Shown one piece after another: positions 1 to 64,000 of a stretch of DNA of 64,000 nucleotides. Made by a program: the position numbers and the translations under genes. The DNA comes from Bacteroidota bacterium (lineage in GTDB: Bacteria; Bacteroidota; Bacteroidia; Cytophagales; Cyclobacteriaceae): positions 62,001 to 126,000 of the forward strand of contig JAFDYX010000001.1 in NCBI GenBank assembly GCA_018267215.1. Reading direction: 5' to 3'. The notes below the pieces were generated by a model. That model saw only the letters and a program-made list of their open reading frames with translations, was not told the origin of the DNA and made no database searches. Every line of letters begins with the position of its first letter. The first letter of the stretch is position 1.

Positions 1-235
1 CCTCACGCTGGCGCCACGGCTTTTCGCCATCGGTAGTCAAAAAATCCGTCCATCGCGAAAGCATATTGCCGCTCAGGTGGTGAACAATCAAAGCGATGCT
101 GTTGCTGGCCTGATTTGGTTTTGCCAACACTTCTTCATCGGTGAGCTGATCCATCGCTCCTTCTCCCAGCTTTTTGTAATACCGGAACAGTTTAATAGAA
201 CTTTCTAAAAATTCCTGCTCAAGAGGCTTCGACAT
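1..235 (-). CDS. DinB-like DUF1572 family protein (5' part only)
   Basis: The reverse strand encodes about 78 residues beginning MSKPLEQEFLES and running off the left edge, so only the N-terminus is visible. The segment with IVHHLSGNM followed by a WTDFL stretch matches the four-helix DinB/DUF1572 fold, whose conserved histidines bind a divalent metal; the family has no settled reaction. The ATG at 235 lies inside the last codons of the desaturase gene (17-base overlap), so the two are probably translated from one mRNA. Family call inferred from residue pattern; truncation prevents checking the other metal ligands. Confidence 0.6.
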   Translation of the reverse strand, partial: MSKPLEQEFLESSIKLFRYYKKLGEGAMDQLTDEEVLAKPNQASNSIALIVHHLSGNMLSRWTDFLTTDGEKPWRQRE

Positions 236-1199
236 TTTCTTCCGTTTTTTCTGTCCGCTCGTCTTTTGCCACAGGTGGGCGTGATTGATCGTATTGGCGT
301 TTCAATTCCTGCGCGTGTTTCTTGTCTTTCGAAAATTTGATGTGGTCGGGCACGCCTTTCAATTCCCAAATCAACCCGACTGCCTGAAAGCCGCGTAAAA
401 TATAATAGGTAACATCAATCTCCCACCAGAAAAAACCCTGGCGCGAGGCCACTTCATAATAATGGTGGTTGTTGTGCCATCCTTCGCCCATTGTCAGCAA
501 TGCCAGCCATACGCTGTTGCGCGATTCATCGCCAGTTTGGTAGCGCTGTCTGCCAAATTTGTGCATGATGGAGTTGATGGAGAACGTGCCGTGGTAAGTG
601 ATAACCGTGCTCAAAAAGAATCCGATAAACAAGGCAGAAAAACCGGCTGTTGAAAACATTGCGGTGATGCTGCCGCCATCTACGATACCGCCCAGCGCCA
701 TGATGACCAACGCCAAAGTTGTAGGCGCTACGAGATAGTGTTTGTTCAACCAAACCAACTCAGGGTATTTGGCATAATCGCCAATGGTTTTGTAATCTGT
801 CTCTTTAAAGTCGGGGCCCACGATCCAGCCTACATGCGAATACCAAAATCCGTAAATCTTCATTGAGTGCGGATCGGCCGGTGTGTCGCTGTAGCGGTGG
901 TGGTGGCGATGGTGGGCTGCCCACCACAGAGCGCCTTTTTGTGCTGACGTTTGCGCCATGAAGGCGATGACAAACTGAAACCAACGCGAAGTTTTATACG
1001 ATTTGTGGGCGAAGTAACGGTGGTATCCGCCTGTAATCCAGAACATGCGGAAGAAATAAAAGAATCCGCACAGGATCCAATCAAAAAGAGTAGCACCTGT
1101 AAATAATGCCCCTAACGGCAGCAGGTGAATCAGCAAAAAAGCGATCTCCTGTTTTAAGATCGGTTTTCTTCGCGCTTCGGGTTTTAAGGTAGCCTCCAT
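219..1199 (-). CDS. membrane fatty-acid (acyl-CoA delta-9 type) desaturase
   Basis: This is a 326-residue integral membrane di-iron desaturase that would introduce a cis double bond into saturated acyl chains and so tune membrane fluidity. All three histidine boxes are present: HRYFAH (H60, H65), HHRHH (from H96) and HNNHH (H242 to H246). Hydrophobic pairs lie near residues 18-55 and 155-205, as expected for the four-helix desaturase fold. The C-terminal 40 residues are charged. Stearoyl-CoA desaturase-like enzymes of this length are common in Bacteroidota; the physiological donor (CoA or ACP) cannot be told from sequence. It is followed, with overlap, by a DinB-like gene. Confidence 0.88.
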   Translation of the reverse strand: MEATLKPEARRKPILKQEIAFLLIHLLPLGALFTGATLFDWILCGFFYFFRMFWITGGYHRYFAHKSYKTSRWFQFVIAFMAQTSAQKGALWWAAHHRHHHRYSDTPADPHSMKIYGFWYSHVGWIVGPDFKETDYKTIGDYAKYPELVWLNKHYLVAPTTLALVIMALGGIVDGGSITAMFSTAGFSALFIGFFLSTVITYHGTFSINSIMHKFGRQRYQTGDESRNSVWLALLTMGEGWHNNHHYYEVASRQGFFWWEIDVTYYILRGFQAVGLIWELKGVPDHIKFSKDKKHAQELKRQYDQSRPPVAKDERTEKTEENVEAS

Positions 1200-1270
1200 A
1201 CTATTTCATTACTAAAAAATATCTTTTGTTTTAGAAAATCCCTTCTCCAGTTTGTGACAGCCCGGCTGAG

Positions 1271-1867
1271 TTAAGAAATCTGTTTCTTCAACTCATTGAC
1301 CAATTGAGCGGCATTGCCCTCGCACGCCTGACGAAAATTTTTTAATAGCGAAGAAGCCTCGGGCAGCGAGAAATGGATTTTGCCCGTTTCTTCGTTTAGT
1401 TTTTTTTTCGCCCGGCAAAACAACTGGCGGCAGTGGTCTTTCTTTTTATTGAAAGTTTGTTGCAGTTCATCGTAATCAAAATCAAAACCTTCTTTCAATA
1501 AATAAATGGCACGCTCCAATGGCTCTAATTTTGTTTGCAATACTTTAAAGGCATGTGCCAGATTAATGTCGAGGTCTATTTTAGAAAGATTGATTTCTTT
1601 AAAGCGTGTCAGCAATTCGGGTAAATGAAGATGGTCTAAATATTCTTCTTTCTTTTTACGCAACGAGTTGATGTGGTTCAGGCAGTTGTTGGTTACCGCG
1701 CGGATCAGATAGGCTTTTGTGTTCTCTATTTTTTTCTGATCTATACTGAGCCACTTCATAAATGTTTCTTGCACAATATCTTCTGCGTCTTCCTTGCAGC
1801 GCACCAAATTGTAGGCGATGGTGTGCAGCAGCGGCTGATAAAGCGTTATGGTCTGAGCCTGTGTCAT
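1271..1867 (-). CDS. ECF-type RNA polymerase sigma factor
   Basis: About 198 residues with the two ECF sigma regions. Region 2 holds the DAEDIVQETFMKW core motif used for core polymerase binding and -10 recognition. Region 4 is a helix-turn-helix near residues 130-175 containing LEPLERAIYLL and a following basic helix. The reading frame can be opened further with a TTG at 1879, but the ATG at 1867 gives MTQAQTITLY and lies 9 bases after a good -7 box (TACCTTTG), so I take 1867 as the start. No anti-sigma gene is adjacent. Target genes are unknown. Confidence 0.82.
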   Translation of the reverse strand: MTQAQTITLYQPLLHTIAYNLVRCKEDAEDIVQETFMKWLSIDQKKIENTKAYLIRAVTNNCLNHINSLRKKKEEYLDHLHLPELLTRFKEINLSKIDLDINLAHAFKVLQTKLEPLERAIYLLKEGFDFDYDELQQTFNKKKDHCRQLFCRAKKKLNEETGKIHFSLPEASSLLKNFRQACEGNAAQLVNELKKQIS

Positions 1868-1876
1868 GTGCGGGCA

Positions 1877-1884
1877 CAAAGGTA
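1877..1884 (-). promoter_or_regulatory. -7 promoter box of the ECF sigma gene
   Basis: TACCTTTG matches the Bacteroidota -7 consensus TAnnTTTG exactly and ends 9 bases before the ATG at 1867, so the leader would be only a few bases. No clear -33 TTTG is seen. Confidence 0.5.
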
Positions 1885-1933
1885 CGGCAAAAGGATGAAT
1901 GACTATGTATAAAAAAATGAATATCGAGTGGAA

Positions 1934-2929
1934 CTAATGATCGTCAGCCGGATAATAAATACCTGCTTTTACGCGGATGCGATCGAGTGTTTCCATTAAA
2001 AGAAGTGTGTCTGAAAATGGGCGAATGGGGCTTTCTGTCATTCCTTGCAAAAGACAATCGGTTGCGTGTTGGGCTTCGTATTCGTAGCCGTTTCCTTTGG
2101 CGGCTTCAAACGAGATAGTTTCCCGGGTGTCCACGATGCCCGGATAATATTCCAGGTTTGTGGTAGGCCCGTGAAAGCGGTGGGTGAGGAGGATGCGGCC
2201 GCAATCTCCACCGATGTCGGCAGCGGTGGCCAGATTAGAATGGAAAGTAGAAAAAAGCTGGGCGAGCGCTCCGCTGTGATAGCTAAACTGCACGGCACAT
2301 TGGCTGTCAGTTCCCTGATCGGAAAAAGTAGCGTGCGCCTCAATTTCATCCGGTCGGCCCAACAGATCCAGCACCAAAAAAATGGGATACACACCAATGT
2401 CGAGCAATGAGCCTCCGCCTAATTGGGGGTCGTAGATGCGCGGAGCAATGGGCCGTGTGGGAATGAAACCAAAGTTGGTCGCTATGTTTTGTATCGTTCC
2501 GATTTTGCCTTCGGCTATCATCTCTTTCATTTTTTGATAGTGCGGCAAAAATTTAGTCCAAAACGCTTCCATCAAAAAAACATTTTCGCGTTTGGCTGTT
2601 TCTATCATTTCTTTCGCTTGCTTGTAATTGATGGCGAAAGCTTTTTCGCACAGCACCGCTTTTTTATGTTTCAAACACAACAACGTATGCTCGTAATGAA
2701 AGGCATGGGGCGTGGCTATGTAAACAATATCTACTTCTGCGTTTTCAACCAATGCCTGATAGCTGCCGTGTTTATAGCGAACAGGAAAATCATGGGCAAA
2801 GGCATCGGCCGTTGACTGTTCTCTGGCAGCTACGGCTATGAGTTGGGCATTGGCTACCCACTTTAAATCACTTGCAAACTTGCGTGCAATTTTTCCGCAA
2901 CCGAGTATGCCCCAACGGATGGTTTTCAT
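1934..2929 (-). CDS. Gfo/Idh/MocA family oxidoreductase
   Basis: A 331-residue NAD(P)-dependent dehydrogenase of the GFO/IDH/MOCA family. The N-terminal Rossmann fold opens with WGILGCGKIARKFASDL (GxGxxA dinucleotide loop), followed by IATPHAFHYEH and the CEKAFA segment that corresponds to the usual EKP motif with the proline replaced by alanine. The C-terminal half is the family's alpha/beta substrate domain. The closest family type by pattern is trans-1,2-dihydrobenzenediol dehydrogenase-like or sugar oxidoreductases, but the substrate cannot be assigned. It starts 1 base after the mutS stop codon region and is probably co-transcribed with mutS. Confidence 0.8.
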   Translation of the reverse strand: MKTIRWGILGCGKIARKFASDLKWVANAQLIAVAAREQSTADAFAHDFPVRYKHGSYQALVENAEVDIVYIATPHAFHYEHTLLCLKHKKAVLCEKAFAINYKQAKEMIETAKRENVFLMEAFWTKFLPHYQKMKEMIAEGKIGTIQNIATNFGFIPTRPIAPRIYDPQLGGGSLLDIGVYPIFLVLDLLGRPDEIEAHATFSDQGTDSQCAVQFSYHSGALAQLFSTFHSNLATAADIGGDCGRILLTHRFHGPTTNLEYYPGIVDTRETISFEAAKGNGYEYEAQHATDCLLQGMTESPIRPFSDTLLLMETLDRIRVKAGIYYPADDH

Positions 2930-2930
2930 G

Positions 2931-5519
2931 TTACTTCTTTAACCTATTCAAAACCTCATTCAATTTCAACAGTGCTTCCACCGGGCTGATGGTGTTGATG
3001 TCTATTTTCCCTAACATCTCCTGCACTTCTTTCATTTTAGGGTCGGTTTCAAAAAGTGAAATTTGCTGACTGGCTTTGGGCAGCTCGTTCAATTTTTTCT
3101 TCGGATCGGCCTTGTGTTTTTCTTTTTCTAAGAAATGTAAAATTTCGTTGGCGCGCAGCACAATTTTATTGGGCATGCCTGCCAGTTGGGCTACATGTAT
3201 GCCAAAGCTGTGTTCGCTGCCGCCTTCTTTCAGCTTGCGCATGAAAATGATTTTGTCGCCAATTTCTTTTACGCTGACGTTAAAATTTTTCACACGGGGC
3301 AAATCTTCCGCCAGTTGGTTCAACTCGTGGTAGTGGGTGGCAAAAAGTGTTTTGGCGTGATGTGTTTGGTTGTGCAGATATTCCACAATACTCCACGCGA
3401 TGGATACGCCATCGTAGGTAGAAGTGCCGCGCCCGATTTCGTCCATCAGCACCAAGCTGCGATCGCTTAAGTTATTCAGGATGCTCGCTGTTTCGGTCAT
3501 TTCCACCATAAAAGTAGATTCGCCCCGCGAGAGGTTGTCGCTGGCGCCCACGCGCGTAAAAATTTTGTCAACGATGCCCACCAGCGCATGGCAGGCCGGC
3601 ACATAGCTGCCGATCTGTGCCATCAGCACGATCAATGCCGTTTGCCGCAGCAATGCCGACTTGCCCGCCATGTTGGGGCCGGTGATAATTAATATTTGCT
3701 GCGTGTCGTTGTCCAAGTAAATATCATTGGGCACATAGCTTTCGCCTGCGGGCAATTGTTTTTCTATCACCGGGTGACGCCCTTCTTGAATCGCTAACCG
3801 GGTAGAGTCGCTGATTTCAGGGCAGGAATATTTATTTGATTTGGCTACCGAGGCAAAAGAAAGCAAGCAATCCAACTCGGCTATGAGGCGTGCGTTTTGC
3901 TGGATGGGCGAAATAAATTCGGCCGTGGCGCGCACCAATTCAGCAAAGAGTTGCTGTTCGATAACAAAAAGTTTTTCTTCGGCATGCAGGATTTTTTCTT
4001 CATATACTTTCAGTTCTTCGGTGATGAATCGCTCGGCATTGGCCAGCGTTTGTTTGCGTATCCAATCGGGCGGCACTTTGTCTTTGTTGGCATGGCTCAC
4101 TTCAAGGTAGTAGCCAAATACTTTGTTGTACGAAACCTTCAATGAGTTGATACCGGTTCGCTCTACTTCGCGCTTTTGAATTTGCAATAGGTAGTCTTTC
4201 CCCGAAAAAGCAATGGCCCTCAGCTCATCTAACTCTGCATGGACATTGTTTTTAATAATGCCACCTTGATGCAACAACAGAGGCGCCTCGTCATTTAATT
4301 CGTTGTCAATTTTTTGAAGCAGAAAAGCGCAGGTATCAATTTGGTTTCCGGTTTTAACCAGTTCTTGCACGCCCGAGCTTAACAGCAATTCTTTTACCGG
4401 AGCGATGGCCTTCAGTGCGCGCTTCAACTGGAGCAGCTCGCGCGGGTTGACACGCCCGACAGCTACTTTAGAAATTAATCTTTCCAAATCTGCTATCTGA
4501 CGAAATTGTGTCGCTATGTTTTCGGCCAGGTCGGTCTGATCAAAAAAATGAGAAACAATTTTCAGGCGTTCTTCAATGCGGCTTTTTTCTTTCAGCGGAA
4601 GCACCATCCACTTGCGCAAGTTGCGCGACCCCATGGGCGTAATGGTTTGATCTAATACATGGATCAGCGGCACGCCTCCTTCGTGGGGCGAGTGAACCAA
4701 CTCCAAATTGCGAATGGTAAATTTATCGAGCCACACATATTGCTCTTCGTCCAACCGCGCGATGCCGGCTATGTGCTGCGTGTCTTTGTGCTCTGTTATT
4801 TCGAGGTAATGAAGCACTGCCCCAGAGGCCACGATGGCTTCGCTCATTTCTTCGATGCCAAAGCCTTTCAGGGTGGTGGTTTTAAATTGGTTTTGCAATT
4901 TTTCTTTGGCAAAATCGTAAGTATAAACCCAATCGTCCAACGTGAAGGTGGCCACTTTGTCATCAAACATTTCGTTCAGCTTTTCGCGATAGGCTTTGCT
5001 GTAAATAATTTCGGCCGGGGCAAAATTCTGAATCAGTTTCTGCACATAGTTTTCATTTCCCTGAGCGGCAAAAAACTCGCCCGTGCTGATATCTAAAAAT
5101 GAAATGCCCCAATTATTTTTAGCGATGTGGACGGAGGCCAGAAAGTTATTTTGCTTTTTTTCCAGCACGTTATCGTTAAAGGAAACTCCGGGCGTTACCA
5201 GTTCCGTTACGCCCCGCTTTACAATTCCTTTTACAAAACGCGGGTCTTCCAGTTGGTCGCAGATGGCTACGCGGTAGCCCGCGCGCACCAGCTTCGGCAA
5301 GTACGTGTCGAGGGCGTGGTGCGGAAAACCCGCCAGTGCAGTTTCCGCTGTCGAGCCATTGCCGCGTTTGGTCAGCACAATGTCCAGCACTTTGCTGGCC
5401 TTGATGGCGTCTTCGCCAAATGTTTCATAAAAATCGCCCACCCGAAAAAGCAACAAAGCCCCGGGGTATTTTGCCTTGATGGCATTGTATTGTTTTTGCA
5501 GGGGCGTTTCGCTGGCCAT
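2931..5519 (-). CDS. mutS: DNA mismatch repair protein MutS
   Basis: 862 residues, full length for MutS, which recognises mismatches and recruits MutL. The N-terminal mismatch-binding domain holds the Phe-X-Glu motif at F30-Y31-E32 (GDFYETF). The C-terminal ABC ATPase has Walker A GPNMAGKS near residue 615, the signature region SRGESTFMVEM, Walker B LVLMDEIGRGTS and the following H-loop (FATHYHEL). The ATG at 5519 lies 5 bases after a -7 box. The gene is divergent from cdaA across only 86 bases. mutL is not in the window. Confidence 0.97.
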   Translation of the reverse strand: MASETPLQKQYNAIKAKYPGALLLFRVGDFYETFGEDAIKASKVLDIVLTKRGNGSTAETALAGFPHHALDTYLPKLVRAGYRVAICDQLEDPRFVKGIVKRGVTELVTPGVSFNDNVLEKKQNNFLASVHIAKNNWGISFLDISTGEFFAAQGNENYVQKLIQNFAPAEIIYSKAYREKLNEMFDDKVATFTLDDWVYTYDFAKEKLQNQFKTTTLKGFGIEEMSEAIVASGAVLHYLEITEHKDTQHIAGIARLDEEQYVWLDKFTIRNLELVHSPHEGGVPLIHVLDQTITPMGSRNLRKWMVLPLKEKSRIEERLKIVSHFFDQTDLAENIATQFRQIADLERLISKVAVGRVNPRELLQLKRALKAIAPVKELLLSSGVQELVKTGNQIDTCAFLLQKIDNELNDEAPLLLHQGGIIKNNVHAELDELRAIAFSGKDYLLQIQKREVERTGINSLKVSYNKVFGYYLEVSHANKDKVPPDWIRKQTLANAERFITEELKVYEEKILHAEEKLFVIEQQLFAELVRATAEFISPIQQNARLIAELDCLLSFASVAKSNKYSCPEISDSTRLAIQEGRHPVIEKQLPAGESYVPNDIYLDNDTQQILIITGPNMAGKSALLRQTALIVLMAQIGSYVPACHALVGIVDKIFTRVGASDNLSRGESTFMVEMTETASILNNLSDRSLVLMDEIGRGTSTYDGVSIAWSIVEYLHNQTHHAKTLFATHYHELNQLAEDLPRVKNFNVSVKEIGDKIIFMRKLKEGGSEHSFGIHVAQLAGMPNKIVLRANEILHFLEKEKHKADPKKKLNELPKASQQISLFETDPKMKEVQEMLGKIDINTISPVEALLKLNEVLNRLKK

Positions 5520-5524
5520 GGCGG

Positions 5525-5532
5525 CAAATATA
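5525..5532 (-). promoter_or_regulatory. -7 promoter box of mutS
   Basis: TATATTTG matches TAnnTTTG and is followed by 5 bases and then the mutS ATG. The predicted transcript start therefore falls at or next to the start codon. Confidence 0.55.
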
Positions 5533-5593
5533 GACGAATACCCACATTGTGTGATGAGACTCTTTCTGTCAGAAAAAATTTTTTTGATTCTGT

Positions 5594-5601
5594 TATCTTT
5601 G
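5594..5601 (+). promoter_or_regulatory. -7 promoter box of cdaA
   Basis: TATCTTTG matches TAnnTTTG and sits exactly 4 bases before the cdaA ATG. It is back to back with the mutS box, the two being about 60 bases apart, so polymerases at the two promoters may interfere. No clear -33 element is seen. Confidence 0.55.
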
Positions 5602-5605
5602 ACTG

Positions 5606-6472
5606 ATGATTTTTCTTTTTCGGATCGGCTTTTTAGAGATCACATGGGTTGATTTAATCGACATCGGGCTGGTATCGGTTTTATTGTATCAACTTTATAA
5701 GCTGATTAAAGGAAGTATCGCGTTCAATATTTTTTTTGGCATCCTTTCTTTATACCTGATCTACCTGATTGTGCGTGCCGCCCAGATGGAGTTGCTGGCA
5801 AAAATCTTAGGCCAGTTTATGGGCGTGGGCGTGCTGGCCATGATCATTCTGTTTCAGTCGGAGATCCGTAAGTTTTTATTGCTCATTGGCCGCAGTGCCG
5901 AAATCAACCGCGACAGCATTATTAAATCTATCAACAATTTGCGGGGCGGCTATCACAGCGATTTTGATGTGCACCAACTGATGGAAGGCATTAAGACTTT
6001 GAAGATCACCCGCACGGGTGCCCTGCTGGTATTTTCGCGGGACACGGAGCAAAAATTTTACTGCGAAACCGGAGATTGGCTGGATGCCGAAGTAAACAAA
6101 CGGCTGATCATATCCATCTTTCAGAAGTCAAGCCCGCTGCACGATGGTGCCATTATTATTTATAAGGGAAGAATATTAGCTGCGCGGTGTGTGCTGCCTG
6201 TCAGCGAAAACGATCATCTCCCCCCGAATTTTGGCCTTCGCCACCGCTCGGCTATCGGCATGAGTGAAACTACCGATACACTGGTAATGGCCATCTCTGA
6301 AGAAACAGGCCGACTTATTTTGGCGCGCAACGGAAAATTTCTGCGTGGGCTGAAGTTAAAACAAGTAGAGCAAAAAATATTAGAATACCTGCATCACGCT
6401 GAACCTCCCAAGTGGGATGAAGTACCCATTGAACCCGAGCCGCAAGAGCCGGAAGAAGTAAAAGCGCACTGA
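5606..6472 (+). CDS. cdaA: CdaA-type diadenylate cyclase (c-di-AMP synthase)
   Basis: 288 residues. Three hydrophobic segments occupy about residues 15-85, followed by the DisA_N/DAC catalytic domain, which joins two ATP into cyclic di-AMP. The catalytic motifs are intact: DGA at 180-182 and RHRSA at 212-216 followed by IGMSE. The C-terminal tail is rich in proline and glutamate. c-di-AMP controls potassium and osmolyte transport and cell-wall homeostasis in the bacteria studied. It sits directly upstream of the WD40-caspase gene in the same direction (31 bases apart), so the two may share an mRNA. Confidence 0.93.
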   Translation: MIFLFRIGFLEITWVDLIDIGLVSVLLYQLYKLIKGSIAFNIFFGILSLYLIYLIVRAAQMELLAKILGQFMGVGVLAMIILFQSEIRKFLLLIGRSAEINRDSIIKSINNLRGGYHSDFDVHQLMEGIKTLKITRTGALLVFSRDTEQKFYCETGDWLDAEVNKRLIISIFQKSSPLHDGAIIIYKGRILAARCVLPVSENDHLPPNFGLRHRSAIGMSETTDTLVMAISEETGRLILARNGKFLRGLKLKQVEQKILEYLHHAEPPKWDEVPIEPEPQEPEEVKAH

Positions 6473-6503
6473 GTATTTGAAGTTCAAGGTCTAACTCACA
6501 GAA

Positions 6504-9500
6504 ATGAAATCCATCTTATTCTTTACGTTTTCTTTTTTATGTCTTTTTGCCTTCGGGCAAAACATGGAAACTGTTATTCAGCGCGGCCACGAGCTGGCAG
6601 TTATCTCAGTAGCAGTCAGCCCCGACAGCAATTATGTGGCTACGGGCAGCCGCGACAAAACGGCAAAGTTGTGGGAGTTGCGCACAGGGCGCGAAGTGCG
6701 AAGTTTTTTAGGCCATCAGTTTTCAGTTAACAGTTTGGAGTTTAGCAGCGATGGAAAATACCTGATCACCGGCAATGGCGATGCCACAGCAAAAATCTGG
6801 GAAGTGGCCACCGGCAAAGAGATACTTTCGGTTATGCCCGACAAAGAGCGGGTAACAGATGTGGCCTTTGACCCCAAAGGAAAATTTTTTGTTACCGTGG
6901 GCTTCGGACAAAAAGTGCGGGTGTGGGAGTTTCCCTCTCAAAAAAAAATTGCCGAGTGGGATGCTGATGGTTATGCCGGCTCAGGCGGACGGATTGCGCT
7001 GCGCATCAGCCCCGGAGGCGAATGGATTGCCGTAGGAGAAGACAATAGCACCGCAAACGTTTATGCTGTGGGCACATGGGAGAAAAAATTTACTTTTAAT
7101 TTTTCAGAATACGCTTCCTGTGGTGGCTGCTACACTTACGTGGATTTTTCGCCCGACAATCATTTTTTGCTCAAGGCATCACAAAACGGAGAAGTGGCTA
7201 CTTATAATTTGACTACCGGAAAATTAGACAAACGGTTTACTAAAAAAATCCAAGAACTGCGCTCGACAGTTTTTAGCCCTAACGGGAAATGGGTGGCTGC
7301 GTGTAATAAAAATGGTGTAACGATTTATGATGCCGTCAATGGTGATTCCGTCAAAACGATCAACCCAAATATTGAAGCAGACATTAACCAGGCAAAGTTT
7401 ACACTCGATAGCAAACAGCTGTTGTTGGCATGCGATAACAATGTCGTGCTGATTTATGATGTTGCCTCCGGAAAAAAAGTGAAAGAGCTAACAGGCTTCT
7501 TAAACCAGCGCGACAAAGGAGGCATTAACTACGACCCCAATTCATACTGGGATTCGCAGATTGCAAAATATGTACGCTACAAAAACAACTTGCTGCTGAC
7601 ACCCGATGGCAAAACGCTCATCAAAGGAAAGTTCGGCACGAAAGTAAAACAGTGGGATGTGGCCAGCGGAAAAAATGTAATGGACTTTGTCGGCCATGAA
7701 AAGGCAGTGCTGTGCTACGACCTGTCGCGCGATGGCAAAAAGTTGGTTACGGGCGGGGGCGATGGAAAAATTATAATATGGAATGTAGAAAAAGGAGATA
7801 CCCTGAAAACCATCCGGGCACATCGTCAGCCAATTTTTGATATACACTTTAATTCAAATGAAACCGAAGTAGCCTCCTCCAGTTGGGATGGCACGCTCGC
7901 TTCGTGGGATATAACTACAGGCCGGGCTGTTCATTACTTTGATTTTACCAACAACTCGGCTCTCAATTTTTTGTGGGGCGCCAACGACTTGTATTGGTTC
8001 GCCAGCCTCGGCAAAGAATTGAAGATGTTTGAACTGGACAGCAAAGAAGCCGTGCGCAATTTTGTTGGCCACACCGATGTGATCTCTTCGCTGCGGCTGA
8101 GCAGCAACAAACAACAAATTCTTTCCGCCAGTTGGGACGGCACCGTTCGGTTATGGAATATTGCCACCGGGTTGATGGAACAAAAATTTGTAGGCCACCA
8201 GGGCGCTGCCCACATAGCTATTTTCGGGGCTGACGGAAAAACAATTTATTCTGCTGGTGCAGACCGGCAAATCCGGGTGTGGGATGTGGCTACTGCCAAA
8301 ATAATCCGCACGTTTGATGGGCATAAGTCGGAGGTAACAGCTTTGCTTCTCAGCCCCGACAACAAAATGCTCATCAGCCACAGCATAGATGGCGCCATCA
8401 AATTTTGGGACTTAAATTCCGGCAAAGAATTTTTTGAGCATATCCACTTCGGTGAAAAAGATTGGATGGTAACAAATCCCGAAGGGTACTTCAACGGAAC
8501 CGACCAGGCCAGACGATTCATCCATTTTGTAAACGGCACGAAAACTTATTCGGTAGATCAATTTTTTGAAGAATATTTCCGCCCCGATTTGCTACCGAAG
8601 ATTTTTCAAAACCGGGGAGGCGATGGAACTCAAGGGCTGAACGAGAAATTAAAAAAATCGCCACCACCGCAAGTAAAGATTGCCTGGCAGCCGACAACCG
8701 ATCCATCCAAAGCAGATGTGTATGTGCGGCTCACCGATAGCGGAAGCGGTGTAGAAAATTTTAAACTCTATCACAACGGCAAGCGCGTAGCCACCACTGA
8801 TTTTGTTTTGCCCTCCGGAAAAGATCAATCGGCTACCTATCGTACTACGATCAATTTAATCGGTGGCTCCAATCAGTTCTCTGCCGCTGCCAGCAACAAA
8901 GACAAAATAGAATCAGATCCTGTTTCTGTTGAAACATTTTTTGATCGCCCCGATAAAAACGCCACCTGCTATGTACTGGCAGTGGGCATCAACCAATATA
9001 AAAATCCACGAATGTTATTGAACTATGCCAAACCAGATGCAGAGTCTTTTGGAAAAACTCTGAAAGAAAAGGGTACGCTCTTCAAGCAGGTTGAGTTAGA
9101 TGTGTTGTACGATGCAGAGGCAACGCAAGCCAGCATTCTGGCTAAGTTGGATGCGCTATCAAAAAAAATCAATCCGGCCGATGTGTTCATTTTTTATTAT
9201 GCAGGCCATGGCAGCATGGTGGACGACCGCTTTTTTTTCATCCCGAGCGAGAGCTCCAGATTATACGATTTGAGTTCGTTGAAGAAAGAAGCCATCGAAG
9301 CTTCGGCTCTGCAAGAAAAATTTAAAAACATCCGAGCCCTCAAACAATTGATTGTGATGGACGCCTGCCAAAGCGGTGGGTCAGTGGAGTTGCTCGCCAC
9401 TCGCGGGGCTTCGGAAGAAAAGGCTATCGCCCAACTTTCGCGCAGTGCCGGCATCCATGTCATGGCTTCGGCCGGCAGCGAGCAGTTTGCGGCAGAGTTT

Positions 9501-9719
9501 GCCGAGCTGGGCCACGGCATCTTCACGTACCTGCTCATCAAAGCCCTGCAAGGCGATGCCGATGGCGCACCCAAAGACGGCAAGGTGACTATCTATGAAC
9601 TGAAATCGTATCTGGACGATCAGGTGCCGGAGCTTACCAAAAAACTAAAAGGCAAGCCCCAATATCCTTACACCTTTTCGCGCGGACAAGATTTTCCGGT
9701 GGTGATAGACACGCCATAA
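6504..9719 (+). CDS. secreted WD40-repeat protein with C-terminal caspase-like peptidase
   Basis: 1071 residues. A signal peptide (MKSILFFTFSFLCLFAFG) is followed by many WD40 repeats, roughly residues 25-650, seen as recurring W-D/W-E ends such as AKLWELRTG, AKIWEVATG, VRLWNIATG and IKFWDLNSG. A linker with an Ig-like look (residues 720-800) leads to a peptidase C14 caspase domain. The catalytic dyad is intact: H902 in YYAGHG and C955 in MDACQSGG. The arrangement suggests a beta-propeller sensor or scaffold controlling a periplasmic or surface cysteine protease with probable basic-residue specificity (metacaspase-like). Substrates are unknown. The position after cdaA is notable but no functional link is proven. 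Confidence 0.88.
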   Translation: MKSILFFTFSFLCLFAFGQNMETVIQRGHELAVISVAVSPDSNYVATGSRDKTAKLWELRTGREVRSFLGHQFSVNSLEFSSDGKYLITGNGDATAKIWEVATGKEILSVMPDKERVTDVAFDPKGKFFVTVGFGQKVRVWEFPSQKKIAEWDADGYAGSGGRIALRISPGGEWIAVGEDNSTANVYAVGTWEKKFTFNFSEYASCGGCYTYVDFSPDNHFLLKASQNGEVATYNLTTGKLDKRFTKKIQELRSTVFSPNGKWVAACNKNGVTIYDAVNGDSVKTINPNIEADINQAKFTLDSKQLLLACDNNVVLIYDVASGKKVKELTGFLNQRDKGGINYDPNSYWDSQIAKYVRYKNNLLLTPDGKTLIKGKFGTKVKQWDVASGKNVMDFVGHEKAVLCYDLSRDGKKLVTGGGDGKIIIWNVEKGDTLKTIRAHRQPIFDIHFNSNETEVASSSWDGTLASWDITTGRAVHYFDFTNNSALNFLWGANDLYWFASLGKELKMFELDSKEAVRNFVGHTDVISSLRLSSNKQQILSASWDGTVRLWNIATGLMEQKFVGHQGAAHIAIFGADGKTIYSAGADRQIRVWDVATAKIIRTFDGHKSEVTALLLSPDNKMLISHSIDGAIKFWDLNSGKEFFEHIHFGEKDWMVTNPEGYFNGTDQARRFIHFVNGTKTYSVDQFFEEYFRPDLLPKIFQNRGGDGTQGLNEKLKKSPPPQVKIAWQPTTDPSKADVYVRLTDSGSGVENFKLYHNGKRVATTDFVLPSGKDQSATYRTTINLIGGSNQFSAAASNKDKIESDPVSVETFFDRPDKNATCYVLAVGINQYKNPRMLLNYAKPDAESFGKTLKEKGTLFKQVELDVLYDAEATQASILAKLDALSKKINPADVFIFYYAGHGSMVDDRFFFIPSESSRLYDLSSLKKEAIEASALQEKFKNIRALKQLIVMDACQSGGSVELLATRGASEEKAIAQLSRSAGIHVMASAGSEQFAAEFAELGHGIFTYLLIKALQGDADGAPKDGKVTIYELKSYLDDQVPELTKKLKGKPQYPYTFSRGQDFPVVIDTP

Positions 9720-9799
9720 GTTTTGCTCTCATCATATTTTTAAGTGCGTTTAAGAAAATCTTGAGGCGATTGAATGTGCAAATGCCAAAAATTCTTTTA

Positions 9800-9807
9800 T
9801 AATTTTG
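9800..9807 (+). promoter_or_regulatory. -7 promoter box upstream of the small membrane protein at 9850
   Basis: TAATTTTG matches TAnnTTTG and is followed by CAGCACG. It would give a leader of roughly 35-40 bases before the ATG at 9850. Confidence 0.4.
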
Positions 9808-9849
9808 CAGCACGTTCTTATCAAACCCATTTTTTAAACTTTTGCGAAC

Positions 9850-10281
9850 ATGAAAGAGAGCAGTTTGATCAAGTTTTATTTTGTACGATACTTTTTTATG
9901 GCGTTTGCTTTAATGCAAGCCGTGGCCGCCATCATCCTGCTGGTGCAATATGAAGATACGCCCAAAAGCAGGTTTGCCATTTTTGTACTTTTTTCGCTGG
10001 CCTTGATTTTACTGTCTGTTCACATGACCGTATTTACCAATATCAAGCGCGTGGCCGTTGGCAAGAAAAAAATTTCTGTTACACACCGCACCAAGGTAAA
10101 GCACTATGCCTGGGATGATGTGAAGGAACTCAAGCATGTCCCATTTTTTAATGTCTATTCGCTGCGTTTGAAAAAGAAGAAAAAGCAGATCTATTTCTTT
10201 TCTTCCGATAACAATGAAGCGCTCTTCGGCTTGTTCCCCAATGAACCTGAGTTTTTATCAAAAAAAATAAGTAAAGTGTAG
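9850..10281 (+). CDS. small membrane protein, PH-like cytoplasmic tail (hypothetical)
   Basis: 143 residues. Two hydrophobic segments near residues 8-30 and 42-62 are joined by a short polar loop. They are followed by a basic beta-strand-rich tail (IKRVAVGKKKISVTH, then VYSLRLKKKKKQIYFF) resembling bacterial PH-like domains behind paired membrane helices. No enzymatic motif is visible. It has its own promoter box and ends 10 bases before the convergent NTF2-like gene. Confidence 0.6.
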   Translation: MKESSLIKFYFVRYFFMAFALMQAVAAIILLVQYEDTPKSRFAIFVLFSLALILLSVHMTVFTNIKRVAVGKKKISVTHRTKVKHYAWDDVKELKHVPFFNVYSLRLKKKKKQIYFFSSDNNEALFGLFPNEPEFLSKKISKV

Positions 10282-10290
10282 GACTTACGT

Positions 10291-10653
10291 TTATTGGTGA
10301 AATACACTTGACCGCACAATCAAGCCCCTTTGGATTTCCAACATCTCTCCTACAAAAAGATCGTCCTCCCCATTAACGTGCCTGATGTACTCCATAAAAA
10401 CGCGATCCTCACAAGGAGTAAGCCGAACGATCTCGTAGTGTAAGGAGGGCAGGCGATCGAATGCGTCTTGCCACCAGGCGCGCATGGCGGCTTTGCCTTT
10501 GATCAACCCATTGGTTTCAGGATGGCGTACTTTTAACTTCGGGCTGAAGTGCACGGCATGGTCATCGTACAGCGCAAGCAGCCCTTCCAAATTTTTGTTG
10601 TTAAAAGCCTCAAACCACCGGTGCGCTATTTCATTTAATTCAGAAGTACTCAT
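10291..10653 (-). CDS. nuclear transport factor 2 / SnoaL-like protein
   Basis: 120 residues with the NTF2-like cone fold pattern: IAHRWFEAFNNKNLEGLLALYDDHAV at the start, KGKAAMRAWWQDAF in the middle, and a C-terminal sheet. Proteins of this size are enzymes (isomerases, cyclases) or small-molecule binding domains; the substrate cannot be assigned. It is a monocistronic gene convergent with the membrane protein at 9850. Confidence 0.7.
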   Translation of the reverse strand: MSTSELNEIAHRWFEAFNNKNLEGLLALYDDHAVHFSPKLKVRHPETNGLIKGKAAMRAWWQDAFDRLPSLHYEIVRLTPCEDRVFMEYIRHVNGEDDLFVGEMLEIQRGLIVRSSVFHQ

Positions 10654-10974
10654 GGCAACTACTTAGGAACGCGAAAGTAAACCAATCGTGACAAGTGGGC
10701 AAAGGTTATTAAATTTTGATATTCGGTGTGCATCACCTCTCACAGTATTGATATCAACTTATTTCACTTTGGCATATATTTAAAAGTTATCTTCAGTACT
10801 TCAATTGTCTATTTATTTTTCGGTTTCTATATGTGCCTCCCTGTTACAAAGGCTCTTCGCTTCTAAAATACAAACTCTGAGATGACCCAGTTAGTATTAT
10901 TAATAACAAGTATCATAACCGCGGGTTAAATGGCGAAGAGTCAATCATTCCGATTATCTATGGATACCAAAGAG
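10654..10974. other. intergenic region with no recognised gene
   Basis: About 320 A+T-rich bases between the NTF2-like gene and the 3' end of the AraC gene. I see no open frame of protein-like composition, no strong hairpin and no tRNA-like structure. The part next to 10653 must contain the promoter of the NTF2-like gene; TACTTTCG just upstream of that ATG resembles a one-mismatch -7 box. Confidence 0.4.
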
Positions 10975-11799
10975 TTAAATATCCACTAATTTAGCTTCTG
11001 TGTGAATAGCCATTCTATCAATTTTTATACTGGGCGTAACGTTGGTAAATTCCTTAAAGTCTTTCGCTAAATGACAATAATCACTATATCCAAATTGGAA
11101 TGAAATCATTGCCCAGTCAATTGCAGGATTTCTCTCCTTATACTGCAATGCTTTATAAAACCGACTGATACGGGCATATAACTTTGGCCCTATCCCCATA
11201 TGTTCATTAAACTTCCTTTCAAACTGTCTTGGGCTCAGATTAGCTTGACAGCACAACCAATCCATGGAAAAATTACTAGGATTATGAAGCAGTAATTGGG
11301 CAATGTTATCAATGGGGTGAAGTTCTCGTGCTAAAGTCCTCATCTTGTTGAGTAAATAATCTTCTACCAATTCAAGCATAGATTCATACGTCAATGCATT
11401 TGAAATCCCATCGTTGACATTCTGTAATTCAGAAGACATAATCATTTCTGCATCACAAAATTTTTCGGAGAATTCCTGGGTCGAAATTCCCAAAAGACGA
11501 TACAGTGCGCCAGGCTGAAAAACCACCATAACCATCAAGAAGTCAGGTTTTGAAATTGGATAAAAATTTAGCCGATTCGTTTGTTGTCCAAACAACGCAT
11601 TACTTGCAATTGGCATGTACCTGTTTATTGTTGGATCATAAGATTTTATACAGCCGCGAGCAAAAAAGACCAATGATTGCTCAATTCTTGTGGGATAATT
11701 TTCTACCGGAACCACCGCCCCCGGTAGATGGTGTACAAGCAGGTATTTTCTTACCAAAGGCTCTAACTGTTTACATGGTTTTACTTCCCTGAAAATCAT
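10975..11799 (-). CDS. AraC-family transcriptional regulator
   Basis: 274 residues. The C-terminal third (about 165-265) carries the two helix-turn-helix units of AraC regulators, with LCCQANLSPRQFERKFNEH in the first and ISFQFGYSDYCHLAKDFKEF in the second. The N-terminal part (FREVKPCKQLEPLVRKYL) resembles the DUF6597 sensor domain of Bacteroidota AraC proteins. Its ATG overlaps the stop of the upstream hydrolase gene by 4 bases (ATGA), so the pair is translationally coupled; it may control the hydrolase operon itself. The inducer is unknown. Confidence 0.85.
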   Translation of the reverse strand: MIFREVKPCKQLEPLVRKYLLVHHLPGAVVPVENYPTRIEQSLVFFARGCIKSYDPTINRYMPIASNALFGQQTNRLNFYPISKPDFLMVMVVFQPGALYRLLGISTQEFSEKFCDAEMIMSSELQNVNDGISNALTYESMLELVEDYLLNKMRTLARELHPIDNIAQLLLHNPSNFSMDWLCCQANLSPRQFERKFNEHMGIGPKLYARISRFYKALQYKERNPAIDWAMISFQFGYSDYCHLAKDFKEFTNVTPSIKIDRMAIHTEAKLVDI

Positions 11800-12584
11800 A
11801 GTTGTTCAATTATTCTTACTAATCGTTCAGGCATGGAATAAAAAGGCGAATGACTACTCTTCAATTTAAAAATTTTCTTACACGGAACATTATTGGCAAG
11901 TATACTTTTATCAAGATCGTGCGCTTCTGTGCACAAAATGTAATATTTTGGAATAGAGTTATATCGTTCAGATAGGGCTACGGGTGTTACGAGGCACACC
12001 ATAGGTTGAGGCTTTACATGTTTTTTTGCGAATTCAATATCCTTAGGTTTACAGTCGTGGTAAAACAGATAACCAATGTTTTCTGGTTTTAAGATGGAGG
12101 TTTTTTGGTCATCAGAAATAATCAGACTTTCCATCACAGATGGCCCCATCGATTTGCTTCTGCTTATCTTCTCAACTTTGTTGGCCAATGCTACCACTGT
12201 CTCTCCGTTTTTAGGCATGAAAGCATCAAGGAAGATAAGTTTTGATACCTTTTCTTTCCCTAACACTTCTGCTGCTTGCGCTATTACTATACCTGACATT
12301 GAATGCCCTATAAGAATGACAGACCCTTCTTGTTCATTTGCAACATTTACAACATATTTAACATAGTCATCAAAGTTGACGGCTGAAGGAGGAATGGTGC
12401 TTTCTCCTTGACCGGGCAAGTCAACTGCAATGGCTCGATGGCCTTTTGCTTCTAATAGTGGAATCACTTTTGCCCACACCCACCCACCGTGCCATGCTCC
12501 GGCAACGAGAATATAAGTTTTTGATTTCGCTTCGGTTAATGGGGTTATTAAAAAAAGAAACAGAATCATTACTATCTTTTTCAT
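11796..12584 (-). CDS. exported alpha/beta hydrolase (EstA/methylesterase-like)
   Basis: 262 residues from the ATG at 12584, which gives a signal peptide (MKKIVMILFLFLITPLTEA). The upstream in-frame start at 12611 would only prepend nine residues and spoil it. Alpha/beta hydrolase features are present: the oxyanion region VAGAWHGGWVW, PGQGES, nucleophile elbow GHSMSG, the acid residue near EAHDLDKS and the catalytic histidine in KSSHSPF. Similarity is greatest to plant-type methylesterase/hydroxynitrile lyase-like esterases (AB hydrolase 6). Coupled to the AraC regulator downstream. Substrate unknown. Confidence 0.8.
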   Translation of the reverse strand: MKKIVMILFLFLITPLTEAKSKTYILVAGAWHGGWVWAKVIPLLEAKGHRAIAVDLPGQGESTIPPSAVNFDDYVKYVVNVANEQEGSVILIGHSMSGIVIAQAAEVLGKEKVSKLIFLDAFMPKNGETVVALANKVEKISRSKSMGPSVMESLIISDDQKTSILKPENIGYLFYHDCKPKDIEFAKKHVKPQPMVCLVTPVALSERYNSIPKYYILCTEAHDLDKSILANNVPCKKIFKLKSSHSPFYSMPERLVRIIEQL

Positions 12585-12743
12585 AACAATTGGTTTAATT
12601 TCATGGTGCAACCTAAAAGAAATTTATAGTGCACAACAAGTAGAAAACCGACATGAATACATAATCGTATCGTTGATTGTTATGAAAAAATCTTAAAAGT
12701 AATTTAATTGTGCAGGGAACGTTGAGACCCTAAAATAGAAAAT

Positions 12744-13098
12744 ATGGTAAGAAAAAATAATCCGCGATCTTATTCGTTCATTGGTATAGAACCAGTTTTT
12801 AAAGATTAAATCTGTTTTCGGGATTTCCACAGATGAAGAATTAGAAAATTTAAGACAACAAGCCTATGAAGCCCAAAATGAAAAAACTCAAAGACGTATT
12901 GACACCGAAAGCAATGAAGGGGATGGAGTACATGGCAGGTCTGTTAGCGAAAGCGAGGGTGAAGATGGACGTGGAGCAAGCAAAAGACAGGGACAACTTG
13001 CGCAGCATCTTGCAGAGCAGATCAGAAGCTATAGAAATGAGGAAGAAGCTACAAGGGGAAATAGAACAGAAGAAGTCAAAAGAATAAATTTTCTGTAA
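12744..13098 (+). pseudogene. probable frameshifted small gene
   Basis: Three overlapping open stretches in successive frames look like pieces of one gene. An ATG at 12744 opens 21 codons (starting MVRKNNPRSYSFIG) ending at 12809. The next frame is open from 12790 to 13098 without any Met and includes TDEELENLRQQAYEAQNEK. A third frame is open at 12866-13087 (MKPKMKKLKDVL, ending EQKKSKE) and is helical and basic. Each step is +1. No family recognised. High A content lengthens chance frames, so only part of this may be real. Confidence 0.35.
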
Positions 13099-13151
13099 AG
13101 TCTGATCATCAAAATAAACGCTGCCCAATTAGCTCTTCAACCAATTCTCTT

Positions 13152-13925
13152 ATGAAAATACAAACTGCTCTGAAAAAAATTATTTTTTTACTGCTTATCG
13201 GGTTGATTATTTCCTGCAAACCCGCCACCCACGTAGCCGGTACTGCACAGAACAAGGCCACGCCTCGCGATACCAATGCCATGGCGGTTAGCCCAGCACA
13301 AAAAGAAGCGCCACACGATGCAAATAATTTAGTGATTGGTAAAAATATTAATTCGACTTCGGAAGGGCCGGGTGCTGAAGTCAAATTTGAAGGAAGCAAC
13401 AATTTATTTGAGATGGTCAGCAAAAACTCTTATTACTTTAATCAAAATCATGACGTGATCATCATTAAAGGAAACAATCTGATCATCCGGCTCATCAACG
13501 AAAATATCATAAGGCTTCCCAGCAACAAGAGCGACACGTTAGTTATTGTGGGCAGTAATCAAAAATATGTGGTGGATGTCAGTAATTCTATTGTACCCGG
13601 TAACAAAAATTTTAAAATAGATACGTTACATATCAATGACGCTTATCCTGACTATGATAAGAGTGATCCTTCCGATTTATACAAAGTGGCCGAGTCCTAT
13701 ATGTACGGTATCGGCAGAGATCAGTCAATCGCCAAAGCAATAGAGTTATTTGAATACGCAGCCGCCAAAAACCATACGCCTTCATTAGAAAAGTTGGGAT
13801 ACCTCTATACTGGCAAACTGGGCGTAGAAAAAAATAAAATGAAATCATTGTATTACTACAAAAGAGGTAGCACCTTAGGGGATGAGTATTGTAAGCTTCA
13901 AATGAAAATATATTGGAATCAGTAG
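13152..13925 (+). CDS. lipoprotein with C-terminal Sel1/TPR repeats
   Basis: 257 residues. The signal peptide ends in a lipobox with C22 (IISC), so it is anchored as a lipoprotein. The middle (about 60-160) is beta-rich and low in aromatic residues, resembling DUF3060-type beta-helical regions. The last 85 residues form Sel1-like helical repeats (VAESYMYGIGRDQSIAKAIE, then LGYLYTGKLGVEKNKMKSL), which mediate protein contacts. Function unknown. The intergenic region before it contains the probable broken gene. Monocistronic as far as visible. Confidence 0.72.
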   Translation: MKIQTALKKIIFLLLIGLIISCKPATHVAGTAQNKATPRDTNAMAVSPAQKEAPHDANNLVIGKNINSTSEGPGAEVKFEGSNNLFEMVSKNSYYFNQNHDVIIIKGNNLIIRLINENIIRLPSNKSDTLVIVGSNQKYVVDVSNSIVPGNKNFKIDTLHINDAYPDYDKSDPSDLYKVAESYMYGIGRDQSIAKAIELFEYAAAKNHTPSLEKLGYLYTGKLGVEKNKMKSLYYYKRGSTLGDEYCKLQMKIYWNQ

Positions 13926-13984
13926 GATGATATCCTTCACCAAATAAATTCGCCCCCTGCTACCGACTACTGATTCGTAAATCT

Positions 13985-13992
13985 TATTTTTG
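13985..13992 (+). promoter_or_regulatory. -7 promoter box of the biotin carrier gene
   Basis: TATTTTTG matches TAnnTTTG and is followed by AGGC and the ATG at 13997 (4-base spacing). AGGC could double as a weak ribosome site, but the transcript start is predicted at the ATG itself. Confidence 0.5.
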
Positions 13993-13996
13993 AGGC

Positions 13997-14491
13997 ATGT
14001 ATCAAACCAAAGTAAACGGTAAGCATTTTGAGGTAACTAAAAGTGGCCATCAATATCTCCTCAACGGAAAAGATTTTCAATGGGATATTTCAAAAATTGC
14101 TGCCGGAAGTTTCCACATTCTGCACAACCACAAAAGCTACCGGGCTGAGGTGGTAAAAATAGATCACGCTGCTAAAACTGTGTTGCTGAAGATTAATAAC
14201 AAAGTTGTTTCTGTGGAGGTGAAAACGCCCATGGATTTGTTGCTGGAAAAAATGGGAATGGCCAACGGAGCTGCTGCCAAAATCAACCATCTGAAAGCCC
14301 CCATGCCCGGCTTGGTTATTGACTTAAAAGTAAAAGCGGGCGATGTGGTGAAAGCAGGCGACCCGTTACTGATTTTGGAGGCCATGAAAATGGAAAACAT
14401 ATTGAAAGCAGCCGGAGATGCCACCGTGAAAAATGTAACGGTAAAAAAAGGCGACAGTGTGGAAAAAGGGCAGGTGCTGATCGGGTTTTAG
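13997..14491 (+). CDS. biotin/lipoyl carrier protein (biotin carboxyl carrier subunit)
   Basis: 164 residues. The C-terminal 70 residues are a biotinyl domain with the modification site K131 in EAMKMEN and the preceding APMPG turn. The N-terminal 90 residues resemble the BT-type beta domain found beside biotinyl domains in acyl-CoA carboxylases. Such carriers deliver carboxybiotin from a biotin carboxylase to a carboxyltransferase. Neither partner is encoded nearby, so this is a stand-alone carrier that must work in trans. It overlaps the convergent M19 gene by 4 bases. Confidence 0.85.
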   Translation: MYQTKVNGKHFEVTKSGHQYLLNGKDFQWDISKIAAGSFHILHNHKSYRAEVVKIDHAAKTVLLKINNKVVSVEVKTPMDLLLEKMGMANGAAAKINHLKAPMPGLVIDLKVKAGDVVKAGDPLLILEAMKMENILKAAGDATVKNVTVKKGDSVEKGQVLIGF

Positions 14492-15642
14492 TCCGGAAGA
14501 TTTCTCAGGAAAAAATCGCGTACGTTGCCGCCCATAATTTTTTCTATTTCATCTCTCGAAAATTTTTCTTTTTCCAAAGCCTGAACAATCAAAGGCAAGC
14601 CGGTTACATCAAAGTGTGCTGTGATGGCTCCATCCCAGTCAGAGCCCAGAGCTACTTTATCTGCTCCTATTTTATCAGCTACATAGCGGATGCTCCGGGC
14701 GGTGGCTGTCGCATCGCTGCCGCACACGGCTGTTTCCCATAAGCCAATTCCAATCAGTCCGTTTCGTTTTCCGATTTCCACTATCTGCTCATCCGACAGA
14801 TTTCGCTGATTGTCGCAAATACCTTTTACACCTGTGTGAGAAACCAACACAGGGCCTGTGTGCAGCGCCAGAATATCCTGAATGGTTTGCTGTGAGTTGT
14901 GCGCCAAATCTATGATGATGTGCAGGCTATCCATTTTTTGGATCAATCGTTTCCCTATCGGTGTCAGCCCTCCTTTTTTCATGCCATGTGCTGAGCCGCC
15001 CCATTCGTTATCATAAAAATGGGTGAGCCCGATGTAGCGCACACCTATTTTGAAAAATTCATCCAAGTTGTTGAGGTTGCCCTCCAGCGGTTGAGCGCCC
15101 TCCAACCCTAACATGCCAGCAACAAGTTTGTGGTTTGTCTTTCGGTCGGCAATGAATTTATTCAAGTCTGCTTTTGAAGCAATCACCCGAAACTGTCCTG
15201 CAGAATTTTTGGCAAAGGAATGAAGATTAGCACATTGATTTAGGGAGCGTGCCTTCAGGCTGAACCAGGCAGATGGCGGCCGCAATTGCGCAAAGCTCAA
15301 CAAAGTAATCTGGTCGGTATTGCTGTCATTTTGTTCGATGTTAATTCCTTTGGGAACTTTGCTGACAATGGTAAAAACCTGAAGGGCCATGTTGGCTTGT
15401 TGCATGCGCGGCAAATCAACATGACCGTAATCTAATTGCTTGAGGAAATTTCGGTTCCACAGCAATTCATCGCAATGCAGATCGGCAATAAAAGGGATGG
15501 CGTCATACCATGTGTTTTTAGCAAACGACCCGGTATGCACCACTTTGTTTTGGGCTTTATCAACATAAGTGGGCACCATCGCAAAAAATAGGATAATTGC
15601 GATCGCGATCATTGCGCCAGTTCCGTACAAAATTTTTTTCAT
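14488..15642 (-). CDS. membrane dipeptidase, peptidase family M19
   Basis: 384 residues with an N-terminal membrane anchor or uncleaved signal (about residues 5-25). It belongs to the di-zinc renal dipeptidase family M19: metal ligands in DLHCDE (HxD), the bridging glutamate in GLEGAQPLEG, then HFYDNEWGGS, LVSHTGVKGI and GSDWDG. It would cleave dipeptides in the periplasm or at the membrane. The ATG overlaps the stop of the NadR-like kinase gene (ATGA), making it the last gene of the pnuC operon. No obvious metabolic link with nicotinamide riboside salvage; co-transcription may be incidental. Confidence 0.87.
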   Translation of the reverse strand: MKKILYGTGAMIAIAIILFFAMVPTYVDKAQNKVVHTGSFAKNTWYDAIPFIADLHCDELLWNRNFLKQLDYGHVDLPRMQQANMALQVFTIVSKVPKGINIEQNDSNTDQITLLSFAQLRPPSAWFSLKARSLNQCANLHSFAKNSAGQFRVIASKADLNKFIADRKTNHKLVAGMLGLEGAQPLEGNLNNLDEFFKIGVRYIGLTHFYDNEWGGSAHGMKKGGLTPIGKRLIQKMDSLHIIIDLAHNSQQTIQDILALHTGPVLVSHTGVKGICDNQRNLSDEQIVEIGKRNGLIGIGLWETAVCGSDATATARSIRYVADKIGADKVALGSDWDGAITAHFDVTGLPLIVQALEKEKFSRDEIEKIMGGNVRDFFLRNLPD

Positions 15643-16160
15643 AACAGTAGTTTAGTGAGCGTTGCTTTAATTGTTTCTTCTCTTTCGTGCCAGCTTCCGC
15701 GGATCAGCACAGGCCGAATATTCCGCTTGGCCAGTTCTTCTTTAAAAATATTCATCATCGTTTCGCGTTCATTGCCCAAGTCGCGCAAACCATCTGCCAC
15801 CCAGGGCACATCAATATCGAAAAGAAAATATTGATCGTAGGTAATTTCTTTTTCCAGTTCATAAAGAATAGCGGGCACTACACCCAAATATTTTCTGGAA
15901 TAAATCTGTGTGGTGATTAAATCCGTATCACAGAAAAGTATTTGATTGGCCGTTGTAAGTTTGTTTTTGATGCGCTCAGTTTGAGCCTTGCCTATCCGGA
16001 TGATGTCATCCACAGTAAAGTGATTAGTAGTAATCATCTCACGCGAAACTTCGGGCACAAATTCAGTGTGGTACAACGAAGCAAAGTGTTTAGCCATCGT
16101 GGACTTGCCCGTACTTTCGGGGCCGTAAAAGCAAACCAATTTGATGTCAGGCTTTTGCAT
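15639..16160 (-). CDS. NadR-like ribosylnicotinamide kinase
   Basis: 173 residues forming a P-loop kinase with Walker A GPESTGKS at 13-20, the EVSRE segment and a FCDTDLITTQIYS stretch. This is the C-terminal kinase domain of NadR (nicotinamide riboside to NMN) without the N-terminal adenylyltransferase and HTH domains. It overlaps the 3' end of pnuC by 14 bases, and the pairing with an NR transporter supports the assignment: the kinase traps imported NR by phosphorylation. NMN adenylylation must be done by an enzyme elsewhere. Confidence 0.85.
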   Translation of the reverse strand: MQKPDIKLVCFYGPESTGKSTMAKHFASLYHTEFVPEVSREMITTNHFTVDDIIRIGKAQTERIKNKLTTANQILFCDTDLITTQIYSRKYLGVVPAILYELEKEITYDQYFLFDIDVPWVADGLRDLGNERETMMNIFKEELAKRNIRPVLIRGSWHEREETIKATLTKLLL

Positions 16161-16809
16161 ACAGGCGATATTCTTTCAACCAATTCCACAAACCCCAGGC
16201 CGCCAGCAAGGTGAGGATAAAATATTCTGCACTATAAAATTTTGCCCCCTTTATAAAGTAGAGGCCGGTAGCTACCACATCAATAATAATCCAGATTATC
16301 CAGCACTCTATTTTCTTTTGCACCATCATAAAGGTAGTGATGATGCTCATCACCAGAATGAATGAGTCGGCATAAGGAAAAGAACTGGGCAGTGAAAAAA
16401 CAGACGGAAGCCACAGGTGCAAGCGGCTGGCCAACTGGCCAAAGAGAACCGTTCCGGCCAAACCAACCAAAGAAAGGAAAAAGAATTGTTTCTTCTCCAT
16501 CCGGCTTACTTTCAATTCTTTTTTTCTGTCTTCCTCTTCGGGCTTGGGGTTTGCCCATCGCCACCAGCCCAGCAGGTTGGTAACAAAGAAAAAAACCTGA
16601 AGCACCATGTCAGGATAAAGCTGAATCTGGTAATAAAAAAAAAACGCAAGCACCACGTTGGCAATGCCCACCGGCCAGCTCCAAATATTAGCCTTGGCCG
16701 AAAGCGCCACCGCCACCAGCCCAAAGACAACCCCGAAAAATTCGAGGTAACTCATGGGGTAACCCAGCACCGTAAAAAAAATATGATTGATGTCGAAGAA
16801 AGTTTTCAC
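16147..16809 (-). CDS. pnuC: nicotinamide riboside transporter PnuC
   Basis: About 220 residues with seven to eight hydrophobic helices. PnuC hallmarks include ANIWSWPVGIANVVLAFFFY near residue 42, the LLGWWRW motif near 82 and the C-terminal ECWIIWIIIDVVATGLYF. It imports nicotinamide riboside by facilitated diffusion. The frame opens at a GTG (16809); an internal ATG at 16755 is the alternative start, and I cannot decide between them. First gene of the pnuC/kinase/M19 operon, with a -7 box 36 bases upstream. I see no convincing NAD or thiamine riboswitch. Confidence 0.9.
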   Translation of the reverse strand: MKTFFDINHIFFTVLGYPMSYLEFFGVVFGLVAVALSAKANIWSWPVGIANVVLAFFFYYQIQLYPDMVLQVFFFVTNLLGWWRWANPKPEEEDRKKELKVSRMEKKQFFFLSLVGLAGTVLFGQLASRLHLWLPSVFSLPSSFPYADSFILVMSIITTFMMVQKKIECWIIWIIIDVVATGLYFIKGAKFYSAEYFILTLLAAWGLWNWLKEYRLYAKA

Positions 16810-16844
16810 TGCTACCCGAGAAGATCATTTGTTTGATACAGCAG

Positions 16845-16852
16845 CAAAAATA
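16845..16852 (-). promoter_or_regulatory. -7 promoter box of the pnuC operon
   Basis: TATTTTTG matches TAnnTTTG. It would give a leader of about 30 bases to the GTG at 16809. Confidence 0.45.
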
Positions 16853-16939
16853 ACAGACTGGTGTTCGTTAAAAAAGAAGACCGTCTTTCATCGAGTGAAG
16901 TAAAGCGGCAAAAGACATAGTGCCACCTCTTCTGTTTTT

Positions 16940-17251
16940 CTATGCCAACGACAGAATAGCTTTGCGCATCAAGGCTTTTTCATCGGCATCGAATTCTTTT
17001 TTCTCTTCCTCTTGTGGTGTAAATTCTTCTAAGTCGAAATAGAAGCGAAGACGGTATTTCCAGATCAGATCTGCGCCAATAGCCTTTTTAAATTCTTTCA
17101 ACCCCTTGCGGTGGTGAATCCAAAACAACTGAACTTCTTTTTCGGGTACTTGTACCGACACCTGGCCACGTAAAAACCGGGAATTGTCATCGAGGTGCTT
17201 GCGATGCAGTTCTAAAAATCCCGGATTTCCAACAACATAAACAGTTTGCAT
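16940..17251 (-). CDS. hypothetical protein, 103 residues
   Basis: A small soluble protein starting MQTVYVVGNPGFLELHRKH. A basic middle (WIHHRKGLKEFKKAIGADL) and aromatic strand (WKYRLRFYFDLEEF) are followed by an acidic C-terminus. No signal peptide, membrane helix or catalytic motif is seen, and I do not recognise the family. Codon use looks like its neighbours. About 265 A+T-rich bases without a gene lie upstream. Confidence 0.55.
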   Translation of the reverse strand: MQTVYVVGNPGFLELHRKHLDDNSRFLRGQVSVQVPEKEVQLFWIHHRKGLKEFKKAIGADLIWKYRLRFYFDLEEFTPQEEEKKEFDADEKALMRKAILSLA

Positions 17252-17515
17252 AGTTTAAAAAATTATCCATATCACATTAAGCCAACCACACTTTTATAAT
17301 TCTGATACGGTAAAATTACATTGAAGGTTTAACATAATTTAACGGTGTAAGCCGGGCTATTCAAAACAAAATATGGCACAATGTTGGGCGTAAAGAAATA
17401 ACCCGTTTATAAAATCGTTAGTCCAACTAAAATTCTATTTCTTCGTCTTCATAACCTATTTTATTTTATTTTCGTAAAAATCTTTTTGCAACCGTATTCG
17501 AAAAAACAATTTTAT

Positions 17516-18061
17516 ATGAAATATCAAATTTTCAATTTTCTGTTGGCTGTTATCCTGATGGCATGTGCCAACAGTCCGTTTGGCCAAAAAGTAAGAGAAC
17601 CTTTCCGGGGAAGCGCGTATCAATCAAATAACCGTTTTTTTCGCGGCACCGGCAAAGGAGAAAGCTCTGCCGACAACATTGCCCGCAGCAAAGCCGATAT
17701 TGAGGCCAAGGCTGTTTTGGCCGGGCAGGTAAACACTACGATGAAGCAAGTGAGCGATCAGTACCTGGGGCAAACCCAAAACGACCGCGCTGCCGATGTG
17801 GCCGATAAATTCCAAAGTTTAGTGCGCGAAGTGATGAACACCAGCATTGCCGACTTACGGAAAATAGGCGAAGAAAAATACTTCGACAAAAAGCAAAACA
17901 AATACACCGTATTTATTGCTTACGAAATCAAGAAAAATGCCATGTTCCGGTTTTTGAAAAAGCAAGCCAAAACCAATCAGAAGATAGACGAGCGCCAACA
18001 AGAAGTAATCCAAAAAATTTTGGATGAAGAACTGAAAAAAACAGACGATACAGAAAATTAA
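17516..18061 (+). CDS. LPP20-like lipoprotein
   Basis: 181 residues from the ATG at 17516 (a TTG 30 bases upstream extends the frame but would hide the signal peptide). A lipobox with C17 (LMAC) predicts lipid anchoring. The body contains GTGKGESSADNIARSKADIE, typical of LPP20/FlgT-like domains, whose known members are surface or outer-membrane proteins of unclear role. The C-terminus is a basic helical tail. Seven bases separate it from the convergent M28 gene. The sequence TTCGTAAAAATC before a TTTTTG run just upstream is a candidate promoter. Confidence 0.65.
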   Translation: MKYQIFNFLLAVILMACANSPFGQKVREPFRGSAYQSNNRFFRGTGKGESSADNIARSKADIEAKAVLAGQVNTTMKQVSDQYLGQTQNDRAADVADKFQSLVREVMNTSIADLRKIGEEKYFDKKQNKYTVFIAYEIKKNAMFRFLKKQAKTNQKIDERQQEVIQKILDEELKKTDDTEN

Positions 18062-18068
18062 TAGCCGC

Positions 18069-19061
18069 TTACTCTTCGTAGTACACTACGTTTAGCAACG
18101 TGTTGCCTACGGCACCCAGTGTTTCCTTACTGATGATAGAAAGGTTGTCTTTGCGGGAGTGATGGTAATCGCCAAAAAATCCGACACCCACTTCGTAATG
18201 CACAATGTCAATCATCGGGATCTTCGCCAGTGTGTTGACAAACTCGTGGTCGTCTGTAATGCCTGCCACATTGGTTTTCACAAAGTAATCGGTGTAGCCC
18301 AAGCGGTGGGCTGTATTCCATACTTTCTCTACAATGGTGGGCGCATACTCTAAGGAAACTCCTTCTCTGAAAAACTGTGCGTGCTTGGCTCCCACCATGT
18401 CGAGCAGAATGCCGAAATAGGCTGAATAATTTTTTGTGTGTTTGTGTTTAGACCAATACTGCGAGCCCAGGCACCACCAGCTTTGGTCATCGGGCAGCTT
18501 TACACTGCTTCTTTCATTTTCTTTTTCGCCCCAGTCTTCTCCATCAAATAAAATGATATCTACACCTACATCGGGCAACTTACTATGGTGTATTGCTCTG
18601 GCTATCTCCAGTAAAATCCCCACCCCGCTGGCTCCGTCATTGGCTCCATCAAAAGGAGCATCTTTTTTTTCGGTATCCTTATCGGCATAGGGGCGTGTAT
18701 CCCAGTGCGAGGCCAGAATGATTCTTTTTTTCTCCATCGGGTTATAGCTGGCAATGATATTTTTTAGTTTAAGTTTTTGGTTGTCCCAGGTGGTAGCTTC
18801 AAAATCTTGTTCTGTTACCTCTGCCCCGAATTTTTTAAATTGTTCAATAAGATAACCGGCAGTCATCCGGTGAGCAGGTGTGTTGGGCACACGCGGACCA
18901 AACTTTACCTGCTTTGCCACGTAGTTGTATGCCGAGTCGGCATTAAAGGCTGGCACGCTTACCATGCGCAGCGGCTTTTCTTCCGTTTTCTTTTTTGTTT
19001 CACAGGATTGCACCAGCAGAAGAGCCGGCAACAAAAAATAAAGGCCAATTTTTTTATTCAT
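18069..19061 (-). CDS. M28-family lipoprotein, probable type II glutaminyl-peptide cyclotransferase
   Basis: 330 residues with a lipobox at C20 (VQSC). The fold is a single M28 zinc domain: SHWDTRPYAD, the metal-binding aspartate in FDGANDGASGVG, the acidic FDGEDWG motif and a C-terminal DYHHSRKD. This pattern fits the animal-type (type II) glutaminyl cyclases of Bacteroidota, which convert N-terminal Gln of exported proteins to pyroglutamate, better than aminopeptidases with a second zinc site. It is divergent from gltD. The cyclase assignment is inference; an aminopeptidase role remains possible. Confidence 0.72.
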   Translation of the reverse strand: MNKKIGLYFLLPALLLVQSCETKKKTEEKPLRMVSVPAFNADSAYNYVAKQVKFGPRVPNTPAHRMTAGYLIEQFKKFGAEVTEQDFEATTWDNQKLKLKNIIASYNPMEKKRIILASHWDTRPYADKDTEKKDAPFDGANDGASGVGILLEIARAIHHSKLPDVGVDIILFDGEDWGEKENERSSVKLPDDQSWWCLGSQYWSKHKHTKNYSAYFGILLDMVGAKHAQFFREGVSLEYAPTIVEKVWNTAHRLGYTDYFVKTNVAGITDDHEFVNTLAKIPMIDIVHYEVGVGFFGDYHHSRKDNLSIISKETLGAVGNTLLNVVYYEE

Positions 19062-19173
19062 ACCTCAGATGGAAATCGATTGCAAAATAGAAATAAAAAA
19101 TTTGAGGTGAACCGAACGAGCGTTAACGAATTTCATTTTTTAATTTTAAAATTCTAATTGATTAACGAATAGA

Positions 19174-20622
19174 ATGGGAAAACCGACAGGCTTTTTAGAA
19201 TTTAATCGCGAGTTGCCGAAGAAACGCGAAATAAAAGAACGTATCAAAGACTATCATGAAGTAGATGGCGCCATAGATGAAGCGATTGCCGGCAAGCAGG
19301 CCGCACGCTGTATGGATTGCGGCACACCCTTTTGCCACCACGGTTGCCCGTTGGGCAATATTATTCCAGAGTTTAACGATGCCGTTTACCACGGCAACTG
19401 GAAACTGGCTTATGAAATTTTAACCAGCACCAATAACTTCCCTGAGTTCACGGGCAGGATATGCCCAGCCCCCTGCGAAACTTCGTGCGTGCTAAGCATC
19501 AACAAGCCGGCCGTAACAATTGAGTACCTCGAAAAATCAATTATTGAAAAAGCTTTTGAAAACGGATATGTCGTTCCGCTAAAATCTATTAACCGAACCG
19601 GAAAAAAAATAGCAATTGTAGGCTCCGGCCCTTCGGGGCTGGCAGCCGCTGCCCAGTTGAACAAAGCAGGCCACACCGTAACTGTTTTTGAAAGAGCAGA
19701 CGAAGTGGGAGGCTTACTGCGCTATGGTATTCCCGATTTCAAACTCGACAAACAAATTGTAGAACGGAGAATCCGTTTGATGGCTGACGAAGGCGTAATT
19801 TTTAAAACGAATGCCGAGGTGGGCGTTACTATCTCTGTTGATTTTTTACGCGAAGAGTTTGATGCTATTTTGCTCTGTGGCGGATCCACCGTGCCGCGCC
19901 ACCTGCCTATACCCGGAAACAATCTAAGTGGCATTCATGCCGCCATGGATTTCCTGACACAACAAAACAAACGGGTGGCCGGAAAAGCCATAACCTCACC
20001 GGAAATTTGGGCTACCGGAAAAAATGTAATCGTCATCGGTGGTGGCGATACAGGCTCTGACTGTGTGGGCACTTCTATCCGGCACGGAGCGAAGTCTGTT
20101 ACCCAAATTGAAATATTGCCCAAGCCGCCTGCCGAACGGACAGAGTCTATGCCCTGGCCGGGCTGGCCCACCATCTTGCGCACCTCTACATCTCACGAAG
20201 AGGGCTGCGCGCGCGAGTGGACAATCCTGACAAAAGAATTTTTGAGCGACAGCGAAGGGCGTTTGCATGCTCTGAAAATTGCTGATGCTGTGTGGAGCGG
20301 AAATTCGTTTACCGAAAAGCCCGGCAGCGAGCGCGAAATTCCGTGCGAGCTGGCCTTACTGGCCATGGGCTTCTTACACCCGCAACATAGTGGGCTGCTC
20401 GAGCAATTAGGTGTGGACTTTGACGAGCGCGGCAACGTAAAATGCACAAACTATCAAACTTCTGTTGACGGTGTGTTCTCTGCCGGAGATATGCGCAGAG
20501 GCCAAAGTTTAGTGGTGTGGGCTATCAGCGAAGGGCGCGAAGCAGCCCGCGCAATAGACTTGCACCTGATGGGAGTTTCGTCATTAGAAGCTAAAGAAAA
20601 AGGAGTGTTGAATATCAGTTAG
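19174..20622 (+). CDS. gltD: glutamate synthase small subunit (NADPH-dependent), GltD
   Basis: 482 residues. The N-terminal ferredoxin-like domain has the cysteine clusters [13 protein letters not shown] and CPAPCETSC for two [4Fe-4S] clusters. An FAD site ([19 protein letters not shown]) and an NADPH site ([11 protein letters not shown]) follow, then the C-terminal [17 protein letters not shown] motif. GltD passes electrons from NADPH to the large subunit GltB, which makes glutamate from glutamine and 2-oxoglutarate. No gltB is present on either side, so the partner is elsewhere or this paralogue works with another protein. Confidence 0.92.
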
Positions 20623-22024
20623 TTTTTTCTGACTGTGTTCTCCGGTAAATGTTTCCGTCTTTTTGATATAAATTTTTCAGTAAAGGATTAAACCGAAAAA
20701 CATTCTTCATCCAATCCTGCGGATCAATGACGATGGCGGGTTTTTCTTTTTCAAAAGAATCGTAGATGGCCACCACATGCTGAAAAATATCGGGCTGCTC
20801 AAAAAACTCTTCTGACAAATCCCAATCTAAAAAATAAGTGGCTGCCTGATTATTCTTGTAAACACCAAGATCATTTCCCAGCATCATTACCTTTTTATTT
20901 TGAATCGTATTGTAGGGAGAGTCGGCTACATACATCCGGGAATAATCTACAGCCGGAATTTTATTTGCCTGCGCCATCCGGCTGATGCCAACGACAGAAA
21001 ATAGCAATACCCACAACATAGTTTCGGCAATCCACTTTCTGCGAATAAGTTGCAAGTAATGGCTGATCAGGTAGGTGGATGGAGGGATAAATGTAATCAG
21101 GCAGTTGGGCGAAAAATTTTTTGTCAGGCTTACTTCCAGCAGGGCAATGCTCAACCAAATAAGCATTACCTGCAACAACTGCGACTGATAGCGGGTAAAC
21201 CGTGCTTCGCGGTTAACCATGACGAGCGATGCCAGTATGAAAAACAAAATAATGCTGCCCAGCACCACAGTAGATTTCAATGAGATGATACCGGCCTGTG
21301 CACCAAAAAAATTTTGGAAATAGAAATACTGAGTCAGGCGGGAAATGCCTCCCGAAAAAAAATAATAAATGAAAAGCGCTACATGAGGAAAAATAAAACC
21401 CGAAAGCAACAGCATCGCCCTACGAACAGCTAAACGCGCATAGACGGCCAGCAGCAACAGCGTGCCGGGTAAAAATACTGCGTAACTCAATACCATCAGC
21501 GAGGCCATGCCCAGATATAAACCGAGATTAAAAATCGTTTCCTCCCGCTGTGTTTTTAATTCTATCTCTTTGAAAAGGTTATTGAGCGCAAACAATAAAA
21601 AAGTAGAAGCTATCAATTGATGAGAAAACGACAGCATATCAAACGAGAAGAAAGTAAGCAATGCGAAAACCAAAGCCGGCACATAGGTAGCTTCGGCATA
21701 TACCCTGTTTCGTATCAGAACAATGGCAAAGAAAGATGCTTGAAAGAAAAGGGTCAATAAAGTTATAATATGTCGGGCAGGCAGCGAACGTCCGAAGAAA
21801 AAGCTGATCCATTTATCAAACCAGGCGGCCAGCCAGGGTGTTGCATCTATGATATGTACGTACATCATTTTGCCCGATTGGAGTGCCTCTCCCAACACGA
21901 GGCTCTTCAATTCAATCTGGGTAACGTCCCACCGGGTAAGAAAAACCGGAATAGCCAACCCAATCAGCAGCAGCAAAACAACCAACAGCCGGTACGGATC
22001 ATTTAGTTTAAAAAAGCGAAGCAC
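20615..22024 (-). CDS. polytopic membrane protein, DUF6427-like
   Basis: 469 residues with around ten to twelve hydrophobic helices spread over residues 12-360, followed by a soluble C-terminal domain of about 110 residues ([16 protein letters not shown] to the end). The topology and the [13 protein letters not shown] loop after helix 1 resemble GT-C fold membrane glycosyltransferases and DUF6427 proteins found beside cell-envelope genes in Bacteroidota. No catalytic residue can be assigned. Its 3' end overlaps gltD by 8 bases (convergent), and it is divergent from rbfA. Confidence 0.6.
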
Positions 22025-22087
22025 AGTTTATATTTTGTCGCAAATAAATCAAATTTTAAGCACGAATTTTTGCTGCGCACACTTTTG

Positions 22088-22095
22088 TATCTTTG
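22088..22095 (+). promoter_or_regulatory. -7 promoter box of rbfA
   Basis: TATCTTTG is identical to the cdaA box and lies 4 bases before the ATG at 22100, the same spacing. It also argues against the upstream in-frame TTG at 22070, which lies 5' of the promoter box. Confidence 0.6.
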
Positions 22096-22099
22096 TGGC

Positions 22100-22453
22100 A
22101 TGACGCTGCGACAACAAAAATATGGCCGCCTCATTCAAAAAGAATTGAGCGATGTCTTTTTAAAACGTAAAAGCGATTTTCTGGGAAATGCGTTTGTTAC
22201 GCTGGCCGAAGTGCGTATGAGTCCCGATTTAAGCGTAGCAAAGGTGTATATCAGCATGATGTTGGCCAAAGATAAAAAAGTAGTGATGGGCAACCTCAAC
22301 CTGCACAAAAATGAAATCAGAAAAGAGTTGGGCTTGCGCATCCGCCACCAGGCACGTATCGTTCCGGAGTTGGTGTTTGTGCTTGACGAGGTGGAGGAAA
22401 ACGCCCAGCGCATGGATGAGCTGCTTAAAAACCTGAACATACCAAAAGAATAA
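22100..22453 (+). CDS. rbfA: 30S ribosome-binding factor RbfA
   Basis: 117 residues from the ATG at 22100 (MTLRQQKYGRLIQKELSDVF), the usual RbfA beginning. The KH-like fold shows VTLAEVRMSPDLSVAKVYIS and a C-terminal LDEVEENAQRMDELLKNL helix. RbfA binds the 5' helix of 16S rRNA and helps late 30S maturation and cold adaptation. It lies 12 bases upstream of the permease gene; rbfA next to a LolC/E-type permease is common in Bacteroidota. Confidence 0.93.
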   Translation: MTLRQQKYGRLIQKELSDVFLKRKSDFLGNAFVTLAEVRMSPDLSVAKVYISMMLAKDKKVVMGNLNLHKNEIRKELGLRIRHQARIVPELVFVLDEVEENAQRMDELLKNLNIPKE

Positions 22454-22465
22454 TTTTAGGCCGGC

Positions 22466-23686
22466 ATGAACCTCTCTCTCTTCATCGCCAGGCGCTATTT
22501 CCTTTCCAAAAGAAAAAGGAATTTTATCAATATCATTTCGGGGTTATCCATAGTGGCCATTGCCTTTTCCACAGCCGCCTTAGTTATCGTGCTCTCTGTA
22601 TTTAATGGATTAGAGGGCTTACTCAGGACTTTGAATAGTGCTTTTGATCCGGAAATAAAAATTGAAGCTGCCAAAGGGAAAACATTTGAAGCTACCCATG
22701 AGTTGCTTTCAAAAATAGAATCGGTAACAGGCGTGGCCATTGCCACAGAAGTGTTGGAAGACTACGGTTACGTACGCTACCGCGATGCCGACATGGTGGT
22801 AACCATGAAAGGCGTAGGCGATAATTTTATAGACCAGCACCGCATAGATCCCAGTATTGTTGACGGCAAACTGAAGTTGCGCGATTCTCTCGGCCAGTAT
22901 GCTATTTTGGGAAAAGGCATTCAATACCAACTATCTGTGTCTGTCAACGAATCCATTTACCCACTTCAGGTTTTTTATATCAAAAACGGAAAGACCACGA
23001 TTGACCCTACCAAGCTATACAGTGTCAGTGCCATTCAGCCGGGAGGTGTTTTTTCTATCGAAAAAAATTTTGATGAAAACTATGTGCTGCTGCCGATTGA
23101 TTTCGTGCGCCACCTGACGGGATACCACAACCGGTGCACTTCGTTGGAAATAAAAACCACCAGCGGCAGCAACATTCAAAAAATAAAAAATGCCATTCAG
23201 CAGCAGTTGGGAAACGATTTTGTGGTATTAACCAATGACGAGCAACACCAGGAGTTATATAAACTGGTAAAAATCGAAAAACTTTTCACCTTCATTTCGA
23301 TGGGGCTGCTGGCGGCCATTGCCTCCATCAACATCTTTTTTTCGCTGATGATGTTGGCCATCGAAAAGAAAAAAGACATTTCTATTTTTTTTGCCATGGG
23401 GGCGCAGAAAAGCACTATCAAAAATATTTTTTTGAAAGAGGGCGCGTTGATTGCCGGCAGCGGGGCGATGGCCGGATTACTTTTGGGAGCACTTGTTTGC
23501 TGGGCACAAGATCAATTCGGGTTAGTCAGTATGGGTATGGAGAGTGCCATTGTCAATGCCTACCCGGTAAAAATGAAATTAGTTGACTTTGCTTCGATTG
23601 GCTCGGTGATGATCGTCATTACTTTTCTCACTTCCTTTTACCCCGCGTTGCTGGCCTCACGGTCTTATTCGGCCAATCAACTATAG
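22466..23686 (+). CDS. FtsX-like ABC transporter permease (LolC/LolE type)
   Basis: 406 residues with the LolC/E arrangement: one N-terminal membrane helix (about 22-48), a large periplasmic MacB-like domain (residues 50-265) and three C-terminal helices (about 275-400). The N-terminus FIARRYFLSKRKRNFINIIS is characteristic of lipoprotein-releasing permeases, which with a LolD ATPase extract lipoproteins from the inner membrane. No ATPase gene is adjacent. Probably co-transcribed with rbfA. Confidence 0.85.
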   Translation: MNLSLFIARRYFLSKRKRNFINIISGLSIVAIAFSTAALVIVLSVFNGLEGLLRTLNSAFDPEIKIEAAKGKTFEATHELLSKIESVTGVAIATEVLEDYGYVRYRDADMVVTMKGVGDNFIDQHRIDPSIVDGKLKLRDSLGQYAILGKGIQYQLSVSVNESIYPLQVFYIKNGKTTIDPTKLYSVSAIQPGGVFSIEKNFDENYVLLPIDFVRHLTGYHNRCTSLEIKTTSGSNIQKIKNAIQQQLGNDFVVLTNDEQHQELYKLVKIEKLFTFISMGLLAAIASINIFFSLMMLAIEKKKDISIFFAMGAQKSTIKNIFLKEGALIAGSGAMAGLLLGALVCWAQDQFGLVSMGMESAIVNAYPVKMKLVDFASIGSVMIVITFLTSFYPALLASRSYSANQL

Positions 23687-23758
23687 AAGCCTCATACAAT
23701 GTATTCTGTCCGATAATTTCAATTTTCTTTCGACACATAAATCAACAACATTGGTTGT

Positions 23759-24235
23759 TTAATCTTTAGGCTCCCACAATTCAATTTTGTTTCCTTCGGC
23801 ATCGAGGATGTGGATAAACTTGCCGTAGTCGTAAGTTTCTATTTTGTCTAAAATTGTTACTCCGTTTTTTTGAAGTTCTTCCACCAGTGCTTCCAGGTTT
23901 TCAACCCTGTAGTTGATCATAAAATCTTTTGTAGAGGGGGCAAAATATTTTGTCGTTTCCGGAAATGGCGTCCATTGTGTCTGCCCTTTTTGGGTGTTGT
24001 CATCGCCTTCAAACCACTCGAAGGTTGCGCCATACGGATTGGTATTTAGTCCAAGATTTTTTTGATACCACTCTGTCATTTTTTTGGGGTCTTTGGATTT
24101 GAAAAAGATGCCGCCAATTCCTGTTACTTTTTTCATGGTTTTAAGGTTTTCATTTTTTGTCATTACCATTTTTAATGCGAAGCCGGAAAGAAACGAGGCT
24201 GCTGTAACCAAAACTGTTAATGATATTCTTTTCAT
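23759..24235 (-). CDS. VOC (glyoxalase/bleomycin-resistance) domain protein with N-terminal membrane anchor
   Basis: 158 residues. The VOC domain starts at about residue 34 (MKKVTGIGGIFFKSKDP), where family members normally begin, and ends with IHILDAEGNKIELWEPKD, holding one metal or substrate ligand position of each beta-alpha-beta module. Residues 1-25 are hydrophobic (SLTVLVTAASFLSGFALKMV), adding a signal or anchor not usual for cytoplasmic VOC proteins. The internal Met at 34 could be a second start giving a soluble form. Substrate unknown. Confidence 0.7.
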   Translation of the reverse strand: MKRISLTVLVTAASFLSGFALKMVMTKNENLKTMKKVTGIGGIFFKSKDPKKMTEWYQKNLGLNTNPYGATFEWFEGDDNTQKGQTQWTPFPETTKYFAPSTKDFMINYRVENLEALVEELQKNGVTILDKIETYDYGKFIHILDAEGNKIELWEPKD

Positions 24236-24276
24236 GGCCTGATTGTTTTATGTGCTCGCATTTTGTATGGACGATT

Positions 24277-24840
24277 TTACATTTCTATATCAACATCGTA
24301 TTTGTTTAAAAGCCCACATACATTCGAAATAGAAAATTTTGCTTTTTTGATCCGGTTGATTTCGGGATCAATGGAAAAGTTGGTAGCGGTGCGAAGGTCT
24401 GCTTTTTCAAGTATGGTGTGATCAAAAGAGGCTTGTGCCAGATCGCAGTTGTCAAACACGGCTTCGGTCAGGTCGGCTTCGGCAAAGTCGGCTTCTTGTA
24501 AGGACGTATTTTTAAAAATGGTTTTCTTGATTTTCGTTTTATAAAATGAGGAATGATTTAACAGGCAGCCGTTAAATGAAAAAGAAAGCCCCAAGCTATG
24601 GCACGTATCAAACCGGAGCCCCAACATTTTGCAGTCTTTAAATTCGATATTCCGCAATGCCGTTTTGTTGAGTTTTGCCAAACTGAAATTGCATCCGGCA
24701 AAAGTGCAGTCGGTAAATTTATATTCCGACAGATCGCTATCGGCAAAGTTGCAATTGTTGAAGGTACAGTTTTCGTACTCGCCTTTTGCTAGCCCGTCTT
24801 GACGGTCGAAGGTTTTATCAGTTATGTAAGTTTCTTGCAT
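24277..24840 (-). CDS. pentapeptide-repeat protein
   Basis: 187 residues from the ATG at 24840 (MQETYITDKTFDRQ); a further-upstream TTG is less likely. Most of the chain is A(D/N)LXX/CXFXX pentapeptides, for example CTFNNCNFADSDLSEYKF and ADFAEADLTEAVFDNCDL, forming a right-handed quadrilateral beta-helix. A break around residues 70-95 resembles the loop found in Qnr/McbG-type proteins, which mimic DNA and protect gyrase, but most members have unknown roles. Monocistronic. Confidence 0.8.
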   Translation of the reverse strand: MQETYITDKTFDRQDGLAKGEYENCTFNNCNFADSDLSEYKFTDCTFAGCNFSLAKLNKTALRNIEFKDCKMLGLRFDTCHSLGLSFSFNGCLLNHSSFYKTKIKKTIFKNTSLQEADFAEADLTEAVFDNCDLAQASFDHTILEKADLRTATNFSIDPEINRIKKAKFSISNVCGLLNKYDVDIEM

Positions 24841-24938
24841 TTGCCAGAAAGGTTTGGGGCAAAGTGATGTTTCACTTGCCTTTAACAATATACAACATCA
24901 ACTGTTACTGATCTGCAAATTGCAAATATTTGCCCGGC

Positions 24939-26006
24939 TTATTTTCCTTCCGCCATTTTTTCGGCTGTCTCGGCAATTTTCAGTTGTTCGATAAAGTCAT
25001 CTACTTCGCCATTCATAATAGCCGGCAGGTTGTGCTGGGTGTAGCCTATGCGGTGATCGGTAACACGGCTTTGCGGGTAGTTGTAGGTTCTGATTTTTTC
25101 TGAGCGGTCGCCACTGCGTACCTGGCTTTTGCGCGAAGCGCCAATTTCGGCCTGCTGTTTTTCTACTTCTATTTCGTAGAGTTTCGTGCGCAACATCTGC
25201 AACGCTCTTTCGCGGTTGCCATGCTGCGAGCGCTCTACCTGGCAGGTGATGACAATGCCGGATGGCTTGTGGGTTAGCTGCACTTTGGTTTCTACTTTAT
25301 TTACATTTTGCCCGCCCGCTCCGCTCGATCGAGCGGTTTGAAATTCCAGATCGGCCGGGTTGATTTCAACATCTACTTCTTCGGCTTCGGGCAGAACTAT
25401 CACCGAGGCTGCCGATGTGTGCACGCGCCCCTGCTGCTCGGTCTCCGGCACACGCTGTACGCGGTGCACACCCGATTCATATTTCAACAGACCATAAGCG
25501 CCTTCTCCTTCCACGCTGGTAATTACTTCTTTGTAGCCGCCTGCTGTTCCTTCTGTTACATCTACTACCGAAAATTTATATCCTCTGCGCTCGCAAAAGC
25601 GCTGATACATGCGCCACAAATCGCCCGCAAAAATAGCTGCCTCATCGCCACCGGTGCCGGCCCGGATTTCCAGCACGGCATTCTTCTCGTCATTGGGGTC
25701 TTTGGGCATCAGCAGTTCTTTGATCTGGTCTTCCAGCAAATCGCGCTTAGGTTCTAACTCATCAATTTCCATTTTGGCCAGCTCGCGCATCTCTTCGTCT
25801 TTCTCTTTCTGCAAAACTTCTTTGGCGTGTTTGATGCCCTCCAGCGCAGCTGTGTACTGATCGGCTTTGGTTACAACCCTCTCCAGATTTTTGTACTCTT
25901 TGCTGAGTTGCTGAAATCTCTTTTGGTCTTTTACCGTTTCGGGTTGCACCAGCAACTGCCCTACTTCTTCAAAACGGTTTTTAATGTCGGTTAACTTTTC
26001 AATCAT
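24939..26006 (-). CDS. prfA: peptide chain release factor 1
   Basis: 355 residues, normal RF1 length. It recognises UAA/UAG with the PxT motif (PET in [17 protein letters not shown]) and catalyses peptidyl-tRNA hydrolysis with the GGQ loop (GAGGQNVNK, about residue 231). The N-terminal coiled coil and C-terminal helix are intact. The upstream sequence TAACTTGCACCCC is a near-match -7 box with the same GCACCC downstream context as at secA and the PpiC gene. The adjacent gene on the other strand is unrelated. Confidence 0.95.
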
Positions 26007-26179
26007 ATCAGAAAAACGGGGTGCAAGTTAATAAAATCAGGCAGTGGTTCGTGTTCATTTTTGCAAATGACGCTGTTCGGTTTCAATACAATGCAGACAC
26101 ACGACAGTATCAAAATCAATCAAAACAAAGGTTTTATAAATCTGAACAGTTTTTGTACAGCCTACAAAAAAATAAAATT

Positions 26180-26491
26180 ATGGTAAAAGGTTGTGCCTTT
26201 CTCTTCATGGGGCTAATGCTCATCATGGCGCTGCCGGTGTGCCTGGGGCTGGCGGGCGGTTTGTTCGGTATGATCATCGGGCTGGTGGGTGGCCTCTTCG
26301 GGATAATTGCCGGAATCTTCGGGGCTGTTATAGGAATCGTGGGGGCCATCATCAAAGGGTTCTTTCATCTGCTCTTTGGATGGGGTGTAGATTACGATGG
26401 GATGACCTGCTCCGGTGGCAGTGGTCTTTGGGTTGTGGTGATTGTACTCGTAGTGGTGACGCTGGCGTTCAGGCAAAAGGGTAAATCATAA
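26180..26491 (+). CDS. glycine-zipper small membrane protein
   Basis: 103 residues from the ATG at 26180 (a longer frame begins at 26021 but its first 53 residues look non-coding). After a short hydrophobic start, a long GxxxG-rich stretch repeats GLxGGLFGxIxGxxG about three times across residues 25-60, followed by FHLLFGWGVDYDG and a final helix of valines. Glycine zippers pack tightly in membranes and occur in channel or pore-like proteins. I do not recognise a family. The extreme composition gives long antisense frames that are not genes. Confidence 0.6.
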   Translation: MVKGCAFLFMGLMLIMALPVCLGLAGGLFGMIIGLVGGLFGIIAGIFGAVIGIVGAIIKGFFHLLFGWGVDYDGMTCSGGSGLWVVVIVLVVVTLAFRQKGKS

Positions 26492-26655
26492 CCTGGGTTC
26501 GGGGTGAGTAAACTTCCAAAAAATTTTAACTGCGGATAGAATCCACTATCAACTACCGCATACAATCTCACTATGTGATGTCTATGTTTCTATGTGCCTA
26601 TGTGGTTTGTCAGCTACGGTAGTTCTTCATCAAACTTTCGATCCTAACCTCGGTT
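26492..26655. other. intergenic tract with CTATGTG-type repeat
   Basis: About 165 bases between convergent genes. The stretch 26577-26607 is built from variants of CTATGT (TCTATGTTT, CTATGTGCC, TATGTGG). An 8-base inverted pair AACTACCG / CGGTAGTT brackets it. It resembles the short interspersed C/G-T-rich repeats of many Bacteroidota genomes; it may act as a bidirectional terminator region, but no U-run follows. Confidence 0.35.
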
Positions 26656-27645
26656 TCATAATTTTAATTCGGCACGCATCAACGACACAAAATTGCTCAG
26701 CGCATCTTGCCATGTTTCATCAGCATCCCAGCGCGTTCCTAAAAACAAGTTGCCATACTCGGTATTCTTAAAGTAAAATTTATAAATCTTCTTTTTGGAC
26801 GGAATGGTCTTCACCTTCTGCTCGCCTGCCGACATAAAAGTAGTTAATAAGGAGCCTGCCGTTTGCGTAATATCATACCCCAAAATATCGCGCGCCACAT
26901 CTCCGCGTGTATGAACAAAGCGCAACACCAGCCGGTATCCTTTTTCTTCCAGTTCGTTGTCTTTCAGTGCAGGGTCAACCAATTCATATTTATAAGGAAA
27001 ATGATCTTTTAAAAAATCTGTCAGTTGGCTGTCGTCAGCGTCATTGCCCATGCGGGGAATGGCTATTCTAACCAGACGGACATCGGCTGTAAAACGTTCG
27101 TCTCGTTCGCGAAAAAATCGGAGGGAATAGTTTCGCTCTGCCACATCGTTGATGAGCAAACTCTCTTTCTTTTGTGTGCTGATGCAAAAACGATACACGG
27201 CCTGAAGCAATGATGGGAGAGACGTATCTTCCAGTTTCCAGGAGGGGTGTTGATTATCTACAAAATCTTTGGTGCCGTTATAGCGGGTAATTGTAATCTG
27301 AAACCCTTTTCCCGCTTTTTGCAAGAGGATCAGAAACTTAATATTGCGCGAAGAAAAATAATTGGAAAATGAGCGCTCGGGGTCCATACCGCTCAGCACA
27401 TAATCTATATCTATGTACAGCACGGCATCTATGCCCGCCTGCTGAAAATATTTTTGTGCTTCCTGAAGTTCTACCGCATTAAAACTTGCCTCATACAGCA
27501 CCACGGCTCTGCCGGCACATATTCCTTCCGGGAGCGAACTGCCAAAAGTTAAATTAGAAATAAGCTTATCTGTCTCCGTAGGTTGGGCAAAACCGGAAAA
27601 ACGAATTGCCGCAAAAAATAAGATTACTGAAAATCTCAAGCGCAT
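26656..27645 (-). CDS. exported hypothetical protein
   Basis: 329 residues from the ATG at 27645 (MRLRFSVILFFAAIRFSGFA, a signal peptide ending before QPTET); the frame extends 49 codons further upstream with poor composition. The mature protein has no cysteine pair or enzyme motif I recognise. It begins with an alpha/beta-like region (RAVVLYEASFNAVELQEA, VLYIDIDYVL, KFLILLQKAG) and ends in a basic beta-rich segment. Periplasmic location predicted. Divergent from the Asp-box protein gene across about 170 bases. Confidence 0.6.
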   Translation of the reverse strand: MRLRFSVILFFAAIRFSGFAQPTETDKLISNLTFGSSLPEGICAGRAVVLYEASFNAVELQEAQKYFQQAGIDAVLYIDIDYVLSGMDPERSFSNYFSSRNIKFLILLQKAGKGFQITITRYNGTKDFVDNQHPSWKLEDTSLPSLLQAVYRFCISTQKKESLLINDVAERNYSLRFFRERDERFTADVRLVRIAIPRMGNDADDSQLTDFLKDHFPYKYELVDPALKDNELEEKGYRLVLRFVHTRGDVARDILGYDITQTAGSLLTTFMSAGEQKVKTIPSKKKIYKFYFKNTEYGNLFLGTRWDADETWQDALSNFVSLMRAELKL

Positions 27646-27814
27646 GTTGTAGAAACGGAAAACAAAAAAAGATATTGCAACCAATGGCCGTGCGAATTTG
27701 ATAAAAAAATACCTGAGCGCAATAGAGAATGACATGAGAATAATTTCGTGGAAAACTGCACTCTCTCTCAAAAAATCTTTCGTATCTTCCAAACAAACAT
27801 TTAACCTCTACCTT

Positions 27815-30800
27815 ATGCCTCGTTTCTCTTTTCTCGTCCTCGCTTTATTAATTGGCACTTCTGCTTTCTCTCAAAATCTTGACAGCGTTTTTAAATACGT
27901 AAAGTATCGAAGCATTGGCCCCTTTCGCGGTGGCCGGTCTGTCTGCGCATCCGGTGTAGTAAATGAACCTACTACTTACTATATGGGCACTACCGGAGGT
28001 GGCTTGTGGAAGACAGAAGATGCCGGTGTTTCATGGAAAAATATATCTGATGGTTTTTTTAAAACAGGTTCGGTAGGTGCCATCGCAGTTTCGGAGAGCG
28101 ACCCCAACATTGTGTATGTGGGCATGGGCGAACACGCACCCCGCGGAGTGATGACCAGCTATGGTGATGGCGTTTATAAATCGTACGATGCCGGAAAAAC
28201 CTGGAAGAAAATAGGCTTGGAAAAAACGTTACATATTTCGCGCATCGTCATCCACCCCAAAAATCCTGATGTTGTTCTGGTCGCTGCGCAAGGTGCTATC
28301 CACGGCCCCACACCCGATCGCGGGATTTATAAATCTACTAATGGAGGATTGACTTGGACGCGCGTATTATTTGTCAATGAATTAACCGGATGCGCTGAAC
28401 TTTCGATGGATATGAGCAACCCCAAGGTACTGTATGCCGCCATGTGGCACCATCAACGGTTGCCATGGAAGGTGATCAGCGGAGGAGACGGCAGCGGGCT
28501 GTACAAATCCACTGATGGAGGCGATACCTGGGAAAAAATGCAAACCGGCCTTCCCAAAGAAATGGGCAAAATGGCTATTGCCGTGAGCCGTGCCAATCCG
28601 GAAAAAGTTTATGCCGTCATCGAAAGCGATACACAAAAGGAAACGGGCGGTTTGTTTGTTTCTAACGATGCAGGAAAAACCTGGAGCCGTGTGAGCGACA
28701 ACCATGAGTTGGTACAGCGCGCCTGGTATTACATTGAAGTCTTTCCGGATCCGCAAGATGAAAATGTAGTTTATGTACTCAGTTCTCCAGCCCTGCGTTC
28801 TATTGATGGCGGAAAAACGTGGGAACATGTGGAAGGCTGGCATGGCGACACCCACGATTTATGGATCAATCCGCATAACAATAAAAACATGGTATTGGCT
28901 GATGACGGAGGCGCCAGCATCAGTTTTAACAAAGGCAAAACATGGTCGCTTATCAGCAACAACATGCCCACCGGTCAATTCTACCGTATCAATGCAGACA
29001 ACCTGTTTCCATACCACATTTACGGTGGGCAACAAGACAACACATCGGTTCGCATTAAAAATCTATCTCCCGGCAGTGGCGGAATTTCTGAACGCGACTG
29101 GAACTCTTCGGCAGGCAGCGAAAGTGCCTTTCTTGCCTTTAACCCGGACGACCCCAAGTTGGTATTGGGAGGAAGTTACTTGGGCACAATTGATGTTTAC
29201 TATCCGGATGCCCATGCCGGTACTAATATCATGGCTGCGCCTATTCAATACTTAGGCCGCGCCAGCAAAGACATGAAATACCGCTTTAACTGGAATGCGC
29301 CCATCATCTGGTCGAAGCACGAACCCAATACATTTTATCATGGCGCCCAATTGTTATTGCGTACACGCAACAATGGAATGACGTGGGAAGAAGCCTCTCC
29401 CGACCTGACCCGAAACGAAAAAGACAAACAAGGAAAAGGTGGTGGCCCCTACACGGTGGAAGCTGTGGGCGCAGAAAACTATGGCACACTCAGTTATGTG
29501 ATCGAATCTCCCACCGAGAAGGGTGTAATCTGGACAGGCAGCGATGACGGCTTGGTGCAACTTACACGCGATGGCGGAAAAACGTGGAGCAACGTCACTC
29601 CCAAAAACCTTCCCGAGTGTTTAATTAATTCCATTGAGCTCTCTCCTCACGATCCGGCCACAGCTTATCTGGCCACCACACGCTATAAGTTTAACGATTT
29701 TTCGCCTGCCCTGTATAAAACTACCGACTATGGAAAAACATGGACAAACATCAGCAACGGTATCCCTGCCGGAGCGTACACCCGTGTCGTTCGAGAAGAT
29801 GAGGTAAGAAAAAATCTTCTCTTTGCCGGCACTGAAACAGGATTGTATGTAAGTTGGAATGGAGGTGCTTCCTGGCAGCCCTTTCAACTGAACTTACCCA
29901 TTACGCCTATCTCAGATTTGAAAGTCCACAAGGGAGACTTGATTGTGGCCACCATGGGGCGTGCATATTGGATTTTGGATGACCTAAGTTTGATCCGGCA
30001 ATACAATGGTGCCAATGAAACCGTAAAAGTCTTTCAACCTAAAGATGCAGTGATCGGAAACTGGAGCAGCCCTTTAAACAGCACTTCGTCAGACTTTAAA
30101 GGCAGCGATACTTTTCAGGGAATCAATCCGGCCAATGGTGTCGTCATCTATTACAATTTACCGAAGATACCCGATTCGCTACACATCAGTTTAGAAATAC
30201 ACGATGGGATGGGGAAGCTCATCCGCTCATTCAGTTCCAAAAAAGATGAATCCTTTAAATCTTATCCGGGCGGTCCCTCGGCCGAACCATTGCTGACAAA
30301 AACAAAAGGTATCAACCGGTTTGTATGGAATATGCGCTACCCCACCATGACCGGTGTGCCCGAAGTGTATATCGAAAGCAATTTTCATGGCCACAAAGCA
30401 TCGCCCGGCAGTTATTCCATCACATTAAAATATGGGAAGGCTGAAAGTAAAACAGATTGTAAAATTCTTCCCAGCCCATTGTACAATGTTTCTCCTGAAG
30501 CCTATGCAGACTACAATACATTTATGGCTACGGCCGAAGAAAATCTTAACGACATGCACAAAAAAGTAAACCGGATTTTAAAAATGCGACAACAACTGGA
30601 AACGGTACTGAAAGAATTTCCCGAGGGCGACACCTACAAAACGCTGAAAAAGCAAGGGGATGAATTGGTAAAAAAAATGAAAGCTTGGGATGACGACATG
30701 GTGCAGCGCAAAGCCAAAGCGTATGATGACGCAGACAATTATGAAAATAAGTTTACGGCTAATTTTTTATTTCTGATCAACCATGCTGAAGGGGATATTC

Positions 30801-30961
30801 CAAAAGTAACTCAACCCAGTCGCGATCGTTATCAAGAACTTTTACTGGAATGGAACAAACTCAACACCCGCGCACTGGAGATTACGGACAAAGATATTCC
30901 TGCCTACACCAAGCAACTATGGGATGCCGGCATTGGAGCTGTGAGCGTACCGCAGAAATAG
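27815..30961 (+). CDS. secreted Asp-box (BNR/sortilin-like) beta-propeller protein
   Basis: 1048 residues from the ATG at 27815, which gives a clean signal peptide ([19 protein letters not shown]). At least nine Asp-box hairpins (SxDxGxTW) are visible: [63 protein letters not shown]. They form one or two large propellers like VPS10/sortilin or xyloglucanase folds. The C-terminal 300 residues are beta-sandwich then coiled-coil ([18 protein letters not shown]). Many Bacteroidota encode this family without a proven activity; glycosidase action is possible but no catalytic pair can be named. Confidence 0.82.
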
Positions 30962-31066
30962 ATTCTGTTTTCTTGTCATCGTGCGGTAACAAGGAAACTT
31001 ACCTATCTGCTGCGTTTGCTGTTGTTTTCCCATTAACTTTACATGTCAAATCATAAACCGGCTATC

Positions 31067-31735
31067 ATGTCTATTCGTAAACGATTTTCAGAGCAAGACC
31101 TTGAACGAATCAAAGAGGCGGTGCGTCAGGCCGAAAGTAAAATATCGGGCGAGATCGTCCCGGTGTTTGTTGAAAAAAGCGGGGTCTATTCTGTTGCCAA
31201 CTATCGGGCTGCCTTGGTAGCCGGCTCGCTGGCCTACTTAGTCATCGTTTTGTTTGATCGCTACCTCCATGGCGCATCTAAACTTCTCGGCATTTATGAT
31301 CGCGATCCTTTGTTAGTGTTTTTATTAATTGCCATCGCATGTCTGCTGGGATCAACGGCCGCTCATTATATTCCTTCTCTACAAAAATTTTTTATCAGTC
31401 AGCATCATTTCGACCGGATGACGCGCCAGCGTGCCGAAACTGCTTTTTTGCAAGAAGAAGTTTTTAACACCCGCCATCGCACAGGCATTATGATTTTCAT
31501 TTCATTTTTTGAAAAAGAAGTAATGGTCATTGCCGATCGCGGCATCAGCAAGGTAGTAGAGCAAAAAGAATGGGACAACATGGTGCAAGGCATTATTCTC
31601 AATATCCGCATGGGCAACGTAGTGCGCGGCATGGAAGCTGCCATCTTGCGCTGCGGAGAAATTCTTTTGGAAAAAGGTTTCCTAAAAACTGCCGATGATG
31701 TAAACGAATTGAAAGATGATTTGAGAATGGAATGA
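31067..31735 (+). CDS. TPM-domain membrane protein
   Basis: 222 residues from the ATG at 31067 (MSIRKRFSEQDLERIKEAV), typical for the family; an ATG 24 bases upstream also exists but lies 1 base after a near -7 box (TAACTTTA). Residues 20-40 start the TPM fold (AESKISGEIVPVFVE), interrupted by two membrane helices (about 48-68 and 85-105), and the TPM domain resumes with FISFFEKEVMVIADRGI. First of three consecutive TPM genes; its stop overlaps the next start (ATGA). Confidence 0.8.
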   Translation: MSIRKRFSEQDLERIKEAVRQAESKISGEIVPVFVEKSGVYSVANYRAALVAGSLAYLVIVLFDRYLHGASKLLGIYDRDPLLVFLLIAIACLLGSTAAHYIPSLQKFFISQHHFDRMTRQRAETAFLQEEVFNTRHRTGIMIFISFFEKEVMVIADRGISKVVEQKEWDNMVQGIILNIRMGNVVRGMEAAILRCGEILLEKGFLKTADDVNELKDDLRME

Positions 31736-32523
31736 GCCGTCTCAAATTTTCGATTCTACAATTAATCCTCATGGTAAAAAACAAATTAAAAAATTTAAGA
31801 ATTTATTTTTTGCTGCCTGTGGCGGTGCTGGCTTTTATTTTCCTGCTTGCCCTTCCGGCCAAGGCGCAATTGAAAGTGCCCGACCATGCAGGCGTTTGGG
31901 TGCATGACGAAGCCGGAGTCCTCTCTGCACAGACTAAATCTCAGTTGGAGGCTTACTTAAAAGCTGAGCGCGATTCTACCTCCAACCAGATAGCCGTACT
32001 CATCGTTCCATCGCTGGAAGGTGAAGACATCAGTGCCTGGGGTATCCGCGTAGCCGATGCCTGGAAAATAGGCACGAAAGAAAATGATAACGGTGTGCTG
32101 CTGTTGGTGGCCATCAAAGACAAGCGCGTGCGCATTGAAGTGGGACAAGGGCTGGAAGGTGTTTTGACCGATGCGTTGTCAAGCCGTATCAACCGAAACG
32201 AAATAGCGCCCCGTTTTCGCCAAGGCGATTATGAGGGCGGAGTTATTGCCGGAGTTATCGCTATCAAAAAAGCTATCAAGGGGCAATATGTCAATACAGA
32301 TCCTCCGCAGCGGAAACATGGAGGCCGCTCTCCCTGGGTTACGATTGTTGTCATCATCCTTCTGTTAATCTTTGCATCGCGCAAAGGCGGTGGCGGCATG
32401 GGCGGATACTGGGCTGCCGGTATGTTGATGGGTGGATTGGGCAAGCGCAACTCAGGAGGGAGCGACCGCGACTATGGAGGCGGGGGCAGTTTTGGTGGCG
32501 GTGGCTCCAGCGATTCGTGGTAA
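31732..32523 (+). CDS. YgcG-type TPM-domain protein, glycine-rich tail
   Basis: 263 residues: N-terminal signal or anchor (about 23-45), TPM domain (residues 50-180; WVHDEAGVLSAQTKSQLEAY, NGVLLLVAIKDKRVRIEVGQ, IAPRFRQGDY), one membrane helix (about 203-215) and a Gly/Ser-rich tail with GGGSFGGGGSSDSW. This is the YgcG/TLP18.3-Psb32-MOLO1 architecture, linked to membrane-protein maintenance but without an established bacterial reaction. It overlaps the preceding gene (ATGA) and is followed by a paralogue. Confidence 0.85.
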   Translation: MSRLKFSILQLILMVKNKLKNLRIYFLLPVAVLAFIFLLALPAKAQLKVPDHAGVWVHDEAGVLSAQTKSQLEAYLKAERDSTSNQIAVLIVPSLEGEDISAWGIRVADAWKIGTKENDNGVLLLVAIKDKRVRIEVGQGLEGVLTDALSSRINRNEIAPRFRQGDYEGGVIAGVIAIKKAIKGQYVNTDPPQRKHGGRSPWVTIVVIILLLIFASRKGGGGMGGYWAAGMLMGGLGKRNSGGSDRDYGGGGSFGGGGSSDSW

Positions 32524-32564
32524 CAAAATATTAACCTGTAATTTATAACGAACTACTTTGTAAG

Positions 32565-33509
32565 ATGACCTTTCTCCGCTCCGTTTATACCCACCTCTAC
32601 CGGACTTTATTGATTTCTTGTTTTTTTGTGAGCTCCATTTCCATGGCGCAGAAATCTGTGCCGGAGCTGTGGGGGCAGCGCGTGCACGATGAGGCGCATG
32701 TTTTGCAGCCGGCTACTGTCGATCAGTTGGAAAAGAACTTGAAAGCTTATGAAGACTCTACCACCAATCAGATTGCCATCCTTATCATTCCCTCGCTAGG
32801 TGATGAAGTACTCGAACAATATTCACTGCAAGTAGTAGAAAAATGGAAGTTGGGTAAAAAAGGAAAAGACAACGGGGTGCTGTTGCTTATTGCTGTGGAC
32901 GACCATAAGATGCGCATTGAAGTGGGACAAGGGTTGGAGGGCGTGCTAACCGATGCCCAGTGCAACCGCATTATCCGCAATGAAATTGCTCCCGAATTTA
33001 AACGAGGAAATTTTGATGATGGCGTGAAGGCGGGAATCGCGGGCATCACCAAGGCAATAGCCGGAGAATATGAAGCTGAAGATGCGACATCAGAGGAGGG
33101 GTTATCGCTGACCGGAAAAATATTGATAGGATGCTTCATCTTTGGCATCCTTGGTTTATTTTCTACGCTTTCTTTGTTCTCTTCCGGTTATCTCAGTTGG
33201 AGTTTATATTTTTTTCTAATTCCTTTTTGGATTGTATTTCCGTGGATAGCTGTCGGTGTTACTGCCGGAGGCGTGTTGGCCGTAACCTATATTATTGGTA
33301 TGCCCATCGCGAAAATTATTTTAGGACGGACGGAGTGGGGCAAAAAGAAAATCAAAGTATGGAAAACGAGTTCTTCAACCGGAAGGTCTGGCAGCAGTGG
33401 TGGAAGTTGGAGCAGCGGCTGGGGTGGCTATTCGTCAGGCGGTGGAGGCAGTAGTTTTTCCGGAGGGGGCGGCAGCTTCGGTGGTGGCGGCAGCAGCGGA
33501 GGATGGTAG
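32565..33509 (+). CDS. YgcG-type TPM-domain protein, paralogue
   Basis: 314 residues. A signal peptide precedes a TPM domain that closely follows the preceding gene: RVHDEAHVLQPATVDQLEK, NGVLLLIAVDDHKMRIEVGQ, IAPEFKRGNF. Two to three hydrophobic segments (about 180-255) and a Gly/Ser-rich tail ending in GGGGSFGGGGSSGGW complete it. The similarity of domain order and motifs points to tandem duplication, with the membrane part then diverging. A TACTTTG box 4 bases before the ATG suggests possible independent transcription. It ends 3 bases from the convergent NAD kinase gene. Confidence 0.85.
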   Translation: MTFLRSVYTHLYRTLLISCFFVSSISMAQKSVPELWGQRVHDEAHVLQPATVDQLEKNLKAYEDSTTNQIAILIIPSLGDEVLEQYSLQVVEKWKLGKKGKDNGVLLLIAVDDHKMRIEVGQGLEGVLTDAQCNRIIRNEIAPEFKRGNFDDGVKAGIAGITKAIAGEYEAEDATSEEGLSLTGKILIGCFIFGILGLFSTLSLFSSGYLSWSLYFFLIPFWIVFPWIAVGVTAGGVLAVTYIIGMPIAKIILGRTEWGKKKIKVWKTSSSTGRSGSSGGSWSSGWGGYSSGGGGSSFSGGGGSFGGGGSSGGW

Positions 33510-33512
33510 TTT

Positions 33513-34388
33513 TTAATTTCTGATATCTAAGCCCCAGTTTAACTTTTGGCGTAGCGTATCAAAATAATCTTGGTCTTCAAGTTGGATTAAGTTAACGCGG
33601 AACTTTTCTTTCTTGATTTTTAGTTTCACCGTTTCGTCAATAGTTTCAAACCGCGAGTCGAGGGAGATCAGATATTTTTTGCTTCGTCCTTCAATCAAAA
33701 AGGTGATCTCTGATTTATCGGAAAGTACAATCGGGCGTATGCCCAAGTTATGCGGACTTACCGGAGTGATAATAAAACTTTCTGACTCTGGGTAAACCAG
33801 CGGCCCTCCGCAACTTAACGAATAACCGGTGGAGCCCGTAGGCGTAGATACAATCACACCATCCGCCCAATAGGAGTTCAGCAATTTGCCATCTACAAAC
33901 ACATGCACCGTAATCATGGATGACGTGTCTTTTTTCATAATGGTGAAATCATTCAGCCCAAAATTCAATCCGTCAAATAATTTGGGTGTAGAAATTAATT
34001 TCAAAAGCGAGCGGCTATCAATTTTATATTTTTCGTTTATCAGTGCTTCTATGGCTCTCTCCAGATCATCGCGGTTATTAACGGCCAGAAATCCGAGTCG
34101 CCCTGTGTTGATGCCGAGTATCGGCACCTCAGTCTGGCGCACATAGGTAACCGATTCCAGCATGGTGCCATCACCACCCAGCGACAGAAAAAAATCCAGA
34201 TGCTTTAAGGAATGATCGTGATCAAACGTTTTGATTTTATATTCATGCAACTGAGATGCCTTTAATGATTTGGCAAATTTATCCGACACCCACGTTTCCA
34301 CTCCATGCCGTTCGAGTTCGTCTAAAATCTTGATCAAAAATCTTGACGACTTATTTTGAAAATCCTTACCGTGGATGCCGATGCGCAT
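33513..34388 (-). CDS. nadK: NAD kinase
   Basis: 291 residues. NAD kinase phosphorylates NAD to NADP using ATP or polyphosphate. Signatures are present: SLGGDGTMLESV (GGDGT) near residue 65, NTGRLGFLAV, the NDFTIMKKD segment and PTGSTGYSLSCGGP. Full length. It ends the operon that begins upstream with yqeY, the CBS gene being 9 bases before it. Confidence 0.95.
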   Translation of the reverse strand: MRIGIHGKDFQNKSSRFLIKILDELERHGVETWVSDKFAKSLKASQLHEYKIKTFDHDHSLKHLDFFLSLGGDGTMLESVTYVRQTEVPILGINTGRLGFLAVNNRDDLERAIEALINEKYKIDSRSLLKLISTPKLFDGLNFGLNDFTIMKKDTSSMITVHVFVDGKLLNSYWADGVIVSTPTGSTGYSLSCGGPLVYPESESFIITPVSPHNLGIRPIVLSDKSEITFLIEGRSKKYLISLDSRFETIDETVKLKIKKEKFRVNLIQLEDQDYFDTLRQKLNWGLDIRN

Positions 34389-34397
34389 AGGGAGAGG

Positions 34398-35066
34398 TTA
34401 GATGTCAAGGTATTTCAACAGCAGATCAAGCCGCTCTTGCTCGCCTGTATTGGCAATGGCCGCCTCTTGATAGCGGCCGATCACGCGGTAGTTAAACCGC
34501 TCGAGTGTGGCCACAATGCGCGACAGATCAATCTGGTTAATTTTTAAAGTGATCTTCACTTTGCCTTTGTCCATCGGGTCTCCCACCATAATGCTGCTGA
34601 TCACCTTAGCATTATTTTCTTCTACATAACGACAAATTTCTGCTAAGGAATAATCAATCAGATCCATAGATAGAACCAAAATTCCTCCCGGCATTTGTAC
34701 GGCTGCCGTTTGGGCAAACGAAGCCATAATATCTTGCACGGTAATAACCCCGGCATATTTATCGGTGTCGTCCAGCACACAAACCATTTGCAGTTTGTGG
34801 TGCGAGGCAGTTTTCAGAATATCGTAGAAGTGAGAATCCAACCTGACGGTGCAGTCTTTGCCGACCAGCTCAAACTGGCTAAGGTCTTTGCCAATGTCGT
34901 TGGATTCGAGGATGATCTCCTCAGAGATAAAACCCAGCAGCGTTCCTTCGTCCACCACGGGCATATAGTTGCAGCGAAACTCTTCCATCCACACAATGGC
35001 TTTATGCGCATCGTCCGTCACTTTCAGGGGCGGAATCATGTGGTTGATAAGCTCTTCGGCAATCAT
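34398..35066 (-). CDS. CBS-domain protein with C-terminal ACT-like domain
   Basis: 222 residues. Two CBS motifs span residues 1-135 (HMIPPLKVTDDAHKAIVWM ... YMPVVDEGTLLGFISEE and HKLQMVCVLDDTDKYAGVIT). The remainder resembles an ACT fold (GGILVLSMDLIDYSLAEICR, KVKITLKINQIDLSRIVATL). CBS pairs bind adenosyl ligands (AMP, ATP, SAM) and ACT folds bind small effectors, so this is probably a regulator. It sits 1 base after the hydrolase stop and 9 bases before nadK, an order that recurs in Cytophagales. Confidence 0.8.
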   Translation of the reverse strand: MIAEELINHMIPPLKVTDDAHKAIVWMEEFRCNYMPVVDEGTLLGFISEEIILESNDIGKDLSQFELVGKDCTVRLDSHFYDILKTASHHKLQMVCVLDDTDKYAGVITVQDIMASFAQTAAVQMPGGILVLSMDLIDYSLAEICRYVEENNAKVISSIMVGDPMDKGKVKITLKINQIDLSRIVATLERFNYRVIGRYQEAAIANTGEQERLDLLLKYLDI

Positions 35067-35067
35067 G

Positions 35068-35826
35068 TTAGTTTTGTTTAACTAAAAAATCTTTTACCAG
35101 AAGATTAAATTTTTCGGGATGCTCCATCATCGGGGCATGGCAACATTTGTCTATAAATTTTAATTCTGAATTAGGAATCAGCCGATTAAATTCGTAGCCC
35201 ACCATGGGTGGGGTAATGGTGTCGTTCAGTCCCCAAACCAGCAGTGTGGGCACCTTAATGGTGGGCAACTCCAGCGCCAGGTTATTCCGTTGGGCTGACT
35301 TGGCTATGGCCACAATGCGCATACATTTAGGAATGCTTTTGGTGGTTTCAAAAACTTCGTCCACCAATTCTTTGGAGGCCACGTTGGGGTCATAAAAAGT
35401 GTAGGCCACACGCTCGCGGATGTAGTCATAACTTCCTCTGCGCGGGTACGAGCCACCCATAGTATTTTCAAACAAACCCGAACTTCCGGTGAGCACTAAT
35501 TTGGAAACTTTGGCCGGGTTGGCAAGTGTGTAGAGAATACCGACATGGCCACCGAGGGAGTTGCCCATGATGATCATATTGTCGAGCTGCATCGTCTCCA
35601 CAAACTTTTCGGTAAACTCGCGCAAGCCCACCAGCCCTGCTTCTTTAATCGGCATCTCATAGATGGGCAGCATGGGGATCACTACCCGCAAGTCTTTGGA
35701 GTAATGATTGACTACGCCTTCCCAATTACTCAGCGCTCCAAATAGCCCGTGCAGCAGCATCAGCACCTGGCCTTGCCCTTCGTCCACGTATTTGAATCCT
35801 TCTTTTTCTTTTATTACCAGTGCCAT
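35068..35826 (-). CDS. alpha/beta hydrolase
   Basis: 252 residues, cytoplasmic. Features: LLHGLFGALSNWEGV oxyanion region, nucleophile elbow MGNSLGGHVG (Ser near residue 93), acidic residue in LVWGLNDTITPP and catalytic histidine in KCCHAPMMEHPE. The pattern fits the general serine hydrolase/lyase family; the substrate is not predictable. Located between cvpA and the CBS/NAD kinase genes on one strand. Confidence 0.85.
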   Translation of the reverse strand: MALVIKEKEGFKYVDEGQGQVLMLLHGLFGALSNWEGVVNHYSKDLRVVIPMLPIYEMPIKEAGLVGLREFTEKFVETMQLDNMIIMGNSLGGHVGILYTLANPAKVSKLVLTGSSGLFENTMGGSYPRRGSYDYIRERVAYTFYDPNVASKELVDEVFETTKSIPKCMRIVAIAKSAQRNNLALELPTIKVPTLLVWGLNDTITPPMVGYEFNRLIPNSELKFIDKCCHAPMMEHPEKFNLLVKDFLVKQN

Positions 35827-35868
35827 GTGTCGCTAATTTCCCTTTAAGTAAGCAAAAAAAAATGGAAG

Positions 35869-36375
35869 TTAGAATTGCCTGAAAGTTTCTTTAAAAAAAG
35901 GAATAAAATCTGAGAACATTTCAGACACCCGTTTAGCAAATACCTGTGTCTTCGGATAAATCCACGAGCCCTGTTTCCAGGCATCAGGAAAATCGTAACC
36001 CACCTTGTGCACAAGCCATAAAATAACGCTGGCGCTGAACGCAAATTTTATGATGCCTAGCAAAGCGCCTGCCGTAGCATCTACTTTTCCAAGAAACGAT
36101 TCATCCATCAGGTGTTTTATCCGGTTGCCCAAAAAGATCACTCCGATCATCACCAATATGAAAATGAGAAAGAAGGAGAGATAGGGCAAGAAGGCCGTGT
36201 CGGCATTGAACTGACGGTGTAAATAAGAAACGCCCCAGCCCATAAACTTGAAGCCGATAAATACGCCCAGCACCAAGGCCACCACAAAAAAGAGTTCGGC
36301 CAAAAAGCCACGCTTATAGCCAAAGTAGGCACCCAAGGCAAAGAAAACCAGCAGGGCAATGTCTATTTTGCTCAA
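35869..36375 (-). CDS. CvpA family membrane protein
   Basis: 168 residues, four membrane helices (about 4-25, 27-48, 63-85, 103-125), N-terminus KIDIALLVFFALGAYFGYKRGF typical of CvpA. The family is involved in colicin V export and envelope stress tolerance. The start is a TTG whose last two bases overlap the yqeY stop (TTGA); there is no ATG before the family-typical N-terminus, so the TTG start is likely real and translationally coupled. Confidence 0.83.
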   Translation of the reverse strand: MSKIDIALLVFFALGAYFGYKRGFLAELFFVVALVLGVFIGFKFMGWGVSYLHRQFNADTAFLPYLSFFLIFILVMIGVIFLGNRIKHLMDESFLGKVDATAGALLGIIKFAFSASVILWLVHKVGYDFPDAWKQGSWIYPKTQVFAKRVSEMFSDFIPFFKETFRQF

Positions 36376-36824
36376 AGCGCCAATAGTTTTTTTACCAGTT
36401 CGGAAATTACCTTGCCATCGGCCTGCCCAGCCAAAGTCTTGGTGGCAACACCCATCACCTTGCCCATATCTTGCGGCCCCTTCGCACCGATTTGTGCGAT
36501 AATCTCCTTCAACTTCGATTCAATTTCTACTGCCGTAAGCTGCTTGGGCAAATAGCGGTTGATGACTTCGAGTTGGAACAATTCGCGTTGGGCTAAGTCG
36601 CTGCGGTTTTCTTTTTGAAAAATCTCGGCCGACTCTTTTCGCTGTTTGGCCGCTTTCATCAATAATTTATTTTCGGCATCGGCAGCCATATCGCCACTGC
36701 CACCTTTTTCGGTTTCGGCCAACAGGATCATAGATTTAATGCTGCGCAGCACTTCCAGTTCTTCTTTGTTCTTGGCCAGCATAGCGGTTTTGATATCATT
36801 ATCAATTTTTGATTTAAGGCTCAT
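36372..36824 (-). CDS. GatB/YqeY domain protein
   Basis: 150 residues from the ATG at 36824 ([20 protein letters not shown]), the normal YqeY start; the frame extends upstream into the pdxJ promoter region but that part is not coding. Helical domain related to the tail of GatB (amidotransferase), with [19 protein letters not shown] and [20 protein letters not shown]. Proposed to affect tRNA-dependent amidation, not proven. It heads the operon running to nadK and is divergent from pdxJ. Confidence 0.88.
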
Positions 36825-36832
36825 GGTATTTG

Positions 36833-36840
36833 TAAATTTG
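36833..36840 (+). promoter_or_regulatory. -7 promoter box of pdxJ
   Basis: TAAATTTG matches TAnnTTTG and lies 30 bases before the pdxJ ATG, within the 46-base gap to the divergent yqeY gene. Confidence 0.4.
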
Positions 36841-36870
36841 TCTGTAAAATTAATATTAAGTACTAAAACA

Positions 36871-37584
36871 ATGACACGTCTTTCGGTTAACATCAATAAA
36901 ATTGCTACGCTGCGCAATGCCAGGGGCGGCAACAACCCCAACGTTATTCAGGTAGCTATAGACTGCGAACGGTTTGGGGCACAGGGTATCACGGTGCACC
37001 CCAGGCCAGACGAACGGCACATACGGTGGAGCGATGTTTTGGCGTTGAAAAAAGTAGTAACAACGGAATTTAACATCGAAGGCTATCCTGACGAACGCTA
37101 CTTAAAATTGGTAAAAGAAGTAAAGCCCCTGCAGGCCACGTTGGTGCCCGATAAGCCCGATGCCATCACTTCCAATGCCGGATGGGATACGCTGGCGCAC
37201 GAAAAATTTTTAAAAGAAGTCATTGCCGAACTAAAAAAATCGGCAGGCCGTGTTTCTGTTTTTGTTGATCCACATGTAGATCAGGTAAAGGGCGCTAAAC
37301 AAGTGGGCGCTGACCGCATTGAACTTTATACCGAGCCTTATGCCTCCGCTTATCACCACAACGCAACCGAAGCTGTTCGCCCGTACATTGAGGCTGCTGT
37401 TACTGCACACGAAATGGGATTGGGAATAAACGCTGGCCACGACCTGGATCTGCACAACTTAAAGTTTTTGAAAAATTCTCTCCCCCACCTCGATGAAGTT
37501 TCCATCGGCCACGCCTTAGTCTGCGATGCGCTGTATTTGGGTTTGGAAAATACTATCCAGCTATACCTGCGCGAGCTGAGGTGA
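36871..37584 (+). CDS. pdxJ: pyridoxine 5'-phosphate synthase PdxJ
   Basis: 237 residues from the ATG at 36871 ([20 protein letters not shown]); the open frame extends upstream over yqeY but that is a shadow. PdxJ condenses 1-deoxyxylulose 5-phosphate with 3-amino-2-oxopropyl phosphate to give pyridoxine 5'-phosphate. TIM-barrel motifs: [44 protein letters not shown] and [10 protein letters not shown] near the C-terminus. Other vitamin B6 genes are not nearby. Confidence 0.94.
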
Positions 37585-37687
37585 TTTTTATTTTACATTA
37601 TTTTTCTGCTCTGAGCAGATGTCCGTTCATACCAATATGAATTGTGGTTGAAGATTCTTTGTCTCATATTCGTAAAAACCTTTTGCC

Positions 37688-39847
37688 ATGAAACCTTTTA
37701 AAATAGTCCTCTTCGTTTTTGTTTTTGTGGCGGCTCAAGCCCAAACCAAAAAACCTATTGTTGCCTCCGACCTGATGAAAATTGTAACCACCAGTGGAGT
37801 ACACATTTCACCCGATGGCAACAAAGCGGTAACAGTAGTTATCCGCAAAGCGGTGAAAAACGAAAACGAATATTATTATACTCGCCAGCTGTATCTGCTC
37901 GACCTCACCGGAAAAGAGCAACCCACGCAATTAACCTTTGGCGACAAAAACGACACCCAGCCGCAGTGGAGCCCGGACGGCAAACAAATTGCCTTTGTGC
38001 GTGCCGATGGCGAAAAATCGCAGGTGTGGCTCTTGCCTTTGAGTGGTGGCGAAGCGCACGTGTTGACGAAAGCTGAATTTGGTGCCGGTAACCCGCGCTG
38101 GTCGCCAGATGGAAAAAAGATTTTGTTTTCATCCTCTCTTCCGGTTTATGCCTTGGATGGCAAAGTGCCGTGGGTATATGAGCGCCCCGGCCGCACACCA
38201 GGCGATGAGCCCAATTTTAAAAACATGAAAGCCGATGAAAAGAAAAAAGTAACTGCCACACCCGATGGATCGCTTGCAGACGTGCGGGCATGGCTCGCCA
38301 AAAATACCAGTGAAAGCAATCCGCGTGTGTTGAACAGACAAAATCTGCAAGGCGAACAAAACCTTCAGCCCGATGAAAATTTTAATCATCTGTTTTTGAT
38401 CTCTGTAGATGGTGAAGACAAAGCCCAGCAACTGACAAGCGGCTATCAAAATTTCAATAATGCCGAGTGGGCACCGGATGGGAAAAAAATCATCTGCGAC
38501 TCTAAAATATATTCGGTACATCCCGACAGAGAACGCGACTCAGACTTATGGACAATTGACGTAAACACAAAACAAGGAAATTATCTTTTGCATTGGGATG
38601 GTTACTCTATCCACCACGCTAAGTTTTCTCCCGATGGCCGCTCTATTTCATTTCTTGCCAACACCACCAACGGAAGGTTTTATTCTCAATCCATCATCGC
38701 CACGGCCACGTCTGCTGGCGAAAACCCTGTGCTCCTTACCCAATCGCTCGACCGGGATGCCGGAGAGATAAACTGGTCGGGCGACTCCAAGACGATTTAC
38801 TTTGTTGCCCAAACAAACGGAACCATTCCGTTGTTCAGTATTCCCGCCAAGGGCGGAGCCATCACAAAAATTATCGGCAACGACAACGGCATCAATGATT
38901 TCGACCTGCACGGTGATAGAATTGTTTACGCACTGACCGAAACAAAAAATCCGTGGGAGATTTATTCCTATTCCTTCAAAGATAAATCCAATAAACAACT
39001 GACTCGTCTCAACGAAGCATGGGTGGGCGAGCGCCAGTTGATTACCCCCAAAGAATTTTGGCTTACCCGCCCTGACGGAACCAAAGTACAGTATTGGGTA
39101 ATGGAGCCCATCGGCAAAAAAGAAGGCGTGAAATACCCAACTATTTTGAACATACACGGAGGCCCTTCTGCTATGTGGGGGCCCGGTGTTTTTTCGATGT
39201 GGCACGAATACCAATTGGAGAACAGTTGGGGGTACGGCATTGTGTACAGCAACCCACGCGGAAGCGGAGGCTATGGCGATAAATTTAAACGCGCCAACTT
39301 TAAAGACTGGGGAACAAGCCCTGCAGGCGATATTCTTGCTTCACTCGATGAGGCGATGAAAAACAATTCTTGGATAGACAAAGACCAACTCTTTGTGGAA
39401 GGCGGCAGCTATGCCGGCTACATGGTGGCTTGGATTGTGGGGCACGACAACCGCTTCAAAGCAGCCAACGCACAGCGCGGTGTGTATGATCTGACTACGT
39501 TCATGGGCGAGGGCAACGCGTGGCGATTGGTGCCCGAGCATTTTGGTGGCTACCCGTGGGATAAAGAGACCAAACAACTGCTCGACTTCAACTCACCGCT
39601 CACGTACGTAAACAACATCAACACACCTTTGCTCATCATTCATGGCGATCAGGACTTGCGCACGGGCGTCATCCAATCGGAAATGCTGTATAAAAGTTTG
39701 AAAATTCTAAACAAGCCGGTGGAATACATCCGCTACCCGAAAGAAGGCCATGAGCTGACACGCAGCGGCAACCCGGGCAGGATGATGGATCACATGCTGC
39801 GGGTAATTGAATTCTTTGAGCGGTACGCGAAGCACCCGGGCGAATGA
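37688..39847 (+). CDS. S9 family peptidase (acylaminoacyl-peptidase / DPP-like)
   Basis: 719 residues with a signal peptide (MKPFKIVLFVFVFVAAQA). Residues 40-450 form a beta-propeller with TolB-like repeats (PQWSPDGKQIAFV, PRWSPDGKKILF, AKFSPDGRSISFL). The C-terminal alpha/beta hydrolase domain carries the catalytic serine in GGSYAGYM, aspartate in HGDQDLRTG and histidine in KEGHEL. Exported oligopeptidase likely trimming peptides taken up by the cell. The next gene's ATG overlaps its stop (ATGA). Confidence 0.92.
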   Translation: MKPFKIVLFVFVFVAAQAQTKKPIVASDLMKIVTTSGVHISPDGNKAVTVVIRKAVKNENEYYYTRQLYLLDLTGKEQPTQLTFGDKNDTQPQWSPDGKQIAFVRADGEKSQVWLLPLSGGEAHVLTKAEFGAGNPRWSPDGKKILFSSSLPVYALDGKVPWVYERPGRTPGDEPNFKNMKADEKKKVTATPDGSLADVRAWLAKNTSESNPRVLNRQNLQGEQNLQPDENFNHLFLISVDGEDKAQQLTSGYQNFNNAEWAPDGKKIICDSKIYSVHPDRERDSDLWTIDVNTKQGNYLLHWDGYSIHHAKFSPDGRSISFLANTTNGRFYSQSIIATATSAGENPVLLTQSLDRDAGEINWSGDSKTIYFVAQTNGTIPLFSIPAKGGAITKIIGNDNGINDFDLHGDRIVYALTETKNPWEIYSYSFKDKSNKQLTRLNEAWVGERQLITPKEFWLTRPDGTKVQYWVMEPIGKKEGVKYPTILNIHGGPSAMWGPGVFSMWHEYQLENSWGYGIVYSNPRGSGGYGDKFKRANFKDWGTSPAGDILASLDEAMKNNSWIDKDQLFVEGGSYAGYMVAWIVGHDNRFKAANAQRGVYDLTTFMGEGNAWRLVPEHFGGYPWDKETKQLLDFNSPLTYVNNINTPLLIIHGDQDLRTGVIQSEMLYKSLKILNKPVEYIRYPKEGHELTRSGNPGRMMDHMLRVIEFFERYAKHPGE

Positions 39848-40284
39848 AAACGATAACTGCCGGCATACTGACTGCTCTTGTCATATACTCTTGCTCTACC
39901 AAGCACCCAGATGCTGAAATAAATTTGGAAGGAACGTGGAAGTTGCTGAGCAGCACACTCGTTCAAAATAATGATACAACCTTAACAGACTATACAAAAG
40001 ACCAGTCTTTCATTAAAGTAATAAACAAGCATCACTTTGCTTTTTTAAGCCATATCTTCCAACAAACCCCCGATCGTTTTTCTGCTGGTGGCGGAACGTA
40101 CCTACTCCAAGGGAAAATTTATACCGAGCATCTGGAGTATTGTAGCGCCCCCGAGTGGGAAGGGCACGATTTTACTTTTGAAGTTTCCATCCACAACGAC
40201 ACGCTTGTGCAAAATGGTGTTGAAAAAATAGCATCTCAAAATATCAACAGGCTGACTATTGAAAAATATATCAAGGTTCCTTAA
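39844..40284 (+). CDS. small lipoprotein, lipocalin-like
   Basis: 146 residues with a lipobox at C17 (IYSC). The body is beta-rich with an early EGTWKLLSSTLV strand of the sort seen in bacterial lipocalin-like domains, and a conserved-looking GGGTYLLQGKIYTE hairpin. Start overlaps the S9 gene stop (ATGA), so it is co-translated with the peptidase. Function not known. The sequence beyond its stop marks the left edge of the accessory insert. Confidence 0.65.
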   Translation: MKTITAGILTALVIYSCSTKHPDAEINLEGTWKLLSSTLVQNNDTTLTDYTKDQSFIKVINKHHFAFLSHIFQQTPDRFSAGGGTYLLQGKIYTEHLEYCSAPEWEGHDFTFEVSIHNDTLVQNGVEKIASQNINRLTIEKYIKVP

Positions 40285-40309
40285 GGTTATTGATGACCGC
40301 ACAAGATAG

Positions 40310-40373
40310 GTGATCGTGTGTTTTATAGCCTCTAACCTAAATTGATTTTCTCCACCACCAGCCTCAGTCCATC
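40310..40373. repeat. diverged copy of the coaX 3' end and flank (left boundary of the insert)
   Basis: This 64-base block aligns with 42663-42725, the last codons of coaX plus about 20 bases downstream, in the same orientation, with roughly four in five positions identical and one gap. On the minus strand the coding part (40332-40373) reads DGLRLVVEKINLG and a TAG stop; the intact gene ends DGLRLVAEKINLG and TGA. Four of the five differing codons are synonymous. Homology stops abruptly at 40373, so only a 13-codon relic remains. Confidence 0.8.
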
Positions 40374-40379
40374 CTTTTC

Positions 40380-40407
40380 TCCGCAGATTCTGTTAAGAGA
40401 CTGCGGA
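40380..40407. repeat. palindromic repeat A, copy 1
   Basis: An inverted repeat: TCCGCAG pairs with CTGCGGA around a smaller TTCT/AGAG stem and GTTA loop. A second copy with the shared core CTGTTAAG lies at 41255-41281. Both copies have CCATCCTTTT close by. Confidence 0.6.
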
Positions 40408-40623
40408 AAGAAGAAGGCTTGGCCGGCACTTAAACCTCACCCCGAAAGCTTCTCTGCTAAACACAACCTTCTGCCACCCCTCTCCCCCGGAGAGGGGTAT
40501 AGATAACTTTCGATAACCAAAAAAAATTTTTGGGGTAAGGGGGAAGTAAGTTGTGGGTTATCCTAAGCCGAAGCGGGAAACTGCGGAGAATAATTGCGCG
40601 TTCCCCTCTAACAGATGGTTGAC
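40408..40623. other. non-coding part of the insert
   Basis: No protein-like frame. It contains a strong hairpin (40476-40498), a GGGGTAAGGGGG tract at about 40530 that is the rough complement of CTCACCCC at about 40437, and an A-run followed by TTTTTT around 40520. The arrangement matches short interspersed Bacteroidota repeats rather than a gene. Confidence 0.4.
40476..40498. repeat. GC-rich hairpin
   Basis: Perfect 10-base stem ACCCCTCTCC / GGAGAGGGGT with a CCC loop. The element CCCCTCTCC(n)GGAGAGGGG is common as an interspersed repeat in Bacteroidota. It is not followed by a U-run on either strand, so it is not a standard terminator. Confidence 0.6.
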
Positions 40624-41187
40624 TTACCAATCTCCTTTTTTACTTGGTATTTTTTCACTTATAATGAACTGCTTCAATTCAAGGTTAAGATTATTAAAAT
40701 AAGAAGGAATCATTTCAGGAAAATATTTGTATGTATTTTTAATTTCCCCTTTTTTGTTGTAGTATTTTTCTGTTGTGGCCAAACCAACTTCATACCAACC
40801 TCCTGAAGAGTATTCAGAAGCTTCAAAATGCTGACGAATCTCAATGACATCAAATTTATATTTATTGTCTTTAAATAATATTTCAATCTGGTATGTAGCT
40901 GGATTGCATTTTTTACTAAGTATGCTCATACAAATTAAGGAATTACTAGACCCTTCAATTCGTATGTAATCATTCTCAATTTGCGCCTTAATGACTTCTT
41001 TCGGATTCTTATATGTTACTGACACCCAGTCAAGTGTCTTTTTATAAAGTTCTGATTTTGATTTGCCTTCACATTGCGTCACGACATAATCTGTAAAGCC
41101 TTCTTTCGTAAATTTAAATTCAGTTTCTTGAGCAAACACAAAGTTTGTGACGCTCAAAATTGAGAACATAAGGGCTATTCGTTTCAT
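40624..41187 (-). CDS. DUF4468 domain-containing exported protein
   Basis: 187 residues. Signal peptide (MKRIALMFSILSVTNFVFA), then a DUF4468 domain: KSELYKKTLDWVSVTYKNPK, AQIENDYIRIEG and YQIEILFKDNKYKFDVIEI. The C-terminal region has SSGGWYEVGL and YKYFPEMIPSYFNNLN. The fold is TBP-like and the function is unknown. It lies in the accessory insert, on the same strand as the RAYT gene, and looks intact. Confidence 0.75.
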   Translation of the reverse strand: MKRIALMFSILSVTNFVFAQETEFKFTKEGFTDYVVTQCEGKSKSELYKKTLDWVSVTYKNPKEVIKAQIENDYIRIEGSSNSLICMSILSKKCNPATYQIEILFKDNKYKFDVIEIRQHFEASEYSSGGWYEVGLATTEKYYNKKGEIKNTYKYFPEMIPSYFNNLNLELKQFIISEKIPSKKGDW

Positions 41188-41254
41188 GTGATTTGTCTTT
41201 ATGTTTGTTGTTTATCGGAACTGAGTCACAAATATATGCTATCGTATTATTCCC

Positions 41255-41281
41255 CGCAGTCTCCTGTTAAGGGACTCTGCG
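41255..41281. repeat. palindromic repeat A, copy 2
   Basis: CGCAG pairs with CTGCG and the internal AGTC with GACT around CTGTTAAG; CCCATCCTTTT follows. It is about 870 bases from copy 1, on the other side of the DUF4468 gene, with CCATCCTTTT placed before copy 1 but after copy 2. Confidence 0.55.
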
Positions 41282-41315
41282 CCCATCCTTTTATAAACAA
41301 CGCGGAGCCAGTGTT

Positions 41316-41339
41316 ATTGTTGGTCGCCTGACCAACAAT
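41316..41339. repeat. REP-like hairpin, downstream of the RAYT gene
   Basis: Perfect stem ATTGTTGGTC / GACCAACAAT with loop GCCT, ending directly at the stop codon of the RAYT gene. The 22-base core is the exact reverse complement of the core of the hairpin at 41906-41931. Confidence 0.85.
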
Positions 41340-41340
41340 C

Positions 41341-41874
41341 CTAAATCTCCGAATGATGAGTAAGAAAACCAAATTCATCTACACCGTCTTCATAGAATCT
41401 TGCTGAACTATATTTATAATCTTCAGGCAGTTCAGCCAACTGCCAGTGAGGCTGGCAAGGATTTTCATGGAGATAGTCAAACTTCTGCTTAAAGAACCAT
41501 TCGTGAACCAGGTCAATGCTCATCGAGTTCCTTTTCCATACTTGATACTTTCTGTCTTTCAACCCTACGTAAATCTCTTCTAGAGCATCCTCACCTTTTT
41601 GCTCCCTCAACATACTCATTAACTCTTTTGCTGTAAACTTAAGAAAATCACGCTGAACCTCTTCGAGCTTAAATCCATTCTGAATCCTCCAAATGATGTG
41701 AATATGATTGGGCATAATAACAAAGGCACAAACTTTTATTTGAGCTTTCTTCACACGTTTAGTTAGTGCCTCAGTAATAATTTGTTTTGCCTCATTAGTT
41801 TCTAACAATTTTAGCCAATCATAACAAACGGCTGTAAAAAATTGAAGCGGGTTTTGATCAACGTGCACATCCAA
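41341..41874 (-). CDS. REP-associated tyrosine transposase (RAYT, Y1 HUH family)
   Basis: About 177 residues of a Y1_Tnp single-strand transposase. The HUH metal motif is in MPNHIHIIW and the catalytic tyrosine is probably in FDYLHENP; NPLQFFTAV near the N-terminus and VQRDFLKFTA are typical. These enzymes nick single-stranded DNA at hairpins and are thought to spread REP sequences. The start is unclear: only TTG (41874) or GTG (41868) is available before the family-typical N-terminus, so the original ATG may be lost. The gene is bracketed by inverted REP-like hairpins. Confidence 0.88.
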   Translation of the reverse strand: MDVHVDQNPLQFFTAVCYDWLKLLETNEAKQIITEALTKRVKKAQIKVCAFVIMPNHIHIIWRIQNGFKLEEVQRDFLKFTAKELMSMLREQKGEDALEEIYVGLKDRKYQVWKRNSMSIDLVHEWFFKQKFDYLHENPCQPHWQLAELPEDYKYSSARFYEDGVDEFGFLTHHSEI

Positions 41875-41889
41875 AAATACTTAACTGAT

Positions 41890-42603
41890 TCATACTATAA
41901 AATAGTGTTGTTGGTCAGGCGACCAACAACAACTTAGGTAGTTTCCCGAAACCGGGTTGTTGTACGAGTAGTGATAAGGTGTGTGGAACGGCATGGAGGA
42001 AGCCATCGGATCTACTTGCATCATCCGCCCCAGCACGGGGTCAAAGTTGCGGAACTCCAGGTCATAGACACCTGTCGTTGTATTCAATTCTGTACCCCCA
42101 TTCGCCAAAAAATTGTTCGGTGTGGCCGTGGTTCGTGTCCAGCTTGCCGGTGCCAGCATACCAAACGGATAATACTCGTTGGCTTGTAAAATGTTTGTCG
42201 GAGTGATCGTCACTTTAAAATCATCGAAGTAAACCCAGTTGCTGCTCTGGTCTTCGTAACTCAAATATACAAATACATAACCCGCCTCTTTTACTGTTAC
42301 GGTTGGGATACTTACGTACTGCTGCGAAAAGGCTCCGGTAGGTACTACGTTCCACCCTGCATTCACCACGTTATAATACTGGTCGAAGAGTATGTAGTTC
42401 AGGTAAGCGGCCGGGGCAGCATCCCCCTGGTTAGGCCCAACTCCTAAGCCGTTCAGCGCACTGTTCACACCATTGGTCTTGAGGCCGCCCACATCGGGCG
42501 CACCATTGACCAGTGCGCCTGTCACTGATGAGATAATTGAAGCAAGAGCAATGCTTGAGGTGCCATATCCGCTTGCAGATTCATAATAGCTCCAAACGCC
42601 CAT
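41890..42603 (-). pseudogene. truncated RHS-repeat protein remnant
   Basis: 237 residues of frame corresponding to the C-terminal part of a Bacteroidota RHS/DUF6443-type protein: a galactose-binding-like module (GYVFVYLSYEDQSSNWVYFD), ANEYYPFGML, then the RHS core YDLEFRNFDPVLGRMMQVDP and PYHYSYNNPV. The N-terminus is missing (frame closed by a TAG at 42628-42630, no repeats or signal), and the last 13 or so residues after GNYLS are read from the REP hairpin. No toxin domain remains. Not a functional gene. Confidence 0.85.
41906..41931. repeat. REP-like hairpin, upstream of the RAYT gene
   Basis: Perfect 11-base stem TGTTGTTGGTC / GACCAACAACA with loop AGGC. Its core is the exact reverse complement of the hairpin at 41316-41339. 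Confidence 0.85.
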
Positions 42604-42683
42604 ATCCTTTTTCGTTTGTTGGTGAACCTACTCGCCCACCTGCGCGCAACACCAAAGGCAAGGCGATTGTGTGTTATGTAATC
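42604..42683. other. junction between RHS remnant and coaX
   Basis: About 80 bases. Bases 42663-42683 belong to the duplicated coaX-end block. The rest continues the RHS frame for eight codons to a TAG and then has GC-rich sequence with no feature I recognise. Confidence 0.4.
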
Positions 42684-42725
42684 TCAACCTAAATTAATTT
42701 TCTCCGCCACTAACCTCAATCCGTC
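42663..42725. repeat. coaX 3' end block (right boundary, matches 40310-40373)
   Basis: The intact counterpart of the relic at 40310. Same orientation, so the two form diverged direct repeats around about 2.3 kb of accessory DNA. Confidence 0.8.
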
Positions 42726-43451
42726 CAGCGTCAGGTTGGGTTCAATGGCATAAAAAAATCCTTTCAGCGAAGCGATCACCGATGCGAGCCCACCCGTAGC
42801 AATGGCCGGGCAAGGTTCGTTTAATTCTTTGCGTATTTGTGTTACCATATTTTTGACCATGCCCTCATAACCAAAAATAATTCCCGACTGGATGGCCGAT
42901 ACTGTATTTTTTCCTAATGCAGAAGTGGGCATTTCGAGGGGCACATCAAACAGCTTGGCGGTATTTTGCGAGAGCGACCGGATGGCTGTTTTCAGTCCCG
43001 GAGCAATAGACACACCAAGTATTTCTCCCTCGCCCGAAACTGTGGTGAAAGTAAGTGCCGTTCCGAAATCTACCACCACGCAAGTTTGGTGATGCATAAA
43101 ATAAGCTGCCATGGCATTGGCCACCAAGTCCGAGCCTATTTCATAAGGGTTGAGAATTTTTATGGGCAGTTTATCGTAAACAGATGGGCCTAAAATAATC
43201 GGCTCTTGGCCAAACAGCGTTACGGCAATGTTTCTGATTTTGTTGGTAAGAGAGGGCACTACGCTGCTCACCACAATTTTTTCAGGAGGGGCAGATAGTT
43301 GTGCTTCAAAAAAAAGGTCGCGGATTTTTACGGCATAAAAAAGTTCGGGCTGATCCGGCTTGGCTGCTACACGCCAAATATGCTTCCAGTTTTTTTCAGT
43401 ATAGACACCAAGCGTGATGTCGCTGTTACCAATATCTATTGCCAGGAGCAT
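42684..43451 (-). CDS. coaX: type III pantothenate kinase
   Basis: 255 residues from the ATG at 43451 (MLLAIDIGNSDITLGVYTE); a TTG two codons upstream lies inside the promoter box. CoaX phosphorylates pantothenate, the first step of CoA synthesis, and is feedback-insensitive and dependent on monovalent cations. ASKHA-fold motifs: DIGNSD, GSDLVANAMAAYFMHH, VVDFGTALTFTTV and GYEGMVKNM. Its 3' end is duplicated 2.3 kb away. Confidence 0.94.
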   Translation of the reverse strand: MLLAIDIGNSDITLGVYTEKNWKHIWRVAAKPDQPELFYAVKIRDLFFEAQLSAPPEKIVVSSVVPSLTNKIRNIAVTLFGQEPIILGPSVYDKLPIKILNPYEIGSDLVANAMAAYFMHHQTCVVVDFGTALTFTTVSGEGEILGVSIAPGLKTAIRSLSQNTAKLFDVPLEMPTSALGKNTVSAIQSGIIFGYEGMVKNMVTQIRKELNEPCPAIATGGLASVIASLKGFFYAIEPNLTLDGLRLVAEKINLG

Positions 43452-43454
43452 CGC

Positions 43455-43462
43455 CAAAATTA
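43455..43462 (-). promoter_or_regulatory. -7 promoter box of coaX
   Basis: TAATTTTG matches TAnnTTTG and lies 3 bases (GCG) before the ATG. Confidence 0.55.
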
Positions 43463-43486
43463 ATCATTCAGAAAAAGGTTTTAAAA

Positions 43487-43520
43487 GAAATTAGCCAACG
43501 ATCTCTCATTGGCTAATTTT
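43487..43520 (-). terminator. hairpin terminator downstream of rho
   Basis: An 11-base stem AAATTAGCCAA / TTGGCTAATTT with a 10-base loop lies 27 bases after the rho stop. On the rho strand it is followed by CTTTTAAAACCTTTTTC, a loose U-rich tract. It separates rho from coaX. Confidence 0.6.
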
Positions 43521-43546
43521 CAAATCATATAATTTTCAAATTGAAT

Positions 43547-45115
43547 TTATCCGTTCATCGAAATTAAAAACTCCTCGTTGTTGCGAGTGCCCTTCATCTT
43601 CGATAGCAGAAACTCCATTGCTTCGATAGAGTTCATATCGGCCATAAATTTTCTTAAAATCCACACGCGCTGCAATTCCTCTTCCTTCATCAACAAATCT
43701 TCGCGTCTGGTTCCGGAGGCCGGCACGTCAATGGCCGGATATACCCTGCGGTTAGAAAGTTTGCGATCCAACTGCAACTCCATGTTGCCTGTTCCTTTAA
43801 ATTCTTCAAAGATCACCTCATCCATTTTCGATCCGGTGTCTATCAACGCGGTAGCAATGATGGTAAGCGATCCGCCATTTTCAATTTTGCGGGCAGCGCC
43901 AAAAAAGCGCTTGGGCTTGTGGAGGGCATTGGCATCCACACCGCCCGATAAAATTTTTCCTGATGACGGAACAACTGTGTTATACGCACGCGCTAGGCGG
44001 GTGATAGAATCTAACAAAATCACTACGTCATGGCCACACTCGGTCATGCGCTTTGCTTTTTCCAACACGATGCTCGCCACTTTCACATGGCGTTCGGCCT
44101 GTTCATCAAACGTGGATGCAATTACTTCTGCTTTTACACTACGCGCCATATCAGTCACCTCCTCGGGGCGTTCATCAATCAGCAACACAATCAAATAAAC
44201 TTCGGGGTGGTTTTCGGCTATGGCGTTGGCAATGTTTTTCAACAACACCGTTTTACCGGTCTTGGGTTGCGCTACGATCATCCCGCGTTGCCCTTTTCCA
44301 ATGGGAGAAAACAAGTCGAGGATGCGGGTTGAAAAATTGTCGTGCGTAGTACTCAGTTTTAATTTCTGTTCGGGGAACAGCGGTGTTAAATATTCAAACG
44401 CCACACGGTCGCGTATTTCTTCGGTAGTTTTTCCGTTGATGCTGTCCACCTTCAGCAGCGCAAAATATTTTTCACCTTCTTTGGGCGGGCGGATCTGGCC
44501 GCGCACGGTGTCGCCTACCTTCAAACCGAATAATTTTATTTGCGAAGGCGATACATAAATATCATCGGGGCTGGCGAGGTAGTTATAGTCGGATGAACGC
44601 AGGAAGCCGTAGCCATCTTGCATGATTTCTAACACACCTTCATTGCTTACCACTCCGTCAAAATCGCGTACGTTGTTTTCTTTGCGCTGAGGCTGGTCTC
44701 CGTTGTTAGTATTCGTATTGGGGTGTGGGTTGGCAACCGGCTGATGTTGTTTTTTTTCTTCTTTAGCTTCTACAACCGGAGGAGGTGTTGTTGTTTCGCG
44801 GCTGTCGTCAAAGCGGGTAACGTTTTGGTCAACTTCAATGTGTAGTCCTTGCAGCAGTTCATCGCTGGTCAGTTCTTTGGCAGCTTCCGAGGCGGCCGTA
44901 GAAACAGGTGCTACATTCTCCCGTCTGCGGGGCCTCATCTTGCGTTCGGTAGTTTCTTGTTTGGGTTCCGGGTTTCCCGATACCGCCTGCTGATCGAGGA
45001 TTTTATAAACCAGTTCTTCTTTAGAAAGTTTTTTGGCATTTTTTACATTCATGCCTTCGGCAATTTCCTTCAGCTCGCTTAATAGCTTTAGGTTTAGTTC
45101 ATCAATAGTGTACAT
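43547..45115 (-). CDS. rho: transcription termination factor Rho
   Basis: 522 residues from the ATG at 45115 ([20 protein letters not shown]). Rho_N domain at 1-45; a disordered acidic/basic, proline- and asparagine-rich insert at about 48-150; RNA-binding OB fold ([20 protein letters not shown]); then the RecA-like ATPase with Walker A PKTGKT, Walker [17 protein letters not shown] and the Q/R-loop region. The long insert is typical of Bacteroidota Rho. The next feature downstream is an intrinsic-type hairpin. Confidence 0.96.
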
Positions 45116-45302
45116 CACAAAAGTGGGTTGAAAAAAGTTAGTTGATTAAACAACACATTAGGAACGAGAAATAAATACAAGAACTAATAACAGGTACAAA
45201 TTCTTAAGGCTTATATCGTCTATGGCCTGAATTGGCCTCAAATGATGGCGCAATTATATGCCAAAATCGAATACGAAGCAACTTAAAGGAAAAAATTATT
45301 GG

Positions 45303-45310
45303 TAATTTTG
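45303..45310 (+). promoter_or_regulatory. -7 promoter box of serS
   Basis: TAATTTTG matches TAnnTTTG, 17 bases before the ATG at 45328. It also argues against the upstream in-frame starts. Confidence 0.45.
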
Positions 45311-45327
45311 AAGGTTTAAAACGTTTT

Positions 45328-46602
45328 ATGTTACTGGTACAAACACTGAGAGAAGAAACTACGCGCGTGCTGGAAGGGCTGGCCAAGCGAAACTTGGCTC
45401 ATGCCGAAACGCTGGTGGCAGATGCCATCGCCCTCGACAAGCAGCGGAGAGAAACACAAAAATGGGTTGACGAGCTGAAGGCAAAATCCAATGTTGATTC
45501 AAAAAGAATTGGCGAGTTGATCAAATCCGGTAAAGCAGAAGAAGCCAATGGCCTGAAGGCATCGGTAGCTACCGATAAACAACGCATGAAGGAAGGCGAA
45601 GATCAACTGGTTCAATGCGAAGAGGAGTTAAAACATCTGCTGTACAAAATACCGAATGTGCCTCATGCCCTCGTACCGGCCGGCAAAGGCGCTGACGACA
45701 ACAAAGAAGTTTACAAGCACGGAAATATTCCAACACTGCATGCCGGAGCATTGCCTCACTGGGAGTTGATTAAAAAATATGACATCATTGATTTTGATTT
45801 GGGCGTGAAAATCTCTGGAGCAGGTTTTCCTGTGTACAAAGGAAAAGGCGCCAAGTTGCAGCGGGCATTAATCAATTTCTTTTTGGCCGAATCAGAAAAA
45901 GCAGGCTATACCGAAATTCAACCACCTATCGTCATTAACGAAGCAAGTGGTTATGGCACCGGGCAACTGCCCGACAAAGAAGGGCAGATGTATTTTGTAA
46001 ACGAAGACGGTTTGTACCTGATCCCCACGGCCGAAGTACCGATCACCAATCTATACCGCGATGTAATGGTGGCCGAAGAAAACCTGCCTATAAAAAATGC
46101 GGGCTACACTCCGTGTTTCAGGCGTGAGGCCGGAAGCTGGGGTGCCCATGTGCGCGGGCTTAACCGGCTTCATCAATTTGATAAAGTAGAAATCGTTCAA
46201 ATCACCCGATCCGAAAATTCTTATGAAGCATTGGACACCATGTGCCAGCACGTGCAGGGGCTTTTAGAAAAACTGCAATTACCTTATCGTAAACTTTTGC
46301 TTTGCGGTGGCGACATGGGCTTCAACTCTGCCATGACGTACGACATGGAAGTTTTTTCTGCCGCCCAGCAACGGTGGCTTGAAGTAAGCTCGGTAAGCAA
46401 CTTCGAAACGTTTCAAGCTAATCGGCTGAAGCTTCGTTATAAAACCAAAGAAGGCAAAACGCAATTGCTGCACACCCTGAACGGAAGTGCGTTGGCTTTG
46501 CCGCGGATCGTGGCCGCCATTTTGGAAAACAACCAAACAGAAACGGGTATAAAAATTCCTGAAGTGTTACGGCCTTATACAGGGTTTGACCAAATCAATT
46601 GA
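45328..46602 (+). CDS. serS: seryl-tRNA synthetase
   Basis: 424 residues from the ATG at 45328 (MLLVQTLREETTRVLEGL), the normal SerRS beginning; the frame runs 32 codons further upstream over the promoter. The N-terminal long antiparallel coiled coil (about 25-100) binds tRNA-Ser. The class II core has motif 2 (CFRREAGSWGAHVRGLNRLH) and motif 3 (LNGSALALPRIVAAILENNQ). Its TGA overlaps the TTG start of the phosphatase gene. Confidence 0.96.
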   Translation: MLLVQTLREETTRVLEGLAKRNLAHAETLVADAIALDKQRRETQKWVDELKAKSNVDSKRIGELIKSGKAEEANGLKASVATDKQRMKEGEDQLVQCEEELKHLLYKIPNVPHALVPAGKGADDNKEVYKHGNIPTLHAGALPHWELIKKYDIIDFDLGVKISGAGFPVYKGKGAKLQRALINFFLAESEKAGYTEIQPPIVINEASGYGTGQLPDKEGQMYFVNEDGLYLIPTAEVPITNLYRDVMVAEENLPIKNAGYTPCFRREAGSWGAHVRGLNRLHQFDKVEIVQITRSENSYEALDTMCQHVQGLLEKLQLPYRKLLLCGGDMGFNSAMTYDMEVFSAAQQRWLEVSSVSNFETFQANRLKLRYKTKEGKTQLLHTLNGSALALPRIVAAILENNQTETGIKIPEVLRPYTGFDQIN

Positions 46603-48683
46603 TTACGATAGCAACTGTGTTCAAAAGCAAAACACTCATTCGCCTCGCCTTTCTGGGCTCTGCCATTGCCTGGGTGATCTTGCTTTTTTCTGACATCACC
46701 TTATTGTTTAGTACCATGCAGGGGTTGCAGCCAGATGTGCCCGAATGGCTGCCCCGTCTGATGCTGACTGTTTTTGTCATCAGTCTTTTTTATTATTACA
46801 GACTTCGAATTGAGCTGGATGATTCTCTCAACTTCACAGACCTGCTGTGGAAAGTTTTTGCTACCGGGTTAATTACTACCGTAGTGTCGCTCACTTTTCG
46901 CCTGCTAATGTTTTTGTTGGGCCACACCTCGTTGGCCACTAACGTAGTCTTCACTGATTTTATTTATCAGATCAATTTAGCCTTACTGGTAAATTTTTTA
47001 TTGGCTGCTTTGGTGTGCTGGAAGCGGCTGATTCTTTATCATAAGTCGAAGTGGTTGCTGCGCACATGGCTTGCTTTCGACATCATCCTGCTAACTATTT
47101 TAGTGTATGATATGCTGGGCACACTCATGCCCGAGTCGTTGCGCATTGTTTTTAATTTGATCTTGGGAGTTATGCTGCTGGTGCTGTCGGCCAACATGCG
47201 GTGGGTGGCATATCTCAATTTTAAACAAAAATGGACGAGCCTTTTATTGCTGCTGTTGGTTTTCTTTTATCTCGCTTATTTTTTCTATACCGTAGGCAGC
47301 GGGGCAGAAATGATCGCCAAGGCTACAACAAATTTTCTCGATTTCAGAAACCATCTTTTCATCATTCTTCTTGCGCTGTTTATTGTTGTTTATGGAATTT
47401 TTTCTTTCCTCGTTATTTTGTTCAACCTGCCCACTTCATCTGTTTTTGAGCAGAAGCTGGAAGAAGTGGTAAACTATCAGCGCATCAGCCAGTCTATACA
47501 AACAGAGCAAGACGAAGAAAGTGTTTACAATATTTTGTTGGAGAGCTCGGTCAGCTCTGTGTTTGCCGATGCGGCCTGGCTTGAAATTACAGGAGCCAAC
47601 AATGAACAGAAAATTTTTACCTACCACATCACTGAGCAGGAGACAAAAAACATTCGCGAGCACCTGGAGAAAAATCAGGTAAAAGGTATTTTAGATGTGG
47701 GCAGTGAAAAAACAAAAAACCTATCCAAATATCTTTCTTCCTTAAAGTCATCGCGTTTCCGTTCTATCCTCGCCTTCCCGATTGTAGTGAAAGAAGAGAA
47801 CATCGGTACGCTTGCTTTGTTAAAAGAATTACCCGAAGGCTTCAACAAAGAGATGACACGCATTGTTTCCACTTTTGCAAATCAGGCCGGCATCTCCATC
47901 GAAAATTTCCGGCTGCTGGAAGAGGCCTTTCAGCATGCGCGCTACAAAGAAGAATTAAAGATTGCCAAAACCGTGCAACAAAGTCTGCTGCCCACCAAAT
48001 TAGAGCAAGATCATGATTTTGAAGTCGTGGCTTTTTCGGCTTCGGCCGATGAGGTGGGTGGCGATTATTATGATACGCTTCGGATTGATGAGCACAAAGT
48101 GGCTCTCATCATTGCCGATGTGTCGGGCAAGGGCACCACAGCTGCTTTCCACATGAGCCAGATGAAAGGTATATTTCACAGCCTGGCACAGCAACAACTG
48201 GATCCGCGTGAGTTTATGCAGCGTGCCAACAAAGCATTGATCTACTGCCTGGAGCGCAACTCATTTATATCGGCATCTTTTTTTGTTATTGACACAACCC
48301 AAAAAAAGATACGCTACTCACGTGCCGGCCATTGCCCTGTGTTGTATTTGCGTGCCGGTCAAAGCAACTCGTATTACCTGAAAGACAAAGGAGCTGCCTT
48401 GGGTATGGTGCGCAACTCCGAATACGGCAACTATATTGAAACCAATGAAATCAGCTACCAGTCTGGCGATATTATGGTACTCTACACCGATGGCATTACA
48501 GAAGCTCAAAATGGCAAGGGAGATGAATTTGGTTACGAGCACCTGGCCTCGGCTTTGAACGAAGTGAGTACAGCCTCCGCAAAAGAAATCGGAGATCATA
48601 TCATCAAGCGGCTGTACGAGTTTACAGGTACGCAAAATATTAATGACGATTATACTTCTATGACGGTGAAATTTAAAGCATAA
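46599..48683 (+). CDS. membrane-bound PP2C/SpoIIE phosphatase with GAF domain (RsbU-like)
   Basis: 694 residues. Around eight membrane helices (residues 8-275) are followed by a short coiled linker, a GAF domain (about 300-450; SRFRSILAFPIVVKEENIGT) and a SpoIIE/PP2C domain (about 470-694) with metal sites in VGGDYYD, IADVSGKGTT and YTDGITEAQN. It would dephosphorylate the STAS protein encoded next in response to a membrane or GAF signal. Start: TTG at 46599 overlapping the serS stop (TTGA) or GTG at 46617; there is no suitable ATG. Confidence 0.88.
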   Translation: MITIATVFKSKTLIRLAFLGSAIAWVILLFSDITLLFSTMQGLQPDVPEWLPRLMLTVFVISLFYYYRLRIELDDSLNFTDLLWKVFATGLITTVVSLTFRLLMFLLGHTSLATNVVFTDFIYQINLALLVNFLLAALVCWKRLILYHKSKWLLRTWLAFDIILLTILVYDMLGTLMPESLRIVFNLILGVMLLVLSANMRWVAYLNFKQKWTSLLLLLLVFFYLAYFFYTVGSGAEMIAKATTNFLDFRNHLFIILLALFIVVYGIFSFLVILFNLPTSSVFEQKLEEVVNYQRISQSIQTEQDEESVYNILLESSVSSVFADAAWLEITGANNEQKIFTYHITEQETKNIREHLEKNQVKGILDVGSEKTKNLSKYLSSLKSSRFRSILAFPIVVKEENIGTLALLKELPEGFNKEMTRIVSTFANQAGISIENFRLLEEAFQHARYKEELKIAKTVQQSLLPTKLEQDHDFEVVAFSASADEVGGDYYDTLRIDEHKVALIIADVSGKGTTAAFHMSQMKGIFHSLAQQQLDPREFMQRANKALIYCLERNSFISASFFVIDTTQKKIRYSRAGHCPVLYLRAGQSNSYYLKDKGAALGMVRNSEYGNYIETNEISYQSGDIMVLYTDGITEAQNGKGDEFGYEHLASALNEVSTASAKEIGDHIIKRLYEFTGTQNINDDYTSMTVKFKA

Positions 48684-48711
48684 CCCAATTTGTTAAAAAA
48701 CGTTTAAAAAT

Positions 48712-49062
48712 ATGGTGCAGATAAAACGGCTACAAGAAGGAGGAGCCGACATCATTGCGGTGATCGGTGAAATTGATGCGAGCTCATCTATTGACTTGGA
48801 TTTGGCCATCGCCAAAAGCGTGGGCGAAGGAGCCAAAAAAATATTAGTGGACTGCTCCGCGCTGGAATACATTTCTTCCGCTGGGCTGGGTGTGTTTATG
48901 TCGTACATCGAAGAGTTGCGCGACAAGAATATTCAAATGGTTCTGTTCGGATTGAAAGAAAAAGTTGTCAATACATTTGAAATACTGGGACTGGCCAGTT
49001 TGTTGCACATCCGCGAAAATAAAAGTGAGGCATTGAAATTGGCAAATGAACTATCAGTATAA
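48712..49062 (+). CDS. STAS-domain anti-sigma factor antagonist (RsbV/SpoIIAA-like)
   Basis: 116 residues forming one STAS domain: GEIDASSSIDLDLAIA and VDCSALEYISSAGLGVFMSY, with the phosphorylatable serine at S55/S56. Such proteins are phosphorylated by an RsbW-type kinase and reactivated by a PP2C phosphatase; both partners flank it. The next gene starts inside its last codons (17-base overlap), so stoichiometric expression is likely. Confidence 0.92.
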   Translation: MVQIKRLQEGGADIIAVIGEIDASSSIDLDLAIAKSVGEGAKKILVDCSALEYISSAGLGVFMSYIEELRDKNIQMVLFGLKEKVVNTFEILGLASLLHIRENKSEALKLANELSV

Positions 49063-49456
49063 CATCGGTTGCAGCCTGGCCAATTTAAAAGGCATACGCG
49101 ATTTCATACGAAAGGCGCTGCACGAAAACCACGTGCCCGAAATGCAGGTAAGCGCCATCGTGTTGGCGTTAGACGAAATGTGTTCTAATCTGATGATCCA
49201 TGCCCATCATTGCGACCCCAACCATCAACTGGAACTAAAAATTGATCATCCTTCCAAAAACGAATTTATTTTCGAAATTGTTGACGATGGTTCCGTTTTT
49301 GACATCAACCGCTTTGTAGAACCTGCCATGGAAAACCTGGTGCAGGAAAAACGCAAAGGCGGGCTGGGTATTCGGCTGGTAAAATCTATTATGGACAGGA
49401 TAGAATATCGTAAGGAAGCCGGTAAGTCTATTTGTCGGCTTACGAAAACAATCTGA
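49046..49456 (+). CDS. RsbW-like anti-sigma factor / serine kinase (HATPase_c)
   Basis: 136 residues, a minimal GHKL ATPase. N-box with E44 and N48 (ALDEMCSNLMIHAH), G1 box DDG (80-82), G2 box KGGLGIRLVKSIMD (104-116). It should phosphorylate and bind the STAS protein and sequester a regulator, normally a sigma factor. No sigma-factor gene is nearby. Last gene of the serS/phosphatase/STAS/kinase group. Confidence 0.9.
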   Translation: MNYQYNIGCSLANLKGIRDFIRKALHENHVPEMQVSAIVLALDEMCSNLMIHAHHCDPNHQLELKIDHPSKNEFIFEIVDDGSVFDINRFVEPAMENLVQEKRKGGLGIRLVKSIMDRIEYRKEAGKSICRLTKTI

Positions 49457-49480
49457 GTTCGCGCTTCCGTTCAAGAAAAC

Positions 49481-49488
49481 TATATTTG
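49481..49488 (+). promoter_or_regulatory. -7 promoter box of the PpiC/SurA operon
   Basis: TATATTTG followed by CACCCT; ATG 22 bases downstream at 49511. Same GCACCC context as at prfA and secA. Confidence 0.55.
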
Positions 49489-49510
49489 CACCCTAAAATC
49501 AAGGGGCTTC

Positions 49511-51457
49511 ATGAGTCGGTATTTTATTTTACTTTCTGTTTTTTACAGTCTTGCTTTGATGGCCTTTGGCCAATCAAAAAGCACTAAGCCCATTACTTTA
49601 TTTACGGTGGGCGGATCTCCCGTTAACACAGACGAGTTTATCTACCTGTTTAAAAAAAATCATGCCGGCAAGCCGGATGATTTCACCAAAGAAAAAATAG
49701 ACGATTACCTCAATTTGTTTATCAACTTCAAATTGAAAGTGCGCGAAGCGCAGGCGCAAGGGCTTGATACCGCAAAAAAATTCAGAGGCGAACTAGCCGG
49801 CTACCGCGATGAATTGAAAAAGCCCTATCGTGCCAACAAAGATTTGGTAGATAATCTTGCCAAAGAAGCATACGCCCACTTGTTGAAAGAAATAAAAGCA
49901 TCGCACATTCTCATCCAGTTAAAACCGGATGCGTCCGCAGAAGACACACTGAAAGCCTACACCAAAATAAGTGAAATACGAAAAAGGATTTTGGCAGGAG
50001 AAGATTTTGAAAAATTGGCAAGAGAACTCAGTGAAGACCCTTCTGCCAAATACAACGGAGGGAGCCTGAGTTATTTTACAGCCCTACAAATGGTTTACCC
50101 GTTTGAAGAGATGGCTTACAAAACTGAAGTAGGCCATCTTTCGCCCGTAGTGCGCACACGTTTTGGCTATCATTTAATAAAAGTAGAAGATGTGCGGCCT
50201 TCGCGTGGCGAAGTGGAAGTATCTCATATTTTATTGCGCGCCCCAAAGGATGACCAAAAAGCAAAAAATCAAATTTTCGAAATTGACGATCAGTTAAAAC
50301 GCGGCCGCCATTGGGACGAGCTTTGCAAACAATATTCGGAAGACACCAACACCAAAAATAGCGGAGGTAGGTTGAAGCCTTTTGGCACCGGTGTATTTGT
50401 ATCGGTACCCGAATTTGAAGCCGCTGCTTTTGCCCTGCAAAAACCGGGAGATGTCTCCGATCCATTTCAATCTAACATCGGTTGGCATATCATAAGACTT
50501 GAAAAGAAAATCCCTCTGGCTCCTTATGCAGAAATGGAAGCTGCGTTGAAGAAAAAAATTGTACGCGATGAACGCATGAAGATAGCCGAAGCGGAAGAGG
50601 CAGCCCAGCGTAAAAAAAGTTTTGCTTTTCAGGAAAACGAAGCCACCAAAAAAATTGTGTTTGCGCTAGCCGACTCAAGTTTGCAAAAAGGAAAATGGCG
50701 TATAGCCGGCCATGCTGATACAAAAGCTTTAACATTGTTTTCCTTGCAAGGTCGTGCCATCTCCTCCGGTGAGTTTATCAACTGGGCAGAACTAAACCAA
50801 CGCCCTAACAAGCTGCCGTCCGGAGAATACCTCCATCAACTATACACTTCATTTGTCAGCGAAAAAGAAAATCAAGCAGAAGAAGAGAAAATCATCAGAG
50901 AAAACCCTGACTTCCTGCACCTGTTAACCGAATACCGCGAAGGGATTTTGCTTTTTGACGTGATGGAAAAAGAAGTGTGGAACAACGCATCGGCAGATAC
51001 GCTGGGGCAAAAGAAATTTTACCAAGACCACCTAAGCCAGTATCAAGCCGGCCCTCGAGTGGAAGCCCGCGTTATTTCTACAACAGATCAAACTTTCTTT
51101 GAAGAACTGAAAAAGAAAATCCATCTGGGAGATACACTCACCCGGGCAGACATCAAAAAATTTAAGTCCATACAAAATTTCCGTGCTTACGAAAAAGGCG
51201 ATAGCAAGGTGATTGATAAAATTAACTGGGTGCCCGGTATCCAAGAAACAGAACTCGACCTTGTCTATTACTTCGTTGAAGTAAGGCGCCTGGTAGCTCC
51301 GGGCATGAAATCATTCGATGAAGCCCGCGCCCGCATTATTTCAGATTATCAGGATTCGCTGGAAAAAAATTGGATTTCTTCGCTACGCCAAAAATTTCCG
51401 GTTTCAATCAATACCAAAGGCAAAAAATTTGTTGAAACTAACCTGCAGAAAAAATGA
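49511..51457 (+). CDS. periplasmic peptidyl-prolyl isomerase with two PpiC domains
   Basis: 648 residues. Signal peptide (MSRYFILLSVFYSLALMAFG), SurA_N-like helical region (about 30-120), then two parvulin domains near 125-225 (KASHILIQLKPDA ... FGYHLIKVED) and 235-330 (EVSHILLRAPKD ... IGWHIIRLEK), and a long C-terminal chaperone region. It assists folding of outer-membrane proteins. First of three overlapping or near-contiguous genes of this type. Confidence 0.9.
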   Translation: MSRYFILLSVFYSLALMAFGQSKSTKPITLFTVGGSPVNTDEFIYLFKKNHAGKPDDFTKEKIDDYLNLFINFKLKVREAQAQGLDTAKKFRGELAGYRDELKKPYRANKDLVDNLAKEAYAHLLKEIKASHILIQLKPDASAEDTLKAYTKISEIRKRILAGEDFEKLARELSEDPSAKYNGGSLSYFTALQMVYPFEEMAYKTEVGHLSPVVRTRFGYHLIKVEDVRPSRGEVEVSHILLRAPKDDQKAKNQIFEIDDQLKRGRHWDELCKQYSEDTNTKNSGGRLKPFGTGVFVSVPEFEAAAFALQKPGDVSDPFQSNIGWHIIRLEKKIPLAPYAEMEAALKKKIVRDERMKIAEAEEAAQRKKSFAFQENEATKKIVFALADSSLQKGKWRIAGHADTKALTLFSLQGRAISSGEFINWAELNQRPNKLPSGEYLHQLYTSFVSEKENQAEEEKIIRENPDFLHLLTEYREGILLFDVMEKEVWNNASADTLGQKKFYQDHLSQYQAGPRVEARVISTTDQTFFEELKKKIHLGDTLTRADIKKFKSIQNFRAYEKGDSKVIDKINWVPGIQETELDLVYYFVEVRRLVAPGMKSFDEARARIISDYQDSLEKNWISSLRQKFPVSINTKGKKFVETNLQKK

Positions 51458-52338
51458 GTTTGCGCATTATCCTTTTTGTCATAGTTGCCTGCTGCTTGCT
51501 TGGCTTACACTCGTGCGACCTTATCAAGATGAAAAAAAATGGTGATGCCAACTCTCAACGAAAGGTGGTAGCGCGTGTAGATAATGCCCGGCTATATGCC
51601 GATGAGCTAAAAGGTATTGTGCCAGAAAAAGCCACGGCAGATGACAGCGCCACGCGGGTTAATGCTTATGTAAACAGCTGGATCAGAAAACAACTGCTGA
51701 TCAAAGAGGCGCTGCAATCCATAAAAATTGATGAGGCCGATCTGGAACGAAAAGTACAAGACTACCGATACAGCCTGATTTCCTATCAATTTCTTAACCA
51801 TTACATCCGCGAACACCTGAGCGACAGCGTTAATAAAACATCTATCGAAGAATATTACCGCTCTCACCCCGATAATTTTATTTTAAAACAAAACATTATT
51901 AAAGGCTCGTACATCAAAGTATCAAAAGATGCTCCGCGCACCAAGCGGATCAAAGAATTGATGTTTTCAACAAAAGAGAAAGAAATGACCGAACTGAAAT
52001 CGTACTGCTTAGGGTTTTCGGCTGCCTTTCATTTGGCCGACTCTTCCTGGATTGAGTTCGACAAAATAGCGGTGAACTCTCCATTAATGGATATTCCCAA
52101 CAAAATACAATTCTTGCAGACCTACAATTACTACGAAACCAGCGATGCCAACTTTCTGTATTTCCTCAAGGTAGATGCCTATAAAATAGCCGACAATGTC
52201 TCTCCGTTAGAGTTTGTCAGACAAGACATTAAAAACATTATTTTAAACAAAAGAAAAGTAGAACTTGCAAAAAAATTGGAAGATGAGATTTATGAAAATG
52301 CTGCTAAGAAGAACGAATTTGAGGTTTTGGGTAGGTAG
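51454..52338 (+). CDS. SurA-like lipoprotein without parvulin domain
   Basis: 294 residues. Lipobox at C21 (GLHSC). The remainder looks like the SurA N-terminal/C-terminal chaperone fold (KVVARVDNARLYADELKGI, then helices) with no PPIase signature such as SHIL or FGYH. It starts in an ATGA overlap with the previous gene and its end overlaps the surA-like gene, so the three are made together; a dedicated membrane-anchored chaperone partner is a reasonable inference. Confidence 0.75.
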   Translation: MSLRIILFVIVACCLLGLHSCDLIKMKKNGDANSQRKVVARVDNARLYADELKGIVPEKATADDSATRVNAYVNSWIRKQLLIKEALQSIKIDEADLERKVQDYRYSLISYQFLNHYIREHLSDSVNKTSIEEYYRSHPDNFILKQNIIKGSYIKVSKDAPRTKRIKELMFSTKEKEMTELKSYCLGFSAAFHLADSSWIEFDKIAVNSPLMDIPNKIQFLQTYNYYETSDANFLYFLKVDAYKIADNVSPLEFVRQDIKNIILNKRKVELAKKLEDEIYENAAKKNEFEVLGR

Positions 52339-53665
52339 CCTGGCCGTATTGCTCATGCCCTGGGCAGCCTTGGGCCAGTCTGGCGATAAAGACAATGGTT
52401 TTGTGCTGGATAAAATCATCGCAAAGGTAGATAACTACATTGTGCTGAAGTCGGAGTTGGAGTCTGCCTACCAAAGCTACCTTACAGATGGCAATCCCGG
52501 TTCAGAAGAAGCCAAGTGCAACCTGCTGAACCGCATGGTGATGAGCAAAGTGATGGTGGCCAAAGCCGAAATAGACTCTATTATCGTAACAGATATTGAA
52601 GTAGATCAAAATACTTCGCAACGGATGCAGATCATCCTTCAAAACTATGGCAACTCGCAAGAAGAATTGGAACGCAGCTATGGAAAGACTTTTGAACAAC
52701 TGAAAGCCGAACTACACGACCAAATCCGTGAACAGTTGTTGGCGCGCGAAATGACCGAGCGCATTACGAAAGACATAACGATAACGCCTTCTGAGATAAA
52801 ACGCTTCTACAACAAAATCCCTTCCGACAGTTTGCCTTTTTATTCGGCCGATGCCATTATCGGGCAAATTGTAAAAACTGCCAAGGTAAGCCCACAACAA
52901 AAAGCAAAAACCAAAGCACAGCTGGAAGACCTGCGCACCAGATTTTTAAAAGGTGAAAATTGGAATGAACTGGCAAAAAAATATTCGGAAGATCCTTCCG
53001 CCCGCGCCAATGGAGGCGAGATGGGATATTTCGGCAGAGGTTCGATGGTACCTGAGTATGAAGCCATGGCTTTTAAACTTGCCAAAGGAGAAGTATCTCA
53101 CCCGTTCGAGTCACAATATGGTTTTCATATCATGCAGTTGATAGACCGCAGAGGAAATGAATACAATTCGCGGCATATATTAATTAAGGCAGAGCCCAGC
53201 AGCGATGATATTGCACGGGCTCGTTTCTATTTGGATTCTTTAAGTAGAAAAATCAAGAAAGACAGCATTACTTTCGAGCAAGCCGCTAAACTATACTCAG
53301 ACGACAAAGACACCAAGGGTCACAACGGTTTTTTTACCGATGCTGATGGCGGCACAAAAGTAGCGATTGATAAAACACTTGATCCGGCTGTTTACTTTGT
53401 TATAGACACCATGAAAGTGGGGCATCTTTCTAAACCGTTGCCTTACCGCACCAAAGACACCCAACAAGAAGCCGTTCGTGTCATTTACTTCAAAGCAAAA
53501 CTCCCTCCGCACCAGGCTAACCTGAAAGACGATTGGCACCGCATCCAATCAGCCGCTTTGGCCGAAAAAAAAGACAAGGCCGTAAACAAATGGTTTGTTA
53601 AATCGCGGCAAGATGTATTCATCAATATTGATCCTAATTTCAAAGGGTGCAAAATCATAGAATAG
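52292..53665 (+). CDS. surA: SurA-type periplasmic chaperone / peptidyl-prolyl isomerase
   Basis: About 457 residues from the ATG at 52292, overlapping the preceding gene by 47 bases; an ATG at 52298 is equally possible. A signal peptide ending in AALG, SurA_N domain (DKIIAKVDNYIVLKSELES) and two parvulin domains (about 170-270, with GGEMGYFGRGSM and QYGFHIMQLID; and 275-380, with SRHILIKAEPS). SurA guides beta-barrel proteins to the BAM complex. Gene order PpiC, lipoprotein, SurA, MoxR recurs in Bacteroidota. Confidence 0.9.
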   Translation: MKMLLRRTNLRFWVGSLAVLLMPWAALGQSGDKDNGFVLDKIIAKVDNYIVLKSELESAYQSYLTDGNPGSEEAKCNLLNRMVMSKVMVAKAEIDSIIVTDIEVDQNTSQRMQIILQNYGNSQEELERSYGKTFEQLKAELHDQIREQLLAREMTERITKDITITPSEIKRFYNKIPSDSLPFYSADAIIGQIVKTAKVSPQQKAKTKAQLEDLRTRFLKGENWNELAKKYSEDPSARANGGEMGYFGRGSMVPEYEAMAFKLAKGEVSHPFESQYGFHIMQLIDRRGNEYNSRHILIKAEPSSDDIARARFYLDSLSRKIKKDSITFEQAAKLYSDDKDTKGHNGFFTDADGGTKVAIDKTLDPAVYFVIDTMKVGHLSKPLPYRTKDTQQEAVRVIYFKAKLPPHQANLKDDWHRIQSAALAEKKDKAVNKWFVKSRQDVFINIDPNFKGCKIIE

Positions 53666-53717
53666 CTTATTTGCATGGGCATGGGTAAAAAAGTATTTTC
53701 ACAACAAAAGTTTAGCC

Positions 53718-54695
53718 ATGCCAACTGTCTTTCAAAATGATGTAGAAGCTGCCGATGCGCTGGCGCAATCGTACAAAAAATTAAAATCAGAAATTGCCAA
53801 AGTCATAGTAGGGCAAGATGATGTGGTGCGGCTTGCCCTCATCTCCGTTTTCTGCCACGGCCACGCCCTGCTCATCGGAGTGCCCGGCTTAGCCAAAACT
53901 CTGCTGGTTCAAACCTTGTCGCAGTCGCTCGACCTGGTTTTTAAACGCATCCAGTTCACACCAGACCTGATGCCTTCCGACATCATCGGTGCCGAAACAA
54001 TGGATAAAGAGCGGAACTTTCAGTTTATCAAAGGCCCTGTTTTTGGAAACATTATTTTGGCTGATGAAATAAATCGCACCCCACCGAAAACACAAGCTGC
54101 GCTGCTCGAAGCCATGCAGGAAAATGCCGTAACCATTGCCGGAAAGCGCTACGAACTGCCTCAGCCCTTTTTTGTGATTGCCACACAAAACCCGATCGAG
54201 CAAGAGGGGACATACCCTTTGCCCGAAGCACAATTGGATCGGTTCATGTTTAATATCTTCTTGGACTACCCCACATTCGAACAAGAATTAAAAATTGTGA
54301 AAGGCACTACGGCCGAACAGTTAGTGGCCGTCAATAAAATCCTGACTGCGGAAGAAATCATTTTCTTTCAACGGCTCGTCAGGCGCGTACCGATAGCCGA
54401 TAATGTGGTAGAGTATGCCGTGCGGTTAGCTGTTGCCACGCGGCCGGGGAATGACTCACCCCTTGCCACAGAATTTTTAGAATGGGGAGCCGGTCCGCGA
54501 GCTTCTCAATACTTGGTGCTGGGCGCAAAATGCAATGCCTTGCTCAACGGAAAATATTCGCCCGACATAGAAGATGTGCAAGCCGTAGCAAAACCGGTAT
54601 TGCGCCATCGCATTGTAAGAAATTTTAAAGCAGAAGCCGAAGGGCAATCGGTGGACAAACTAATAGACAAACTGATGCAGCAGGCAAAAATGTAA
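53718..54695 (+). CDS. MoxR family AAA ATPase
   Basis: 325 residues. Walker A GVPGLAKT (54-61), Walker B NIILADEINRTPPKTQAALLEAMQE, sensor region FFVIATQNPIEQEGTYPLPEAQLDRF. MoxR ATPases are chaperones that, with VWA proteins, activate metal enzymes or maintain the envelope; no VWA gene follows here. Stop and next start share a base (TAATG). Confidence 0.93.
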   Translation: MPTVFQNDVEAADALAQSYKKLKSEIAKVIVGQDDVVRLALISVFCHGHALLIGVPGLAKTLLVQTLSQSLDLVFKRIQFTPDLMPSDIIGAETMDKERNFQFIKGPVFGNIILADEINRTPPKTQAALLEAMQENAVTIAGKRYELPQPFFVIATQNPIEQEGTYPLPEAQLDRFMFNIFLDYPTFEQELKIVKGTTAEQLVAVNKILTAEEIIFFQRLVRRVPIADNVVEYAVRLAVATRPGNDSPLATEFLEWGAGPRASQYLVLGAKCNALLNGKYSPDIEDVQAVAKPVLRHRIVRNFKAEAEGQSVDKLIDKLMQQAKM

Positions 54696-55888
54696 TGAAC
54701 CTGTTAGATCAAATAAAAAAACAATCAACAGAACTGGCTGCAGAAACCGTTGCCAACAGAAGGCACTTGCATGCCCATCCGGAGTTATCCTACAAAGAAG
54801 TCAATACTGCCCAATTTATTGCGAGCAAACTCCGAGACTATGGGCTAAGCCCCCAAGAGGGCGTGGCAGAAACCGGAGTTGTTGTTTCTATTGAAGGAAA
54901 AAATCGTGAAAAAAAAACGGTAGCCCTCCGCGCAGATATTGATGCCTTGCCGATCCAGGAGACAAGCGAAACAGAATACAAATCGCAAAATCCTGGTGTC
55001 ATGCACGCCTGCGGGCACGATGTGCACACAGCCTCATTACTGGGTACGGCCAAAATATTAAGTGGGCTGAAAGATCATTTTGAAGGAACCGTGAAATTAA
55101 TTTTTCAACCCGGAGAAGAAAAAAACCCGGGCGGAGCTTCGTTGATGATCAAAGAAGGAGTATTACAAAACCCTGCTCCTTCTTCCATCTTAGGCCAGCA
55201 CGTAATGCCTCTTATCCCTGCAGGGAAAGTAGGCTTTCGTGAAGGGATGTACATGGCCAGCAGCGATGAAATTTATCTGACTGTAATTGGCAAAGGCGGG
55301 CATGGCGCTGCGCCTGAGCTTACGGTTGACCCCGTGGTGATTGCCGCCCACATTATTATTGCCCTTCAGCAAATTATCAGTCGCAAGGCCAGCCCCAAAC
55401 AGCCTACCGTTTTAACCTTCGGAAAAATTATAGCCAATGGCGCCACCAACATCATCCCAGATGAAGTGAAAATTTCGGGCACTTTCCGTGCACTGAACGA
55501 AGCCTGGCGTGAAGAGGGTCTGCAAAAAATAAAAGCGATGGCCGAAGGCATGGCCGACAGCATGGGCGCAAAATGCCATGTTAAAATTTCGCGGGGCTAT
55601 CCTTATTTGGAAAATAATCCCGTACTGACACGGAGGATCAGGAACGCTGCGGAAGAATATCTGGGAAAAGAAAATGTAGTTGATCTGGATATTACTCTGG
55701 GGTCAGAAGATTTTGCCTACTACTCCCACCAAATCCCCGCCTCATTCTATCGTTTAGGAACAAGAAACGAATCCAAAGGAATTACCTCTTACGTTCATAC
55801 CCCCACTTTTGATATTGACGAAGAAGCCCTGAAAATTGGGCCGGGGCTGATGGCCTGGCTGGCCGTCAAAGAATTAATGGAAATTTAA
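54695..55888 (+). CDS. M20D family amidohydrolase (N-acyl-amino-acid / hippurate hydrolase type)
   Basis: 397 residues. Di-metal M20 peptidase fold: MHACGHDVHTA near residue 105, QPGEEKNPGG near 145, the dimerisation lid domain (about 190-300) and GSEDFAYYSHQ near 350. Cleaves amide bonds of N-acyl amino acids or IAA-amino acid-like conjugates. Translation is coupled to moxR (1-base overlap). The specific substrate is unknown. Confidence 0.9.
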   Translation: MNLLDQIKKQSTELAAETVANRRHLHAHPELSYKEVNTAQFIASKLRDYGLSPQEGVAETGVVVSIEGKNREKKTVALRADIDALPIQETSETEYKSQNPGVMHACGHDVHTASLLGTAKILSGLKDHFEGTVKLIFQPGEEKNPGGASLMIKEGVLQNPAPSSILGQHVMPLIPAGKVGFREGMYMASSDEIYLTVIGKGGHGAAPELTVDPVVIAAHIIIALQQIISRKASPKQPTVLTFGKIIANGATNIIPDEVKISGTFRALNEAWREEGLQKIKAMAEGMADSMGAKCHVKISRGYPYLENNPVLTRRIRNAAEEYLGKENVVDLDITLGSEDFAYYSHQIPASFYRLGTRNESKGITSYVHTPTFDIDEEALKIGPGLMAWLAVKELMEI

Positions 55889-55932
55889 CTCGGTCATCAA
55901 CTGGCTTAAGATACTGGTTTGCTGCTTACGCA

Positions 55933-55940
55933 TATCTTTA
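55933..55940 (+). promoter_or_regulatory. -7-like box of the Na/Pi symporter gene
   Basis: TATCTTTA (one mismatch to TAnnTTTG), 7 bases before the ATG at 55948. Confidence 0.35.
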
Positions 55941-55947
55941 CAGTACG

Positions 55948-57081
55948 ATGAACGCACCGGATACGATCGCACCGTCAGAGAAAATTCCATTTAGCAAAAA
56001 AATGCTCTTGCGTTTCTTGCTCTTCTTTATCCTTGCCTTAACTCTCTTCTTATTCTCGCTCGACCTGATGATGTTCTCCCTTCATCAACTGGGGGGCTCC
56101 GTCATCCAAATGCTGTTGATGGCTACATCCAATCCCTACACGGGCTTGTTTATCGGTTTACTTTTATCGGCTTTATTTCAAAGCAGCTCAGCCACTACTT
56201 CTATGACAGTGGCGTTGGTTGCTTCGGGTACTCTTTCGCTTTCCGCAGCTACACCGGTTATCATGGGTGCCAATATTGGCACCACCATTACCAGTGTGGT
56301 AGTATCGCTTAGTTTTATTGATCGCAAAAAAGAATTTAGACGTGCAGTTACGGCTGGCAGCTATCATGCGTTTTTTAATATTCTTACCGCAGTTATTTTG
56401 TTTCCGTTGGAATATAATTTTCATTTTCTGTCAGGGCTATCGCATTTTGTGGCTGTTCATTTTTTTAACGAGCCTACTGTTGGCACGGCTGTAGAAAATT
56501 TTTCTTTGCTGGATTCATGGACTGGCATATCCGTTCAGATTATTTCTGAAGTGATAGGCAATCCCTATTTGCTATTCGGAATAGCCATTTTTCTTTTGCT
56601 GAGTTCCATTCTGTTTTTCAGAAAAATAATCAGCCATACGATGGGGGTGGAGCCGCAGGGAAAAATTAATAATATTTTTTCTTCCCAATACAAATCATTT
56701 GTTTGGGGAACATTTATTACCGCTATTATCCGCTCCAGCACGGTTACTACTTCGCTCGTTGTGCCTTTGGCGGCCAAAAAAATCATTAAGCTGCGTCAAT
56801 CTTGTGCCTTCATCTTGGGGGCCAACGTGGGCACAACCGTTACGGCATTTATTGTGAGCACTTTTAACTCCAATGCAGCTATCGGTATTGCCATCGCCCA
56901 CTTTCTTTTCAATATAATCGGGGTGCTTTTATTTTTTCAAACGCCTTATTTAAAGGAAATCCCCTACCGACTGGCAGCCGGGCTGAGCCAATTAACGTTA
57001 CGCCACCGCATCGCTGGATTTCTGTTTTTGCTTTTTACTTTCTTTCTGATACCCTTTTCATTGATTTACCTTAGCCGTTAG
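55948..57081 (+). CDS. Na+/phosphate symporter (NptA/SLC34-like)
   Basis: 377 residues with eight or so helices and the two inverted QSSSATTS-type repeats of the family: QSSSATTSMTVALVASG with GANIGTTIT (about 75-115) and IRSSTVTTSLVVPLA with GANVGTTVTAF (about 270-310). The PhoU-like C-terminal domain found in some homologues is absent. Sodium-driven phosphate uptake is the expected role. Confidence 0.9.
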   Translation: MNAPDTIAPSEKIPFSKKMLLRFLLFFILALTLFLFSLDLMMFSLHQLGGSVIQMLLMATSNPYTGLFIGLLLSALFQSSSATTSMTVALVASGTLSLSAATPVIMGANIGTTITSVVVSLSFIDRKKEFRRAVTAGSYHAFFNILTAVILFPLEYNFHFLSGLSHFVAVHFFNEPTVGTAVENFSLLDSWTGISVQIISEVIGNPYLLFGIAIFLLLSSILFFRKIISHTMGVEPQGKINNIFSSQYKSFVWGTFITAIIRSSTVTTSLVVPLAAKKIIKLRQSCAFILGANVGTTVTAFIVSTFNSNAAIGIAIAHFLFNIIGVLLFFQTPYLKEIPYRLAAGLSQLTLRHRIAGFLFLLFTFFLIPFSLIYLSR

Positions 57082-57113
57082 TTTTTTTTTACATCCAATG
57101 AGTATATTGCCGT

Positions 57114-57470
57114 ATGGATTCGATCAAGGACTACATTTTAAAACTACTTCGCTTAGACGGCATCATGGCACATCTTTCGGGCTATGTAGAATCGAAGGTT
57201 GAGTTAGTGAAGCTTGAGGTGCGCGAAGAGGTAATTAAAATAATCTCGCGGGGGCTGGCATTGGTTATCATCTTTATGCTCGGCTTACTTTTTTTGGTTT
57301 TTGTCAGTTTTGGCCTGGCCAATTATCTCAATACCTATTTTGAAAGTAATGCCACCGGCTACTGGATCGTTTCTGCCATTTATGGGTTACCTTGTCTTTT
57401 GCTTACCGTATTTTACAAACAGGTAAATCAATTTTTAGAAAATCATTTCAAACGAAGAAAAGACACATAA
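57114..57470 (+). CDS. holin-superfamily-III/DUF1469-like small membrane protein
   Basis: 118 residues. An amphipathic N-terminus (LSGYVESKVELVKLEVREEV) precedes two membrane helices (about 42-68 and 80-102). This is the phage_holin_3_6 pattern, widespread in Bacteroidota chromosomes beside small envelope proteins and not evidence of a prophage. ATG 4 bases after a TATATTG near-box. Immediately followed, without a gap, by the next gene. Confidence 0.75.
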   Translation: MDSIKDYILKLLRLDGIMAHLSGYVESKVELVKLEVREEVIKIISRGLALVIIFMLGLLFLVFVSFGLANYLNTYFESNATGYWIVSAIYGLPCLLLTVFYKQVNQFLENHFKRRKDT

Positions 57471-57884
57471 ATGGAACTGCTGGAAACACAAGACCCCGAA
57501 AAGAGAAAGTTGATCGAAACCTCTGCCCGCCACAAACAGGAATTGGAGCGCGAGATCAAAGATGTTTCCGAACGCGGAGAGCGGATGTTAAAAAATGCGC
57601 TGATCATTGGCGGGGTGCTGGCAGCTACTTATTTATTGGTGAGCCGGGTTTCTTCTTCAAAAAAGAAAAAGAGGAAAGTTGTTAAACAAGCACAACCGGC
57701 AGTAGATCATGACACGGATCAAGAAGAGGAGCCCTCCGCTCCTTCGCTATTGCATGGGGTGGGCGAACGCTTGGCCGGAGCGGCTACTGTTTTTTTGATG
57801 GATCTGGCCAAAGAAAAACTCTCGGATTACCTGAAAAACAAAAAGGCTGATGAGCATTCTGAAGGATCTGAGTACACGAAGTAA
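57471..57884 (+). CDS. hypothetical membrane-associated protein
   Basis: 137 residues, starting directly after the previous stop codon. A charged N-terminal helix (ETSARHKQELEREIKDVSE), one membrane helix (about 42-58), a lysine-rich stretch and an acidic linker (DQEEEPSAPSLL), then an amphipathic end. Pairs with the holin-like gene upstream. No recognised family. The next gene starts inside its last codons. Confidence 0.6.
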   Translation: MELLETQDPEKRKLIETSARHKQELEREIKDVSERGERMLKNALIIGGVLAATYLLVSRVSSSKKKKRKVVKQAQPAVDHDTDQEEEPSAPSLLHGVGERLAGAATVFLMDLAKEKLSDYLKNKKADEHSEGSEYTK

Positions 57885-58608
57885 ACAGGGCAAGAAATCC
57901 ATCGCGGTTTTAGTTGATCCTGATAAAATCAATGAGCTAAGTAAATTAGATTCGCTGCTGCGCTTGGCCGCAGAAAATTGTGTAGACTATTTTTTCGTGG
58001 GCGGCAGCTTGGTCAGCACCACCAATCTATCGGCAATCATTAAATATATTAAGAGGCATGTAACCTTGCCGGTGGTTTTGTTTCCCGGAAGTGCTTTGCA
58101 GATAGATCCGTCAGCCGATGCCATTTTATTCTTGTCATTAATTTCCGGGCGCAATCCCGATTTATTAATCGGCCAGCACGTTATTGCAGCGCCTATTATA
58201 AAAAGTAACAACTTAGAGGTACTTCCTACCGGTTATATGCTAATCAACTCGGGCAAAACCACATCGGTTGCCTACATCAGCAACACCACACCCATTCCGG
58301 AAGATAAGTATTCGCTAGCCGCCTGCACTGCCATGGCCGGTGAAATGTTGGGGCTACAACTGATCTATTTGGATGCCGGCAGCGGGGCTGAGCGCGAGGT
58401 GAGCAGCAAAATGATCAACTCTGTACGTAAATCTGTTAGCGTACCTTTAATTGTGGGAGGCGGAATTAACTCAGCCGAAAAAGCTACCCGCGCGCTACAG
58501 GCCGGTGCCGACTTGATTGTGATAGGAAACGCACTGGAAAAAGAACCCGACTTGTTAATCGAAATTTCTGACAGTGTGTACGAGTGGAATCAAAGTATTG
58601 CTTCCTGA
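57850..58608 (+). CDS. geranylgeranylglyceryl phosphate synthase-like (GGGPS/PcrB)
   Basis: 252 residues, TIM-barrel prenyltransferase. Motifs: LVDPDK near residue 21, FFVGGSLVS, LFPGSALQIDPSADAILFLS, IYLDAGSGAE, VGGGINSAEKATRALQAGADLIVIGNALEK. Joins an isoprenyl diphosphate to sn-glycerol-1-phosphate. This is the group II form found in archaea and in Bacteroidota, where the physiological product is not firmly settled. Starts 35 bases inside the previous gene. Confidence 0.9.
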   Translation: MSILKDLSTRSKQGKKSIAVLVDPDKINELSKLDSLLRLAAENCVDYFFVGGSLVSTTNLSAIIKYIKRHVTLPVVLFPGSALQIDPSADAILFLSLISGRNPDLLIGQHVIAAPIIKSNNLEVLPTGYMLINSGKTTSVAYISNTTPIPEDKYSLAACTAMAGEMLGLQLIYLDAGSGAEREVSSKMINSVRKSVSVPLIVGGGINSAEKATRALQAGADLIVIGNALEKEPDLLIEISDSVYEWNQSIAS

Positions 58609-58617
58609 ACATCTGCT

Positions 58618-59172
58618 CTACTTAATCGAAACTTTCTCAGGCACCAAAATAGCTGCTGAAAACTTTTTCCTCAGTTTTAGCAAGTCCGGCTGTGCTTCTA
58701 ATTTGGTAAAATACTTGCCTACTGTTACGCGGAATTTTGGTTGTTGGTATAATAAGGTAGATGTTAGCTGTGGTATCTCTTCCTGTAGTTTTTTTTTAGC
58801 GTTCATGGCATCTTCGCGTTTTTGACCGGAATAGATTTGGATGGTGTACCCGTCAATAAATTTGTTCAGCGCATTAAATTGATTGATGCTGTCGAGAATC
58901 CCGTCAATTTTTGAGTTGATGTTTTTCGTGGGTTTAATGTCTGCCTTTGCGTGTAGCGTATCAGCCGTTTTAATTGGTTGAGTGTATTCTGCTTTGGGTC
59001 TCCATTTGCTCAGGTCTTCGTGATAGGGTTTATTTTTTTGAGCTGAAGAAGTGATAGGAACAGAGAAGATACATAGAATGAAGAAGGTAGAATAAAGAAT
59101 ACAGAAGTTGGAATAAAGAAAGATTCTCACCTCCAACTTCTTATTTCCAACTTCCAATTTCTTGCCCATCAT
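58618..59172 (-). CDS. SPOR-domain protein with repeat-derived N-terminus
   Basis: 184 residues. SPOR domain at the C-terminus (about 108-180; GYTIQIYSGQKREDAMNAKK, FRVTVGKYFTKLEA), which binds denuded peptidoglycan glycan strands at sites such as septa. The signal peptide hydrophobic core (about 16-40; IFLYSNFCILYSTFFILCIF) and the preceding KKLEVGNKKLEVR are encoded by an inverted, TTCCAACTTC-type repeat. ATG overlaps the secA stop (ATGA), making it co-translated with SecA. Confidence 0.8.
   Translation of the reverse strand: MMGKKLEVGNKKLEVRIFLYSNFCILYSTFFILCIFSVPITSSAQKNKPYHEDLSKWRPKAEYTQPIKTADTLHAKADIKPTKNINSKIDGILDSINQFNALNKFIDGYTIQIYSGQKREDAMNAKKKLQEEIPQLTSTLLYQQPKFRVTVGKYFTKLEAQPDLLKLRKKFSAAILVPEKVSIK
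59103..59141. repeat. inverted repeat inside the SPOR gene 5' end
   Basis: AGAAGTTGGA (59103-59112) and TCCAACTTCT (59132-59141) are perfect 10-base arms with a 19-base loop; a further TTCCAACTTCC follows at about 59145. Such TTGGAAGTT/AACTTCCAA sequence is usually intergenic in this group of bacteria. Confidence 0.6.
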
Positions 59173-62100
59173 CCTTCAATTACGATACACTTTCCGTTTT
59201 TAATATCTTCTTCTACCTTTTTGTACTTCACATCTTTTAAAACTCGCCCATCCGGATATTGCACCGAAACTTTGTCATTGCGGTTGGCAATTTTTTCTGA
59301 TTTTACCGGCATCACTTTTTCTTGTGTTGCCTGCTGTGTTTGCTGTTCCGCACCTCCTCCTTGCAGCAAGGAACGCGACTCGTCTTTTTGTTCGCGCAGC
59401 TTCTGCCGTTTTTGAGCATGAGCCTCGTGCACATCGTCTGCCTCCTGCACGGGTATTTCGGCTTTCATTAAAAATGAAATCGTTTCTTCGTTTACTTTGG
59501 TGATAAACCGTTTAAATGCTTCGAAGCCCTCAAATTTATAAATCAACAACGGGTCTTTTTGTTCATACACCGCATTCTGTACAGACTGTTTCAGGTCATC
59601 CATGTCGCGCAGATGTTCTTTCCAGTTTTGATCTATAATGTTGAGCGTAATCATTTTCTCCATGGATTTGATCAGCTCAGCATTTTGGGTGGCCACGCAT
59701 TTTTTTAGATTCGCTACGGCACCAATTTGTTTTGTGCCATCTGAAAAGGGTACTAAAATCTCCTGAATAGTAGCTCCTCTCGTTTTATAAATATCATTAA
59801 TGATCGGCAGAGCTTTTTGTGCGATCAGCTTATTCTTTTGATCGTAGTGTTTCAATGCTTCCTCGTATATTTTTTCCGTTAGCGTATTGGGATCAGCCTT
59901 GGCTAATTCTTCTGCCGGCATGGCCACATCAAAGCCTAAAACACTCAGCACATTTAATTTAAAAGGTTCCATGTTTTCGCTGGCTTTTCCATTGGCCACT
60001 AATTCATCGCACGTATCATAAAGCATGGTCAGAATATCTAACTGAAGGCGTTCTCCAAACAAAGCATTTTTTCTTCGTTTGTAGATTACTTCGCGTTGTG
60101 AGTTCATCACGTTGTCGTACTCCAACAATCTTTTGCGGATGCCAAAGTTATTTTCTTCCACTTTCTTCTGGGCGCGCTCAATCGAGTTGGTCACCATCGA
60201 GTGTTGGATCACTTCGCCTTCTTTTAAACCCAGCCTGTCCATGATGCGCGAAATCCGCTCGGGCATAAACAAGCGCATCAGGTTATCTTCCAGCGAAACG
60301 TAAAAGCTGGAAGTACCCGGGTCGCCCTGGCGGCCGCTTCGACCGCGCAACTGTCTGTCCACCCTGCGCGACTCATGGCGTTCCGTGCCAATGATAGCAA
60401 GACCGCCTGCCGCTCGCGATTCGGGCGTGAGTTTAATGTCTGTGCCCCGGCCTGCCATGTTGGTGGCAATGGTAACAGTACCCGGTTTGCCGGCTTCGGC
60501 TACGATCTCGGCTTCCCGCTGATGTTGTTTAGCGTTGAGTACGTTATGTTTAATTTTTTTGATCTGCAACATACGGCTCACTAACTCTGAAACCTCTACG
60601 GAGGTAGTGCCCACCAGAACAGGCCTTCCTTCATGGGTGAGTCTGACAATTTCTTCTATTACTGCCGTAAACTTTTCGCGCATGGTTTTATACACCAAGT
60701 CGTTATGGTCTTTGCGCGAAATCGGTTTGTTGGTAGGAATTACCACCACATCTAATTTATAGATGTCCCACAATTCGCCCGCTTCCGTTTCGGCTGTACC
60801 TGTCATACCGGCTAATTTGTGGTACATACGGAAATAGTTTTGCAACGTGATGGTGGCATAGGTTTGTGTGGCATCTTCCACCTTTACGTTTTCTTTCGCT
60901 TCGATGGCCTGATGCAAACCATCGGAGTATCTGCGGCCTTCCATCACGCGGCCGGTCTGCTCGTCCACGATTTTTACTTTACCTTCTACGATGATGTATT
61001 CTGTATCCTTTTCAAAAAGAGTATAAGCTTTTAGTAATTGATTGATGCTGTGCAGGCGTTGCGACTTGGTGTTGTAATCGCGGATCAGTTCATCTTTCTT
61101 ATGAAGTTTTTCTGAGTCTGAAAGAGCCGGATCTTTTTCAATCTTATTCAGTTCCGTTCCAATCTCAGGCATAATAAAAAACTTGGGGTCTTCTCCTTCG
61201 CCTGTAATCAGGTCTATCCCTTTTTCGGTCAGCTCTACGCTATTATCTTTTTCATCAATCACAAAAAACAGAGGCTCATCTGCTTTGGGCATCTCCTTCT
61301 TGTTGTCTTGCAAATAAAAATTTTCTGTTTTTTGCACAATGGCTTTGTTGCCCGTTTCGCTCAGCATTTTAATTAATGGCTTGTATTTAGGCATCGCGCG
61401 TTGAGCCCGGAATAACGACACGCCCGCTTCCTTTTCATCGCCTTCGCTCAGTTGTTTCTTGGCATCATTGAGGAATTGGTTGACCATCTTCTTTTGCGCT
61501 TCCACTACTTTGTTGATGCGCGGTTTTAATTCATAAAACTCGTGCTCGTCTCCGCGCGGTATCGGACCCGAGATAATCAGCGGGGTTCGCGCCTCATCTA
61601 TCAATACGCTGTCCACCTCGTCCACCATAGCATAGTGATGGCCTCTTTGCACTAGTTCTTCGGGTTCGCGCGCCATGTTATCGCGCAGGTAATCAAAACC
61701 AAATTCGTTGTTTGTTCCGTAGGTAATATCTGCGCGGTAAGCGTTTCTCCGTTCTGCCGAGTTGGGCTCATGCTTGTCTATACAATCAACATTCAGGCCA
61801 TGAAACTGAAAGATCGGCCCCATCCACTCGCTGTCGCGTCTGGCGAGGTAATCGTTTACGGTTACAATATGTACTCCTCGTTTGGCCAATGCATTTAAAA
61901 ATGCCGGGAAGGTTGCTACGAGTGTCTTTCCCTCACCGGTTGCCATTTCGGCAACTTTACCTTCGTGCAGCACAATCCCACCGATGATTTGCACATCATA
62001 GTGTACCATATCCCATTTAATCAAATTGCCGGCAGCCATCCACTGATTATGCCAATGTGCTTTGTCGCCCACGATTTTTACATTATCATGACGGGCAGCC

Positions 62101-62516
62101 AGTTGGCGATCAAATTCAGTAGCTGTTACTTCCAGGTATTCGTTTTCTTTAAATCGTTTGGCCGTTTCGCGTATGATGGCAAAAGCCAAAGGCAACACTT
62201 CCATCAGCGCTTTTTCCAGCTCTTTGTTGCGCTCGAGTTCGGTTTTATCTATTTGCGAAAAGATGAATTCTTTCTCATTGAGATCTAACTCCGGGTGGTC
62301 TGCTATCCGCTGATGAAAGCCGGCTATTTGTTCGTCTGTCAGCTTCAACTTTGCATTGATGTGGTGTTGCACGTCAATGGTTTTTTGCCGCAGTTCATCA
62401 TGCGATAACGAAACAAGAGCCTTTCCCTGCTGTTTTGTTTCTTCCACCAGCGGGGTCATCCGCTTGATATCCTTTTCTGACTTTGTTCCGAAAACCTTGG
62501 CGATCAGTTTGAGCAT
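59169..62516 (-). CDS. secA: preprotein translocase subunit SecA
   Basis: 1115 residues. DEAD motor with Walker A ATGEGKT, DEVDSVLIDEARTPLI, the preprotein cross-linking domain carrying extra insertions (about residues 330-480) typical of Bacteroidota, TSVEVSELVS and NMAGRGTDIKL in the second motor half. Drives proteins through SecYEG. The C-terminus ends KKVEEDIKNGKCIVIEG and lacks the CxCxSGxnCH zinc-binding tail used for SecB binding in Proteobacteria. The SPOR gene is coupled downstream. Confidence 0.97.
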   Translation of the reverse strand: MLKLIAKVFGTKSEKDIKRMTPLVEETKQQGKALVSLSHDELRQKTIDVQHHINAKLKLTDEQIAGFHQRIADHPELDLNEKEFIFSQIDKTELERNKELEKALMEVLPLAFAIIRETAKRFKENEYLEVTATEFDRQLAARHDNVKIVGDKAHWHNQWMAAGNLIKWDMVHYDVQIIGGIVLHEGKVAEMATGEGKTLVATFPAFLNALAKRGVHIVTVNDYLARRDSEWMGPIFQFHGLNVDCIDKHEPNSAERRNAYRADITYGTNNEFGFDYLRDNMAREPEELVQRGHHYAMVDEVDSVLIDEARTPLIISGPIPRGDEHEFYELKPRINKVVEAQKKMVNQFLNDAKKQLSEGDEKEAGVSLFRAQRAMPKYKPLIKMLSETGNKAIVQKTENFYLQDNKKEMPKADEPLFFVIDEKDNSVELTEKGIDLITGEGEDPKFFIMPEIGTELNKIEKDPALSDSEKLHKKDELIRDYNTKSQRLHSINQLLKAYTLFEKDTEYIIVEGKVKIVDEQTGRVMEGRRYSDGLHQAIEAKENVKVEDATQTYATITLQNYFRMYHKLAGMTGTAETEAGELWDIYKLDVVVIPTNKPISRKDHNDLVYKTMREKFTAVIEEIVRLTHEGRPVLVGTTSVEVSELVSRMLQIKKIKHNVLNAKQHQREAEIVAEAGKPGTVTIATNMAGRGTDIKLTPESRAAGGLAIIGTERHESRRVDRQLRGRSGRQGDPGTSSFYVSLEDNLMRLFMPERISRIMDRLGLKEGEVIQHSMVTNSIERAQKKVEENNFGIRKRLLEYDNVMNSQREVIYKRRKNALFGERLQLDILTMLYDTCDELVANGKASENMEPFKLNVLSVLGFDVAMPAEELAKADPNTLTEKIYEEALKHYDQKNKLIAQKALPIINDIYKTRGATIQEILVPFSDGTKQIGAVANLKKCVATQNAELIKSMEKMITLNIIDQNWKEHLRDMDDLKQSVQNAVYEQKDPLLIYKFEGFEAFKRFITKVNEETISFLMKAEIPVQEADDVHEAHAQKRQKLREQKDESRSLLQGGGAEQQTQQATQEKVMPVKSEKIANRNDKVSVQYPDGRVLKDVKYKKVEEDIKNGKCIVIEG

Positions 62517-62550
62517 AAAATATGATGTCTATAAATACAAATAAGGGGTG

Positions 62551-62558
62551 CGAAGTTA
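62551..62558 (-). promoter_or_regulatory. -7-like box of secA
   Basis: TAACTTCG followed by CACCCC, one mismatch to TAnnTTTG; leader about 30 bases. The CACCCC context matches the boxes upstream of prfA and the PpiC gene. Confidence 0.4.
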
Positions 62559-62733
62559 CGGATTTTGAGTGGGCAATTATCCGGGAAATGTCATCCGCGA
62601 AATTTTCTGTTCGCTACCTAAATTTAATACGAAGTAAATGCTTTGAAATTCAGCGACTTAGATATAAAAAGATCGGATAAAAAATTGGTATGACCAGCTA
62701 TAAAATAATAGCCATTGAAGTGAGCCTTTTCAT

Positions 62734-63510
62734 TCATTCTAACGTCCACATACCTTCAAAGACTTTTTTTGCGGGGCCAACTAAATAAACATCTGTAAAC
62801 GACCCGTTCGGAGCTACACTAAACTCAACCCACAGCTCGCCTCCTAATGTTTTAACAGAAACCGGAGACTTATAATTTTTATAGGAAGCAGCAATGGCTG
62901 CGGCCGTAACACCCGTACCACACGAAAGCGTTTCGTTTTCAACACCGCGCTCGTAGGTTCTTACAAAAATAGAATTATCATTTAGCAACTCAACAAAGTT
63001 TGCGTTGGTTCCCTGCGGTTGATAGGCATTACTATACCTGATTTTTTTTCCCTCCTCGAAAACCGGAAATTTTTTTACATTGTCCACAAAGCGGATGAAG
63101 TGGGGAGACCCTGTGTGGATGAAAAAATCTTTTTCGATCTTTTGTATCAAATCCACGTTGTTCATCTTCAGCCTGACGTGGCCGTTATGTAAGAGTTCGG
63201 CTTCGTGCATGCCATCATACGCATTGAACTTTGTCTTGCTGCCGGTTATTCCGAGTGAAGTGGTCATCTTAACGGCTGCCCGGCTGCCGTTTCCGCATAA
63301 GCTGGCAGACCCATCGCTGTTGTAATAAATCAAATTGAAATCAAGTGTTTTGTGTTTTTCAATCAATATCAGCCCGTCTGCACCAATGCCAAACTTACGG
63401 TCGCACATTTTGGCAATTTGGTTTTTATCGGGCAAAAAATTTATATCGCGATTATCAATAATCACAAAATCATTTCCGGTGGCTTCGTATTTAAAAAACG
63501 GTAAAGTCAA
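62734..63510 (-). CDS. dapF: diaminopimelate epimerase
   Basis: 258 residues with the two active-site cysteines of the family: C in SLCGNGSRAA (about residue 72) and C in TLSCGTGVTAAAIA. Converts LL- to meso-diaminopimelate for lysine and peptidoglycan. The family N-terminus (LPFFKYEATGNDFVIIDNRD) is preceded by no ATG; a TTG at 63510, 7 bases after the stop of the upstream TPR gene, gives MTLPFFKY and is the best start. Expression probably coupled to the TPR gene. Confidence 0.9.
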   Translation of the reverse strand: MTLPFFKYEATGNDFVIIDNRDINFLPDKNQIAKMCDRKFGIGADGLILIEKHKTLDFNLIYYNSDGSASLCGNGSRAAVKMTTSLGITGSKTKFNAYDGMHEAELLHNGHVRLKMNNVDLIQKIEKDFFIHTGSPHFIRFVDNVKKFPVFEEGKKIRYSNAYQPQGTNANFVELLNDNSIFVRTYERGVENETLSCGTGVTAAAIAASYKNYKSPVSVKTLGGELWVEFSVAPNGSFTDVYLVGPAKKVFEGMWTLE

Positions 63511-63517
63511 ACTGTGT

Positions 63518-64000
63518 TTATTTAAAATTTTCTTTTTTAAAGTCGGCAAATTTTGTGTTGGCCGGATCCAGCACAATGGCTTTGTTTATGTCTGCCAACG
63601 CTAACTCTTTTTGGTTCAGATAATAATACGTGAGCCCCCGGTAATACCATTGGTTGGCCACACTAGATTTCAGGTTAATGGCTTCGGTAAAATCTTTCAA
63701 CGCATTGGAGTACATCTTTAGTGAATAGTAAGAATTAGCCCGGTAATAGTAATACTCATTTAAAAAAGCATCGTTTGATCCTTTTTGGATGGCCTGTGTA
63801 AAATCGGGAATGGCATCGGCAAAATCTTGCATTGCATATTTAGCATTACCCCGCCAATAATACGAATCAGCGTATGGCTGAATGGTTATACTTTTATCAA
63901 AATCGGGAATAGCCTCCTCATACTTACCTTGTGTATAAAGGCTCATGGCCCTGTAATAGTAGGCGTCTCCGTGATTTTCATTAATGCTGATTGCCTTGCT
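63518..64000 (-). CDS. TPR-repeat protein (3' part, runs off the window)
   Basis: 161 codons visible, open at the right edge (frame continues through the in-frame Met at 63946). Consecutive tetratricopeptide repeats: GDAYYYRAMSLYTQGKYEEA, DSYYWRGNAKYAMQDFADAI, YYYRANSYYSLKMYSNALKD, QWYYRGLTYYYLNQKELALA. A protein-interaction scaffold. It is upstream of dapF on the same strand, 7 bases between stop and the dapF TTG. Confidence 0.85.
   Translation of the reverse strand, partial: SKAISINENHGDAYYYRAMSLYTQGKYEEAIPDFDKSITIQPYADSYYWRGNAKYAMQDFADAIPDFTQAIQKGSNDAFLNEYYYYRANSYYSLKMYSNALKDFTEAINLKSSVANQWYYRGLTYYYLNQKELALADINKAIVLDPANTKFADFKKENFK

Follow-up and report, generated by a model that had tools for sequence, protein, structure and literature searches.

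RAYTs have been described as domesticated bacterial transposases, and the spread of REPs as poorly understood (PMC8266576). Duplications of RAYTs were already proposed for REPtron systems (PMC3686654). Among Bacteroidetes genes, Quentin et al. (2018, PMC6006769) described subclass 2.6 of TnpA-REP, with "atypical" flanking structures lacking GT[AG]G, and gave a HuH-Y distance of 58-67 for most TnpA-REP subclasses. In TIRtrons, the repeats are in some cases moderately abundant in the genome and in some cases doubly palindromic (PMC3733652).

The locus analysed here is, with a probability that we put at roughly 0.8, a REPtron of a Bacteroidota RAYT group, i.e. a gene for a Y1 HUH transposase lying between inverted foot-hairpins. 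It was found in a window of 64,000 nt, corresponding to positions 62001-126000 of contig C11 in a draft genome of 3.38 Mb and 35 contigs. The RAYT/TnpA-REP gene (41341..41874, reverse strand) encodes 177 aa when read from a TTG; its ORF is devoid of an ATG start, as the preliminary description had stated in allowing only a TTG or a GTG, and its reading frame is intact. The likely start is the GTG at 41868, which aligns by eye with the ATG of five of six relatives, the ATG of the sixth (L021) being one codon farther out. The left hairpin, 3′ of the gene (41316..41339, forward strand), has a 10-bp stem (ATTGTTGGTC) and a GCCT loop, and the right hairpin, 5′ of the gene (41906..41931, reverse strand), is its inverted copy, with an 11-bp stem (TGTTGTTGGTC) and an AGGC loop. 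We recovered the geometry reported in the preliminary description: the 22-nt cores (41317-41338 and 41908-41929) are exact reverse complements, the left hairpin is 1 nt from the RAYT stop codon and the right one is 31 nt upstream of the TTG, for which about 30 bases from the start had been given. The pattern TTGTTGGTNN{0,30}NACCAACAA occurred twice in the window, and 100 shuffles averaged 0.00 occurrences. On the outer side of each hairpin there is a GTT foot, at 41313..41315 (forward strand) and at 41931..41933 (reverse strand), the innermost base of the latter being able to pair as an 11th stem pair.

The unit is flanked by a DUF4468 gene and by an ORF with an Rhs core domain (41890..42603, reverse strand; TIGR03696, E=3.9e-9), a neighbour outside the unit that runs into the right hairpin. 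Beyond the Rhs ORF lies a remnant end of another RAYT family with an imperfect hairpin (42609..42664, reverse strand), which matches the right end of an element on contig C27 of the same genome with 94.6% identity in an alignment of 56 columns. Between 41890 and 42664 the Rhs-core ORF is placed between the RAYT unit and this remnant, as if both breaks were at REP hairpins. A relative (L051, G023 C1 581000-600999) has an array of Rhs-core fragments together with hairpins of the window type, RAYT-like ORFs and small genes. A general association between Rhs and RAYTs was considered and dropped, since tblastn with the Rhs core of the window matched few of the loci compared, precisely the window with the overlapping L011/L012, L051, L030, L054, L052 and L025; within the set of 29 from L021 to L049, the matches were only L030 and L025. 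A separate imperfect hairpin (GCAGTCTCC...GGGACTCTGC, 41256-41282) adjoins the unit; a hairpin resembling it brackets another RAYT as an inverted pair in the relative G040 (L080), and its arm is also present in the relative G043.

The window protein was matched by Pfam PF01797 (Y1_Tnp, E=2.6e-5) and by NCBIfam REP_Tyr_transpos (E=1.1e-19), the latter with 70.8 bits, under the 80-bit cut-off of the family. In an alignment of 20 homologues, H57, H59, Y134, N138 and P139 were invariant. The top PDB match of the AF2 model (mean pLDDT 92.9) was 4er8, TnpA-REP with a REP hairpin (E=7.4e-9, TMq 0.64), with chains of ISDra2 and IS608 next, and in a profile search 4er8 was the sole match (E=3.1e-5). 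As regards the subclass, the HuH motif NHIH (residues 56-59) agrees with the NH[LIV]H of subclass 2.6, and the C-terminal SS of that subclass is present (S156 and S157, each conserved in 90% or more of the 20 homologues). The Y motif is YLHENP in the window and YIHNNP in the consensus of the 20 homologues, against YIH[QN]NP for subclass 2.6; the W motif is WR in the clade of the window and WQ in both the consensus and subclass 2.6. The distance between H57 and Y134 is 77 residues, against a subclass median of 82 aa. As in subclass 2.6, the flanking structures are without GT[AG]G, and three 21-nt variants of them, not the exact core, occur elsewhere in the genome; GTT or GCC stands in place of the classical 5′ GT[AG]G foot of subclasses 2.2, 2.4 and 2.5. 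By motifs and length, TnpA-REP subclass 2.6, which is Bertels group 5, appears to be the best fit for the window protein.

It is very improbable that the gene belongs instead to an insertion sequence of the IS200 type (TnpA class 1). Such an assignment could draw on the common Y1 fold, on the ISDra2 and IS608 chains that follow in the PDB list and on one relative with several copies of a whole element. The Y motif of class 1, however, is Y[IV]ENQ, whereas the YxxxNP motif of the window and its SS pair fit class 2; the NCBIfam match (below cut-off) carries the name REP_Tyr_transpos, and the best PDB match is a TnpA-REP. Moreover, the hairpins of IS200/IS605 elements generally have one polarity at both ends, whereas those of the window are exact inverted copies with feet outward, and such hairpins also occur single and in arrays.

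The RAYT protein was present in 63 of 96 genomes, the window's own included. A relaxed palindrome, some long-loop matches of which may be unrelated, occurred in 45 of the 58 genomes of the genus, with a maximum of 35 per genome; the reversed-pattern control gave one match in each of four of these genomes and zero in the others. The preliminary description would have been refuted by a hairpin absent from the rest of the genome and from relatives. This is not the case: the exact core was found in six of the ten genomes searched, i.e. the own genome and G023 (5 copies), G043 (5), G041 (3), G044 (2) and G038 (1).

For the phylum we considered the best 80 of 301 confirmed relatives obtained by a scan of genome contigs, all of which are Bacteroidota save five MAGs of Ignavibacteria/Chlorobiota (by title). 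We considered as a pair any hairpins with shared arms at most 250 nt away on each side of the gene; as controls, 270 random placements of mock genes were used, five per locus, in the same loci of at least 6000 bases. Matched inverted hairpins were found at 62 of these 80 loci, a set that includes near-duplicates (L093/L094) and several locus pairs from the same genome, and at 0 of the 270 control placements. At the 18 loci in which the pair was absent, L133, L153 and L162 alone had less than 250 nt on one side. As few of the pair-less loci can be excused by short flanks, our confidence in the REPtron reading was set slightly lower. The pair-less loci include a near relative (L021/L092, in G038) whose downstream hairpin core is imperfect. 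In a wider set, the pair was found at 78 of 100 loci and was absent at 22. This set was composed of 71 loci from the phylum scan (nine recognised as belonging to the genus of the window were left out, and others of that genus may remain), 27 of the 29 loci L021-L049 (L025 and L044 were left out by hand), L004 and the window itself. A hairpin that abuts a stop codon might suggest an ordinary terminator, or an mRNA-stabilising structure, beside an unrelated gene; the matched inverted pairs seen at real and not at mock genes, the polarised loops and the feet on the outer side leave this explanation with almost no probability.

In one region of the relative G030 (L050, C1 4048000-4067999) many hairpins, some of them loopless (TTGTTGGTCGACCAACAA), lie among small genes over about 11 kb. 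This genome had one weak RAYT match only (E=2.2e-6). From the list of ORFs, an integron-like reading of this cluster was considered.

The loop sets the polarity of each hairpin, and in the bracketing pair the same side is outward at both ends. We considered as foot the three bases preceding the 10-bp stem on this outer side. GTT was the outer foot in 33 of the 40 distinct hairpins of the window type (loops GCCT or TCCC), and never the inner one (0/40); GCC was the outer foot in 47 of the 53 hairpins of the other main type of the genus and the inner one in none (0/53). These counts are weighted by arrays, as L050 contributes 7 of the 40 and L037 contributes 12 of the 53. Among the loci left after nine recognised as belonging to the genus of the window were dropped, in which others of that genus may remain, 66 of 112 outer ends had GCC no more than 2 nt from the stem, versus 4 of 112 inner ends. 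It was at both ends in 26 of 56 loci; hence, the foot is not universal. The preliminary description had suggested looking for a conserved tetranucleotide next to the hairpins: a short conserved element is there, on the outer side, but it is GTT or GCC and not GT[AG]G. It sits where classical REPs carry their GTAG guide (PMC8266576), and we infer that the foot may act as a guide in the Bacteroidota group too. Among the matches listed in the literature search, no GCC or GTT foot in Bacteroidota was found.

We also compared the stems with a tree of the RAYTs. A quick tree was made from 71 proteins, after the removal of 7 rows with in-frame stops, and the stem labels were not set to one polarity. 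On it, the five loop-proximal stem bases required 26 changes for the left hairpin and 24 for the right one. When stem labels were shuffled (500 times each), the means were 40.4 and 37.7 and the minima 36 and 34, respectively. With the set of the window dropped (49 rows, in which loci of its genus other than the nine recognised ones may remain), there were 21 changes against a mean of 27.2 and a minimum of 24. The clade of five that includes the window, with GGTC stems and 4-nt loops, had an SH-aLRT of 99%. On this tree, then, the stems track the lineage of the transposase, a pattern in which coevolution and shared descent are not separable by the tree alone.

The preliminary description had proposed that many copies might be scattered in the genome and that the perfect stems suggested recent activity. 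Neither was borne out for the window copy: the 22-nt core occurred in its own genome at the two window sites only, with up to 3 mismatches allowed in an ungapped search, and a 16-nt core gave no site besides these two. A search with free loops returned 12 palindromes, of which five are of the window type (the two window hairpins and three 21-nt variants on contigs C10, C19 and C21). The remaining seven have 24-26 nt loops and are of the type that goes with another RAYT. Classical REPs usually exceed 100 copies per genome; with a perfect-stem pattern, which would miss diverged copies, we counted these 12 in the own genome and at most 35 in the 58 genomes of the genus. Three of the seven palindromes of the other type are within a 125-nt stretch that recurs unchanged at both ends of C27 and at the end of C17. 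This stretch common to contig ends looks like an assembly overlap, and the three palindromes may be partly one copy; the DNA preceding it at the end of C27 is unlike that at the end of C17, so that there are at least two left junctions. Besides the window gene, the own genome had five protein matches at four places. The elements of C27 and C13 align over 676 nt with 91% identity, a match that begins at the foot of one hairpin, 4 nt ahead of it, and stops where the other hairpin ends; the C13 copy looks broken, since it matches the protein in two overlapping pieces. The 4.3-kb contig C27 (L061) begins and ends with the same 125 nt, which are part of a RAYT element, and also carries a gene resembling a C10 peptidase. 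This contig could be a tandem unit, a circular unit or an assembly effect.

With an intact frame but a single core and a GTG or TTG start, the window copy may or may not be active at present. The single core and the lack of an ATG would also suit a static, domesticated REPtron, in which the RAYT is kept for a role in the host and the unit of the window is now immobile. The literature lends this some further weight, as RAYTs are called domesticated (PMC8266576) and class 2 genes are low-copy, with low identity between copies (PMC6006769). We regard it as possible but rather unlikely, since the DNA beside coaX is not conserved in near relatives and whole and gutted units are dispersed in some relatives. 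For the window site, homology with G001 and G052 covers coaX and the gene adjoining it and ends at coaX within the 1.5 kb compared; the contig of G032 ends at the coaX site, and no junction was readable in these three genomes.

As to the dispersed units, three whole-element copies occur in Ginsengibacter hankyongi (G111), two of them about 250 bp apart. These copies are 87% identical over 620 nt; homology stops 7-8 nt beyond the stems, and each copy has different flanks. In G043, one left end occurs eight times in seven stretches examined, six times before the last part of a RAYT gene and twice before other DNA. The six RAYT-bearing left ends are 90-98% identical over 105 nt, whereas the 40-nt flanks of all eight have 10-40% identity (ungapped); several of these ends sit at contig ends. 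One complete gutted unit, of 321 bp (L214 215-535), was found in the G043 stretches. Among the 22 hairpins of Mucilaginibacter gossypii (G098), a count by eye gave six oppositely oriented pairs with feet outward, at start-to-start distances of 55-109 nt, as in REPINs. Judging from these sequences, foot-to-foot units look mobile in some relatives.

Copies could also have been spread by homologous recombination between repeats rather than by a transposase. The hairpin arrays, the two neighbouring copies of G111 and a one-sided break at C13 are compatible with it, but six left ends of one gutted unit have a common edge and unrelated flanks, and the homology of whole elements ends just outside the hairpins; we judge it improbable, though less so than an origin as an IS200-type element. 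The gene at the C13 site was found in 2 of the 58 genomes of the genus, the own one included, its orthologue in G032 being a 312-aa ORF. A clean insertion is not claimed there, as the left flank alone aligns, within 3.3 kb of the G032 orthologue, and none of the sites compared gave a clean empty site with both sides.

The REPtron reading starts from what was observed, i.e. the layout, the conserved catalytic residues, the conservation of the foot, the stems that track the lineage and the units dispersed in some relatives. In this reading, a Y1 HUH transposase of the single-strand DNA kind is encoded between two inverted REP-like hairpins, each with its short foot outward; according to the mechanism that we propose, the enzyme would grip the folded hairpin, the foot would be the guide that chooses the cut site, and any segment ended by foot-hairpins might be moved, be it a whole element, a gutted derivative, a hairpin pair or a single hairpin. 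A broader proposal, for and against which we see even chances, is that group-5 RAYTs of Bacteroidota are self-contained mobile elements and not merely domesticated makers of REPs: anything enclosed by two inverted foot-hairpins, from the whole gene down to the gutted 321-bp unit, would move as one, and the cut site would be selected by a guide code that is not GTAG but GCC or GTT, changing with the loop-closing base pair. The locus and its relatives offer a set of guide variants, with two foot classes in one genus and feet other than GTAG, on which a model in which the foot selects the cut site is testable by swaps.

With respect to known systems, the closest likeness in motifs and length is with subclass 2.6 (PMC6006769, in the text available), which is likewise from Bacteroidota: the length is 177 versus a median of 179, NHIH fits NH[LIV]H, the SS pair is present, YLHENP is near YIH[QN]NP and the flanks, copies of which are possible elsewhere, are without GT[AG]G. 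The window differs in having WR and not WQ, and YLHENP is an inexact match; for the subclass as published, identity between copies in one genome is low and no foot motif is given in that text (PMC6006769). The same source already notes hairpins of this lineage in general terms; the preliminary description had not seen this hairpin described for the lineage. Its identification of the known layout, a RAYT with an inverted REP-like pair, was correct. TIRtrons are similar in that RAYT-like genes (TIRYTs) lie between inverted repeats other than GTAG (PMC3733652), but 20 of 26 TIRYTs were put in subclass 2.1 by Quentin et al. (PMC6006769), and their conserved motif is GGGGWSAS, with no GTT or GCC hairpin foot seen in the portion of the text available (PMC3733652). 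IS200/IS605 elements (IS608, ISDra2) share the HUH Y1 fold, the hairpin ends and the idea of a guide; they differ in that the hairpins here are inverted and occur also as single hairpins and arrays. With the REPIN/REPtron systems of Pseudomonas, Stenotrophomonas and E. coli the locus has in common a Y1 RAYT, inverted REPs, a 5′ foot and inverted doublets (PMC3686654, PMC8266576, PMC3116915). Here, however, the foot is GTT or GCC instead of GT[AG]G, a gutted derivative bears part of the RAYT, and hairpins number tens at most for the patterns used, against more than 100 copies for REPs (PMC2817692). Our results are best read as additions to an already known layout, namely a foot of two classes and signs that whole and gutted units have been dispersed.
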